Source of the DNA: a virus
Virus record (IMG/VR): IMGVR_UViG_3300027522_000010
Span: 1-40,294 of that record
DNA length: 40,294 nucleotides
Strand: one strand, 5' to 3'
Every line of letters starts with the position of its first letter. Within the stretch, counting starts at the first letter, position 1. Of the stretch, positions 1-40,294 are shown one piece after another. The notes below the pieces were generated by a model. It searched no databases. It was given only the letters and a program-made list of their open reading frames with translations, and had not been told where the DNA came from. The position numbers and the translations under genes are program-made.

Positions 1-246
1 ATAAGAAGAAATACAACTGGTCATACGTTTGTGTACTCTCAAAATGGTGCAGAAGTTCAAAACACTGGTAACTCAGACGTATTAGCAATGCAAAAATTTG
101 CTTTTAGGTTTATTGGAGGAGCAACCAACACCGACTACACTGGAAATGTAGGTGAGTTTGCTTTTTGGGATCAAGAGATTCCTGATGCAGCTTGCTTGAA
201 AATAGTTGATTCTATAAGAGAAAAGTGGAATTTATCAGACTTGTAG
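1..246 (+). CDS. LamG-like structural protein, C-terminal fragment (5' end outside window)
   Basis: The reading frame is open from base 1 to a TAG stop at 244-246, so this is the last 81 codons of a longer gene that starts upstream. The GTG at 31 is an internal valine, not a start. The fragment carries the pattern Y-x-G-x-V-G-E-F-A-F-W-D followed by an amphipathic helix (DAACLKIVDSIREKW), which is how concanavalin A-like/LamG lectin domains usually end (strand G-x-I-x-E-V-x-x-W-D, then a short helix). In phages such domains sit at the ends of tail or surface proteins and bind glycans. The assignment is by motif only, and the rest of the protein cannot be seen. It lies directly upstream of the packaging genes on the same strand. 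Confidence 0.6.
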   Translation: MRRNTTGHTFVYSQNGAEVQNTGNSDVLAMQKFAFRFIGGATNTDYTGNVGEFAFWDQEIPDAACLKIVDSIREKWNLSDL

Positions 247-305
247 TAACTGTTATTACTAGCGAGTAATACTATATAATAACTAATTTAATTAAATCAA
301 ATAAA

Positions 306-602
306 ATGGCAAAAAGAAAAACTCCAAAAGGAGACAAAATTGTTGACCTTAAACCTAAGGCAGAAAAAATTACAGCAGAGCAACTTTCAACAATGCAAAG
401 TATAGTTCGAGCTATTAACAACTCCCAAAACGAAATAGGTGTTTTTGAAACTAGAAAACATCACTTACTACATCAAGTTTTAGAACTGCAAAGTCATCTA
501 GGTGAACTGCAAAAAACTCTAGAAGAACAATATGGTAAATGCGATATTAGCATCGTAGACGGAACTATAAGCCAAAAAGAAAATGAGCAAGCTAATTCGT
601 AA
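306..602 (+). CDS. small coiled-coil phage protein, function unknown
   Basis: This 98-residue protein has a basic, lysine-rich N-terminus (MAKRKTPKGDK). A long amphipathic helix with heptad-like leucines follows at about residues 25-75, and the end is polar. I recognise the general type: small coiled-coil proteins next to terminase genes are common in marine phages, but I know of no established function. The ATG at 306 is the first in-frame start after the intergenic gap. It is preceded by an AT-rich stretch without a Shine-Dalgarno sequence, as usual in Bacteroidota. The 3' end overlaps the next gene by 20 bases. Confidence 0.75.
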   Translation: MAKRKTPKGDKIVDLKPKAEKITAEQLSTMQSIVRAINNSQNEIGVFETRKHHLLHQVLELQSHLGELQKTLEEQYGKCDISIVDGTISQKENEQANS

Positions 603-804
603 AATAACTATAGGTAAAGACTACAAGATAGACGCAATGCACTACTCTGTTGGGCAAGAAGTTTATGGAGGCCACACTATTTGTAATATAATAGAAGAAG
701 AAAAAAAGTTCTCTATATACATTAAGAAAAACAAAGATGTTTTACCTTGGAAAGACTTCAATAAGAACATGGCTGTATCTGTAGAGTATAACCTAGAGTA
801 TTAA
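583..804 (+). CDS. conserved hypothetical small phage protein
   Basis: This 73-residue protein has a charged N-terminus, then a mostly beta-looking segment (GQEVYGGHTICNIIEEE), and ends with a W-K-D-F...V-S-V-E-Y-N-L stretch. It has no signal peptide or membrane segment. It starts inside the previous gene (20-base overlap, different frame), and its TAA shares one base with the ATG of the next gene, so it sits in a tightly packed translationally coupled group. No function is recognised; position alone links it to head assembly or packaging. Confidence 0.7.
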   Translation: MSKLIRKITIGKDYKIDAMHYSVGQEVYGGHTICNIIEEEKKFSIYIKKNKDVLPWKDFNKNMAVSVEYNLEY

Positions 805-1388
805 TGCAAAGCGTTTACGGTTTTGTAATTAAGCCTAAAAATGGCAGGTACAACAACTCTAAGAATATTGATGGTAAAAGTCTTATTTTAAACACAGAAG
901 TTTTTAATCATCAGTTTGTAAATAGAGAAGCAGAAGTAGTGTCATGCCCTAAAGCAGGTTTTGATCTAGGTATTAAACCTGGTGACACGGTAATAGTTCA
1001 CCATAACGTGTTTAGAAGATGGCACGATGTTAAAGGTAGAGAAAAAAACAGCAAATCATACTTTAGTGAAGACACTTACATTGTTTATCAAGATCAAATA
1101 TTCTTGTACAAAAACAATGGTAATTGGAAAGCTCCAGCTGGGTACTGTTTTGTAAAGCCTATAAAATCTAACGATCAATTCGATACCGAGGTTGAAAAGC
1201 CCTTGGTTGGAATAGTTAAGTATTCTGATGGTATTGTAGATGTTGGAGATTTAGTAGGGTTTAGACCTGGAAACAACTACGAATTTATTGTTGAAGGACA
1301 AAGACTGTATAGAGTGTTATCAAAATTTATTACAATTAAATATGAATATCAAGGAGACGAAGAAGAGTATAATCCAAGCTGGGCATAA
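804..1388 (+). CDS. GroES-like (co-chaperonin fold) protein, apparently two tandem domains
   Basis: This is a 194-residue protein. The first half has the order typical of the 10-kDa chaperonin fold: a first strand (VYGFVIKP), a polar loop where GroES has its mobile loop, a G-x-V-like strand (REAEVVSCP), and the turn I-K-P-G-D-T-V-I-V at about residues 58-66, matching the V-K-V-G-D-x-V-I-F of GroES. A Y-I-V-Y-Q-D-Q-I-F segment follows, like the Y-L-I-x-x-E-x-D-I ending. The pattern recurs from about residue 112 (GYCFVKPI ... GIVKYSDG ... VDVGDLVGF ... YRVLSKFI). Phage GroES-like proteins such as T4 gp31 work with host GroEL to fold the capsid protein, which fits the position ahead of the capsid genes. 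The start is fixed by a TAATG junction with the previous gene. It could instead be an unrelated beta-barrel; the duplication supports the fold but not the activity. Confidence 0.5.
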   Translation: MQSVYGFVIKPKNGRYNNSKNIDGKSLILNTEVFNHQFVNREAEVVSCPKAGFDLGIKPGDTVIVHHNVFRRWHDVKGREKNSKSYFSEDTYIVYQDQIFLYKNNGNWKAPAGYCFVKPIKSNDQFDTEVEKPLVGIVKYSDGIVDVGDLVGFRPGNNYEFIVEGQRLYRVLSKFITIKYEYQGDEEEYNPSWA

Positions 1389-1617
1389 GGCTGTTGAAGA
1401 ACTTATTAAAGTTGCAAAAGAAGCTATTGTAGACTCTGCAGACGACCTAACAGCTGATAAGTTAAAAAACGCTGCTGCTACTAAAAAGCTAGCTATATTT
1501 GACGCTTTTGAAATACTTAACAGAATACAAGAAGAGCAAGCGTTGCTAGATGGAAAACCAATTGAAGATAATAAAGACAAAGTTTTTAAAGGCTTTGCTG
1601 AAGGTAGATCTAAGTAA
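1342..1617 (+). CDS. small helical protein, candidate terminase small subunit
   Basis: From the ATG at 1342 this encodes about 91 residues, almost all helical and rich in Ala, Lys and Glu (MNIKETKKSII..., then DDLTADKLKNAAATKKLAIF). The open frame extends back to a TTG at 1288, but that would lie deep inside the GroES-like gene. The ATG at 1342 gives a 47-base overlap and a normal helical start. The gene ends in a TAATG junction with the large terminase gene. Terminase small subunits are short, helical, poorly conserved and usually sit just upstream of the large subunit, so this is a positional candidate. No helix-turn-helix can be assigned with confidence. Confidence 0.6.
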   Translation: MNIKETKKSIIQAGHKAVEELIKVAKEAIVDSADDLTADKLKNAAATKKLAIFDAFEILNRIQEEQALLDGKPIEDNKDKVFKGFAEGRSK

Positions 1618-3833
1618 TGTACGAACAGAGTTTATATAAGTCAATAGATCCTATTAGATCAAACACTATTAAAAGACTAAACAAGTCTAAGAAGTGGAAT
1701 TACGGCTACGACAAAGAGCACGACGTAATTGTTATATCTAAGACTGGTCAAATTGGAGAAGTCATAGATATTCAAGGATTAAAGATAGCTCTTCCTAAGA
1801 TGCCTGGTAATGTGTATAGCAACGATGAAGCTAAGTGGAAAAAATTTGATCAGCCAAAAGAATTGTCTAAACTTAAAAGTATATTTGATTGGAGAAACTA
1901 TCCTGAAGACTTAAAAAATCAATGGCATGATTACATAGACGAAGAGTTTGCTCGTAGAGAAGAAGGCTTTTGGTTCAACAATAGTGGTACGCCAACTTAC
2001 ATAACTGGAACGCATTATATGTATTTACAGTGGAGTAAGATTGATGTTGGTGCTCCTGACTTTAGAGATTCAAATAGAATATTCTATATATTTTGGGAAG
2101 CTTGCAAGGCCGACAAAAGGTGCTATGGCATGTGTTATCTAAAGAACAGGCGTTCTGGTTTTTCTTTTATGAGCTCAGCAGAAACAGTAAACCAAGCTAC
2201 AATATCAAGTGACGCTAGGTTTGGTATATTATCTAAATCTGGTGCTGATGCAAAGAAGATGTTCACGGACAAGGTTGTACCTATATCTACTAACTATCCT
2301 TTTTTCTTCAAACCTATTCAAGATGGTATGGATAGACCAAAAACAGAGCTAGCATATAGAGTTCCGGCATCAAAGCTTACTAGGCGTAAGATAGACAGTA
2401 AAGAGAGACTAGAAGAGCTTGAAGGACTTGATACAACTATTGACTGGAAAAACACTGGTGATAACAGCTACGATGGTGAAAAGCTAGCCTTATTAGTTCA
2501 CGATGAAAGTGGTAAGTGGGAAAGACCAGACAACATACTTAATAACTGGCGAGTTACAAAAACTTGCCTTAGACTAGGTAGTAGAATAATAGGTAAGTGC
2601 ATGATGGGTTCAACATCAAATGCTTTAGACAAGGGTGGTTCTAATTTTAAGAAATTATATAACGACAGCAATGTCAACAAAAGAAATAGAAATGGTCAAA
2701 CAAAATCTGGTTTATATGCTTTGTTTATCCCAATGGAATGGAACTTTGAAGGATTTATTGACAAACATGGAAGACCTGTCTTCACTACTCCAGAATCCGA
2801 TGTTCATGGACCAGACGGAGAATTAATTGACATAGGCGTTGTGGATCATTGGGAAAATGAAGTTGAAGGATTAAAAGACGATCAAGACGCTTTAAATGAG
2901 TTTTATCGTCAGTTTCCAAGAACAACAGAGCACGCTTTTAGAGACGAGACTAAAAACAGTTTGTTTAACTTAGCTAAAATATACGAGCAAATAGATTACA
3001 ACGAAGATCTTAAAAGTTCGTCAGCTGTTACAACAGGATCTTTTCAGTGGGCTAATGGTTTAAAAGATTCTAAAGTGGTTTTTATGCCAGATCCCAACGG
3101 AAGGTTTAAAGTTAGTTGGGTTCCGCCTAGAAATTTACAAAACCGAGTAATAGTTAAAAATGGAATAAAATATCCAGGTAATGAGCATGTTGGTGCATTT
3201 GGATGTGATAGTTATGATATTAGCGGAACTGTTGATGGCAAAGGATCTAAAGGTGCTCTGCACGGTTTAACTAAGTTTTCTATGGAAGATGCTCCTGCAA
3301 GTTCATTTTTTTTAGAATACATTGCTAGACCACAGACCGCTGAGATATTCTTTGAAGATGTGTTGATGGCGTGTATATTTTACGGTATGCCTATACTAGC
3401 AGAGAATAACAAGCCAAGGCTATTGTATTACTTTAAACGAAGAGGATACAGAGGTTTTAGCATGAATAGACCAGATAAAGTTTGGAATAAGCTTTCGGTG
3501 ACAGAAAAAGAAATAGGTGGTATGCCTAACTCTAGCGAAGATATTAAACAATCACACGCAGCTGCTATTGAAATGTATATAAACGACCACGTTGGAAACT
3601 TAGGTGACGGCAATTATGGAACAACATATTTTACAGAGACACTGAACGACTGGGCACAATTTGATATAAATAAAAGAACAAAGCACGATGCTTCTATTAG
3701 TTCTGGTTTAGCCATAATGGCTTGCAATAGAAATTTGTATAAACCTATTTCTAATAGAGTAACTCAAAAACTAAATTTAGGTATAGCTAGATATAAAAAC
3801 GAAGGCTTTTCCTCAAAAATAATAAAACGATAA
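1617..3833 (+). CDS. terL: terminase large subunit (ATPase and nuclease)
   Basis: This 738-residue protein would be the packaging motor, which translocates DNA into the prohead through the portal and cuts it. The ATPase domain shows a Walker A-like loop at residues 176-183 (KNRRSGFS), a Walker B at about 290-297 (LALLVHDE, with D296 and E297), and a coupling-type motif soon after (MMGSTSNA). The nuclease half has an RNase H-like layout: a first acidic strand (GAFGCDSYD, D531 and D534), a second candidate acid at E596 (ILAEN), and a third at D691 within KHDASISSG. Length is typical of the long terminases of Bacteroidota podoviruses. The Walker A loop lacks the usual lysine before the Ser/Thr (Gly-Phe-Ser instead of Gly-Lys-Ser). 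It is followed after one base by the portal gene. Confidence 0.93.
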   Translation: MYEQSLYKSIDPIRSNTIKRLNKSKKWNYGYDKEHDVIVISKTGQIGEVIDIQGLKIALPKMPGNVYSNDEAKWKKFDQPKELSKLKSIFDWRNYPEDLKNQWHDYIDEEFARREEGFWFNNSGTPTYITGTHYMYLQWSKIDVGAPDFRDSNRIFYIFWEACKADKRCYGMCYLKNRRSGFSFMSSAETVNQATISSDARFGILSKSGADAKKMFTDKVVPISTNYPFFFKPIQDGMDRPKTELAYRVPASKLTRRKIDSKERLEELEGLDTTIDWKNTGDNSYDGEKLALLVHDESGKWERPDNILNNWRVTKTCLRLGSRIIGKCMMGSTSNALDKGGSNFKKLYNDSNVNKRNRNGQTKSGLYALFIPMEWNFEGFIDKHGRPVFTTPESDVHGPDGELIDIGVVDHWENEVEGLKDDQDALNEFYRQFPRTTEHAFRDETKNSLFNLAKIYEQIDYNEDLKSSSAVTTGSFQWANGLKDSKVVFMPDPNGRFKVSWVPPRNLQNRVIVKNGIKYPGNEHVGAFGCDSYDISGTVDGKGSKGALHGLTKFSMEDAPASSFFLEYIARPQTAEIFFEDVLMACIFYGMPILAENNKPRLLYYFKRRGYRGFSMNRPDKVWNKLSVTEKEIGGMPNSSEDIKQSHAAAIEMYINDHVGNLGDGNYGTTYFTETLNDWAQFDINKRTKHDASISSGLAIMACNRNLYKPISNRVTQKLNLGIARYKNEGFSSKIIKR

Positions 3834-3834
3834 T

Positions 3835-6258
3835 ATGTCTAAAGCACCTCATAGTTATTTTCCAAGCCAGGTCGTTAGCGATCAAGAAAAAGCTACAAAA
3901 GAATATGGTCTAAAAGTAGCAAGAGCAATAGAGCACGAGTGGTTTTCTGATAATCAAGGTAATTTAGGTGGAAAGTATGGTATGCACTCTCACAATCAAA
4001 AAAGCTACCATTCATTAAGACTGTATGCTAGAGGAGAACAATCAATACAAAAGTACAAAGACGAGCTTTCTATAAACGGAGATTTATCTTATTTAAACTT
4101 AGACTGGAAACCTGTACCTATTATACCAAAGTTTGTAGATATAGTTGTAAACGGTATTGCTGAAAGAACTTATGATATAAAAGCTTATTCTCAAGATCCT
4201 TATGGAGTAAGCAAAAGAACTGAGTATATGGAGTCTATATTGAAAGATATGAAGACGCAAGAGTTCAACGATTATGTTGGAGAGGCTTTTGGAATAAACA
4301 TGTATCAAAACAATCCCGATACTCTTCCTAAAAGTGAAGAAGAACTAAAGCTACACATGCAGCTAACGTATAAGCAAGAGGTTGAGATAGCTGAGGAGCA
4401 GGCTATAAACGTTTTACTTGACGGTAGTAGATACGAATTAACTAAGAAAAGGTTTTACTACGATCTAGCCGTTTTAGGTATAGGTGCTGTAAAAACTACA
4501 TTTAATAAATCAGAAGGTGTTAAAGTTGACTATGTAGATCCTGCAGATTTAGTATACTCTTACACAGAGTCTCCTTACTTTGAAGATATATATTATGTTG
4601 GTGAGGTTAAAACAATTCCAATCAACGACCTAATAAAACAGTTCCCACACTTAACTAATGAAGATTTAAAAACCATACAGCAAGATTATTCTCAAAGAGT
4701 AGACAACTACTCTGTTTCAGGAGAGCAAGATACTAATAAGGTTAGGATATTGTACTTTAACTACAAGACTTACAAAAGTGAAGTATATAAAATAAAAGAA
4801 ACAGCTAGCGGTGGAACTAAGGCTATAGAAAAAGATGACACTTTTAACCCACCCGCAGATATGGACGCTGGGTTTGAAAAATTAAGTAACCAAGTTGAGT
4901 GCCTTTATGAAGGCGCGGTTGTGTTGGGAACAGACAATCTTATTAAGTGGGAAATGTCTAAAAACATGTTACGCCCTAAAAGTGATTTTACTAAAGTTAA
5001 AATGAACTACTCTATAGTAGCTCCTAGAATGTACAAGGGTAAAATAGAATCCTTGGTAGGTAGAATAACTGGATTTGCCGACATGATTCAATTAACACAC
5101 TTAAAGATTCAACAAGTAATGTCTAGAATAGTTCCAGATGGCGTTTACTTAGACGCTGATGGTTTAGCTGAAATAGATTTGGGTAACGGAACAAACTACA
5201 ATCCTCAAGAAGCGTTAAATATGTTTTTCCAAACAGGTTCTGTTATTGGTAGATCAATGACAGCTGATGGAGATATGAATCCTGGTAAAGTTCCTATACA
5301 AGAAATTAGTACGGGTAACGGTAGCGGAAAGCTTCAAAGCTTAATAGGAAACTACAACTACTATTTGCAGATGATTAGAGACACTACCGGCTTAAACGAA
5401 GCTAGAGATGGTAGTACACCAGATAAAAACGCTTTAGTGGGTGTTCAAAAGTTAGCTGCCGCTAACTCTAATACTGCAACAAGACACATACTCCAAGCTG
5501 GATTATTTTTGTCTACTGAAGTAGCAGAGTCTTTGTCGCTTAGAATATCAGACATTATAGAGTATTCTCCAACTAAAGATGCTTTTATACAAGCTATAGG
5601 AGCACACAACGTTGCTACTCTTGAGGAAATGAGCAACTTACATCTTTATGATTTTGGAATATTTTTAGAATTAACTCCAGATGACGAAGAAAAAGCTATG
5701 TTGGAAAACAACATACAAATGGCTTTAAATCAAAAGAATATAAACTTAGAAGATGCCATAGACATAAGAGAAATAAGAAACGTAAGTCTGGCAAATCAAC
5801 TTCTTAAGATACGTAGAAAAGAAAAAGAAGAAAAAGATAGACAGTTGCAGCTAGAAAACATTCAAGCTCAAGCGCAGTCTAACACTCAAGCCGCTCAGTC
5901 AGCTGCTCAAATTGAAATGCAAAAAGACCAGGTGTTAACTCAATCTAAAGCTCAACTAAAACAGGTTGAAGCCCAACTTAATTCTCAAGCGTTAATGCAA
6001 GAAGCTGAGATTAAAAAGCAACTTATGCAGCTAGAGTTTCAAATGAACATGCAGCTTAAGAACCTAGAAGTTGGTGGCATCAAAGATAGAGAGAAAAGCA
6101 AAGAAGACAGAAAAGACGAAAGAACTAAAATACAAGCCACTCAACAAAGTGAGCTAATAGATCAAAGAAACGGTGGTAAGCCACCTAAAAACTTTGAGTC
6201 ATCAGGTAATGATATACTTGGTGGCGGTTTAGGTTTAGATGATTTTGGGCCTAGATAA
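3835..6258 (+). CDS. portal protein
   Basis: This 807-residue protein forms the dodecameric ring at one capsid vertex through which DNA passes and to which the connector binds. It is assigned from its place between terminase and scaffold/capsid genes, its length, and features seen in long portal proteins: an N-terminal helical region with KPVPIIPKFVDIVVNGIAER, a central region with the D-P-x-D-L-x-Y-S-Y-T pattern (VDPADLVYSYTESPYFED), and a wing/stem region with long helices. The C-terminal 150 residues (about 655-770) are a Gln/Lys/Glu-rich coiled coil, followed by a Gly-rich tail, which would correspond to the barrel inside the capsid. No other family explains this combination well. Confidence 0.88.
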   Translation: MSKAPHSYFPSQVVSDQEKATKEYGLKVARAIEHEWFSDNQGNLGGKYGMHSHNQKSYHSLRLYARGEQSIQKYKDELSINGDLSYLNLDWKPVPIIPKFVDIVVNGIAERTYDIKAYSQDPYGVSKRTEYMESILKDMKTQEFNDYVGEAFGINMYQNNPDTLPKSEEELKLHMQLTYKQEVEIAEEQAINVLLDGSRYELTKKRFYYDLAVLGIGAVKTTFNKSEGVKVDYVDPADLVYSYTESPYFEDIYYVGEVKTIPINDLIKQFPHLTNEDLKTIQQDYSQRVDNYSVSGEQDTNKVRILYFNYKTYKSEVYKIKETASGGTKAIEKDDTFNPPADMDAGFEKLSNQVECLYEGAVVLGTDNLIKWEMSKNMLRPKSDFTKVKMNYSIVAPRMYKGKIESLVGRITGFADMIQLTHLKIQQVMSRIVPDGVYLDADGLAEIDLGNGTNYNPQEALNMFFQTGSVIGRSMTADGDMNPGKVPIQEISTGNGSGKLQSLIGNYNYYLQMIRDTTGLNEARDGSTPDKNALVGVQKLAAANSNTATRHILQAGLFLSTEVAESLSLRISDIIEYSPTKDAFIQAIGAHNVATLEEMSNLHLYDFGIFLELTPDDEEKAMLENNIQMALNQKNINLEDAIDIREIRNVSLANQLLKIRRKEKEEKDRQLQLENIQAQAQSNTQAAQSAAQIEMQKDQVLTQSKAQLKQVEAQLNSQALMQEAEIKKQLMQLEFQMNMQLKNLEVGGIKDREKSKEDRKDERTKIQATQQSELIDQRNGGKPPKNFESSGNDILGGGLGLDDFGPR

Positions 6259-6280
6259 TTACTAATTTATATTTTATATT

Positions 6281-7438
6281 ATGGAAGAAAATGAAAAAGT
6301 AACTGAAGAAGTTACACAAGAGACTAACGAAGCTACGATAGATGAGTCGAAGTTCAAATCAGCCGGAGACGATTCGGTTATTAAAGTTGATTTAAGTGCA
6401 AAACCAAAGGAAGTTGAGGAAAGTACAGTTGACGACACAAGAGTGGTTGGAAGCGATGAAAGTACCGACACCACATCAGAACAAGAAGAAGTACAAGAGG
6501 AAGCTGAAACACAAGAGCAACCAGTACTAGAAGAAATTACTGACGAGCAGGTTGAAGAGGTTGAAGAGCAGATTCAAGAAGCTATTGCTGAATCAGAGGC
6601 TACAGGAGACCCACTACCAGAGAACGTTCAAAAGTTAATGGACTTCATGGAAGAGACTGGCGGAACATTGCAGGACTACGTTGATCTAAATAGAGATTAC
6701 TCTGACTTAGATAATGAAACAGCTTTAGTAGAGTATTATAAGAAAACAAAGCCGCATTTAGACGCGGAAGAAATAAACTTTTTAATTGAAGATACGTTTA
6801 ACTACGACGAAGATGTAGACGACGATAGAGATATTAGAAGAAAGAAACTAGCGCTTAAAGAGCAAGTTGCCAGCGCAAAGGCCTACTTAGACGGGCAAAA
6901 GTCTAAATATTACGAAGAAATCAAAGCAGGGTCTAGGTTAACGCCAGAGGCTAAAAAAGCTGTAGATTTTTTCAACCGATATAACAAAGAATCGGAAGTA
7001 AGTGAACAAAAAGCAAAAAATGCTAAACTTAAGTTTAATCAAAAAACCGATCAGGTTTTTAACGACAGTTTCAAAGGTTTTGAATATAGTGTTGGAGATA
7101 AAAAATATAGGTTTAACGTTAAGGATGCTGGAAAGGTTAAGCAAACCCAAGGCGACATTAACAACTTTGTCAAAAAGTTTTTGAACGAAGATAATACGAT
7201 GTCAGACGCTAAAGGGTATCACAAAGCCTTATACTCAGCAATGAATCCTGATGCTATTGCTAATCACTTTTACGAACAAGGGAAAGCTGATGCACTAAAA
7301 GACAGTATTGCTAAGAGCAAGAATGTTAGCATGGACCCAAGACAATCCCACGGGAACGTTGAGGTTGGTGGACTTAAGTTTAAAGTGTTGGGCGACAACT
7401 CTTCTGATTTTAAGTTTAAAATTAAAAACAAAAAATAA
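6281..7438 (+). CDS. putative capsid scaffolding protein
   Basis: This 385-residue protein starts with about 120 very acidic residues (Glu/Asp/Thr-rich, for example EEVQEEAETQEQ) and continues with charged helices. It ends in a small beta-looking, basic tail (EVGGLKFKVLG ... FKFKIKNKK). It sits between the portal and the major capsid gene, where scaffolding proteins normally lie. The composition (acidic, helical, no cysteine-rich or enzymatic motif, short basic C-terminus that could bind the capsid shell) is what scaffolds look like in HK97-fold phages. I see no protease triad. Assignment is from position and composition. Confidence 0.65.
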   Translation: MEENEKVTEEVTQETNEATIDESKFKSAGDDSVIKVDLSAKPKEVEESTVDDTRVVGSDESTDTTSEQEEVQEEAETQEQPVLEEITDEQVEEVEEQIQEAIAESEATGDPLPENVQKLMDFMEETGGTLQDYVDLNRDYSDLDNETALVEYYKKTKPHLDAEEINFLIEDTFNYDEDVDDDRDIRRKKLALKEQVASAKAYLDGQKSKYYEEIKAGSRLTPEAKKAVDFFNRYNKESEVSEQKAKNAKLKFNQKTDQVFNDSFKGFEYSVGDKKYRFNVKDAGKVKQTQGDINNFVKKFLNEDNTMSDAKGYHKALYSAMNPDAIANHFYEQGKADALKDSIAKSKNVSMDPRQSHGNVEVGGLKFKVLGDNSSDFKFKIKNKK

Positions 7439-7462
7439 TTTAACAATTTAAAACATTTAATT

Positions 7463-8977
7463 ATGGCAATTACAGGTGCAACGAACTTACAGCCCGCAGC
7501 AGTGCGCGCAACACTAAGTTCAAATTACATTGACTTTGCAGCAGCCGGCGCTTCAGACGGTTGGGCACAGCAATATTTACCAGACTTAATGGAGTCTGAA
7601 GCAGAGGTTTTCGGAAACAGAACTATCTCTGGATTTTTAGCGCAAGTTGGTGCTGAAGAAGCAATGACTTCTGACCAAGTTGTTTGGTCTGAGCAAGGTA
7701 GATTACACTTATCTTACAAAGGTCACGTAGCTGCAAACGCTGCTACAACTACTGCAAGTACTATTGCTGGTGGTGTTGTTGAAATCGACTTTACAATTGA
7801 TGATGTAGCGGTTGCTACTGGTTCAGTTGATCACGGTATTAGATTAAACGACATTTTATTATTAGCTCATGCTAATGGTACTGCTAGAGTATTAGTTGCT
7901 AAAGTAGCAAATGATCAAGTATCCGTAGTTCCTTATGACGCTACAGATAATGATGGTGAGTTACAACACGCTTTTTCTGGTGGTGATGTAGCAAATGGAT
8001 CTAACGATGACAAGTCTTTAACTATTTTAGTTATTGGTTCTGAGTACTCTAAAGGTACAAACGGTAGAACTACAGCTAACGAGCCAGGATTCAAATCTTT
8101 TACTAACAAGCCTGTTATCATGAAAGATATGTATTCTGTATCTGGATCAGATGCTTCTGCTATTGGTTGGGTTGAAGTTACTGGTGAAGAAGGACAGAAT
8201 GGTTACTTATGGTACCTAAAAGCTGAAGGAGACACAAGAGCTCGTTTTGCTGATCACTGTGAAATGACTTTAATTGAGTCTATCAAAGGTGACTCTGCTC
8301 AAACTTTTGCTGATTCTGCTGAAGGTCCTATTGGAGCTTCTCACACTGCTTTTGGTACTGAAGGTTTATTCTCAGCTATCGAAACTAGAGGTAACATTGC
8401 TACTGGTGTAACTGGTGTTAATGCTGCTACTGACTTAGCTGAATTTGATGCTATCTTAGCAGAGCTTGACTCTCAAGGAGCTATCGAAGAAAACATGATG
8501 TTCCTAAACAGAGCTACAAGCTTAGCGATGGATGACATGTTAGCTTCTATGAACTCTTACGGTGCTGGTGGTACTTCTTACGGAGTATTTGACAACAACG
8601 AAGATATGGCATTAAACTTAGGTTTCTCTGGATTCAGAAGAGGTTCTTACGACTTCTACAAGTCTGACTGGAAATACTTAAACGATGCTTCAACTCGTGG
8701 AGCTATTAATGCTAAAGCAACTACTGATGCTATTAGAGGATGTATGATTCCTGCTGGAGTTTCTTCAGTGTACGATCAGCAATTAGGTAAAAACCTAAAG
8801 CGTCCTTTCTTGCATACACGTTACCGTGCTTCTCAAACTGAAAACCGCAAGATGAAATCTTGGGTTACTGGTTCTGTTGGAGCTGTTACATCTGATTTAG
8901 ATGCAATGGAGGTACACTACTTATCTGAAAGATGTTTAGTAGTTCAAGGTGCAAACAACTTCTTCTTATTGAAGTAA
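7463..8977 (+). CDS. major capsid protein (HK97-like fold)
   Basis: This 504-residue protein has an N-terminal segment with SDGWAQQYLPDLMESEAEVF and FLAQVGAEEAM, a beta-rich insertion at about residues 90-180, and a stretch FTNKPVIMKDMYSVSGSD ... IGWVEVTGE ... GYLWYLKAE. To my recollection this stretch resembles capsid proteins of crAss-like and related marine Bacteroidota phages. The C-terminal half (about 300-504) is Gly/Ala-rich with long helices and ends in strands (CLVVQGANNFFLLK). The position after portal and scaffold, and a strong terminator 15 bases after the stop, fit the most abundant virion protein. Compared with neighbours it is unusually uniform in codon choice (GGT, GCT, TCT, TTA), which fits high expression. 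Confidence 0.9.
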   Translation: MAITGATNLQPAAVRATLSSNYIDFAAAGASDGWAQQYLPDLMESEAEVFGNRTISGFLAQVGAEEAMTSDQVVWSEQGRLHLSYKGHVAANAATTTASTIAGGVVEIDFTIDDVAVATGSVDHGIRLNDILLLAHANGTARVLVAKVANDQVSVVPYDATDNDGELQHAFSGGDVANGSNDDKSLTILVIGSEYSKGTNGRTTANEPGFKSFTNKPVIMKDMYSVSGSDASAIGWVEVTGEEGQNGYLWYLKAEGDTRARFADHCEMTLIESIKGDSAQTFADSAEGPIGASHTAFGTEGLFSAIETRGNIATGVTGVNAATDLAEFDAILAELDSQGAIEENMMFLNRATSLAMDDMLASMNSYGAGGTSYGVFDNNEDMALNLGFSGFRRGSYDFYKSDWKYLNDASTRGAINAKATTDAIRGCMIPAGVSSVYDQQLGKNLKRPFLHTRYRASQTENRKMKSWVTGSVGAVTSDLDAMEVHYLSERCLVVQGANNFFLLK

Positions 8978-8991
8978 GCATTTATATTTAT

Positions 8992-9028
8992 AGAGGGAGA
9001 TTAATTTCTCCCTCTTTATTTTTTTATT
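8992..9028 (+). terminator. intrinsic terminator after the major capsid gene
   Basis: A perfect 9-bp stem (AGAGGGAGA at 8992-9000 with TCTCCCTCT at 9007-9015) encloses the loop TTAATT and is followed by a T-rich tract (TTATTTTTTTATT). It lies 15 bases after the capsid stop codon and is the clearest rho-independent terminator of the window on the plus strand. Confidence 0.9.
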
Positions 9029-9048
9029 AATTATTATTATATTATATC

Positions 9049-9891
9049 ATGGCTAAAAAGCAAACAAAAAAAACAGAGGTAGACACACCTCAACCTATAG
9101 CGTCAAACGAGATGCAACAAGTAGTTATAGAAAAAGAAGTTAAAACTTCTACTAAAAAAGAACCAACTGACGGCTGGGAAGTAAAAGATAGAGTTTATTA
9201 TCTTAAAAGTAAAAGAAAACCATTGTCATATTCAATTAGGTCTTCTGGATTATACTTTTTTGACGAAGAAAAAGGTTACGAAAGAGAATTAAAGTACACT
9301 AGCAACCAAAGAACTGTATTTGTAGATGAAATGCAAGGAGATCAAAGGTTAGAACACATTATATTTAGATCAGGAGCTTTATATGTTCCAAGAAACAAAA
9401 CTGTTCTTCAAAAGTTTCTAAGCTTGTATCATCCTCAAAAAAATAATTTATTCTACGAGTACAAGCCACAGGCTATTGCAGAAAACCAAATAGACATTAT
9501 TGAATTAGAACTAGAAGCTTTAAATGCTGCTAAGAATCTAGACATAGACATGGCTGAAGCGGTTATGAGAGTAGAAATAGGATCTAAGGTAGCAGAGATG
9601 AGTTCTAAGGAGCTTAAAAGAGATTTATTGTTATATGCTAAGAAAAACCCAAGCTTGTTCTTAGATTTAGTTAACGATGAAAATGTTATGTTAAGAAACT
9701 TTGGTATTAGAGCTACTGAAATGGGTTTAATTAAGTTATCCTCAGATCAAAGAACTTTTAACTGGGGTTCTAATAACAGAAAACTAATGACAGTACCATT
9801 CGATGAGCATCCTTATTCTGCTTTAGCGCAATGGTTTAAAACTGACGAAGGTATGGAGATATACTCCAATATTGAAAAGCAGTTAAACTAA
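9049..9891 (+). CDS. conserved marine-phage protein of unknown function, probably virion or head associated
   Basis: This 280-residue protein has a disordered, Lys/Thr/Gln-rich N-terminus (about 45 residues). A beta-rich part follows with DRVYYLKSKRKPLSYSI, GLYFFDEEKGYEREL and FRSGALYVP, then a helical part (AENQIDIIELELEALNAAK, SSKELKRDLLLYAKKNP). A short ending resembles a winged-helix element (RTFNWGSNNRKLMTVPFDE). I recognise the overall pattern as a widespread protein encoded beside capsid genes in marine phages, but no function is known to me. It is the first gene after the capsid terminator, so it needs read-through or its own promoter; I could not identify one in the AT-rich gap. Confidence 0.75.
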   Translation: MAKKQTKKTEVDTPQPIASNEMQQVVIEKEVKTSTKKEPTDGWEVKDRVYYLKSKRKPLSYSIRSSGLYFFDEEKGYERELKYTSNQRTVFVDEMQGDQRLEHIIFRSGALYVPRNKTVLQKFLSLYHPQKNNLFYEYKPQAIAENQIDIIELELEALNAAKNLDIDMAEAVMRVEIGSKVAEMSSKELKRDLLLYAKKNPSLFLDLVNDENVMLRNFGIRATEMGLIKLSSDQRTFNWGSNNRKLMTVPFDEHPYSALAQWFKTDEGMEIYSNIEKQLN

Positions 9892-9898
9892 GTGATTA

Positions 9899-9945
9899 TT
9901 TATAGAAGTTGGGTCATCTAAAGCAGATGGCTCAACAACTATAAA
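9899..9945 (+). promoter_or_regulatory. long RNA hairpin in the leader of the 388-residue gene
   Basis: TTTATAG at 9899-9905 pairs with CTATAAA at 9939-9945, and after a 2x2 A/A internal loop 9908-9919 pairs with 9925-9936 (12 bp including two G-T wobbles) around the loop AAAGC. It is followed by an A tract, not a T tract, so it does not look like a rho-independent terminator on either strand. It ends 14 bases before the next ATG and would form in the mRNA leader. It may be an RNA processing site, a stabilising structure or a translation control element. Confidence 0.6.
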
Positions 9946-9959
9946 AAAAATATAAGTAA

Positions 9960-11126
9960 ATGGCGATAAATATAGATACGATATATCAAAGAGTTTTGGC
10001 AATCGCCAACAAAGAACAAAGAGGCTACATAACTCCTCAAGAGTTTAACCTACTCGCCAATCAAGCTCAGCTAGAAGTGTTTGAACAATACTTTTACGAC
10101 AACTCACAGTTCAATAGAGTGCACGGTAATTCTACAGAGTACTCTGATATGTTAGATATTATAGATCAAAAGCTATCTATATTTCAACAAAATCAACAAG
10201 CAAACATAACAGAAACAAATAATCCAGCTTACGCATCTACATTTGGAGCAAGCTTGGTGACAAATGGAACTTTTGACTCAAACATAACGAGTTGGACTGC
10301 AGCTGGTGGCTCAACTGGTACTCAGGCTCATTACTCTGTTGGTGGCGTAAACGCTATACTGTTGAAAAACAACGATACTAATAGCAATTTTTCTTCTAGC
10401 CAAGCAATTACAACTGTGGTTGGTAAACTATATAGAGTTAAAGCTGATATTAATGCGGGATTACTAAACAGTAGTGGCTCAAACGCCGCTGCAAAAGCTT
10501 TTATAACGCTCGCTGGTTCGCCTTCTACATCCGTAATAGCAGGTAGTTCTAGCTCTGTGGTTTTCTACTACACGGCAGCAGCAACAAGTAGCAGTCTTGT
10601 CCTCAATATAAATGCGGCAGGAAATACTACTGACAGTGCTTTATTTGATAATATAAAAGTTGAAGAAGTTACCGGAAGAAAACTTACTATTCCTCTTCAA
10701 AGCATATACAGGTTAGGAGCAGTAATGTATACAGACTCTACCGGTAGGTTTGTTGAAGTTAACAAAGTTATGCCAAACGAGTTGCTATACATAAATTCAG
10801 CTCCGCTAACAAAGCCTACAGAATCAAATCCTATATACGTATTAGAAGGAAATGCAATATCTATATATCCTGCAAACCTAACGTCAGGACAAATAGCTGC
10901 AAACTATATTAGAAAGCCAAACAAATGTAACTGGGCTTACAATATAATAAATGAAAAAGCTTTGTTTGATTCTAACAAATCAATAAACTTTGAGCTGCAC
11001 ATTTCAGAAGAGGTTACTTTAGTAAATAAAATACTAGAGCTTGCTGGTATGACATTACAGAAAAAAGAAATTCAAGAGTTTGGCTCTGGAAAAGATAACA
11101 AAGAAGTACAACAAGAAAAATCATAA
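9960..11126 (+). CDS. connector/neck-region virion protein with inserted carbohydrate-binding-like domain
   Basis: This 388-residue protein has two conserved outer parts: residues 1-80 (IDTIYQRVLAIANKEQRGYI, a helical start) and about 238-388 (LTIPLQSIYRLGAVMY, then NELLYINSAPLTKPTESNPI, then helices). Between them, about residues 96-235 form a separate Gly/Ser/Thr-rich beta domain that opens with LVTNGTFDSNITSWT and closes with ALFDNIKVEEV. That opening and closing pair is typical of the jelly-roll CBM4/9-like carbohydrate-binding modules. Without the insert, the two parts form a continuous protein of a kind that Bacteroidota phages encode beside their connector genes. It probably sits at the portal-tail junction and displays a glycan-binding domain. 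The exact role is inferred from position. Confidence 0.7.
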   Translation: MAINIDTIYQRVLAIANKEQRGYITPQEFNLLANQAQLEVFEQYFYDNSQFNRVHGNSTEYSDMLDIIDQKLSIFQQNQQANITETNNPAYASTFGASLVTNGTFDSNITSWTAAGGSTGTQAHYSVGGVNAILLKNNDTNSNFSSSQAITTVVGKLYRVKADINAGLLNSSGSNAAAKAFITLAGSPSTSVIAGSSSSVVFYYTAAATSSSLVLNINAAGNTTDSALFDNIKVEEVTGRKLTIPLQSIYRLGAVMYTDSTGRFVEVNKVMPNELLYINSAPLTKPTESNPIYVLEGNAISIYPANLTSGQIAANYIRKPNKCNWAYNIINEKALFDSNKSINFELHISEEVTLVNKILELAGMTLQKKEIQEFGSGKDNKEVQQEKS

Positions 11127-11129
11127 CAC

Positions 11130-12002
11130 ATGGGATTAATAAACGAAACAGGTAGTGCATATTATTCTGGTAGTAACTTAGGTAGCTACCAGTTTACTTC
11201 TTTAAAAGACGTTATAGATCAATTTGTTATAGCTTACGTTGGAGAAGACAAGATAATAAGCAAGATAAAAAGAACAGACGTGGTGTTTCACGCTATGAGA
11301 GGTATGCAAGAGCTAAGCTTCGATACTTTTAAGTCTACCAAGGCTTACGAAATATTAGTACCAGCAACTTTGCAAATGGATCTACCTCAAGATTATATTA
11401 ACTACGTAAAGATAACCTACTCAGATGCCGCTGGAATAGAGCACGTGTTGTATCCAGCAGCTAAAACAAGTAATCCACAAAAAATTACTCAAGCAACTGA
11501 CGGAAGTTATACTTTTTCTAACGATGAGATTCAAACTTCTGATTCAGATACATGGGAAGCTTTTAAAACAGCAAATCCTTCTGAAAACAATCAGCACGAC
11601 TACGACTACGACGATGATATAGCTGATGCTAACATGGGTGGTAGATTTGGTTTAGAACCTCAGTACGCGCAGACTAACGGTTCTTTTTATATTGACGAAC
11701 TAAAAGGAAAAATACACTTTAGCTCAAATGTTGCTGGTTTAACCGTGGCATTAAAATACATAAGCGACGGACTAGGAACAGACTCTGAGATGCAAGTTCA
11801 TAAATTTGCTGAAGAAGCTTTATACAAGTATATAGCTTACGCTGTAGTGTCTACAAGAGCAAATATGCCAGCTAACTTAGTTGCTAGGCTAAAAAAAGAA
11901 GCTAGAGCTTCTAAAAGAACTGCTAAACTAAGATTATCTAATATTAAAATAGAAGAAATTACTCAAGTATTAAGAGGTAAGTCTAAACAAATTAAACACT
12001 AG
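11130..12002 (+). CDS. putative head-tail connector/adaptor protein
   Basis: This 290-residue protein has an N-terminal helical part (FTSLKDVIDQFVIAYVGEDK ... AMRGMQELSFDTF), then strands with VPATLQMDLPQDYINYVKI. An acidic loop at about 155-165 (DYDYDDDIADAN) follows, then a strand GKIHFSSNVAGLTVALKYIS and a basic helical C-terminus. The helix-strand-helix layout and the L-x-L-P-x-D-Y-x-x-Y phrase match adaptor proteins that sit below the portal in podoviruses (T7 gp11-like, P22 gp4-like). It lies directly between the connector-region gene and the long nozzle-like gene, separated from each by only three bases, so one polycistronic message is likely. No enzymatic motif is visible. Confidence 0.65.
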   Translation: MGLINETGSAYYSGSNLGSYQFTSLKDVIDQFVIAYVGEDKIISKIKRTDVVFHAMRGMQELSFDTFKSTKAYEILVPATLQMDLPQDYINYVKITYSDAAGIEHVLYPAAKTSNPQKITQATDGSYTFSNDEIQTSDSDTWEAFKTANPSENNQHDYDYDDDIADANMGGRFGLEPQYAQTNGSFYIDELKGKIHFSSNVAGLTVALKYISDGLGTDSEMQVHKFAEEALYKYIAYAVVSTRANMPANLVARLKKEARASKRTAKLRLSNIKIEEITQVLRGKSKQIKH

Positions 12003-12005
12003 TAC

Positions 12006-15000
12006 ATGGCTGAGTTAAAAAGAAATTTCCTTAAAGCTAAAATGAATAAGGATCTTGACGAAAGGTTAGTACCTAACGGCGAGTACAGAGATGCTTTAAA
12101 TATAGAGATAGCAACGTCAGAAGGTTCGGATACTGGCTCTGTTCAAACTATTAAAAGTAATGGTTTGTGGGAAAACTCTTCTTCGCTTACTACGGCTAGA
12201 AGTAGTGACTTTTCTGGAGTTGCTCAAACAGTTGGTGTTTTTAACGATGATGAAAACCAACATGTATATAATTTTGTTTCAAACGCTTCTTCGCCCGCGC
12301 CTACAGAAATTGTAACTCAATTTGGCAATAGAACTGTTGACATAGGTGTTCACGCTGACACTATATATCAAATATCTCCTGCTAAAGACGATTACTCTGA
12401 GACTAAAAGCAAAGTAGTTATAAACGACATATATGAAGTTCACGCAATACCTAACGTAGCTGCGAGTGGTAATACTATAAATGGCATTTCAAGAGACAGC
12501 TTTAAATTAGGCGAAGTAGAAAACAACCCAGTATACACTTATGCTGGTGGTATTAGAGTAGGAATGAGAGTTCAGGCTATAGACTTGTCTGGTGTTGACA
12601 TATATGGTGCTCACAACGAAATTATTGTTAAAAAAATAGACAATAATCCTGGTTTTTTGGGATTAGCAACAGTTAGTATAGAAACCACATCTATATACGA
12701 TCAACCTTCTATCTACACGCAAGCAATGAAAGATGCTGGAGTAGTACTAAAGTTTAGTGCACCAAGAGTTTTAAATTTTACGCCTGGCAACACAAAAGAG
12801 TTAGAGTCAAACACTGACTTTGGTAACGCTTCTAACACACCAACCAACTCTTACATAGGCGCTATAAATGCTATTGATGATTTTCTTTTATGGACAGATG
12901 GTAGAAATGAACCTAAAAAAATAAACATAAAAAGATGCTTGGCTGGCAACTCTACTAGAGATAAAGATCCTGTAAATCACACACTGTTAGTGTCTGAAGT
13001 ACAAAACAAGCTAGCTGCAAAGTCTTATTTAAAAGAAAGCCACATAACAGTGCTTAAGCCAAACCCAGATTTAGCGCCATCTGCTATTGCAGAATCTTTT
13101 TCTAATGATATTCAAAACGTTTTGGTATGGGCAAAAGATGGTGGCACAGATCAAGATTGGGCTCCTTTTGCTTTTTCGACGAATAATAACATTTTGTACA
13201 ATACTACAACAAACGTATACATTAAGCCTCAAGTAACCTTACAATCAAATTGGCTAGTAGGCGACCTAATAGTTTTAACTGGTCAAACTAGTTCTGTTCA
13301 AGTTACAGTGCAAGTGCAAGAAGTGTATGGCAGTGGCTCTAGCACATATTACAGAGTTAATATAACTGAAAGCTTTGCTAATCCTGGAGATTTAGAAAGT
13401 TCTGGAATAGAGTACAGTCCACTTGCGCCAGACGAAAGCTGGATGGCTAATATTATAAATAGAGAAAAACTGTATTCTCAAGATTTTATAAGCTTTGCTT
13501 ATAGATATATATATACTGACAATGAAGTATCTTGCTTTTCTCCATTTAGCCCTGCTGTTTTTGTAGCTGGAGACTACGCTTACGCGGCAAAAGATGGCTT
13601 TAACTTAGGCATGCTAAACAACGTTCAATCGATTAGTGTTTCTGGGTATCTTCATAGGCACACGCCAAGAGATGTTAAGTCTGTAGAATTAATATTTAAA
13701 AGCAGCACAAGCTCTAATCTTTATGTATTTAAGACAATTGACTTGTCCGCTAATAATATTTCTTCTATTAAATTAAAAAATATCTATGAAGATGATAGTC
13801 TTATATACGTTGCTTCGTTAGCAGAGCAAGAGGTTATAATTGAAGAAAAACTATTTGGATTTACTTTACCATCTGACCAGCTTACTAGAAATTTTGATGC
13901 TGTTCCAAAAAAAGCAGTTGCTCAAGAAATTACCGCAAATAGATTAATGTATGCTAACTACACTCAAGATTACGATCTTAGAGATGATGGTGGCGAGAAC
14001 ATAGAGTTAGATTTAGAAATAAACACAAATAGCAAAAACCTTGATTTTTCTACTGCTAGCTTTAATTCTCCAAATGTAATGCATGCCTATACAACTGAAA
14101 CAGAAGACGAAACGCAGTTTGCTGGCAATGGTAATTTAGCAATAAATGAACATGAAGTTGCCTCACTTTTTGGTCCAAGAACCATAGCGGGCAACTCTGT
14201 TTATGAAATTACAAGAGTTAGAATGCAGTCAGAGCATGATCCAGGCGATAACTTTTCAAGCATAGAACCTCAAGATGCCGAGGATGATGACCAAAGCAAT
14301 TTTTCAAATTATCTTGATGTTATTGGTTTTAATGATAACGCAAATTTTGGTAACTACACAGTTCCAGCAAGTGGTTATTACACTATAAAAGCTTCCGCTA
14401 GAGTAGTTTCGCTTAAATTGGACGCCTCTAATGTATCTATACGTCGGTCCGCTAGGCTAGCTATACTCCCTTCAAGAAACGGTTTTGGGATTATAGGTAA
14501 CTTAGGTGAGCAGCCTGGATTTGGAGCATCTATAACTGGAAGCCAAGGTTCAATAGGCTATGATGCAGAAGGAAACCTTCAGTCTCCAGTTGTGAGCCCA
14601 TGGGCTAGACAATCCAGTGTCAATGAAGTTACAGTAGGAGAAAATCTATATAATCTAGGTGGATATAATCCTGGTGCGTCGACTAACTTTTTTGAATTTG
14701 ATCACCCTTCTTGGGTTTTAACTATACCTGAGACAACGGTTTATCTTCACAAAGGAACAGTGGCGTTTGATGGAAATGATGACGGAAACAACGAAGGTCA
14801 ATATGGCCACATAGGCCTTTACGCTCACACAGATGATAATAGTAGTACTGGTGCCAGCTTTCAAGTTACCGAAGTTAATTTTGAAATAGTTGCTGCTCCA
14901 ACCACGGTGGAAGGTATTACCGCTACTAGAGGTAATAAATCAGTTAAAGCTAACAGAGACTACAATCTAGGAGTAGTTTATAGAGATAAACTAGGAAGAG

Positions 15001-17327
15001 AGTCTTCAGTGTTGGTTGGTAAAGAAAACGACATTAGAATTCAAAAAGAATTTTCTGACAAAACTAACTCTTTGTTTTCTAAAATTAAAAGCAACGCTCC
15101 TACGTGGGCTGAAACATATAGATACTACATAAAAGAAAATGCTACTAAAAGTCAAAATTTAGTTTTAGATAATGCTTTTGCTAACGAGATTGACAGCACT
15201 TATGCTTATTTGCTTTTTAATGCTGCTGACAAAGACAAGGTTTCAGTAGGCGATTATTTAGTTGCTAAGAAAAAACAAGCGTTAAATGAAAAAATAAGTG
15301 ACATCAACGCTAAGTTTAGAGTGTTAGCAAAATACAGCAATATAAGCGCTGACGGTGACACTGAAGGCGTATCAGTTCCAGAAGGAATTAATTCATCGGA
15401 CTACGATTTTGACGGATCGTTTGTTGTTAAAGTGCAAAACGCAGGATTAAACGAGTCTGTAGGCATAGTATTTAATGAAAGCGGCACAATAGACACTAGT
15501 GGTAGTGCTAATGGTGCTGTATTTGAAACAGAGTCTCAAAACAACTTAGACTTAGATCTTTATTACGAAGCAAGCAATTCTTACGCTATTAGATTAGACA
15601 AGGAAAATGCTACTAAGCACATCAGGAAATCTATGTCAATAAAGTTTGCGGACGCATACTTTAACAATAACAACAATAATCTTGGCTACAATAGTCTTGT
15701 TAACCCTACAGTAAAGAACGTAAAAGGTGCTATTTCGAAAGGAGTATCTCAAGCTCAAAACTATGACAATGACTACTACTGCATTGTAGAATTAAGTGAA
15801 CCTGCAACATCGTCAGCTCCCGCTTTAGTAAATGAACAACCTGTTATTATTAGGTTTTACATAAACGAAAATAATCCGCTTGTTAATAAAGACTATGTTG
15901 AAGCTGTTTTAGCAAAGAGTATTACCGTAGGAGACACTGAGATATGTTTAAAGCCAGAAGTTCATAGTACGCCGCTAGAAACAAACATTAATACTTCAAC
16001 TGGTTTTCCTTGGTTTAACTGTATATCATTTGGTAATGGAGTTGAGTCTGACACTATTAGAGACGACTTTAATGCGCCGGAGCTACTAAAGTACATACCT
16101 ACAGGAAAAATAAGCGGGGTTAGGGCTAGCATGCCATTAGCAAGATATGCTGAGTTTACTAACAAAAGCGACATTATTTTTTCTCAGATATACAATGACA
16201 CTAGAGAAACAAATAGGTTTAATGAGTTCTTAATGGCCGAAGGAATAGTAAAGCAAATAAATCCTGACTACGGAAGTATACAAAAGCTTTTTACAAGAAA
16301 CGATGATTTATTAACCTTATGCGAGAAAAAATGCCTTAGAGTTCTTTCTAGTAAAGACGCGTTGTTTAACGCTGATGGTAGCACCCAACTTCTATCTACA
16401 AGCAGAGTGTTAGGCGAGGCTATACCTTTCGCAGGAGATTATGGTATTTCTACTAATCCAGAAAGCTTTGCTTTTGACGAATATAGATGTTACTTTACAG
16501 ACGTTAGAAGAGGCGCTGTTATTAGGTTGTCTAAAGACGGTATAACACCTATATCTAGCGCTGGAATGAACAATTTCTTTAACGATCATTTAATTAATAC
16601 TACCGCAGCTGTTGGTAGTTTTGATAGCGACAAAGAAGAGTACAACTTAACTTTACACGAGGTATTAAGTCCTAACAATCTTAAAGATGTTTATACAATT
16701 TCTTTTAACGAAGACGTAAATGGATGGACTAGCTTTAAGTCTTATATTCAGGAAGCTGGGCTAACGCTAAACAATAGGTATTATACTTTTAAAAATGGAT
16801 CAATGTTTAAGCATAATCAAAGTAAAGACAATTCCGCTCCTTTCAATCTGTTTTACAATCAGCAATATAATTCTAACATAACTAACATTTTTAATGACAA
16901 CGCAAGTTTTATTAAAACTTTTAGGAACGCAAAGTACGAGGGCTCACAGGCAAAAGTAGATCAATTTTCAATAGTTACTATTGACGGAGTTGATTACAAC
17001 GACGGTGAATACTATAACTTACAAGAAAAAAAGGGTTGGAGCTTAGAATATCTTAATACTGATCTGCAAGAAGCAACTTCAAAAGGTTTCATTGATAAAG
17101 AAGGAAAATGGTTTTCTTATTTAAAAGGCAACCCTACGGCGCACACTAATTTTGCTGACGGTGGCTCGGAGTTAACAAGCAATGTAGATTCTTCAGAATT
17201 TTCTGTTCAAGGTTTAGGAAATGTAGTTTCTAATGTAACCTTAGTATCTGGTACTCTTCCAGTTCAAGGATACAACGTAATAATAGAAGCTAACATATCT
17301 AACACATCAGATGCTGAAGAAGCTTAA
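12006..17327 (+). CDS. large tail nozzle/stabilisation-like protein (T7 gp12 / P22 gp10 type start)
   Basis: This is a 1773-residue virion protein. Its first 50 residues (MNKDLDERLVPNGEYRDALNI, then EGSDTGSVQTI) carry the phrase typical of podovirus nozzle or stabilisation proteins, which form the tube below the adaptor. The C-terminal third contains beta-propeller-like text (LFTRNDDLLTLCEKKCLRVL ... AGDYGIST ... FTDVRRGAVIRLSKDG ... WTSFKSYI), as in those proteins. It is about twice the usual length, because of large internal beta-rich additions. One at about residues 740-960 (YTVPASGYYTIKASARV through to SFQVTEVNFEIVAAPTTV) reads as a self-contained beta-sandwich. The protein probably completes the head-tail interface and contacts the appendages encoded next. 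Confidence 0.7.
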   Translation: MAELKRNFLKAKMNKDLDERLVPNGEYRDALNIEIATSEGSDTGSVQTIKSNGLWENSSSLTTARSSDFSGVAQTVGVFNDDENQHVYNFVSNASSPAPTEIVTQFGNRTVDIGVHADTIYQISPAKDDYSETKSKVVINDIYEVHAIPNVAASGNTINGISRDSFKLGEVENNPVYTYAGGIRVGMRVQAIDLSGVDIYGAHNEIIVKKIDNNPGFLGLATVSIETTSIYDQPSIYTQAMKDAGVVLKFSAPRVLNFTPGNTKELESNTDFGNASNTPTNSYIGAINAIDDFLLWTDGRNEPKKINIKRCLAGNSTRDKDPVNHTLLVSEVQNKLAAKSYLKESHITVLKPNPDLAPSAIAESFSNDIQNVLVWAKDGGTDQDWAPFAFSTNNNILYNTTTNVYIKPQVTLQSNWLVGDLIVLTGQTSSVQVTVQVQEVYGSGSSTYYRVNITESFANPGDLESSGIEYSPLAPDESWMANIINREKLYSQDFISFAYRYIYTDNEVSCFSPFSPAVFVAGDYAYAAKDGFNLGMLNNVQSISVSGYLHRHTPRDVKSVELIFKSSTSSNLYVFKTIDLSANNISSIKLKNIYEDDSLIYVASLAEQEVIIEEKLFGFTLPSDQLTRNFDAVPKKAVAQEITANRLMYANYTQDYDLRDDGGENIELDLEINTNSKNLDFSTASFNSPNVMHAYTTETEDETQFAGNGNLAINEHEVASLFGPRTIAGNSVYEITRVRMQSEHDPGDNFSSIEPQDAEDDDQSNFSNYLDVIGFNDNANFGNYTVPASGYYTIKASARVVSLKLDASNVSIRRSARLAILPSRNGFGIIGNLGEQPGFGASITGSQGSIGYDAEGNLQSPVVSPWARQSSVNEVTVGENLYNLGGYNPGASTNFFEFDHPSWVLTIPETTVYLHKGTVAFDGNDDGNNEGQYGHIGLYAHTDDNSSTGASFQVTEVNFEIVAAPTTVEGITATRGNKSVKANRDYNLGVVYRDKLGRESSVLVGKENDIRIQKEFSDKTNSLFSKIKSNAPTWAETYRYYIKENATKSQNLVLDNAFANEIDSTYAYLLFNAADKDKVSVGDYLVAKKKQALNEKISDINAKFRVLAKYSNISADGDTEGVSVPEGINSSDYDFDGSFVVKVQNAGLNESVGIVFNESGTIDTSGSANGAVFETESQNNLDLDLYYEASNSYAIRLDKENATKHIRKSMSIKFADAYFNNNNNNLGYNSLVNPTVKNVKGAISKGVSQAQNYDNDYYCIVELSEPATSSAPALVNEQPVIIRFYINENNPLVNKDYVEAVLAKSITVGDTEICLKPEVHSTPLETNINTSTGFPWFNCISFGNGVESDTIRDDFNAPELLKYIPTGKISGVRASMPLARYAEFTNKSDIIFSQIYNDTRETNRFNEFLMAEGIVKQINPDYGSIQKLFTRNDDLLTLCEKKCLRVLSSKDALFNADGSTQLLSTSRVLGEAIPFAGDYGISTNPESFAFDEYRCYFTDVRRGAVIRLSKDGITPISSAGMNNFFNDHLINTTAAVGSFDSDKEEYNLTLHEVLSPNNLKDVYTISFNEDVNGWTSFKSYIQEAGLTLNNRYYTFKNGSMFKHNQSKDNSAPFNLFYNQQYNSNITNIFNDNASFIKTFRNAKYEGSQAKVDQFSIVTIDGVDYNDGEYYNLQEKKGWSLEYLNTDLQEATSKGFIDKEGKWFSYLKGNPTAHTNFADGGSELTSNVDSSEFSVQGLGNVVSNVTLVSGTLPVQGYNVIIEANISNTSDAEEA

Positions 17328-17344
17328 CCAATAAACAAAAACGC

Positions 17345-20300
17345 ATGCCAAACGTAGTTTCAGCACCAGATCAAATATTTTATAACGTAACCCAATTAGG
17401 AACAGCGGGTGGCACAGGCACAACTAGTAGCTTGTTAATAACACCTAATCCAGGGTACTTTATAAACTCTAGTATGTTTTCAGTTGTTGCAGACGCGTTG
17501 CAAACTGATTATGTGGTATCGTTTGAAGACACTACTTCTGCTGCTGACCTTGGTAACAATGTTTTGGCTATAGTAACTTGGAACACTACAGCTACTATAG
17601 ATGAAAATTACATTGTAGTTTTAAACATATCCTTAGACAACATATCTAATACATTTAGTTCAACCGCTTCTAACTTGACGTTGAGCGTTGTTGAGCCAGT
17701 AGATAGCGTTGTTACCTTAACTACTACAGAGTCGCCAGGCTCCTTTAATGTTTCACTATCACAGTTTAGTGCAACCTCACAAACTGCAACAGCACAAGTG
17801 TTTGGTAGTATTCAACAAGAAATAGTTGATATATGCTTAGAGCTATCAGAAGGTACATACTATTTTAGCGATGAATACCAGCAATTTTTTAACATACCTA
17901 GCGACTCAATATCTATAGAGCTAGTAAATGAGTATCTTGACAACTATGGTAAGTGCTACAAAAAGAAGTTTAGAGTTTATTTTACTCCAACCGGACAAGA
18001 CGAAGAGATTATTATAACAACTGGAAGTATTCAAACGGTGCAGTACTTTGCCAACTTTGAAGAACCACTACACTTGTTTGACGAAAACGCTGTAAACGAA
18101 GCAATTCTTCTTTTGAATCACAACATACCTGCTGCGGTATTTGATACTACGCCAGCTGCATCTTGGATAAACGATGGCGAAACAACTGGAGATCAGGCCG
18201 TGGTTAGAGTTGATATAGAAGCTCTTCCAGATGCTAGCCCTAGAGAACAGGTTCTTAGCTTGCGAGAAATGTCATACCCTAACATAACTAGACATACTAC
18301 AATAGTAAAGCAAGCTTTTGGACCTGCTGTAAACCTTAGAGTCATAACAATTCCTCCTGGAGAATACGTGGGTAACGACGCGCCTGTACTACAAACAATA
18401 GCTGATTCTGGTAAAGTTGTTAGCAATCCCAACGCTAACGAAAACGAGTTTGCTGTTAACCAAGGTGGTACTCAGAATATATACAATAATAATTTTTACT
18501 CTGAAACAAAATATAAGTTAAAACTTATTGTAGATCCAACCGTAACATTAGAAAATGTAAACAGTAACTTGTTTGAGCTTATTCAGGAGGAATATCCAAC
18601 TGGTGGCGTGCCAAGCGGCCTTACTAATACTAACAATGGCTCATTTGTTGATACGTCTTCTTTTACTTGGCAGGGAGTTGGTGATCAACCATACTCTCAG
18701 TATGAAAGAGAGTTTTATATAAGAAATCAAGACAAAGTTGATTTTCAAGGTACTAGTGTTACAAGTTCTGATAGAGCTGCTACTTTTAAGTTTACTCATC
18801 CAAACGACAGTAGCGTAAGCGATACCTTGCAAATAAGCCAAGACGCGTCGTACAACTCTAGTAACGATACTGTTAATACTGTTATTGACGCTGGAACTTT
18901 TTCGGCAGCGTTTACAAAAACAGTTCAACCTTATCAAACAGCGCTTAACTCCGCTGGTAATAACTTTGGTCAACAAGCTTACGTTTTGTTTATTAGAATG
19001 GCGGACTGGGAAAACGACTTTAACTTACAAAATCACACAACAACAGACGAAACTGAAGTAGATACTTTCAAGCAATATCCTAGACCTAGAATAGAGCTTA
19101 ATACTAGCTCAATAATTTACTTACATGGAGGTGGGCAAATAGTTGGTGATACAACCTGGTATTCGCAAGTTGACACTACAAACTTGGTATACAATACAAG
19201 CTATGACGCTAGTGATGCTACTCAAAACTACCAGTATTCTTTAACATTTACAGTTAGTAACAACGATACTTTTAGCGATAGAACTTTGAGTTTCTACGTT
19301 TATCACTCTCAAAACTTAAACAACTTTAATACAGCTAACCAAGACGCGATAAGCAATTTAAAACAGCTAGCTGGTATTGGTGTAGACGCTTATCCATATC
19401 CTTATGACAATGAAGTAAATGGCGTGTTTACTAATGAAATTGACTTTGGTACACAAGCAGAAGACCAAACGGTAAGATATGACTACAACGGCTCTGATCC
19501 AACAATAGGCCTATGGGACAACACTAACAACACATACACGCCATTAGCAGCAGGTACTACTATTGATGGATTTTCTTACTCATCACCAATAGCAATAAAC
19601 ACAAATATTGGAGGAGCAAACACAAAGCAAACTGTAGTTTCTTACACCGCTAATACTCCAGCTGGCGTTAGAACACAGACCCTAGCTTGGTGGCACTCTA
19701 GTTTAAATCCTTTAGTTGATGCCCCGAATGACTTTATTAAGTTTTCTCAGGCTGCGCCTCCTGCAAATGTTGACTTACACTATGTTAACTGCGTTAACAA
19801 TGGAAATCAGATACAAAGCAGCTCTAGTGGAACTGTTACTTTTAACTTAACTGTATCAGACTACACTCAAAATGATTTTAACCTAGGAATTAACGAACCT
19901 ATTATTTCTTTAGTTAGAGTTAGTACAGGCGTTTACCCAGGCTCTATAATAATAACAGACACAGAAAACTTAATACCAACAACAGCAAGTTTAACTATAT
20001 TAGCTAATCCTTCTTTTATCCTAGGTCAACACACGCATACTGTTAGTGTAGCATACAACGAAAATACTTCTACTAATCAATTGTTTTTTGCTCTTAGAAG
20101 TAGACATCAATTCTTTAATGTGTATGACGATAACAACACTGTTTTTGTTTGGGTTCAACCTGCGGAGCAAATGATTTTTCCTACAAGCTACGTTACTTTT
20201 AGCGATCAAAAACAAGTCACAGTTCCATCGGATGCTCAAAGCGTATCTTTAGAGGTTAAAACAAATCTTGGTGCAACTATTGACGACAGGCTTTATAGAC

Positions 20301-21787
20301 AAGAAAAAGACTATATTGTTGCTAGATTCTTAAGTGACAATAATACTAAGGTTTGGAAAAATCCTAGCTCAAGCGAGTATAGCGGTCAAGATTCTCACCA
20401 GCTTCCAATAACATTTTTTACAGACGGCGCTTATGGTAACATTTATACTAGCGAGCAGGTTATAAAAAGTACTACTAAAACAGAATCTGACGCTAATGCA
20501 GATGGTCAGGGCGGCACGCCTATTCTTAGCGTTGAAACAGAGGTTCTACAATCTGGAGCATTTCCAAGCGTTAATTACTTCTTTGCAGTGCCAGTAGGCC
20601 AAAACAATACAGGAGCAGACTTAGTTAGCCACATAGGAATATGGACAGGAAAAAAAGCACCTAAAACAAATTTAATTGACTATAGCTTTCCTTTGAGCAA
20701 CTCTGGTACACAGGCAACGGCTTCTTCAAGTTTCGCAAATGATCTTGGAACTGGAAGCTTAAATGCTGCGAGCAATTTAATACGTAATCATATAATTGAC
20801 ATAGATTCTACTAACGAAACTATAAAGTGGAATCAAGGTGCAGCGTTTGACTTTAACGGTATAACAACAGGTTTTACTAGCAGTGGTGGCTACGGCCTTC
20901 TTAAGCTTCACATTCAAGATCCAAGTGATGTCTTTGTTAACACTTCTACTATTTATGGTAAAAATAAAGTCTTAGGTATAAGTTTTACTGTAGAAGATTT
21001 TGAATTTTTTGAGGGCACGGCTTTTGACGACTACCTAGGAATAGCAACTGGTGGCTGGGGTGTTCCAAATTACAATAACAACGCAGCCTCACCTTCTTTT
21101 ACCGAACTAGTAGCAGGATTAAGAATTAACAGCGATGGAGAGTGCTCTGGAAAAATAAAAATGACTGCAACTGTATCTTTTATATATCTCTTCTTTAGAT
21201 CTTCATGTAAGGCTACTGTGAAAAACCTTAAAGTGTGGGAGATTGACGACGATAGAGCAATTAAACCTGGGCTAGGGCTTACTTTTGACACGGCGCCAAA
21301 CGATACGGTAAAGATTATTCAAAAGCCTTTTTTAGCTGATCAAGTTGTTTTTGATCAATCTGGGTTTAATGGTAGTGCTACTACAGTCTATCACGCTGAG
21401 CTTGCCGCTGATTTTGGTGGAGGCAATGCTGTTGTTAGTGCCAACTCTGAGCAGATAACATATAGCGGTGGTTTTAATGGCCAAATTAAAATAGATCTAG
21501 ATAACGAAGAGTTTGCTTCTACACCTGTGATTAAGATATGGGATGGTAGCAGCAGCTCTGATATATCTAGCAGTTGGACTTGGGTAAATAACTTTAACGT
21601 TATTGAGGGCGGCAATCCAGAAGCAGCAGCTGGAAGCAATGGCTTTAGTGGCACGCTGAGCTACAACTTTACTGGCAGTACTAGAACTGTTGTGCTTGGC
21701 TTGTACAATGGAAATCCAGCTAGCACGTCTACGTCTCCTATTGACACTTTAACTATAAATCAAACTAGCGTTGAAAATCCTCTCTAA
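17345..21787 (+). CDS. large tail appendage/adhesin with BACON/Ig-like domains
   Basis: This 1480-residue protein is almost entirely beta-rich (Thr, Ser, Asn, Val, no long helices). Several segments end in the strand pattern hydrophobic-x-I-x-Q typical of BACON domains: TTIVKQAF near residue 317, DTLQISQDA near 493, FIKFSQAAPP near 798, DTVKIIQKPF near 1321, and DTLTINQTS at the very end. BACON domains are Bacteroidota-associated, proposed to bind glycans or mucin, and are known in crAss-like phage tail proteins. A chain of such domains after the nozzle gene suggests a fibre or spike that contacts the host surface. Domain borders cannot be fixed by eye, and ordinary Ig-like domains are the alternative. 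Confidence 0.65.
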   Translation: MPNVVSAPDQIFYNVTQLGTAGGTGTTSSLLITPNPGYFINSSMFSVVADALQTDYVVSFEDTTSAADLGNNVLAIVTWNTTATIDENYIVVLNISLDNISNTFSSTASNLTLSVVEPVDSVVTLTTTESPGSFNVSLSQFSATSQTATAQVFGSIQQEIVDICLELSEGTYYFSDEYQQFFNIPSDSISIELVNEYLDNYGKCYKKKFRVYFTPTGQDEEIIITTGSIQTVQYFANFEEPLHLFDENAVNEAILLLNHNIPAAVFDTTPAASWINDGETTGDQAVVRVDIEALPDASPREQVLSLREMSYPNITRHTTIVKQAFGPAVNLRVITIPPGEYVGNDAPVLQTIADSGKVVSNPNANENEFAVNQGGTQNIYNNNFYSETKYKLKLIVDPTVTLENVNSNLFELIQEEYPTGGVPSGLTNTNNGSFVDTSSFTWQGVGDQPYSQYEREFYIRNQDKVDFQGTSVTSSDRAATFKFTHPNDSSVSDTLQISQDASYNSSNDTVNTVIDAGTFSAAFTKTVQPYQTALNSAGNNFGQQAYVLFIRMADWENDFNLQNHTTTDETEVDTFKQYPRPRIELNTSSIIYLHGGGQIVGDTTWYSQVDTTNLVYNTSYDASDATQNYQYSLTFTVSNNDTFSDRTLSFYVYHSQNLNNFNTANQDAISNLKQLAGIGVDAYPYPYDNEVNGVFTNEIDFGTQAEDQTVRYDYNGSDPTIGLWDNTNNTYTPLAAGTTIDGFSYSSPIAINTNIGGANTKQTVVSYTANTPAGVRTQTLAWWHSSLNPLVDAPNDFIKFSQAAPPANVDLHYVNCVNNGNQIQSSSSGTVTFNLTVSDYTQNDFNLGINEPIISLVRVSTGVYPGSIIITDTENLIPTTASLTILANPSFILGQHTHTVSVAYNENTSTNQLFFALRSRHQFFNVYDDNNTVFVWVQPAEQMIFPTSYVTFSDQKQVTVPSDAQSVSLEVKTNLGATIDDRLYRQEKDYIVARFLSDNNTKVWKNPSSSEYSGQDSHQLPITFFTDGAYGNIYTSEQVIKSTTKTESDANADGQGGTPILSVETEVLQSGAFPSVNYFFAVPVGQNNTGADLVSHIGIWTGKKAPKTNLIDYSFPLSNSGTQATASSSFANDLGTGSLNAASNLIRNHIIDIDSTNETIKWNQGAAFDFNGITTGFTSSGGYGLLKLHIQDPSDVFVNTSTIYGKNKVLGISFTVEDFEFFEGTAFDDYLGIATGGWGVPNYNNNAASPSFTELVAGLRINSDGECSGKIKMTATVSFIYLFFRSSCKATVKNLKVWEIDDDRAIKPGLGLTFDTAPNDTVKIIQKPFLADQVVFDQSGFNGSATTVYHAELAADFGGGNAVVSANSEQITYSGGFNGQIKIDLDNEEFASTPVIKIWDGSSSSDISSSWTWVNNFNVIEGGNPEAAAGSNGFSGTLSYNFTGSTRTVVLGLYNGNPASTSTSPIDTLTINQTSVENPL

Positions 21788-21789
21788 CT

Positions 21790-22167
21790 ATGGCGTACGT
21801 ACTGCAAATACAATTAGAAAATATAAATGAATCTCTGCAGGTTGGAGACACTATTTATTACTCTTCAGTAGAAACTATTGGAACTGGTGATTTATCCTTT
21901 AGAGTCAGCGGAAACAGCTTCTCTGACTTGATTAAGATAGGTGAATGCTCTTTTATAAATACATCACTGCAATACATAAGAGTTTCTGGAAGTTTAAACG
22001 TAAACCCACCTGTCATCAACAGCTTTATATTTTTTAGCAAAGACAACTCTGCAAACTTGAGTTCTGCTAAAGGGTATTATGCAGAGGTTAAGATGGTAAA
22101 CAATGATAACAATAACAAATCAGAGCTTTTTCAAATAGCTTTAGAAGCTGATGTTAGCAGTAAATAG
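21790..22167 (+). CDS. small beta-rich virion-associated protein
   Basis: This 125-residue protein follows the appendage gene after two bases. It is beta-rich, with GDTIYYSSVETIG, a polar middle, and a C-terminal phrase AKGYYAEVKMVNNDNNNKSELFQIALE. I associate that phrase with short proteins encoded in the tail modules of many marine phages. It has no signal peptide or transmembrane segment. A role as a small tail or appendage component is likely from position; the exact function is unknown. Confidence 0.7.
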   Translation: MAYVLQIQLENINESLQVGDTIYYSSVETIGTGDLSFRVSGNSFSDLIKIGECSFINTSLQYIRVSGSLNVNPPVINSFIFFSKDNSANLSSAKGYYAEVKMVNNDNNNKSELFQIALEADVSSK

Positions 22168-22205
22168 AGTGCTAAAACTGTAACTATATATAAACAAATT
22201 AAATT

Positions 22206-22961
22206 ATGGCAATAGGAAGTTTAAAAACACCATTTAAAAAGAAACAACAGGAGCAAGAAGACTCACCTTTAAAAAATACCGGATCTAGTATTGGAAGTAC
22301 AGTTGGTGGTATTGCTGGTACAGCAATTGGAGGTCCTGTTGGAGCTGCTATTGGTTCAACGCTAGGAGGTCTTTTTGGGGGTTTGTTTGGATCAAAAGAC
22401 GAACAAAAGCCAGTGCAAACTGGACCTACCGCTGCTGAAATAGATCTTGAAAGAAGACTAACTGAATACGAGGGCGCAGATTTTAAAACAACAAACCCTT
22501 ACGGTAAGATGACCGTAAACCTACAAGCAGCAGAGTTTCAAAGAGATCAACAAGCACAATCACAAGCAGATATACTTCAATCAATGAGAGGAGCTGGCGG
22601 GGCCGCTGGTGGAGCTTCTTTAGCCGCGGCAATGTCTAGACAAGCTGGTGAAAAGGAAAGAGCTATATCAGCAGATATTGGCAGACAAGAGCAAGAGATA
22701 CAAATGAAGTATGCAGATCAGTCTGTGGCAAATCAACAAGCTAAGCAAAAGTTTAACTTGGATAGAATGTCTACTATGCTTGGAATTAACATGGCTCAAG
22801 TTACTGGCGAGCAACAAGGTAGATTAGCTCAAGACCAGTTGGCAGCTCAAGCTGATCAAAACAGAATGAATAACAACTCCGCAATGCTAGGCGCTGGATT
22901 AGACTTAGCTGGTACTGTACTTGCTTCAGGGCTTGGTGATGGCGGATTTTTAAACAAGTAA
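22206..22961 (+). CDS. internal virion/ejection protein with glycine-zipper membrane segments
   Basis: This 251-residue protein has a basic, disordered start (residues 1-22). A glycine-zipper stretch at about 25-65 has repeated G-x-x-x-G spacing (GSTVGGIAGTAIGG, GAAIGSTLGGLFGGLFG). A long Gln/Ala-rich helix (about 85-220) follows, then a second Gly/Ala hydrophobic end (MLGAGLDLAGTVLASGLG). Such small glycine-zipper proteins ahead of two larger internal proteins are the pattern of podovirus ejection proteins (T7 gp14, P22 gp7), which insert into the host envelope during DNA delivery. It is encoded just upstream of two other candidates of this class, so the three probably act together. Assignment is by composition and order. 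Confidence 0.65.
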   Translation: MAIGSLKTPFKKKQQEQEDSPLKNTGSSIGSTVGGIAGTAIGGPVGAAIGSTLGGLFGGLFGSKDEQKPVQTGPTAAEIDLERRLTEYEGADFKTTNPYGKMTVNLQAAEFQRDQQAQSQADILQSMRGAGGAAGGASLAAAMSRQAGEKERAISADIGRQEQEIQMKYADQSVANQQAKQKFNLDRMSTMLGINMAQVTGEQQGRLAQDQLAAQADQNRMNNNSAMLGAGLDLAGTVLASGLGDGGFLNK

Positions 22962-22962
22962 T

Positions 22963-24333
22963 ATGGCAGATCAATCATTAATAAACGCGGCGCAAAGAAT
23001 GTATGGCGCTAAAAACGCTGTAGCTAAAGAAGCTCTGAAAGATATAACGCCTATAGTTGCTGGTGTTCAGTCTGGAACAGCTAAAATAGCTGTTGCTATT
23101 GCGGAAAAAAGAAAAAGACAGAAGGAGGATAGTGAGAAGAAGATAGAGCCTTTTAAAGAGGTTTTGTTGAAAAACGCTACTTTACGACCAGAGCTTACTT
23201 CTAGGCTAGAAGATCTTCAAGAAGAGTATTACAAAAACTTAAAAACATCAGAGGCGCTTTTAATTGGTAAAGACAAGAAGTCAGATGCCGTTGAAAGAAA
23301 CAACAAAATTGCTGGTATACTTAAAACATACGAGTCGCAAATAGCATCGGTTGATCTTAGCAAAAAAGAAAATATTGATGTCTCCAACGCTAACTCTTTA
23401 GCCGCACAGCTTAACGATGTTGTTAGAAAAGATAAAACTCTAGCAGATAATATTATCGTTAAAGACGATGGCCTTTATTTCTTGGATGCAGATAATGTTG
23501 AACAGTCACTAGACGACTATACACCTCCAATGGCAGTGTATCAAACAGGTGTAAATAAGTGCATAGATGTTTTTTCATCTATACAAACAGCCGGTAAAAA
23601 TGGAGAGCCTTACGAAGGCAAAATAGAAGAGAAGGTTGAAGGTATTATGAACGACATGTTAAAGGCTGACAACTTTTCATCTTTGTTGTTTGATGATATA
23701 GGTACTTTTAATTGGGCTACAGAAAACATGACACAATATTTTGGTGAAAGTTCTGGCGTACAAAGAGGAGAAGACGGTAAGATTGAGATTGTTGACAAAG
23801 AGCAACATGCTGAAAATGCTGAAAAGCTAAAGATCATGTACGAAAAAGATCCAGAAGCTTTTAAGGCTGAATTTAAAAAAGACTATATAGAATCTGCTAA
23901 AAAACAATATGACATAGCAGACCAAACTAGAAAAAACGCTCTTAGAGCTAAAAACAACCAAGGTACAGGTGTTAAACCTACATTTGCTCAAATGAAAAAG
24001 TTTGAAAACTTTGTTACATCTTTCAACAGTGGAGAAGACATTGTAGGTGAAAAAAATATTTTCAAAAGAAATAAAACGGGAGGATATGATATTTACACGA
24101 AAGGGGGTCAGCCAATTCTTAATCCAAGTACAACTGATAAAAATGACGTAGCTGTACCAGGCACTCAACAATCATTAAGTTTTGAAGAGTTGAAAAGCAG
24201 AGCTACCGAACTTGGGCTACCGCAAGAATACGCAGTCCGGTTATTGACATCCATTCCAAATAGAGGAGCAACAACAAATTCTTCAACCAACACAAAGAAA
24301 AAGCGTAATTTGGTAAATATTCCTGGCCTTTAG
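22963..24333 (+). CDS. putative internal virion (cargo/ejection) protein
   Basis: This 456-residue protein has an Ala-rich N-terminal helical region (residues 1-45). A long charged coiled coil (KRKRQKEDSEKKIEPFKEVL, then LTSRLEDLQEEYYKNLKT) and further helices follow. The tail is polar and ends in a basic TNTKKKRNLVNIPGL. No catalytic motif, signal peptide or transmembrane helix is visible. It starts one base after the glycine-zipper gene and precedes the giant internal protein, so it is probably the middle-sized member of the set packaged in the capsid and ejected with DNA. An alternative is a tail-hub component. Confidence 0.6.
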   Translation: MADQSLINAAQRMYGAKNAVAKEALKDITPIVAGVQSGTAKIAVAIAEKRKRQKEDSEKKIEPFKEVLLKNATLRPELTSRLEDLQEEYYKNLKTSEALLIGKDKKSDAVERNNKIAGILKTYESQIASVDLSKKENIDVSNANSLAAQLNDVVRKDKTLADNIIVKDDGLYFLDADNVEQSLDDYTPPMAVYQTGVNKCIDVFSSIQTAGKNGEPYEGKIEEKVEGIMNDMLKADNFSSLLFDDIGTFNWATENMTQYFGESSGVQRGEDGKIEIVDKEQHAENAEKLKIMYEKDPEAFKAEFKKDYIESAKKQYDIADQTRKNALRAKNNQGTGVKPTFAQMKKFENFVTSFNSGEDIVGEKNIFKRNKTGGYDIYTKGGQPILNPSTTDKNDVAVPGTQQSLSFEELKSRATELGLPQEYAVRLLTSIPNRGATTNSSTNTKKKRNLVNIPGL

Positions 24334-24341
24334 TAGCTTTG
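24309..24341 (+). promoter_or_regulatory. candidate Bacteroidota-type promoter for the giant virion gene
   Basis: TTTG at 24309-24312 and TAGCTTTG at 24334-24341 match the Bacteroidota primary sigma factor consensus (-33 TTTG, -7 TAnnTTTG), with 21 bases between them. It overlaps the end of the 456-residue gene and would give a leader of roughly 55 bases before the ATG at 24403. Such a short motif can arise by chance in AT-rich DNA, but it falls in one of the few longer plus-strand gaps. Confidence 0.45.
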
Positions 24342-24402
24342 CCATAAGTTTTATTAGTAGAATAACAAGTAATAGTATACATAACATATAAAAACAAACG
24401 TC

Positions 24403-27400
24403 ATGTTCGAATACGAATTTGAAGGCGATCTATACACTCAGGAAGACGTGGACAAGAGAGCATCAGAAAAAGGTTTAACAACAGAAGAATATCTACAGGC
24501 TAGACCGCAATTAAAAAAAGTTGAAGCGGGAAAGCAGAATGGCACCACACAGACGGACGAAACGATGGTGTCAGGTACGGAGTCCACATTGGTAGATGGT
24601 TTATTGGAGCAAGTCGCTGGTAACGTTGGAGATAGAACTTCTTTTGTAGATAAAGATTTTTTCAACAAACAAGAAAAAGAATTCGCTGGTCAGCTGGCGG
24701 TTAAATTTCCTGAGTTTAAAGTATCTAAATCAGGTAAGTTTTTTCCATTCTCAGACGCAACCTATAATGACCCTAGAGCATCTCAGCGTATGGGTCTTGC
24801 TAACTATGTAGAAGTTGAAGCACCTAACGGTGAAAAGCTATTACTAGAGACTGCAATAAGTAGCTCTTCTCAAAAGAAAATAAAAGAAAAAGGAGAAGAT
24901 GGCTTAGCCAAATACTATCAAGATCTTCAAAATGATTTAACAAACTTCATTAACGTCAATTCAAATGAAGGTGCAAAATTTAAAAATCAGCTATCAGAAA
25001 ACAAAAAAAACCGAAGAACCTTACAGCTTGAGTTTGAAAAGTCTACAACAGCAAACGAAAATCAGCTTAGTGATGTAAACACACAATTTCCAGACATTAG
25101 TATATTTGATACTAGTGAAAGACTAATAGTAGAAAAGGTTATTAGCGGAGGAGCTGGAATGGACGTAAAATTTCCAATTCGCAGACAGTCAGAAGAAGAT
25201 CAATACGAAACTATACAGCCCTACGAAGAAGCTTTAAAAAGAGCAACGCTAAGTCTTTTCTCAGAAGAAGGCACTAAGCCATCAGATTACACTGAGTTAG
25301 ATGTAAAAAACAAAGCTTTAGAAATTCTAAGAACTGATGCTATTGATAAAATAGAAACAGACAACAAGCAAAACGTTATAGATGATCTTCAGAACGGTGA
25401 AATACTGCCATCGTTAAAAGAAGAGTTTGACAAAAACACTTTTTTAAACTACGATAATTTAAAAAGTTACATAACTGTAGGTACTAAAGAATACAGCGAA
25501 GATCTCGTTAAAATAATGAATGGTATCGTAAAAAGCAAAGTTGATTTAGAAAACACTGAAACTCAACTTCAAGATATAATAAATAAAAAAGTTTACACTA
25601 AAAAAGACATTAGCGACTACACGGAAGTTTACAGTGGTTACTCGCAGCAAATAGAAGACTACAACACCTCGCTAGAACTATATGGTAATTTCGCCACTGT
25701 AGATGTTAAAGATATAAACAAGTCAATAAACTTACTACAAAAAAACTATGACGGCTGGGATAAACAATCAGCAAATCTTGCTCTAAACTTTAGAGACTTC
25801 GCGGCAAGAGCTAGCTATGGTGTTAGCACTTTTATTGGCGCAGATGGACACTTGCCAGATCTTGACAATCCAGATATGACTAGAGAAGAAGCTAGAACAT
25901 TAAGGCTTCAAGGTATTATAGCTCAATCAAACATTATAAAAAGCGGCTATGAAGATGATGTAGCTTTTGAAAATGCTTTTAAGACTCCAGAAAAATTCAT
26001 GAAGTGGACCATTAACATGGCCAACACTCAGCTACCTATACTTGCTTCTTTAGCTATTCCTGGTGGGTGGAGCGGTCTTTTAGCAAACTCTTTTGGTGAA
26101 AATTATTCTCAAATGACGCTAGAAGACATGGAGGATAAGGCTGCTGCTGAGGCTTTTGGTATGAGCTACGAAGAAAAAAGTAGGTTTAACAAATGGGCAA
26201 CAAGTACTGCGTACGCTGTTCCAGAGGTTGTATTAGACAGGCTAACTACTGGCGCTAGGGTTAGAGGCATAACGGAAATGTTTAAGAAAAGTGGTGACGA
26301 TCTGATTGACGTTACAGCTAAGCAGGTGTTAAACGATGTAGCGTTTGGAATACCTACCGACGCTGTAATGGGTGCTTTATCTGAAGGTACCACTCAAGTT
26401 TGGCAAAACTGGCTTACAGGCAAAGAGTTAAGCGAAGGAGTTGGTGAAGCTGCTTTTTCAGGGTTAATAATGGATGGCGCACTATCATCACTACCCACTT
26501 TAAAGTCTGCTGCTATAATGATGTTTACAGACAACGCTAAGATAGACGAGGCTAGAGCTTTTCAAAAACAAATAGACGACTTAATTGTTTTAGGAAAGTA
26601 CCAACCAGAAGGCACGTTTAGTAAAGAAATTAAAGAGCTAGAAACTCAACGAGACGAACTTATTAGAGAGTTTGAAGACAACGTTATAGGAATAGGAGCA
26701 AAGGGAATAGGTCAAAGTGCAGTAGAAGCATACGTAAGGCTAGGCACAATGAAAGTGTCTTTAAAGAACAGAGCTCAAGCTATAATAGACGATAAACTGC
26801 TTACGGAAGAGCAAAAGCAATTACAACTTGCAATATTAAAAGCAAATTACGATGCCATTAAAGGTGTTCAAAAGCAATACACCCAAGAAAAAGGAACAGA
26901 GTTTAACATGTATGTTCTTGATCCTAGCAACAAGGTAGAAGTAGACAAGTTTTATAAAGATGCTAAAGCAAAACTTGTTAAAGATGGTAATGCAAATCCG
27001 ACAAAAATACAACTAGACGACGAAGCTAGATTTAATTACAATATCAGAAAGATAGAGCAAGACCTTTTAAATCCTGCTAAAGGAGTGTTAGACAAAAAGC
27101 TACGTGTCTTTAGGTCTAAAGACGAGCTTGACAATATAGAGGACCAAACTATAAAAGAAGCAGCTATAAAAGCTTACGAACAAGGTGACAGTGGTTTTGC
27201 TCTAGAAAAAGGCGAGTTAAAAGATGGCGAGACAACCTTGATCTTTACTGAAAACATGGCTAAAGATGATAGACTTGAGATTAGAACTCACGAGCTTAGT
27301 CACGAGCTTACAAAGCAAGCTTTCAACGACAACCCAGCCATCTTTGATGGTATGGCTATGACTATAATGGAGTGGGCTAAAGCTAACGACACAGAGTTAT

Positions 27401-30400
27401 ACAATAGGCTAGATCGACAAGTACAGAGAGGTGACGAAGCTGGAGAAAAGGGTAAGCTTTTAAACTACGAGGTTGTTGCTAACTTTTTTGAAGAAGTTGC
27501 TGCTGGAAGAGTTGATCTTAAAGCTAAAAAAAATAGAGGCCTACTTACTATATCTGCTTTTGGAACTAACAAGGCTATGAAAGACGAGTATGGCGTTGAC
27601 TTTGATTTAGCTGGAGTTGATGACGCTATTTCTTTGATGTACGGTATAGCTAAAAAAATTAGCAAAGGTACTTTGACTCAAAAAGAGATTGACGAGCTAT
27701 CTGACAACGAACAAATAAAAGCACTAGAGCAGAGAGGTAATCAAATAAAAGAACAGTACTTATTCGCGCTTGGAAACGGTATTAAAAAAGCATCTAAAGC
27801 TCAAATTAAAATTGATAATCTAGGTGACAAGTACACTAGGGAAGAGTGGCAACGATTTGGAGCTGACGAAACTATCGCGGCTATATACGAAGATCTAACT
27901 AGCCTAGTTGGTAGCAAGGCATTTATGCTTGAAAGACTACCAAGCTTTTCAAAAGAAGACTTTATAACAGACGCTATTGGTGAGTTAATACCTCACATAC
28001 GTAACTTCAACATTGACAGAAAGAAAACTGATGAGGGATTTGGTTTATCTGGTTGGATCAACTCACAGTTGATGAATAAAATAGGTAACGTACTTAAAAA
28101 GAAAACAGCCACTACAGAGTCTTTTGTTGTTGATACGACTGAAGAGACATTTAAAGAAATACAAGACGATAGAAACAACCTAGAGATGTTTGAGGAAGAA
28201 GATTTATCCCTTCAAGCACAGCTACGTAAAAAACAAGACGAGCAAAGAAGAGAAGATAAAGGCTTAGACTTAGGAGTAGAGTATTCTGAGTTTAGAAGAA
28301 GCTTAGAGCTTAGCGGAGTAAAAGGCCTTGACAAGAAAATGCAAGAGATTGTTAAAAAAATTACTCTTAAGGTTCTTGGTTCTTCAAAGTTTATAAATCT
28401 AGACATTAACGTTTTAGAAGCCGAGCTACAAAGAGAGTTTGAAAAAGAATTAAAGAAAACAATACAAGATGCAATGGGTGGCACAAACGACTACACCAAC
28501 TTCTTGATTCAAAACAAAGATGCCATATTAAAGTACATGGACATATCTTCTTTAGTAGCTATTGAAAGACAGGTTTCTGATGATGACAAGATACTAACTA
28601 AGTTTGTTAGGCGTTTAACTACACAAAAAGATATTCAAGACGCTATAGACAACGGTTGGTTAGCACACGTTGAAAACCCCGCTGTTGGACCAAACCTGTA
28701 CGAGGTGTTGAATCCTTCAACTTCTGATTTTCTAAAGTTTTACAATCCACCGCTAAGAGTTGATAGTCCTAAAAAAGTAAAACAATGGGACGCTATGCCT
28801 GACGCTCAAAAACAAGCACTAGCTGACAACATGGGTATTACCCTAGAGCAAGCTAAGGCAAGATTTGTTGAGGTTAGATCTGGTTTGAAAGGTACTAGAA
28901 AAGATACTTTAGCAGAACGTATTGGAGGTCAATTTGCTTTCGATGCTACTATGGAAGTTATTCAAAGCCCTGAATTTGCTTCGTTACGCGAGGCTGCTGG
29001 TATGCCAGTTGTTGCTCAAGCTAGAATAAAAGAAATAGCTAGAAGAATAGACAGAGGTATTGAGGTTAAGTTTGCTAGTAAACCTATTAATCAAGCTCAA
29101 ATAAGTTTAGCTTATAGAATAACAGAGGCTTCTGATGGTAGTCTTTATAGTGGCAAGCTTGGTATTTCCTACAGTGGATATGGAGATGAAAGAAAATATT
29201 TTGTAAGAAACAAAAGCGTTTTAGAAAGACTAGTAAAAGAGTCAATGGTAAGATCAGATAATACTATTCAAGTTGCCTTAGGTATAGCCTATGAAGTAAT
29301 GGCTTCTGACTACTATAGAAGTCAAAGAATAGTTGATCCAACAACTAGAAAGCAAATATATTTACAAGCTCTTTCGGATAAAGTAGAAAACATTAAATCT
29401 ACACCTAACTCTATATTTGAGCAAATACACATTGACGACGTTTATAAATACGCTAAAAGCAATAACGTTAAAATAGTTAGAAAAGCAACAGAAAAAGACG
29501 ATGCTCCAGACATTTACTATTATGTAGGAACTAAAAAACAAGGTAATGGATTTGGAATAGAAGTAAAAATGGGGCTTTCAAAAGGTACATCTGTAACTTT
29601 AAGACCTTATAGAAATTCTAAAGGTGAGTGGTATTTTGTGAATAAAAAACAAAGCAAAGAAAAGGCTTACAATTACGACTTTTTGTCTAATCAAGACAAG
29701 CAAAACTTTGACAAACTATTAAGGGAAGCTGCTGACGCCTTGAATAGATTCGAAAAAGATCATAAGATAAAAATAGATTTTGATAAAGGAATTAGCGCTA
29801 AAGACTATAAAAGAATATTTACAGATGAAGGTTATACAAAATCTTCGTACAGCATTAGAGACAAGCACTCGCTAAGCCCTAGTATAACAGGAGCTATGTA
29901 CGCTGAGAAAAAAATAACTTCAGGGCTTATAACTATAGAAGATAGAGGTATTTTCATGCTTCCTACGTCTCCTGTTTCTCAAAAAGATAAGGTTGGCGAA
30001 GCTGCTGAAATAACTACTCAAGTTGTCGCTGAGTTTAAAAAGCTTACTGATAAAACTATACCGTTATTTACTACTCAACTAGACACGCAGTTAGAGTTTA
30101 GAACAGGTAAACCTAGAATAAATGATGGTGGAAGTAGGTCTATAACCATGAGGTTTAGCCAAGCTATAGATAATAATAGTATAGATAAATCTCCTATAAA
30201 CTTAGTAAGCGACGGAGAAATGATTACTAAGGCTATATCAAACGTTTTAAACGCTAAAAAAGCAGCTAAAGTTGGTAAGTCTAGCGATAAAGCTATAATA
30301 GCAGCTAGATTAACTAACCACAAAACAGAATCTGTAGGTATGTCTGCGTTTGACTTTGATGAAACATTAATTGTAGACGGTGAAAACTTTGTTACAGCCA

Positions 30401-32985
30401 CTAAGGGTAGTGACATAGTAAAAATAAGCTCTGGCAAATGGCCTATAGAAGGTCCTAAGCTAGCTGAAGATGGTTACACATTTGACTTCTCTGACTTTGT
30501 AAACGTAAGAGGTGGGATTGATGGTCCATTGATGAAAAACTTTAAGAAAAAGCTAGCTAAGTATGGTGGTGAAAATATGTTTATACTTACCGCTAGACCT
30601 CAAGAAGCAGATAAAGCAATACACGGATGGTTAAAGTCAAAAGGTATTAACATACCTCTAGCTAACATAACTGGTTTAGCAAATAGTACTGGAGAGTCTA
30701 AGGCTCAGTGGATGCTTGACAAGTTTGCGGAAGGTTATAACGATATGTATTTTGTAGATGATGCTTTGCCTAACGTTAAAGCCGTTAAGCATGTTCTTAG
30801 TCAATTAGACATAAAGTCTGACGTTCAACAAGCTAAAATTAAGTTTGCTAGCAAGATGAGTGCCACTATTAACGAGATGATCGAAAGATCTAGAGGCATA
30901 CCAAGTGAAGAGATTATATCTAGAGCTATATCAAGAAAAAGAGGAAAGAATAAAAACAAGTTTCAAGTATTTTTACCACCATCCGCTGAAGACTTTTTAG
31001 GTCTAACGTACTACATGTTAGGTAAAGGCTCTCAGGGAGATGCAGATCTTAGGTTTATTAAAGAAGCTTTAGTTAATCCTTTCTCAAGAGCATATACAGA
31101 GCTAGACGCAGCTAGACAAACTATACTAAACGACGTTGCAAATCTGAACAAGAACTACGACGGAGTTAAAAAGAAACTAGGAAAAATGATGCCTAATAGC
31201 GAGTTCACTTATGACAACGCTATTAGAGTTTACTTATTCAACAAGCATGGGCATACTATTCCTGGAATATCAAACGAAGAAGTAGCAAACTTAGTTGGCA
31301 GAGTTAATGCTGATATGGAGCTTTTAGTTTACGCCGAAACCTTAGACATGTTATCTAAAACAGAAGCTTATCTTAAGCCTGGCGAGTCTTGGACAATAGA
31401 GTCTATAGCGTCTGATATGAAAAAAATAATTGAAGGTATACATAGAAAAACGTTTTTACAAGAGTGGATTGACAATAAGAAAGAAATTTATTCTGAAGAA
31501 AACTTAAACAAAATAGAAGCAGCTTACGGAACTTCATATAGAGAAGCTTTAGAAGATATTCTTTATCGTATGGAGACTGGTATTAGTAGACCAACTGGTA
31601 AAAACAGAATAACTAATCAATGGACTAACTGGTTAAATAACTCGGTTGGAGCAATAATGTTCTTTAACGTTAAATCTGCAGGGCTACAAATGATCTCTAC
31701 AGTTAACTACTTAAACTTTGACGACAATAACGTGTTTGCGGCCGGTAAAGCTTTTGCTAACCAAAAACAATACTGGGAAGACTTTACGTTTATTTTCAAC
31801 TCTGACTTTTTAAAACAAAGACGATCAGGTTTAAATACAGACGTTTCACAGTCTGAAATAGCATCAGCTGTTGCCGGAGCTACAAATAAGGCTAAAGCTG
31901 CAATTGCTTACTTGCTTAAAATAGGTTTTTTACCTACTCAAATAGCGGATAGCTTTGCAATATCAGGTGGTGGTGCTGCTTTCTACAGAAATAGAGTTAA
32001 CAAGTATTTAAAAGAAGGTTTAACTAAAACAGAAGCTGAGCAAAAAGCATTTGTTGACTTTAGAGAAGTAACGGAAGAGTCTCAACAGTCTGCTAGACCT
32101 GATAGAGTTTCCCAACAACAGACAACTAATGCAGGTAGACTTATCCTTGCTTTCCAAAATGCACCTATGCAGTTTAATAGAATAATTAAAAAAGCCGCAC
32201 TAGACTTAATCAACGGAAGAGGTGACTGGAGAGCTAACACTAGTAGAATAATATACTATGGTGGAGTTCAAAGTTTTATATTTTTAGCGCTTCAAAACGC
32301 GTTGTTTGCCTTAGCGTTTGACGACGAAGAGAATAAAAATCTTACTAAAAAAGAACTAGAATATACGCTAAAGTTTGAACAAACAAAGTATGAAAGAATA
32401 GTAAACGGTATGATAGACACCTTGCTTAGAGGATCTGGTATAACTGGCGCTGTAATATCTACTTTAAAAAATGCAACTCTTAGGTTTATGTCGGAAGCTG
32501 AAAAAGGTAAAAGGTTAAACGAAGTAAGCCCTTTGCTTGAACTATTAAACATATCACCTCAAATAGGATCTAAGGCTAGAAAAATAGTTAGTGGAGAAAG
32601 AGCTTACAAGTGGGATTCAGAGGCTATACCTTTTATGAGCACTTTAAATAGTAAAAATCCTTTATGGTTAGCTACCGCCCCTGTTATTGAGGGATTAACT
32701 AACGTACCATTAAACAGAATTCTTACTAAAATAAATAATTTAAAAGAAGCCTCTAATGATCAAAACGAAGCTTGGCAAAGAGTTGGCGTATCTTTAGGTT
32801 GGAGCTCTTGGGACTTAGGCGTAGATCCTACAAAAGAAGTAAAAGAGGTTATTAAAGACGCTAAAAGAAAAGGGTTGATAAAGAGCAAGAGTTTAGGTAA
32901 GTCTTGCCTTGCGACAAAGAGCAACGGTACTTCTTGCAAGAACATTACTACTAACCCAAGCAGACTGTGTTACCTTCACGATTAA
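24403..32985 (+). CDS. giant polyvalent internal virion protein: metallopeptidase, PD-(D/E)XK-like and HAD-like modules
   Basis: This 2860-residue protein covers a fifth of the window. The start (FEGDLYTQEDVDKRASEKGL) is a short motif I associate with very large phage proteins, followed by coiled-coil stretches. Residues 963-967 are HELSH (HExxH zinc peptidase motif), with candidate third ligands at E1023 or E1030/E1031. Residues 1702-1703 (PD) and 1720-1722 (EVK) fit a PD-(D/E)XK nuclease core. A HAD hydrolase set follows: D1984-F-D-E-T1988, T2063 (ILTARP) and D2119-D2120. A hydrophobic segment lies near 2615-2640 (SFIFLALQNALFALAF). The C-terminus is a Cys3His zinc-knuckle-like tail (C2835, C2845, C2856, H2859). 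This is the architecture of polyvalent proteins, which are packaged in virions and enter the host with the DNA. The modules are called by motif only. Confidence 0.8.
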   Translation: MFEYEFEGDLYTQEDVDKRASEKGLTTEEYLQARPQLKKVEAGKQNGTTQTDETMVSGTESTLVDGLLEQVAGNVGDRTSFVDKDFFNKQEKEFAGQLAVKFPEFKVSKSGKFFPFSDATYNDPRASQRMGLANYVEVEAPNGEKLLLETAISSSSQKKIKEKGEDGLAKYYQDLQNDLTNFINVNSNEGAKFKNQLSENKKNRRTLQLEFEKSTTANENQLSDVNTQFPDISIFDTSERLIVEKVISGGAGMDVKFPIRRQSEEDQYETIQPYEEALKRATLSLFSEEGTKPSDYTELDVKNKALEILRTDAIDKIETDNKQNVIDDLQNGEILPSLKEEFDKNTFLNYDNLKSYITVGTKEYSEDLVKIMNGIVKSKVDLENTETQLQDIINKKVYTKKDISDYTEVYSGYSQQIEDYNTSLELYGNFATVDVKDINKSINLLQKNYDGWDKQSANLALNFRDFAARASYGVSTFIGADGHLPDLDNPDMTREEARTLRLQGIIAQSNIIKSGYEDDVAFENAFKTPEKFMKWTINMANTQLPILASLAIPGGWSGLLANSFGENYSQMTLEDMEDKAAAEAFGMSYEEKSRFNKWATSTAYAVPEVVLDRLTTGARVRGITEMFKKSGDDLIDVTAKQVLNDVAFGIPTDAVMGALSEGTTQVWQNWLTGKELSEGVGEAAFSGLIMDGALSSLPTLKSAAIMMFTDNAKIDEARAFQKQIDDLIVLGKYQPEGTFSKEIKELETQRDELIREFEDNVIGIGAKGIGQSAVEAYVRLGTMKVSLKNRAQAIIDDKLLTEEQKQLQLAILKANYDAIKGVQKQYTQEKGTEFNMYVLDPSNKVEVDKFYKDAKAKLVKDGNANPTKIQLDDEARFNYNIRKIEQDLLNPAKGVLDKKLRVFRSKDELDNIEDQTIKEAAIKAYEQGDSGFALEKGELKDGETTLIFTENMAKDDRLEIRTHELSHELTKQAFNDNPAIFDGMAMTIMEWAKANDTELYNRLDRQVQRGDEAGEKGKLLNYEVVANFFEEVAAGRVDLKAKKNRGLLTISAFGTNKAMKDEYGVDFDLAGVDDAISLMYGIAKKISKGTLTQKEIDELSDNEQIKALEQRGNQIKEQYLFALGNGIKKASKAQIKIDNLGDKYTREEWQRFGADETIAAIYEDLTSLVGSKAFMLERLPSFSKEDFITDAIGELIPHIRNFNIDRKKTDEGFGLSGWINSQLMNKIGNVLKKKTATTESFVVDTTEETFKEIQDDRNNLEMFEEEDLSLQAQLRKKQDEQRREDKGLDLGVEYSEFRRSLELSGVKGLDKKMQEIVKKITLKVLGSSKFINLDINVLEAELQREFEKELKKTIQDAMGGTNDYTNFLIQNKDAILKYMDISSLVAIERQVSDDDKILTKFVRRLTTQKDIQDAIDNGWLAHVENPAVGPNLYEVLNPSTSDFLKFYNPPLRVDSPKKVKQWDAMPDAQKQALADNMGITLEQAKARFVEVRSGLKGTRKDTLAERIGGQFAFDATMEVIQSPEFASLREAAGMPVVAQARIKEIARRIDRGIEVKFASKPINQAQISLAYRITEASDGSLYSGKLGISYSGYGDERKYFVRNKSVLERLVKESMVRSDNTIQVALGIAYEVMASDYYRSQRIVDPTTRKQIYLQALSDKVENIKSTPNSIFEQIHIDDVYKYAKSNNVKIVRKATEKDDAPDIYYYVGTKKQGNGFGIEVKMGLSKGTSVTLRPYRNSKGEWYFVNKKQSKEKAYNYDFLSNQDKQNFDKLLREAADALNRFEKDHKIKIDFDKGISAKDYKRIFTDEGYTKSSYSIRDKHSLSPSITGAMYAEKKITSGLITIEDRGIFMLPTSPVSQKDKVGEAAEITTQVVAEFKKLTDKTIPLFTTQLDTQLEFRTGKPRINDGGSRSITMRFSQAIDNNSIDKSPINLVSDGEMITKAISNVLNAKKAAKVGKSSDKAIIAARLTNHKTESVGMSAFDFDETLIVDGENFVTATKGSDIVKISSGKWPIEGPKLAEDGYTFDFSDFVNVRGGIDGPLMKNFKKKLAKYGGENMFILTARPQEADKAIHGWLKSKGINIPLANITGLANSTGESKAQWMLDKFAEGYNDMYFVDDALPNVKAVKHVLSQLDIKSDVQQAKIKFASKMSATINEMIERSRGIPSEEIISRAISRKRGKNKNKFQVFLPPSAEDFLGLTYYMLGKGSQGDADLRFIKEALVNPFSRAYTELDAARQTILNDVANLNKNYDGVKKKLGKMMPNSEFTYDNAIRVYLFNKHGHTIPGISNEEVANLVGRVNADMELLVYAETLDMLSKTEAYLKPGESWTIESIASDMKKIIEGIHRKTFLQEWIDNKKEIYSEENLNKIEAAYGTSYREALEDILYRMETGISRPTGKNRITNQWTNWLNNSVGAIMFFNVKSAGLQMISTVNYLNFDDNNVFAAGKAFANQKQYWEDFTFIFNSDFLKQRRSGLNTDVSQSEIASAVAGATNKAKAAIAYLLKIGFLPTQIADSFAISGGGAAFYRNRVNKYLKEGLTKTEAEQKAFVDFREVTEESQQSARPDRVSQQQTTNAGRLILAFQNAPMQFNRIIKKAALDLINGRGDWRANTSRIIYYGGVQSFIFLALQNALFALAFDDEENKNLTKKELEYTLKFEQTKYERIVNGMIDTLLRGSGITGAVISTLKNATLRFMSEAEKGKRLNEVSPLLELLNISPQIGSKARKIVSGERAYKWDSEAIPFMSTLNSKNPLWLATAPVIEGLTNVPLNRILTKINNLKEASNDQNEAWQRVGVSLGWSSWDLGVDPTKEVKEVIKDAKRKGLIKSKSLGKSCLATKSNGTSCKNITTNPSRLCYLHD

Positions 32986-33004
32986 ATATGTGATAATTAT
33001 TACT

Positions 33005-34036
33005 ATGAAACTTAAAATTATAATATTCCTTTTGCTTCTTAGCTTTACTGCTGATGCTCAGCTTAAAAAAGCCTTTAAGTTTTCTACGTTTTACGTAGCC
33101 GCTAATGGCGGTACATCTTTGTCAGACAGAGATGTGTATTCTATAGATGGTAGTGCATTAGTGTACGACACTATATTTACTCCTTTCGACTACTCACTAA
33201 CAATGGGTATAAGAAAGATTAAGAGATTTCCATACGAAGCTAGAACTCAGTTTAAAGACGGTTTAGAAACTTCTTTTTCAGATGCCGCTAGCGTTGGACT
33301 ATCTCCGTTTGAATATCTCTTTGAGCTAGACTATAGAAGACAAGAAGGCGTAGAGTACTTTGATCAAAACCATTTTTTAAGATATGTTAAACCACTGTGG
33401 TTAGCTAAGGTAGAATATTTAAAAGAAGGCTTTGCAGATATAGAATACTTTGAGTCTACTATTAGACTAAGAATAAACTCTAAAAAGAAATTGTCTTTTA
33501 ATATTGGTGGTGTAAATAGACTAGCAGAGCCTTACGGCTACGATCCTCTAGAGGAGTGGACAAATAATGTTGGTAACGTTCATTACACACAGTTAGCTAT
33601 TCAGGAGGGATATAGCGTTGATGTATTTCAATCAGAGTATAAAGATCCGAACGGAAACATTGTTGCGAATAACTCTGCTGTTTGGGAAGAAGTAGTAATA
33701 CCTACCGTGTTAAAAAATTACGTAGACAAAAAAAGAAATGAATTGCCACAGCAATTACAAAACTCGTTAGTTATTGGCTTTGACTTCTATCATTATAAAA
33801 AAAACTTCTGGTTACATTCATGGGGTAATTTAATGCCATATCATTATGATAATGGCGATCAGTTCTCATATCACAACTTTAACGATGGAGAGCAGTGGAA
33901 CGATTACTCTGGTGGTTTAATATTTGGCTACAAGCTAAACAAAAACCTAGGATGTTTCATAGAGGGTAAATATAACAAGTACTGGAATAAAGAGTGGTAC
34001 GATTTTAAAGCAGGAATAAATTACATAATATTTTAA
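33005..34036 (+). CDS. exported outer-membrane beta-barrel-like protein
   Basis: From the ATG at 33005 this is a 343-residue protein that begins with a clear signal peptide (basic MKLK, hydrophobic IIIFLLLLSF, cleavage likely after ADA at residues 16-18). The open frame runs back to 32909, but that start lies inside the previous gene and would hide the signal peptide. The mature part alternates polar and aromatic residues in strand-like segments (YGYDPLEEWTNNVG, YSGGLIFGYKLNKNLGCFIE). It ends in F (KAGINYIIF), the C-terminal aromatic typical of outer-membrane barrels recognised by the Bam machinery. I recall similar proteins in marine phage genomes, without known function. Possible roles are altering the host surface, blocking a second infection, or release. 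Confidence 0.65.
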   Translation: MKLKIIIFLLLLSFTADAQLKKAFKFSTFYVAANGGTSLSDRDVYSIDGSALVYDTIFTPFDYSLTMGIRKIKRFPYEARTQFKDGLETSFSDAASVGLSPFEYLFELDYRRQEGVEYFDQNHFLRYVKPLWLAKVEYLKEGFADIEYFESTIRLRINSKKKLSFNIGGVNRLAEPYGYDPLEEWTNNVGNVHYTQLAIQEGYSVDVFQSEYKDPNGNIVANNSAVWEEVVIPTVLKNYVDKKRNELPQQLQNSLVIGFDFYHYKKNFWLHSWGNLMPYHYDNGDQFSYHNFNDGEQWNDYSGGLIFGYKLNKNLGCFIEGKYNKYWNKEWYDFKAGINYIIF

Positions 34037-34037
34037 C

Positions 34038-34322
34038 ATGGCAAAGGAGTTAAATGAAAACACTAGTTTTAAAGTTAGTGTACAAACGTTAATAGCGATG
34101 GGTTTTGGTATGGCAACGGTTATAAGCATGTGGTTTGTTCTACAAGCCGATATAGCTGAGGCAAAAGAATTACCAGTTCCACCACCGCAAGATGTTAGTC
34201 GCATGGAATTTGACATGAAAGATAAGAATATTAGGCTGTCTATTGAAAACACTGAAAAAGCTGTTGATGATTTAAAAGATAGACTTATTAGGATGGAAGA
34301 TAAATTAGATAAACTTAGATAA
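34038..34322 (+). CDS. small inner-membrane-anchored coiled-coil protein (spanin- or holin-like?)
   Basis: This 94-residue protein has a short polar N-terminus and one transmembrane helix at about residues 15-37 (LIAMGFGMATVISMWFVL). A Pro-rich linker (ELPVPPPQDV) follows, then a C-terminal coiled coil (about 55-94, IENTEKAVDDLKDRLIRMED). This is the topology of an inner-membrane spanin subunit: N-in, one anchor, and a periplasmic coiled coil. The neighbouring exported proteins and the DUF5675-like gene downstream make a lysis or envelope role plausible. It could also be a structural membrane protein. It starts one base after the barrel-like gene and ends in a TAATG junction with the thioredoxin-like gene. 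Confidence 0.65.
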   Translation: MAKELNENTSFKVSVQTLIAMGFGMATVISMWFVLQADIAEAKELPVPPPQDVSRMEFDMKDKNIRLSIENTEKAVDDLKDRLIRMEDKLDKLR

Positions 34323-34642
34323 TGAAAACTATAGCTTTATTATTGTTGTTATCTTCAACCGCTTGGGGACAAATAGTAGTAACTCACTTTAATGCTGACT
34401 GGAACAGTCCTAACAAAGTAAGTTACATTGGTAAGCTAACAGACTGTGACATAGTATATGTTGATATAGCTGTAGCACCAGTGTTACAAGCTAAACACGA
34501 GATAGTTGTAGTACCTACAGTTGTTATATTTAAAGATGGAGAAGAAGTAAAAAGATTTCAGGCTGATATATCCTTTAGCATGAAAGCAACAAGAGAGGAT
34601 ATGCAAGAAATAATTGACGAACTAATAATGAGCGACTTTTAA
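34322..34642 (+). CDS. exported thioredoxin-fold protein lacking the CxxC active site
   Basis: This 106-residue protein has a signal peptide (MKTIALLLLLSSTAWG, then Q17). The mature part follows the thioredoxin pattern: strand and active-site position F-N-A-D-W-N-S-P-N (23-31), a strand (DIVYVDIA), the conserved cis-proline strand VVVPTVVIFKDGEEVKRF, and a C-terminal helix (TREDMQEIIDELI). In active thioredoxins the motif is F-x-A-x-W-C-G-P-C. Here both cysteines are asparagine while the tryptophan and proline remain, so dithiol-disulfide chemistry at this site is excluded. A binding or chaperone-like role in the periplasm is possible. TAATG junctions on both sides tie it to its neighbours. 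Confidence 0.75.
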   Translation: MKTIALLLLLSSTAWGQIVVTHFNADWNSPNKVSYIGKLTDCDIVYVDIAVAPVLQAKHEIVVVPTVVIFKDGEEVKRFQADISFSMKATREDMQEIIDELIMSDF

Positions 34643-36453
34643 TGAAATACTTATTCACACTATTACTACTAGTAAACATAGCGTTTGCTCAATGTCCTAA
34701 CGGAACTTATGTAAACATAGTTATTAATCCGGATCAATACCCAATTGAAACATCTTGGGCTATAGTTGATTACTTTGAAGATACTATTGCTACAGGTGGT
34801 CCTTACGACGATATAGTTGGATACGAACCACAGCTAATGCAAGTATGTATACCTAATGGTGATTACTTGTTTAATATATCCGATCAATATGGTGATGGTG
34901 TTGCTGGTAGTTTATGGGGTGGACAAGATGGATCTTACTATGTAGTGCATTGTGGTGATACTATAGTGCAACCAGACTCTGCTAACTTTGGCTTCGCTGC
35001 TTTTCATGGGTTTACACTAGATGATTGTGCTCCGGCACCGCCATTGTATGGTTGCATGGATGATAACTACATAGAATTTTTACCTGTAGCTACTGTTGAT
35101 ACAGGTATGTGTTTCATTGAGAAAGTATTTGGCTGTACAGAAGAAGACGCGTTTAACTATGATGAGTATGCTAACACTGATATTACAGTTGATAGCTGCT
35201 TACACACGCTAGAACTTACAGATTTAGCTGGTAACGGTTGGGCTGGCGCTTACGTACAAGTTATACAAGGCTATAATTCTTTGGGTGTATTCACGCTAGA
35301 AGATGGCTTTGACACTACGTTTACATTTAGCTTAGATATATCGCAAGTAATAGAGGTTATATTCTTTACGACACAACAATCGCAGTTTACTTCAGTACAG
35401 TGTGGCTACACTTTGTACTCAGAAGAACACCTTACTATATACGAGCCAGGAGGATTTGCTAATCCACTTATACCTTTTCAACCAGTGCTTGGCATGCCTT
35501 ATTGTGGTAATAGCTGCATAGATAAAATATATGGCTGTACGGATGATACAGCTTTAAATTACAACGAGAGTGTGAATACAGATGACGAGAGTTGCTACTA
35601 CGTTTCTGGGTGTACTAATCCAATATACCTAGAGTATAACGCAGACGCTGACTTTGATAACGGAACCTGTGAAACGCTCGTGGTTCTAGGTTGCATGGAT
35701 GAAGCAGCCTTGAATTATAACCCTGAAGCAAACACAGAACTAAATGGCTCTTGTGTTGATGTAGTTTTAGGATGTATGAGTGAGTTAGCGTTTAACTTTA
35801 ATCCTAACGCAAACGTAGATGACGGCTCGTGTATAGCATACTCGTATGGTTGCACTGATCCTACCGCATTTAATTACGACGCTGATGTTAACACTGACAA
35901 CGGTAGTTGTATAGAAATTATTAACGGCTGTATTGATAGTACAGCTATGAACTACAATCAACTTGCAAACACTGATAATAACTCTTGTATTTATCCACTG
36001 CCTGGTTGTACTGACGCGACCGCTGAGAATTATAATATATCGGCTAACGTGTCAGACTCTAGTTGCTACTATTCTGCTGGTTGTAGTGTTGGTGATATAT
36101 ACTATATTCCTAATGAGTGTTTTAGCTGGGTAATAGAAGTTGACGAGCTATGTTGTAATGCTGAGTGGGATAATACATGTGTAACACTATACGAATACTG
36201 TGTTGACGGATGGACTGGCCCAACTAACATTGCAGAGCTTAGAAGCAATTTAATTATATATCCTAACCCTACAAGTGATTATATAAACATCAGTAAGAAA
36301 GTTGACGCTAAAGCGTTTAATACCCTTGGCAAGCTTATATTATCTAAAAAACAAACAAACGTCCTAGACTTATCTAGTTTTGAATCTGGAATTTACAACG
36401 TTATACTTAAATATAACAATATAATAATTAACAAAAGAATTATAAAACAATAA
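34642..36453 (+). CDS. T9SS-targeted, Cys-repeat surface/secreted protein
   Basis: This 603-residue protein has an N-terminal signal peptide (MKYLFTLLLLVNIAFA, then Q17) for Sec export. Residues 535-603 are a type A T9SS sorting domain (IIYPNPTSDYINIS at the start, a central FNTLGKLIL, then SSFESGIYNVIL and NKRIIK), which would carry it through the host outer membrane. In between are two GDG/GNG modules (about 78-110 and 190-290) and nine copies of a roughly 24-residue repeat G-C-x-D-x-x-A-x-N-Y-x-x-x-A-N-x-D-x-x-S-C. Two copies lie between the modules and seven in tandem at about 297-478. A Cys-rich block (ELCCNAEWDNTCVTLYEYC) precedes the sorting domain. These elements are common in secreted proteins of marine Bacteroidota. 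It was probably acquired from a host and may coat or modify the infected cell surface. Confidence 0.9.
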   Translation: MKYLFTLLLLVNIAFAQCPNGTYVNIVINPDQYPIETSWAIVDYFEDTIATGGPYDDIVGYEPQLMQVCIPNGDYLFNISDQYGDGVAGSLWGGQDGSYYVVHCGDTIVQPDSANFGFAAFHGFTLDDCAPAPPLYGCMDDNYIEFLPVATVDTGMCFIEKVFGCTEEDAFNYDEYANTDITVDSCLHTLELTDLAGNGWAGAYVQVIQGYNSLGVFTLEDGFDTTFTFSLDISQVIEVIFFTTQQSQFTSVQCGYTLYSEEHLTIYEPGGFANPLIPFQPVLGMPYCGNSCIDKIYGCTDDTALNYNESVNTDDESCYYVSGCTNPIYLEYNADADFDNGTCETLVVLGCMDEAALNYNPEANTELNGSCVDVVLGCMSELAFNFNPNANVDDGSCIAYSYGCTDPTAFNYDADVNTDNGSCIEIINGCIDSTAMNYNQLANTDNNSCIYPLPGCTDATAENYNISANVSDSSCYYSAGCSVGDIYYIPNECFSWVIEVDELCCNAEWDNTCVTLYEYCVDGWTGPTNIAELRSNLIIYPNPTSDYINISKKVDAKAFNTLGKLILSKKQTNVLDLSSFESGIYNVILKYNNIIINKRIIKQ

Positions 36454-36457
36454 CAAC

Positions 36458-36850
36458 ATGGCAACATTAACACCAACATTAACGCTTAGCAGCACAGATA
36501 TAACTTCTGATCCATTAAGCTTTACAGTAACTGATAGTTTAACCGTGGTATCACCAACAATAGGTATATCAAGAGAATCAGTTACAACTACAGGCGGTAA
36601 TCATATTATAGTTCCAAACTTAGACTCACCTAGATACGTTTATCTAAAACATACTGCCTTAAACGCTGCTGGTTCAAGCTCTGGAGCTGATAAAGTAATA
36701 GTAGAAACGGCTGATGGTACTCAATTAATAGAATTAAAAACTGGTGAATTTGCTTTTTTTCCTTTTTACGCGGGCGGCGCAGGCAAGCTGCAGCTTCAAG
36801 CTTCTGCTAACACAGTACAGATTGAATACGCTTTCTTTACTAGAGGATAG
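36458..36850 (+). CDS. small beta-rich phage protein (structural or appendage component)
   Basis: This 130-residue protein is Thr/Ser-rich and beta-looking. It has PNLDSPRYVYLKHTALNAAG, then ADGTQLIELKTGEFAFFPF and a closing strand KLQLQASANTVQIEYAFFTRG with a Gly-rich turn before it. This pattern (a strand-rich protein ending in V-x-I-E-Y-A-F-F) is familiar from small proteins in marine phage tail modules; I know of no proven role. It has no signal peptide, unlike the four genes before it, so the envelope cassette ends at 36453. The start follows ACAACATGG without a Shine-Dalgarno sequence. Confidence 0.7.
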   Translation: MATLTPTLTLSSTDITSDPLSFTVTDSLTVVSPTIGISRESVTTTGGNHIIVPNLDSPRYVYLKHTALNAAGSSSGADKVIVETADGTQLIELKTGEFAFFPFYAGGAGKLQLQASANTVQIEYAFFTRG

Positions 36851-36853
36851 TAT

Positions 36854-37321
36854 ATGAAACTAGAAGTGTTAAGATTTAGCTCACAGGTAGATTCTACTTC
36901 GGGACTATTATTTGAAGTTACAGATATTAGAAAACATTTTTTGTGTTACACTCTTGAAGACGAGCGCAGAGCGTTCAAGGTAAAGGGTGAGACTAGAGTT
37001 CCAGCAGGAACATATAAAATTGAACTAAGAACTGAAGGAGGATTTCATGGAAGATACGACAAAAAGTATCCTGGCGTACACATTGGTATGTTGCACATAC
37101 AAGACGTACCTAACTTTGAATATATACTAATACACACTGGTAATACTGATGAGCATACCGCTGGTTGCTTGATAGTTGGTGATGCTCAAGAGAACAATAA
37201 AATAATAGCTGACGGTTTCGTAGGTAAGTCTGTTAACGCTTACAAAAGAATATATCCTAGCATTGCTAAGGCAATACAACAAGGAGAAGAAGTAACAATA
37301 ACATATATAGATCACGACTAA
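36854..37321 (+). CDS. DUF5675-like protein, candidate cell-wall (lysis) enzyme
   Basis: This 155-residue protein matches the DUF5675 pattern as I know it: L-E-D-E-x-R (residues 35-39), R-V-P-A-G-T-Y-K-I near 51-59, an H-G-R-Y-D-K-K-Y-P-G segment, HIGMLHIQDVPNFEYILIH, and the core H94-x-G-N-T-D-x-H-T-x-G-C105-L. The His...Gly-Cys arrangement resembles the active site of L,D-transpeptidase (YkuD) enzymes, so a murein-directed activity is a reasonable guess; the family itself is formally of unknown function. No other endolysin candidate is seen in the window. It lies after the membrane/envelope genes and joins the next gene by TAATG. Cytoplasmic unless released by a holin, since no signal peptide is present. 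Confidence 0.65.
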   Translation: MKLEVLRFSSQVDSTSGLLFEVTDIRKHFLCYTLEDERRAFKVKGETRVPAGTYKIELRTEGGFHGRYDKKYPGVHIGMLHIQDVPNFEYILIHTGNTDEHTAGCLIVGDAQENNKIIADGFVGKSVNAYKRIYPSIAKAIQQGEEVTITYIDHD

Positions 37322-37821
37322 TGGGAACACTAAAAATTAGCATAACAGAAAACATAAACGTTTCTAAAGGAGGGTTTCAATATAACTATACTACAAAAGG
37401 AGCTGATTTTGATTTAGAGATAGCAAACGTAGACGCTTATAACGCTCAGACTGTTAACATAGGAACTGGCTTTACTCAAGTAGCTAAGTTTACTTCTGGA
37501 GCAACTCAAGTTATGGGTACGTACGACTCTGCTAAGCTAAAGTACATGAGATTTAGAAATACTCACGCTAGCTCTACGTTAACGCTTCAGTTGAGCGACT
37601 CTACCAACAACAAGCAAATAAACCACAAAATATTAGCTGGAGAAGCAATGTATTTTACTACTTTGGTTTTTGATTGCAATTCTTCTACTACGGTGCCAGC
37701 CACTGCGGTAACACAAGGCACGTCTAACTTAGCTGGACTAGCGGCAACTGCAGATGAAGTTCAAATAAAATCTTCCACGGGCACCGTTAGTGTAGACACA
37801 CTAATAGCGTATGACTTGTAA
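37321..37821 (+). CDS. small beta-rich phage protein of unknown function
   Basis: This 166-residue protein is rich in Thr, Ala and Asn, with strands such as LKISITENINVSKGG at the start and KYMRFRNTHASSTLTLQL, then INHKILAGEAMYFTT. It has no signal peptide, cysteine cluster or catalytic motif. General build and position resemble the 130-residue protein two genes upstream, so both may be components or partners of the tail-fibre protein that follows. Both of its ends are TAATG junctions, so its translation is probably coupled to the DUF5675-like and the fibre genes. Confidence 0.65.
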   Translation: MGTLKISITENINVSKGGFQYNYTTKGADFDLEIANVDAYNAQTVNIGTGFTQVAKFTSGATQVMGTYDSAKLKYMRFRNTHASSTLTLQLSDSTNNKQINHKILAGEAMYFTTLVFDCNSSTTVPATAVTQGTSNLAGLAATADEVQIKSSTGTVSVDTLIAYDL

Positions 37822-39092
37822 TGGCTAAAAAACAAAAAAGAAGAGGTACGAGTGGTGTAGGCTATATTGGCAAGAAAATAGAAACAGAGATTAGAGAGTT
37901 TTCTTCTGATATTTTTTTTAACAAAGCCAAAGCTAGCGCTGCTGGAGGATTAACCACCTTAGCATTTGACTCTAGCGGAAAAGTAATAAAAGAACTTCAA
38001 CCTAGAAGAATTAATAATCTACCAGATACTAATGCGGCCTTTGTTGTCAGCGATTTTTTTCAATCAGGCATTAACTTAAACTTAGCGGAAGGTACAACGG
38101 GTGGCGTAACAGCTAATAGAACACACCAAATGCCTACTGCTACTGAGTTTGTTAACAACGCCTTGTTTGATCAGCATTCTGCTTTTGAATTTATTATAGT
38201 AAATCTAGACGACGAGTTTAATGTTGAGCCAACCACTAACACGGGTTTAACTTTAATTGGATCAATGAGGGTTTCTCCTAGCACATCTGCAACTTTTTTG
38301 TGTATTAGAACTTCTTCAAAGTCAGCAACAGACGCTGTTACTATTGTAAGAGCTGCAAGCGATGCTTTTGATCCTGCTGAAGTTGGAGATATAACGGCTG
38401 TTGTAGCTGGAACAAACTTAACTGGTGGAGCAACAACAGGTTCTGCTACTATAAATTTAGCTAATGCTAGCGCTTCTGCAAAAGGAGCAGTGGAGCTAGC
38501 AACAACTGCTGAAGCTGATTCAGGAACTGATACAGCTAGAGCTATTACAGCAGCGGGTTTAAAGTCTCATGTTGATGCTAGATTTAGTTATCAAAACATA
38601 AGCTTCACTGGTCAATCAACTGTTCCCTCAGATGGTGATTGGATGACGGTGTCTAACAATGGTATATCTAATCACACTTGGAATACAAACCTAGGATCAG
38701 GAGGTACTTCTGTTGGAAGCACTACTGTAACAATACCAACAGGACAAATATGCCAAGGCATTATAGTGCCTTATGATTGTGTTCTAGTAGGATTTGCTAG
38801 CTTAATTAGAAGCGTAGGTAATCATCAATCTAAAGTAGGCCTAGCGGTTGGAGTTCCAACTTACAATGATTTTGCAACGTTTGATTGCACACTAAGAGCG
38901 TATAACGCTGCGGATATTAGCGCTGGCCCAGACTCTAACTATAGTCAAAGACCGGTTAGAGCAGATTTTCTTACTGCTAATTACGCTATGTCAGCTGGAC
39001 ATGTTATATTTCCTTTGATTGGAAGTGTAGCTAGTAACTCAAGATCAGTACAATGGAACTGTACTTTAGTTCTTAAAACATTAATACCATAA
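37821..39092 (+). CDS. tail-fibre-like protein
   Basis: This 423-residue protein has a basic N-terminus (MAKKQKRRGTSG), which could dock to the virion, and a middle segment INLANASASAKGAVELATTA ... DTARAITAAGLKSH at about residues 208-250. That phrase (A-S-x-x-x-K-G-x-V-E-L-A-T, then T-x-x-x-x-x-T-x-x-G-L) is the phage fibre repeat found in T7-like, T4-like and Mu-like tail fibres. The C-terminal 170 residues are a beta-rich head with Gly/Ser/Thr-rich loops (NLGSGGTSVGSTTVTIPTG) that may bind the receptor. It could be a second adhesin besides the BACON-like appendage. It ends in a TAATG junction with the 50-residue gene. Confidence 0.75.
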   Translation: MAKKQKRRGTSGVGYIGKKIETEIREFSSDIFFNKAKASAAGGLTTLAFDSSGKVIKELQPRRINNLPDTNAAFVVSDFFQSGINLNLAEGTTGGVTANRTHQMPTATEFVNNALFDQHSAFEFIIVNLDDEFNVEPTTNTGLTLIGSMRVSPSTSATFLCIRTSSKSATDAVTIVRAASDAFDPAEVGDITAVVAGTNLTGGATTGSATINLANASASAKGAVELATTAEADSGTDTARAITAAGLKSHVDARFSYQNISFTGQSTVPSDGDWMTVSNNGISNHTWNTNLGSGGTSVGSTTVTIPTGQICQGIIVPYDCVLVGFASLIRSVGNHQSKVGLAVGVPTYNDFATFDCTLRAYNAADISAGPDSNYSQRPVRADFLTANYAMSAGHVIFPLIGSVASNSRSVQWNCTLVLKTLIP

Positions 39093-39244
39093 TGGCAGAT
39101 ATAAAAACAATGACACAAGAGTTGACTGATATGTCAGTTGACGTAGAACAATCAATGCTTAGTGGTGACTACGTTGAAGTTGTTGCTATATTAAAAAAAA
39201 TAGTAGAAAAGCTAAACGAAGTGGTAGTTAAAGTTAATGAATAA
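39092..39244 (+). CDS. 50-residue helical protein, possible fibre chaperone or accessory
   Basis: ATG at 39092 shares its A with the TAA of the fibre gene (TAATG), and the frame runs 50 codons to TAA at 39242-39244. The product is an acidic, two-helix peptide (MADIKTMTQELTDMSVDVEQ, then a helix with VVAILKKIVEKLNEVV) that could form a coiled coil. Tight coupling to a tail-fibre gene suggests a trimerisation helper or a small virion part. Evidence is coding context only. Confidence 0.6.
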   Translation: MADIKTMTQELTDMSVDVEQSMLSGDYVEVVAILKKIVEKLNEVVVKVNE

Positions 39245-39294
39245 TTGACAATTTTTTAACATAAAAAAACAGCAACAATTAATTTAAGGTAATT

Positions 39295-39669
39295 ATGGCA
39301 GCAATAGATACGGTACAACTTTCTGGTGAAAACTTCTTAAATATAGGTAGAAAAAACATAGAGGGATTAATAGTTGCAAACACTGACACAAGCGACTTGA
39401 CTTTTGACCTTGTTCTTGGCGTTGACACTTTAGAGGGTGGAACTAGCACCACTGGAGCGGTTTACATAATAAAAGAAATACAAGTGCCAGTAGGAGGTAG
39501 CTTAGTTTGGGATGATGATAATGTTTTATCTGATCTATTTAAAGGCACAAGCACTATATCAGGCTACGACTACAGCACTAATAGTTTTGAGGTTGTTAGT
39601 GATCTTACTTTTCTAATAAAACTAAATGATTCTGGTTCTACAGCTAGCGTTGTGCTTAGAAGAAATTAA
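39295..39669 (+). CDS. small beta-rich phage protein, last gene of the plus-strand late block
   Basis: This 124-residue protein is acidic and strand-rich (NIEGLIVANTDTSDLTFDLVLG, VYIIKEIQVPVGGSLVWDD) and ends with LTFLIKLNDSGSTASVVLRRN. The sequence I-V-P-x-G-x-S-L-V-W-like turn and the closing strand are of a type seen in small decoration or tail proteins of marine phages, but no function is established. It has its own 50-base AT-rich leader instead of a TAATG junction. It is the last plus-strand gene before the convergent region at about 39.7 kb. Confidence 0.65.
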   Translation: MAAIDTVQLSGENFLNIGRKNIEGLIVANTDTSDLTFDLVLGVDTLEGGTSTTGAVYIIKEIQVPVGGSLVWDDDNVLSDLFKGTSTISGYDYSTNSFEVVSDLTFLIKLNDSGSTASVVLRRN

Positions 39670-39694
39670 ATAACAATTTCTTAATGTTGCTTTG

Positions 39695-39739
39695 ATATAA
39701 AAAACGGCCCATAAAGTAATTATATACCTTATGGACCGT
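39695..39739 (-). terminator. terminator for the minus-strand (Hc1/RNR) transcript
   Basis: ACGGCCCATAA at 39704-39714 pairs with TTATGGACCGT at 39729-39739 (11 bp, one C-A mismatch) around a 14-base AT-rich loop. Read on the minus strand, the stem is followed by a T run (the complement of A39699-A39704), so it fits an intrinsic terminator for leftward transcription. On the plus strand it is followed by AAAATTG and would be weak. Confidence 0.65.
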
Positions 39740-39769
39740 AAAATTGATATAAGCAACTTGCTTTACGTG

Positions 39770-39786
39770 ACGATAATGATTATCGT
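39770..39786. repeat. 17-base perfect palindrome in the convergent region
   Basis: ACGATAAT and ATTATCGT face each other around a single central G, with CGT/ACG flanks (39766-39768 and 39789-39791) that extend the symmetry after a short mismatch. It lies between the minus-strand Hc1 stop and its terminator. It could be a protein-binding site or part of an RNA hairpin. Confidence 0.6.
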
Positions 39787-39801
39787 TTACGCTTTAGCCA
39801 T

Positions 39802-39993
39802 TTAAGCTGCTACAGCATTCTTCTTCTCTTGAACTTCAATTCTAACTTTTTGAGCTAGATCTTTGATAGTCTGCATGTTCTTACGAACTCTTGTACCAGC
39901 AGAAGAATTTCCATCTTCAAACTTTTCTAAATCGTTAATACCTTGCTCTAAGGCTACTAACATGTTGTTGTACGTTCTTTGTAATTCCGTCAT
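39802..39993 (-). CDS. histone H1-like (Hc1-type) DNA-binding protein
   Basis: This 63-residue protein is helical. Its core D-G-N-S-S-A-G-T-R-V-R-K-N-M-Q-x-I-K-x-L-A-Q (residues 27-48) fits the Hc1 family found in Chlamydiae and widely in Bacteroidota, where G-N-x-x-A-G-T-R-x-R-K is the signature. Such proteins bind and compact DNA. This one is short and less lysine-rich than the chlamydial protein, like the small Bacteroidota versions. It lies 20 bases downstream of the ribonucleotide reductase gene on the same strand and is followed by a terminator, so the two are probably co-transcribed. It could organise phage or host DNA or modulate transcription; the role is inferred. Confidence 0.78.
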   Translation of the reverse strand: MTELQRTYNNMLVALEQGINDLEKFEDGNSSAGTRVRKNMQTIKDLAQKVRIEVQEKKNAVAA

Positions 39994-40013
39994 AATAAAT
40001 ATATTAAATTAAA

Positions 40014-40294
40014 TTAAACTACTTCACAGTTACCACCAGCACAAGCAAGCTCGCCTGATAGATCTGTGTTGTCATCTAGCTCAACCACTTTGGTTAAGTC
40101 TACATTAGATAACACTTTCGACATTTCATTAAACTTAGCTTCGTCAATGTCTTCAAACGGAGCCTGCGTGTATGTACCGCCGTTGTAAGGCAATACAGAT
40201 AAACCATTGTAATGGTTTCTATTCTCCCACATCCATTTTCCAGCTTCATCCCACTCATCCTCTCGTAAGGAGATCGTAGCCGAAACATTATGGC
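40014..40294 (-). CDS. ribonucleotide reductase, C-terminal part (gene continues beyond window)
   Basis: The frame is open from the window edge to TAA at 40014-40016, so only the last roughly 92 residues are present; the ATG at 40232 is internal. The visible part reads HNVSATISL, then W-D-E-A-G-K-W-M-W-E-N-R, YNGLSVLPYNGGTY and QAPFEDI. These belong to the end of the barrel of ribonucleotide reductases, most like the adenosylcobalamin-dependent (class II) phage enzymes. The tail ends in C-A-G-G-N-C-E, the C-terminal cysteine pair that re-reduces the active site. The enzyme makes deoxyribonucleotides for phage DNA synthesis. The class assignment is less sure than the family, because the cofactor-binding parts lie outside. 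Confidence 0.88.
   Translation of the reverse strand, partial: HNVSATISLREDEWDEAGKWMWENRNHYNGLSVLPYNGGTYTQAPFEDIDEAKFNEMSKVLSNVDLTKVVELDDNTDLSGELACAGGNCEVV

Follow-up and report, generated by a model that had tools for sequence, protein, structure and literature searches.

The locus poses the question of what a phage carries in a single giant protein encoded among its virion genes, and whether the enzyme-like motifs along the chain belong to real domains. The window (the whole stretch of DNA analysed, a linear IMG/VR virus record of 40,294 bases) contains an ATG frame at positions 24403-32985, which an open-frame check confirmed to encode 2860 residues. All features of this protein and its cassette are on the plus strand, and window positions are given in brackets after residue numbers. 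The original prediction described a virion protein with peptidase, nuclease-like and phosphatase-like motifs, and the residues that it named are in place: HELSH at 963-967, PD at 1702-1703, EVK at 1720-1722, D1984/D1986, T2063 and D2119/D2120. From the open frame and a family of relatives, we conclude that the frame encodes a real, well-conserved multi-enzyme protein of the ejection type, a variant of the polyvalent proteins. Its most surprising part is a module resembling region 2 of sigma-70 factors which, like the family-defining C-terminal module, formed no part of the original prediction.

A mosaic family in marine phages

The giant gene sits among late virion genes, downstream of genes for terminase, portal, capsid and ring proteins that match PHROGs 6681, 6547, 13704, 14543 and 13977. 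The terminase shares 64% identity with that of MW202828 and 46% with that of Flavobacterium phage elemo, with further relatives in Cellulophaga, Tenacibaculum and Maribacter phages, and the host is probably a marine member of the Bacteroidota. Two downstream genes were noted in passing. The first (34642-36453) encodes 603 residues with a start resembling a signal peptide, repeated units of the form GCTDxxAxNYNxxANxDxGSC and a C-terminal segment like the T9SS sorting tails of Bacteroidota, which is unusual for a phage; the second (36854-37321) encodes 155 residues that by eye resemble the DUF5675 small enzymes and may belong to lysis.

Whole-chain searches of the giant protein against Pfam, PHROGs, NCBIfam and the PDB gave nothing significant, a PADLOC search gave nothing useful, and tblastn with the whole chain and two of its modules found no match among 50,697 phage records. 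A first scan recovered nine further relatives sharing the C-terminal part, and a profile of that part led to 80 more loci and to at least 570 matching stretches in IMG/VR. Five relatives lie on bacterial MAG contigs, three of them labelled as Bacteroidota groups. The family is abundant and yet escapes Pfam, PHROGs and NCBIfam, so that many marine podoviruses of Bacteroidota have their largest gene unannotated. The comparisons below use about 93 non-redundant members.

Three parts form the core of the family: an HExxH...E zinc-peptidase signature, a HAD domain and a C-module of 670 residues that is entirely helical. The C-module is well kept, in contrast to the mosaic that the family shows over the N-terminal 2,000 residues. 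In the window protein, residues 1-870 (24403-27012) form a variable region with low or patchy conservation. Residues 1309-1539 (28327-29019) form a confidently modelled middle domain between the sigma-like and nuclease modules (pLDDT mostly 75-95), common to 20-30 members. Another accessory module is common to L044 (residues 2869-3268), L019 (1731-2115, with two matching stretches) and L024 (1274-1491). A module that is GNAT-like by eye, shared by L007 (1685-1791) and L028 (2334-2473), replaces or follows the HAD domain, and its position argues for cassette exchange next to the C-module.

The C-module itself (residues 2150-2820; 30850-32862), defined by alignment, AlphaFold and BFVD comparison, is 38-59% identical to the window sequence across 78 relatives, and its model is all-helical with a pLDDT of 85.6 and a pTM of 0.80. 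Comparison with the PDB gave no convincing match, the best Foldseek E value (0.13) and VIA Z score (4.3) not being meaningful. In BFVD, four close relatives ranked first, one of them named as a UDP-N-acetylglucosamine kinase, and further matches at roughly 10-16% identity included proteins named PolyVal ART, MuF-C and LPD and a Gundel_1 structural protein. Neither hmmsearch nor hhalign supported a homology between the C-module and the giants of phages phi38:1 and elemo. A hydropathy scan marked a single membrane-helix-like stretch within the module, GVQSFIFLALQNALFALAF (residues 2621-2639; 32263-32319), and the helical C-module with this stretch may be the part that serves in packaging, translocation or membrane anchoring. 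Beyond it lies a Cys/His tail, CLATKSNGTSCK...CYLH (residues 2832-2860; 32896-32982), a possible zinc knuckle judged by its residues; in the relatives inspected, by contrast, the chain ends in a basic tail.

Peptidase-, nuclease- and phosphatase-like domains

The zincin-like metallopeptidase module (residues 880-1100; 27040-27702) was delimited by HExxH conservation and modelled secondary structure, and the HELSH zinc motif (27289-27303) within it by sequence and alignment. The motif is well beyond chance, as composition alone predicts 0.74 occurrences in total, and HExxH is found in 82 of the 83 full-length non-redundant members; only L039, whose open frame is short (1391 residues from its first Met), is without it. 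The only invariant columns in a 74-sequence alignment are H963, E964, H967 and E1023, the last (27469-27471) being the candidate third zinc ligand. The model orders these elements as strands, an HExxH helix and a second helix with the Glu, which agrees with zincin secondary structure, and the polyvalent zincins have likewise been described with a Glu on the second helix (PMC5512222). No zincin appears among the structure matches listed by Foldseek or VIA, where the model holding this stretch has a mean pLDDT of 70, and a large multi-domain model may conceal such a match. On this evidence we take the signature (HExxH with a downstream conserved Glu) as present and the zincin fold as putative.

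Once the protein is packaged or delivered, such a near-universal peptidase could divide the giant chain into functional pieces, perhaps at a short motif that recurs along it. The motif, of the KFSK type, stands at module borders in several members, and the window protein carries the variant KFASK at residues 1556-1560 (29068-29082) and at 2147-2151 (30841-30855), between the HAD domain and the C-module. Outside the HAD/C-module region, the pattern [hydrophobic][KRQ][FY]S[KRQ] was seen 31 times against 6.9 expected, a count that overstates independence because some sites are inherited; permuted and substituted versions were mostly at expectation. A KFSK-type junction is therefore best regarded as a candidate processing site and no more, and it makes self-processing by the zincin directly testable. 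Alternatively, the peptidase may be an effector directed at proteins of host defence or regulation, which it would cleave, rather than a self-processing enzyme. An invariant core within diverging surroundings would suit that role equally, and Iyer et al. list both functions for polyvalent proteins (PMC5512222); the recurrence of KFSK-like motifs at module borders argues against it, indirectly, by suggesting processing sites within the chain itself. We regard the effector role as a possibility of some weight; in either case the active-site residues are conserved and the substrate is a matter of prediction.

Farther along the chain, residues 1655-1948 (29365-30246) form a module resembling PD-(D/E)XK nucleases, with the PD at 29506-29511 and the EVK at 29560-29568. 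As a bare regular expression, PD...ExK is at chance level (6 matches against 6.1 expected), and motif-only evidence was therefore dropped in favor of module conservation and structure. On those grounds the module stands: D1703, E1720 and K1722 are invariant and E1673 is near-invariant in 10 members with only 15-26% identity to the window module, and the top VIA row for the model is the HhaI endonuclease 6uke (Z 8.7 over 185 residues, rmsd 4.2, 16% identity), with Hjc (1gef) at Z 5.3. A viral-contig scan with this region alone found no relatives, and its profile against PDB sequences gave only an unrelated match (E 0.83). The profile search across the family was confined to N-terminal parts, an earlier iteration having drifted into the C-module. 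Residues 1655-1948 thus have, in the model, a restriction-endonuclease-like fold with E...D...ExK catalytic residues, and nuclease activity is predicted. The module is an accessory, present in about ten members, and would cut nucleic acid, for example host DNA or competing elements. A separate PD...ExK stretch adjoins the C-module of L008 in place of the HAD domain. Among the folds originally proposed, structure comparison has therefore borne out PD-(D/E)XK, by the HhaI match, and has returned no zincin among the matches listed.

The HAD phosphatase-like domain (residues 1975-2145; 30325-30837) is identified by its catalytic set and by HMM. Its DxDxT, T, K and DD motifs occur in order, and none of D1984, D1986, T2063, K2100, D2119 and D2120 varies among 56 homologs, so that the proposed HAD series holds and gains a Lys. 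By HMM the domain is present in 86 of the 93 members, usually about 167 residues ahead of the C-module. DUF2608 matches weakly in 52 of 56 members (best 6e-6), and in the window protein scores 19.8 bits, below the cut-off of 22.6. In L006 the motif set has decayed.

Three relatives have an unusual insertion at this point: a P-loop domain like that of polynucleotide kinases, matching the AAA_33/zeta-toxin families of Pfam and polynucleotide-kinase PHROGs, lies right after HAD motif I in L063 (residues 1495-1659), L072 (2057-2221) and L044 (2480-2644). It is seen only in these three and is absent from the window protein. By its sequence motifs, the HAD domain with its nested kinase points to nucleic-acid end processing, and the HAD domain would then remove phosphates from nucleic-acid ends; together with the nuclease, these domains suggest that, at entry, nucleic acids are attacked or have their ends repaired. 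The original prediction had instead paired the PD-(D/E)XK and HAD domains as processors of DNA or RNA ends. The family comparison does not support this pairing as stated: the HAD domain is near-universal and the nuclease an exchangeable accessory, and in the three members where the HAD domain has an obvious enzymatic partner, this is the nested kinase. An RNA ligase was considered as a further partner and rejected, being present in only 4 of 29 records, two of them over the cut-off.

A module resembling sigma-70 region 2

The peptidase is immediately followed by a module (residues 1134-1246; 27802-28140) with structure and profile matches to region 2 of sigma-70 factors. When the model of residues 880-1975 was compared by VIA, sigma region 2 of WhiG, SigS, Sig28 and SigE filled most of the best 50 rows, covering residues 1116-1238 with Z scores of 5.2-6.8. 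A match of this kind is weak by itself for helices, and the resemblance was therefore tested by sequence. In hhalign, a profile of 21 family modules matched five E. coli sigma factors in the right register (P 0.0011), with a score of 27.7, where none of 60 shuffles exceeded 13.7 and the reversed profile reached 10.4. Among tiles of the window protein, the one starting at residue 1141 scored highest (26.3), the others being mostly at 9-17 with one of 22.2 at residue 241. The equivalent regions of other members reached P values down to 4e-5, and an alignment of 26 module sequences matched the E. coli factors with a P of 5.3e-6 in the register of sigma 2.1-2.4. Furthermore, the late sigma factor family phrog_234 matches within the giant frames of L057 (6.1e-8) and L050 (1.4e-6), and Pfam Sigma70_r2 matches that of L019 (17.9 bits, below the cut-off of 24); all three matches fall inside the module by coordinates. 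An iterated profile detects the module in 79 of 85 members; sequences were admitted at E 0.01 in a restricted region, which leaves the weakest detections less certain. Of the aromatic cluster by which sigma factors melt the -10 element, the module keeps only a part, which counts against the assignment.

The module could instead be a small helical domain, such as a linker or a peptidase exosite, whose likeness to sigma factors is fortuitous. Pfam Sigma70_r2 has no match in the window protein itself, sigma factors rank second, third and eighth in the profile search of the PDB with no significant score, and helical models can reach a VIA Z of 6.8 by chance. No tile of the window protein matched the helix-turn-helix of sigma region 4; the T4 gp55-type sigma factors lack this region. 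Against a fortuitous likeness stand the wide gap between the real profile and its shuffled and reversed versions, the lower scores of the other tiles, the stronger P value and right register of the larger alignment, and the independent late-sigma matches inside the module in two relatives. On this evidence a chance resemblance seems unlikely, and the module is probably a true relative of sigma region 2.

A remote homolog of this kind may bind host RNA polymerase, and would then steer it to early promoters of the phage or away from host genes. If so, the module provides an alternative to the strategy of N4, which injects a whole polymerase. It is tempting to go further and picture a marine phage family that injects a sigma-like domain within a self-cleaving multi-enzyme protein and so redirects host RNA polymerase at once, with no phage polymerase; we offer this picture tentatively, as one that may well prove wrong. 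Our literature search, which was partial in coverage and so is no proof of novelty, found no polyvalent protein with a sigma domain. Separate sigma-like genes of 252-286 residues, matching Pfam Sigma70_r2 and mostly over its cut-off, were also seen elsewhere in the relatives' phage contigs (L005, L019, L060, L045, L080, L067, L021, L008, L007, L006, L003, L013, L059 and L004).

The ejection cassette and known systems

As originally proposed, two ejection-type genes precede the giant gene. The small one (22206-22961) encodes 251 residues with a glycine-rich stretch in a position like that of T7 gp14, and was assigned by synteny and BLASTP; its product matches the phi38:1 gp99 structural protein (7e-6), and homologs lie two genes upstream of the giant gene in 76 of 83 family loci. 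The medium one (22963-24333) encodes 456 residues in a position like that of T7 gp15, and was assigned by synteny; its sequence is fast-evolving, and the relatives listed have a gene of 330-620 residues at this position. The small, medium and giant genes follow one another in phages phi38:1, elemo and phi13:2 as well, where annotation makes the giant a structural or virion protein. The ejection cassettes of N4 and T7 have the same arrangement, and by analogy the giant protein would come third in a podovirus ejection cassette and be its largest product. Because they rest on gene order and relatives, packaging in the virion and delivery with the first DNA are stated here as predictions.

Two other accounts of the giant protein deserve consideration. 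It might be mainly a structural protein of the ejection channel, like T7 gp16, in which the enzyme-like domains have degenerated and are carried along in structural roles. Its position and large helical C-module would fit a channel or pilot protein, and some members have lost catalytic features, the HAD motifs being decayed in L006 and the domain absent or undetected in 7 of 93. Even so, the catalytic residues are invariant columns in a sequence that otherwise diverges freely, as selection for activity would leave them, and a purely structural role is in our judgment improbable. Still less probable is expression of the gene only after infection, with an unpackaged product acting in the cytoplasm, as the gene has a late position inside the virion block, the ejection-gene order is conserved, and the syntenic giants of the three cultured-phage relatives named above carry structural or virion annotations. 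The reading that we favor, with good though incomplete confidence, is that of a polyvalent protein of the ejection type, which would enter the cell together with the DNA, may cut itself into parts, and would engage host RNA polymerase and process nucleic-acid ends. The original prediction is supported in part, namely as to a multi-enzyme protein of the polyvalent type within an ejection cassette, with a zincin signature, a PD-(D/E)XK fold and a HAD domain.

The concept of polyvalent proteins, with zincin processing, was set out by Iyer et al. in 2017 (PMC5512222). Like those proteins, the giant chain has many unrelated enzyme domains, a central zincin signature and a place among virion genes; its zincin, sigma-2-like, PD-(D/E)XK and HAD parts join disparate activities in one polypeptide, and its C-module resembles BFVD proteins with polyvalent names. 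Unlike them, the window protein has no PolyVal or LPD match in Pfam, LPD14 being found in one relative. The main text of PMC5512222 uses none of the terms sigma, phosphatase or restriction endonuclease fold. The separate modules also differ from their prototypes. The nuclease shares the fold and the E...D...ExK set of HhaI and other PD-(D/E)XK enzymes, from which it differs in being embedded in a giant chain. Kinase and HAD phosphatase are combined as in the T4-type polynucleotide kinase-phosphatase, with the kinase nested inside the HAD domain and not before it. The sigma-like module resembles sigma-70 region 2 and the T4 late sigma factor gp55 (phrog_234) in profile, structure and register, and unlike sigma-70 factors is fused behind a peptidase, with the melting aromatics partly kept and no region 4 found.

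Among phages of related gene order, the giants of Cellulophaga phi38:1 (gp101), Flavobacterium elemo (gp72) and phi13:2 (gp127) likewise follow two smaller ejection proteins, and elemo gp72 also has an HExxH peptidase. In all three, the C-module, HAD domain and sigma-like module are undetectable by sequence, elemo gp72 keeping only the HExxH part. Phage N4 offers a close parallel: it has three ejection proteins, and the giant among them, the RNA polymerase gp50, combines an HExxH domain with a C-terminal part that is large and helical (PMC12633501). The window protein shares with gp50 its place as the giant of a three-gene cassette, the HExxH domain and the big helical C-terminal part. A T7-like RNA polymerase domain had no match in the window chain in Pfam, PHROG, NCBIfam or PDB searches. 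Where N4 brings its own polymerase, the window protein has a sigma-region-2-like module instead, which would make use of the polymerase of the host, along with nuclease and HAD domains.

Follow-up and report, generated by a model that had tools for sequence, protein, structure and literature searches.

Genes for proteins with T9SS sorting domains have been found in phages before. In Cryophage, three T9SS-tagged cargo genes were described, and it was proposed that the phage hijacks the T9SS of its host (Bellas 2020, PMC7468147). T9SS sorting domains were also noted in crAss-like BACON phages (de Jonge 2019, PMC6949934), and a few viral proteins in UniProt are already named as T9SS sorting-domain proteins. 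No experimental test of T9SS use by phages was found in the open-access literature, and the proposals rest on single genomes. For the cellular type A substrates NucA and FspA, the structures of the sorting domains (8glk_D and 8glj_D) have been solved on the T9SS translocon.

Here, a viral record of 40,294 nt (IMG/VR record IMGVR_UViG_3300027522_000010, analyzed in full and called the window below) was studied, in which the gene g21 encodes a predicted T9SS cargo protein. Like the Cryophage genes, g21 is a phage gene with a T9SS type A sorting domain. However, the Cryophage cargo consists of enzymes and a PA14 protein encoded by variable genes of one cryoconite phage, whereas g21 belongs to one conserved repeat-protein family with a fixed place in an envelope cassette of four genes that many phages share. 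The crAss-like BACON phages also have ORFs with T9SS sorting domains, which lie near head genes, but these are gut phages with BACON domains, and no cassette or selection analysis appears in the passages of that report that were consulted. With NucA, FspA, and RgpB, g21 shares a signal peptide and, according to domain models and predicted fold, the C-terminal domain. In contrast to these proteins, it is phage-encoded, and its body is a repeat rod and not an enzyme or protease. The general concept of a phage-encoded T9SS cargo is thus not new, as it was proposed for Cryophage in 2020 and noted for the crAss-like BACON phages in 2019, and in this respect the novelty is lower than an earlier sequence-only reading of the window had implied. 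New are the conserved syntenic cargo family, the envelope cassette, the evidence for selection, and the two interchangeable C-terminal signals that replace one another in the family.

The g21 gene lies within a run of phage genes

The features of g21 and its neighbors are listed in Table 1. The frame of g21 is open throughout, and its start codon shares bases with the preceding stop codon (TAATG), as the sequence-only reading had stated. The gene is embedded in a phage genome, also in agreement with that reading: the flanking genes on both sides are phage genes with the same orientation, and neighbors either overlap by 1 bp or are separated by 1–16 bp. It is located between the gene for a 2860-residue protein and tail-fibre-like genes, all of which share its orientation. 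This layout suggests that g21 is made late, in one transcript with the structural genes. In a promoter search, 27 sigma-70-like sites were found, compared to 26.7 expected by chance. The Bacteroidota -7 motif TANNTTTG was at chance level as well, and it did not occur on the plus strand between positions 31957 and 34983. The idea that the cassette has a promoter of its own was therefore dropped, as no promoter signal near g21 exceeded chance.

Table 1. Positions of the cassette genes, the g21 domains and a neighboring gene in the window
Feature	Position	Strand	Evidence
g18, predicted exported outer-membrane beta-barrel with C-terminal Phe	33005..34036	+	signal peptide by sequence; model and fold search
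g19, coiled-coil protein of 94 aa with one transmembrane helix	34038..34322	+	sequence
g20, signal peptide and thioredoxin-like domain without CxxC (WNSPN)	34322..34642	+	PF00085 and TIGR01068, both below cut-off
g21, predicted T9SS cargo protein, 603 aa	34642..36453	+	PF18962 and TIGR04183 matches; AlphaFold model; PDB match
g21 Sec signal peptide, residues 1–16, predicted cleavage between A16 and Q17	34642..34689	+	hydrophobic core; A-x-A site; Q17 and C18 invariant
g21 N-terminal beta-rich domain, about residues 17–132	34690..35037	+	AlphaFold strands; conserved in relatives
g21 nine GC-framed Asp/Asn-rich repeats	35048..36087	+	sequence
g21 small Cys-rich helical region ahead of the tag (CCxxxWDxxC)	36082..36222	+	sequence; homologues; AlphaFold
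g21 residues 535–603, C-terminal T9SS sorting domain of type A	36244..36450	+	PF18962; TIGR04183; 8glk_D; dN/dS 0.28
g23, DUF5675 protein, neighbor	36854..37321	+	PF18925, 96.5 bits

Domains of the g21 protein

A T9SS substrate is expected to carry a Sec signal peptide, and by inspection, g21 has one, as had been claimed earlier. At its N-terminus (MKYLFTLLLLVNIAFA, followed by QC), an n-region with K, a hydrophobic core, and a cleavage site of the A-x-A type can be recognized, and a lipobox is absent. The two residues directly after the proposed cleavage site, Q17 and C18, are invariant in 29 g21 homologues. Among the 77 relatives with a readable N-terminus, 75 have retained the signal peptide, and the other two probably represent mis-called starts.

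The sequence-only reading had also assigned residues 535–603 to the type A sorting domain and had suggested a profile search as a check. This search yielded a significant match: PF18962 scored 38.8 bits (gathering cut-off 27) at residues 539–601, at the C-terminus and over the full model (positions 1–75 of 75), and TIGR04183, likewise matched over its full length, scored 31.8 bits (cut-off 23). In a six-frame search of the 40.3 kb record, g21 was the sole sorting-domain match (E 2.9e-12), and the search of control genomes gave no match above the cut-off (0 of 14). The predicted structure is in agreement with this assignment. AlphaFold predicted a C-terminal beta-sandwich, the fold of known sorting domains, with a pLDDT of about 77–87 for roughly residues 541–600. 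Its best PDB match was the T9SS sorting domain of NucA (8glk_D; probability 1.00, TM 0.79 on the target, 2.0 Å), and the next sorting-domain matches were FspA (8glj_D, TM 0.76), RgpB, and mirolase.

Two of the nine repeats, a number that was confirmed by a recount, precede a second beta domain (about residues 188–290), and seven follow it. In the relatives of g21, the number of repeats varies from 9 to 19. The repeats seem to resemble calcium-binding repeats. The mature body is strikingly acidic, with 77 Asp and Glu versus 2 Lys and Arg in residues 17–530, and the tag is basic. The model of g21 was built with 29 homologues; its overall pTM is low (0.35), and therefore, it does not fix the arrangement of the domains. 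A structure search with the model gave no significant PDB match for the domains other than the tag, and the assignment of a known fold to the N-terminal domain was dropped, as the significant matches were restricted to the tag.

The repeat motif is also present in GC-repeat proteins of Flavobacteriales (UBA6772, MED-G21, CPC1469, and Cryomorphaceae MAGs) with 31–45% identity. As in the g21 family, several of these end with type A or short tails (see below), but they are chromosomally encoded, larger, and lack g18–g20 as neighbors. In five viral loci of related phages (L023, L026, L031, L057, and L012), between one and three GC repeats of this kind are present in upstream virion-like proteins of 1100–1400 aa.

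The C-terminal tag is under purifying selection

Non-redundant, 3′-complete matches to the g21 body (n = 87) were used to analyze the C-termini. A type A tag was present in 67 cases and a short tail in 19 cases. The single exception was not a g21 protein but another, virion-like protein in which a few repeats occur, and thus, a T9SS-type tail is present in each of the 86 non-redundant relatives of g21 whose C-terminus is intact. The pooled dN/dS of the tag is 0.28 (95% CI 0.21–0.36), compared to 0.16 for the body, and the tag is under purifying selection. It is the fastest-evolving part of g21, with a mean pairwise identity of 48% versus about 74–79% elsewhere. A relic would be expected to drift towards a dN/dS of 1 and to break in some lineages; neither was seen, which argues against the tag being a relic.

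A short C-terminal tail replaces the type A tag in sister proteins

The consensus of the short tail, derived from 19 g21 relatives, is LxxITDILGRPxKxxKNKLLFYIYxDGTVEKK. The short tail (ITDILGRPxK..LLFYIYDDGTVEKK) stands in place of the type A tag in L110, L111, L113, L127, L156, L168, and other loci. As both occupy the same place in sister proteins, they appear to be interchangeable in evolution. No match to the short tail was found in Pfam with 18 tails or in NCBIfam with the whole proteins, and it falls outside the type A families PF18962 and TIGR04183. Profile comparison of the short tail with type A gave a weak match (E 0.029, probability 1.7%), too weak for a claim that the short tail is a simple truncation of type A.

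A profile of 18 phage tails had 64 matches across six Flavobacteriales genomes. At most of the loci examined there, the short tail is located 0–4 residues before the stop codon, while the bodies differ. Many of these proteins have signal peptides, several of them clear. SprA is encoded in all six Flavobacteriales genomes with related proteins or short-tail matches. The short tail may thus be an unrecognised T9SS signal. This would fit the reported finding that 22 C-terminal residues of a type A domain can be sufficient for export (review PMC10202324), and if the short tail is such a signal, T9SS substrates are under-annotated.

g21 belongs to a cassette of four genes

The cassette is comprised of the predicted outer-membrane barrel g18, the inner-membrane coiled coil g19, the exported thioredoxin-like g20, and the cargo g21. 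The model of g18 has a pLDDT of 68 and a pTM of 0.65, and fold search returned 27 PDB hits at E ≤ 1e-3, nearly all of them outer-membrane barrels, with the porin NanC first. Similarly to the partner barrels PorP/SprF or PorV, g18 is a barrel gene kept in a cassette with a T9SS substrate. However, no match of g18 to the PorP/SprF family was found in Pfam at E ≤ 0.5, and g18 also occurs without cargo. For lack of a Pfam match, the assignment of g18 as a PorP/SprF barrel was rejected; the fold search showed an outer-membrane barrel. A search of the phage collection gave no match to g18, and g18 was found in 73 viral loci. For g19, at least 576 viral relatives were found. The CxxC active site of thioredoxin is missing in g20, which has WNSPN instead, and in 62 phage relatives. 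The neighbor g23 weakly resembles a Tlde1 domain (PF10908, 18.3 bits, below the cut-off).

The gene order was analyzed in 87 distinct viral loci, in each of which all four genes were found. The orders were 18-19-20-21 (58 loci), 21-18-19-20 (17 loci), and 19-20-21-18 (12 loci), and every order is thus a rotation of one cycle g18-g19-g20-g21. A second, distant phage group (L066–L090) has the fixed order g19-g20-g18 without detectable cargo, and PF18962 had no match in its 25 records. This suggests that the trio g18–g20 predates the cargo. In the first group, there are at least two relatives (L028 and L051) that have kept g18 and lack g19–g21. Because g18-only relatives and the group without cargo exist, the cassette is not obligate.

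Additional genes were observed at the cassette of some loci. In one slot beside it, L017 has a gene for an exported Omp28-like protein with thioredoxin fold and short tail (934–1914), and L056 has one for an exported TlpA-like protein with thioredoxin fold (from 8483). A second type A cargo occupies a cassette slot in L172 and L174; in L172, two successive type A T9SS cargo genes (643–2727 and 2727–3959) adjoin g18. Genes of about 230–290 aa are inserted between g20 and g21 in L023 (7936), L026 (7758), and L049 (7637); their products lack a signal peptide and look LamG-like by eye.

Proposed function and alternative explanations

The curated domain models, the predicted fold, the conserved signal peptide, the selection on the tag, and the tails of the relatives all support the earlier proposal of a complete T9SS substrate that is made by the phage, which would then use the machine of the host. 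We consider it quite probable that g21 is a functional phage-encoded substrate of the host T9SS, with export by Sec and passage through the T9SS; export through the host T9SS is very likely. In this scenario, g21 would be made late, together with the structural genes, and would be exported by Sec through its signal peptide. In the periplasm, the type A domain would be recognized and passed on via SprA/PorV, and after processing by PorU, the protein would be located at the surface. Together with the g18 barrel, the presumably redox-dead g20, and the membrane protein g19, it might remodel the envelope of the infected cell; this is suggested by the fact that the four neighboring genes address the inner membrane, the periplasm, the outer membrane, and the surface. 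Tentatively, the benefit that we favor is the masking or alteration of receptors, which would exclude superinfecting phages and stop released progeny from binding to cells or debris. Rather doubtful is the complete picture of a widespread marine phage group with a dedicated envelope-takeover cassette, a T9SS-exported receptor-masking surface part, and a pair of interchangeable T9SS signals that includes a short tail outside Pfam and NCBIfam.

An exported g21 might instead serve adhesion or aggregation, with a sticky cell or lysate binding particles or neighboring cells and thus aiding the spread of progeny or the host. The acidic repeat rod with its 9–19 repeats and the cellular Flavobacteriales relatives, which are large repeat proteins, would fit such a role, but expression alongside the late structural genes would leave the host little time to benefit, and g21 showed no recognizable binding domain with a known specificity; we regard this role as possible, though on the unlikely side. 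That the cassette disrupts the outer membrane, with g21 being exported to loosen or break it late in infection, is improbable. It is true that g18, g19, and the weakly Tlde1-like g23 are envelope proteins encoded at a late position, and that the second phage group has conserved the trio g19-g20-g18 in the absence of cargo. However, g21 has no lytic domain, and a long, variable, acidic repeat rod would be an unusual lysis factor.

The sequence-only reading had itself raised the alternative that g21 is a virion protein with the tag as a relic, here of host origin. Its gene lies among structural genes, and repeats like those of g21 are present in virion-like proteins from related phages and in a virion structural protein of a Synechococcus phage. 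Nevertheless, all relatives with intact ends have retained the signal peptide and a T9SS-type tail, purifying selection acts on the tag, and Sec export would remove the protein from the cytoplasm, where virions assemble. Together with domain models and fold, these results make the virion alternative very unlikely. The virion genes of the window lack the g21-type repeat, which also speaks against the virion alternative, and therefore, the idea of a decoy for virion repeats is no more than a lead. Joining of a host gene to a phage contig during assembly could be imagined, as cellular relatives of g21 exist in Flavobacteriales. But dozens of viral contigs, independent of one another, have the same gene at the same place and flanked by phage genes, and this synteny refutes a chimera, the probability of which is negligible. 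With the conserved cassette and its invariably kept secretion signal, the use of the T9SS by phages can be tested directly, and the cassette indicates how phages of Bacteroidota might control the surface of the cells that they infect.

Phage relatives, host, and further features of the record

The terminase of the record, which is an uncultured phage, is 64% identical to that of MW202828, 46% to that of Elemovirus, and 32–38% to those of Cellulophaga/Tenacibaculum phages, and its nearest counterparts come from phages that infect Flavobacterium, Cellulophaga, Tenacibaculum, and Maribacter. The phylum of these hosts has the T9SS. The host of Elemovirus is Flavobacterium sp. BAL314. Neither a PF18962 match nor g18 was found in elemoA, phi38:1, phi13:2, Gundel_1, and MW202828, the last of which is an uncultured record, and the cultured relatives were therefore rejected as evidence. 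The earlier label of a flavophage thus holds with respect to relatedness, but the cultured flavophages examined lack the gene. The phages with g21 are mostly uncultured and probably infect flavobacteria of the ocean.

Small complete T9SS-type substrates of 186 and 199 aa are encoded in L105 (1147–1707) and L106 (1105–1704), respectively, which are phages of about 640 kb; there, the gene with signal peptide and tag adjoins a DnaJ-like gene. In the window, a gene for a GroES-like co-chaperonin (phrog_13932, 804–1388) is located directly upstream of the terminase gene. After the last gene on the plus strand, a strong terminator-like hairpin with 15 pairs and a T run is present on the minus strand (39704–39739).
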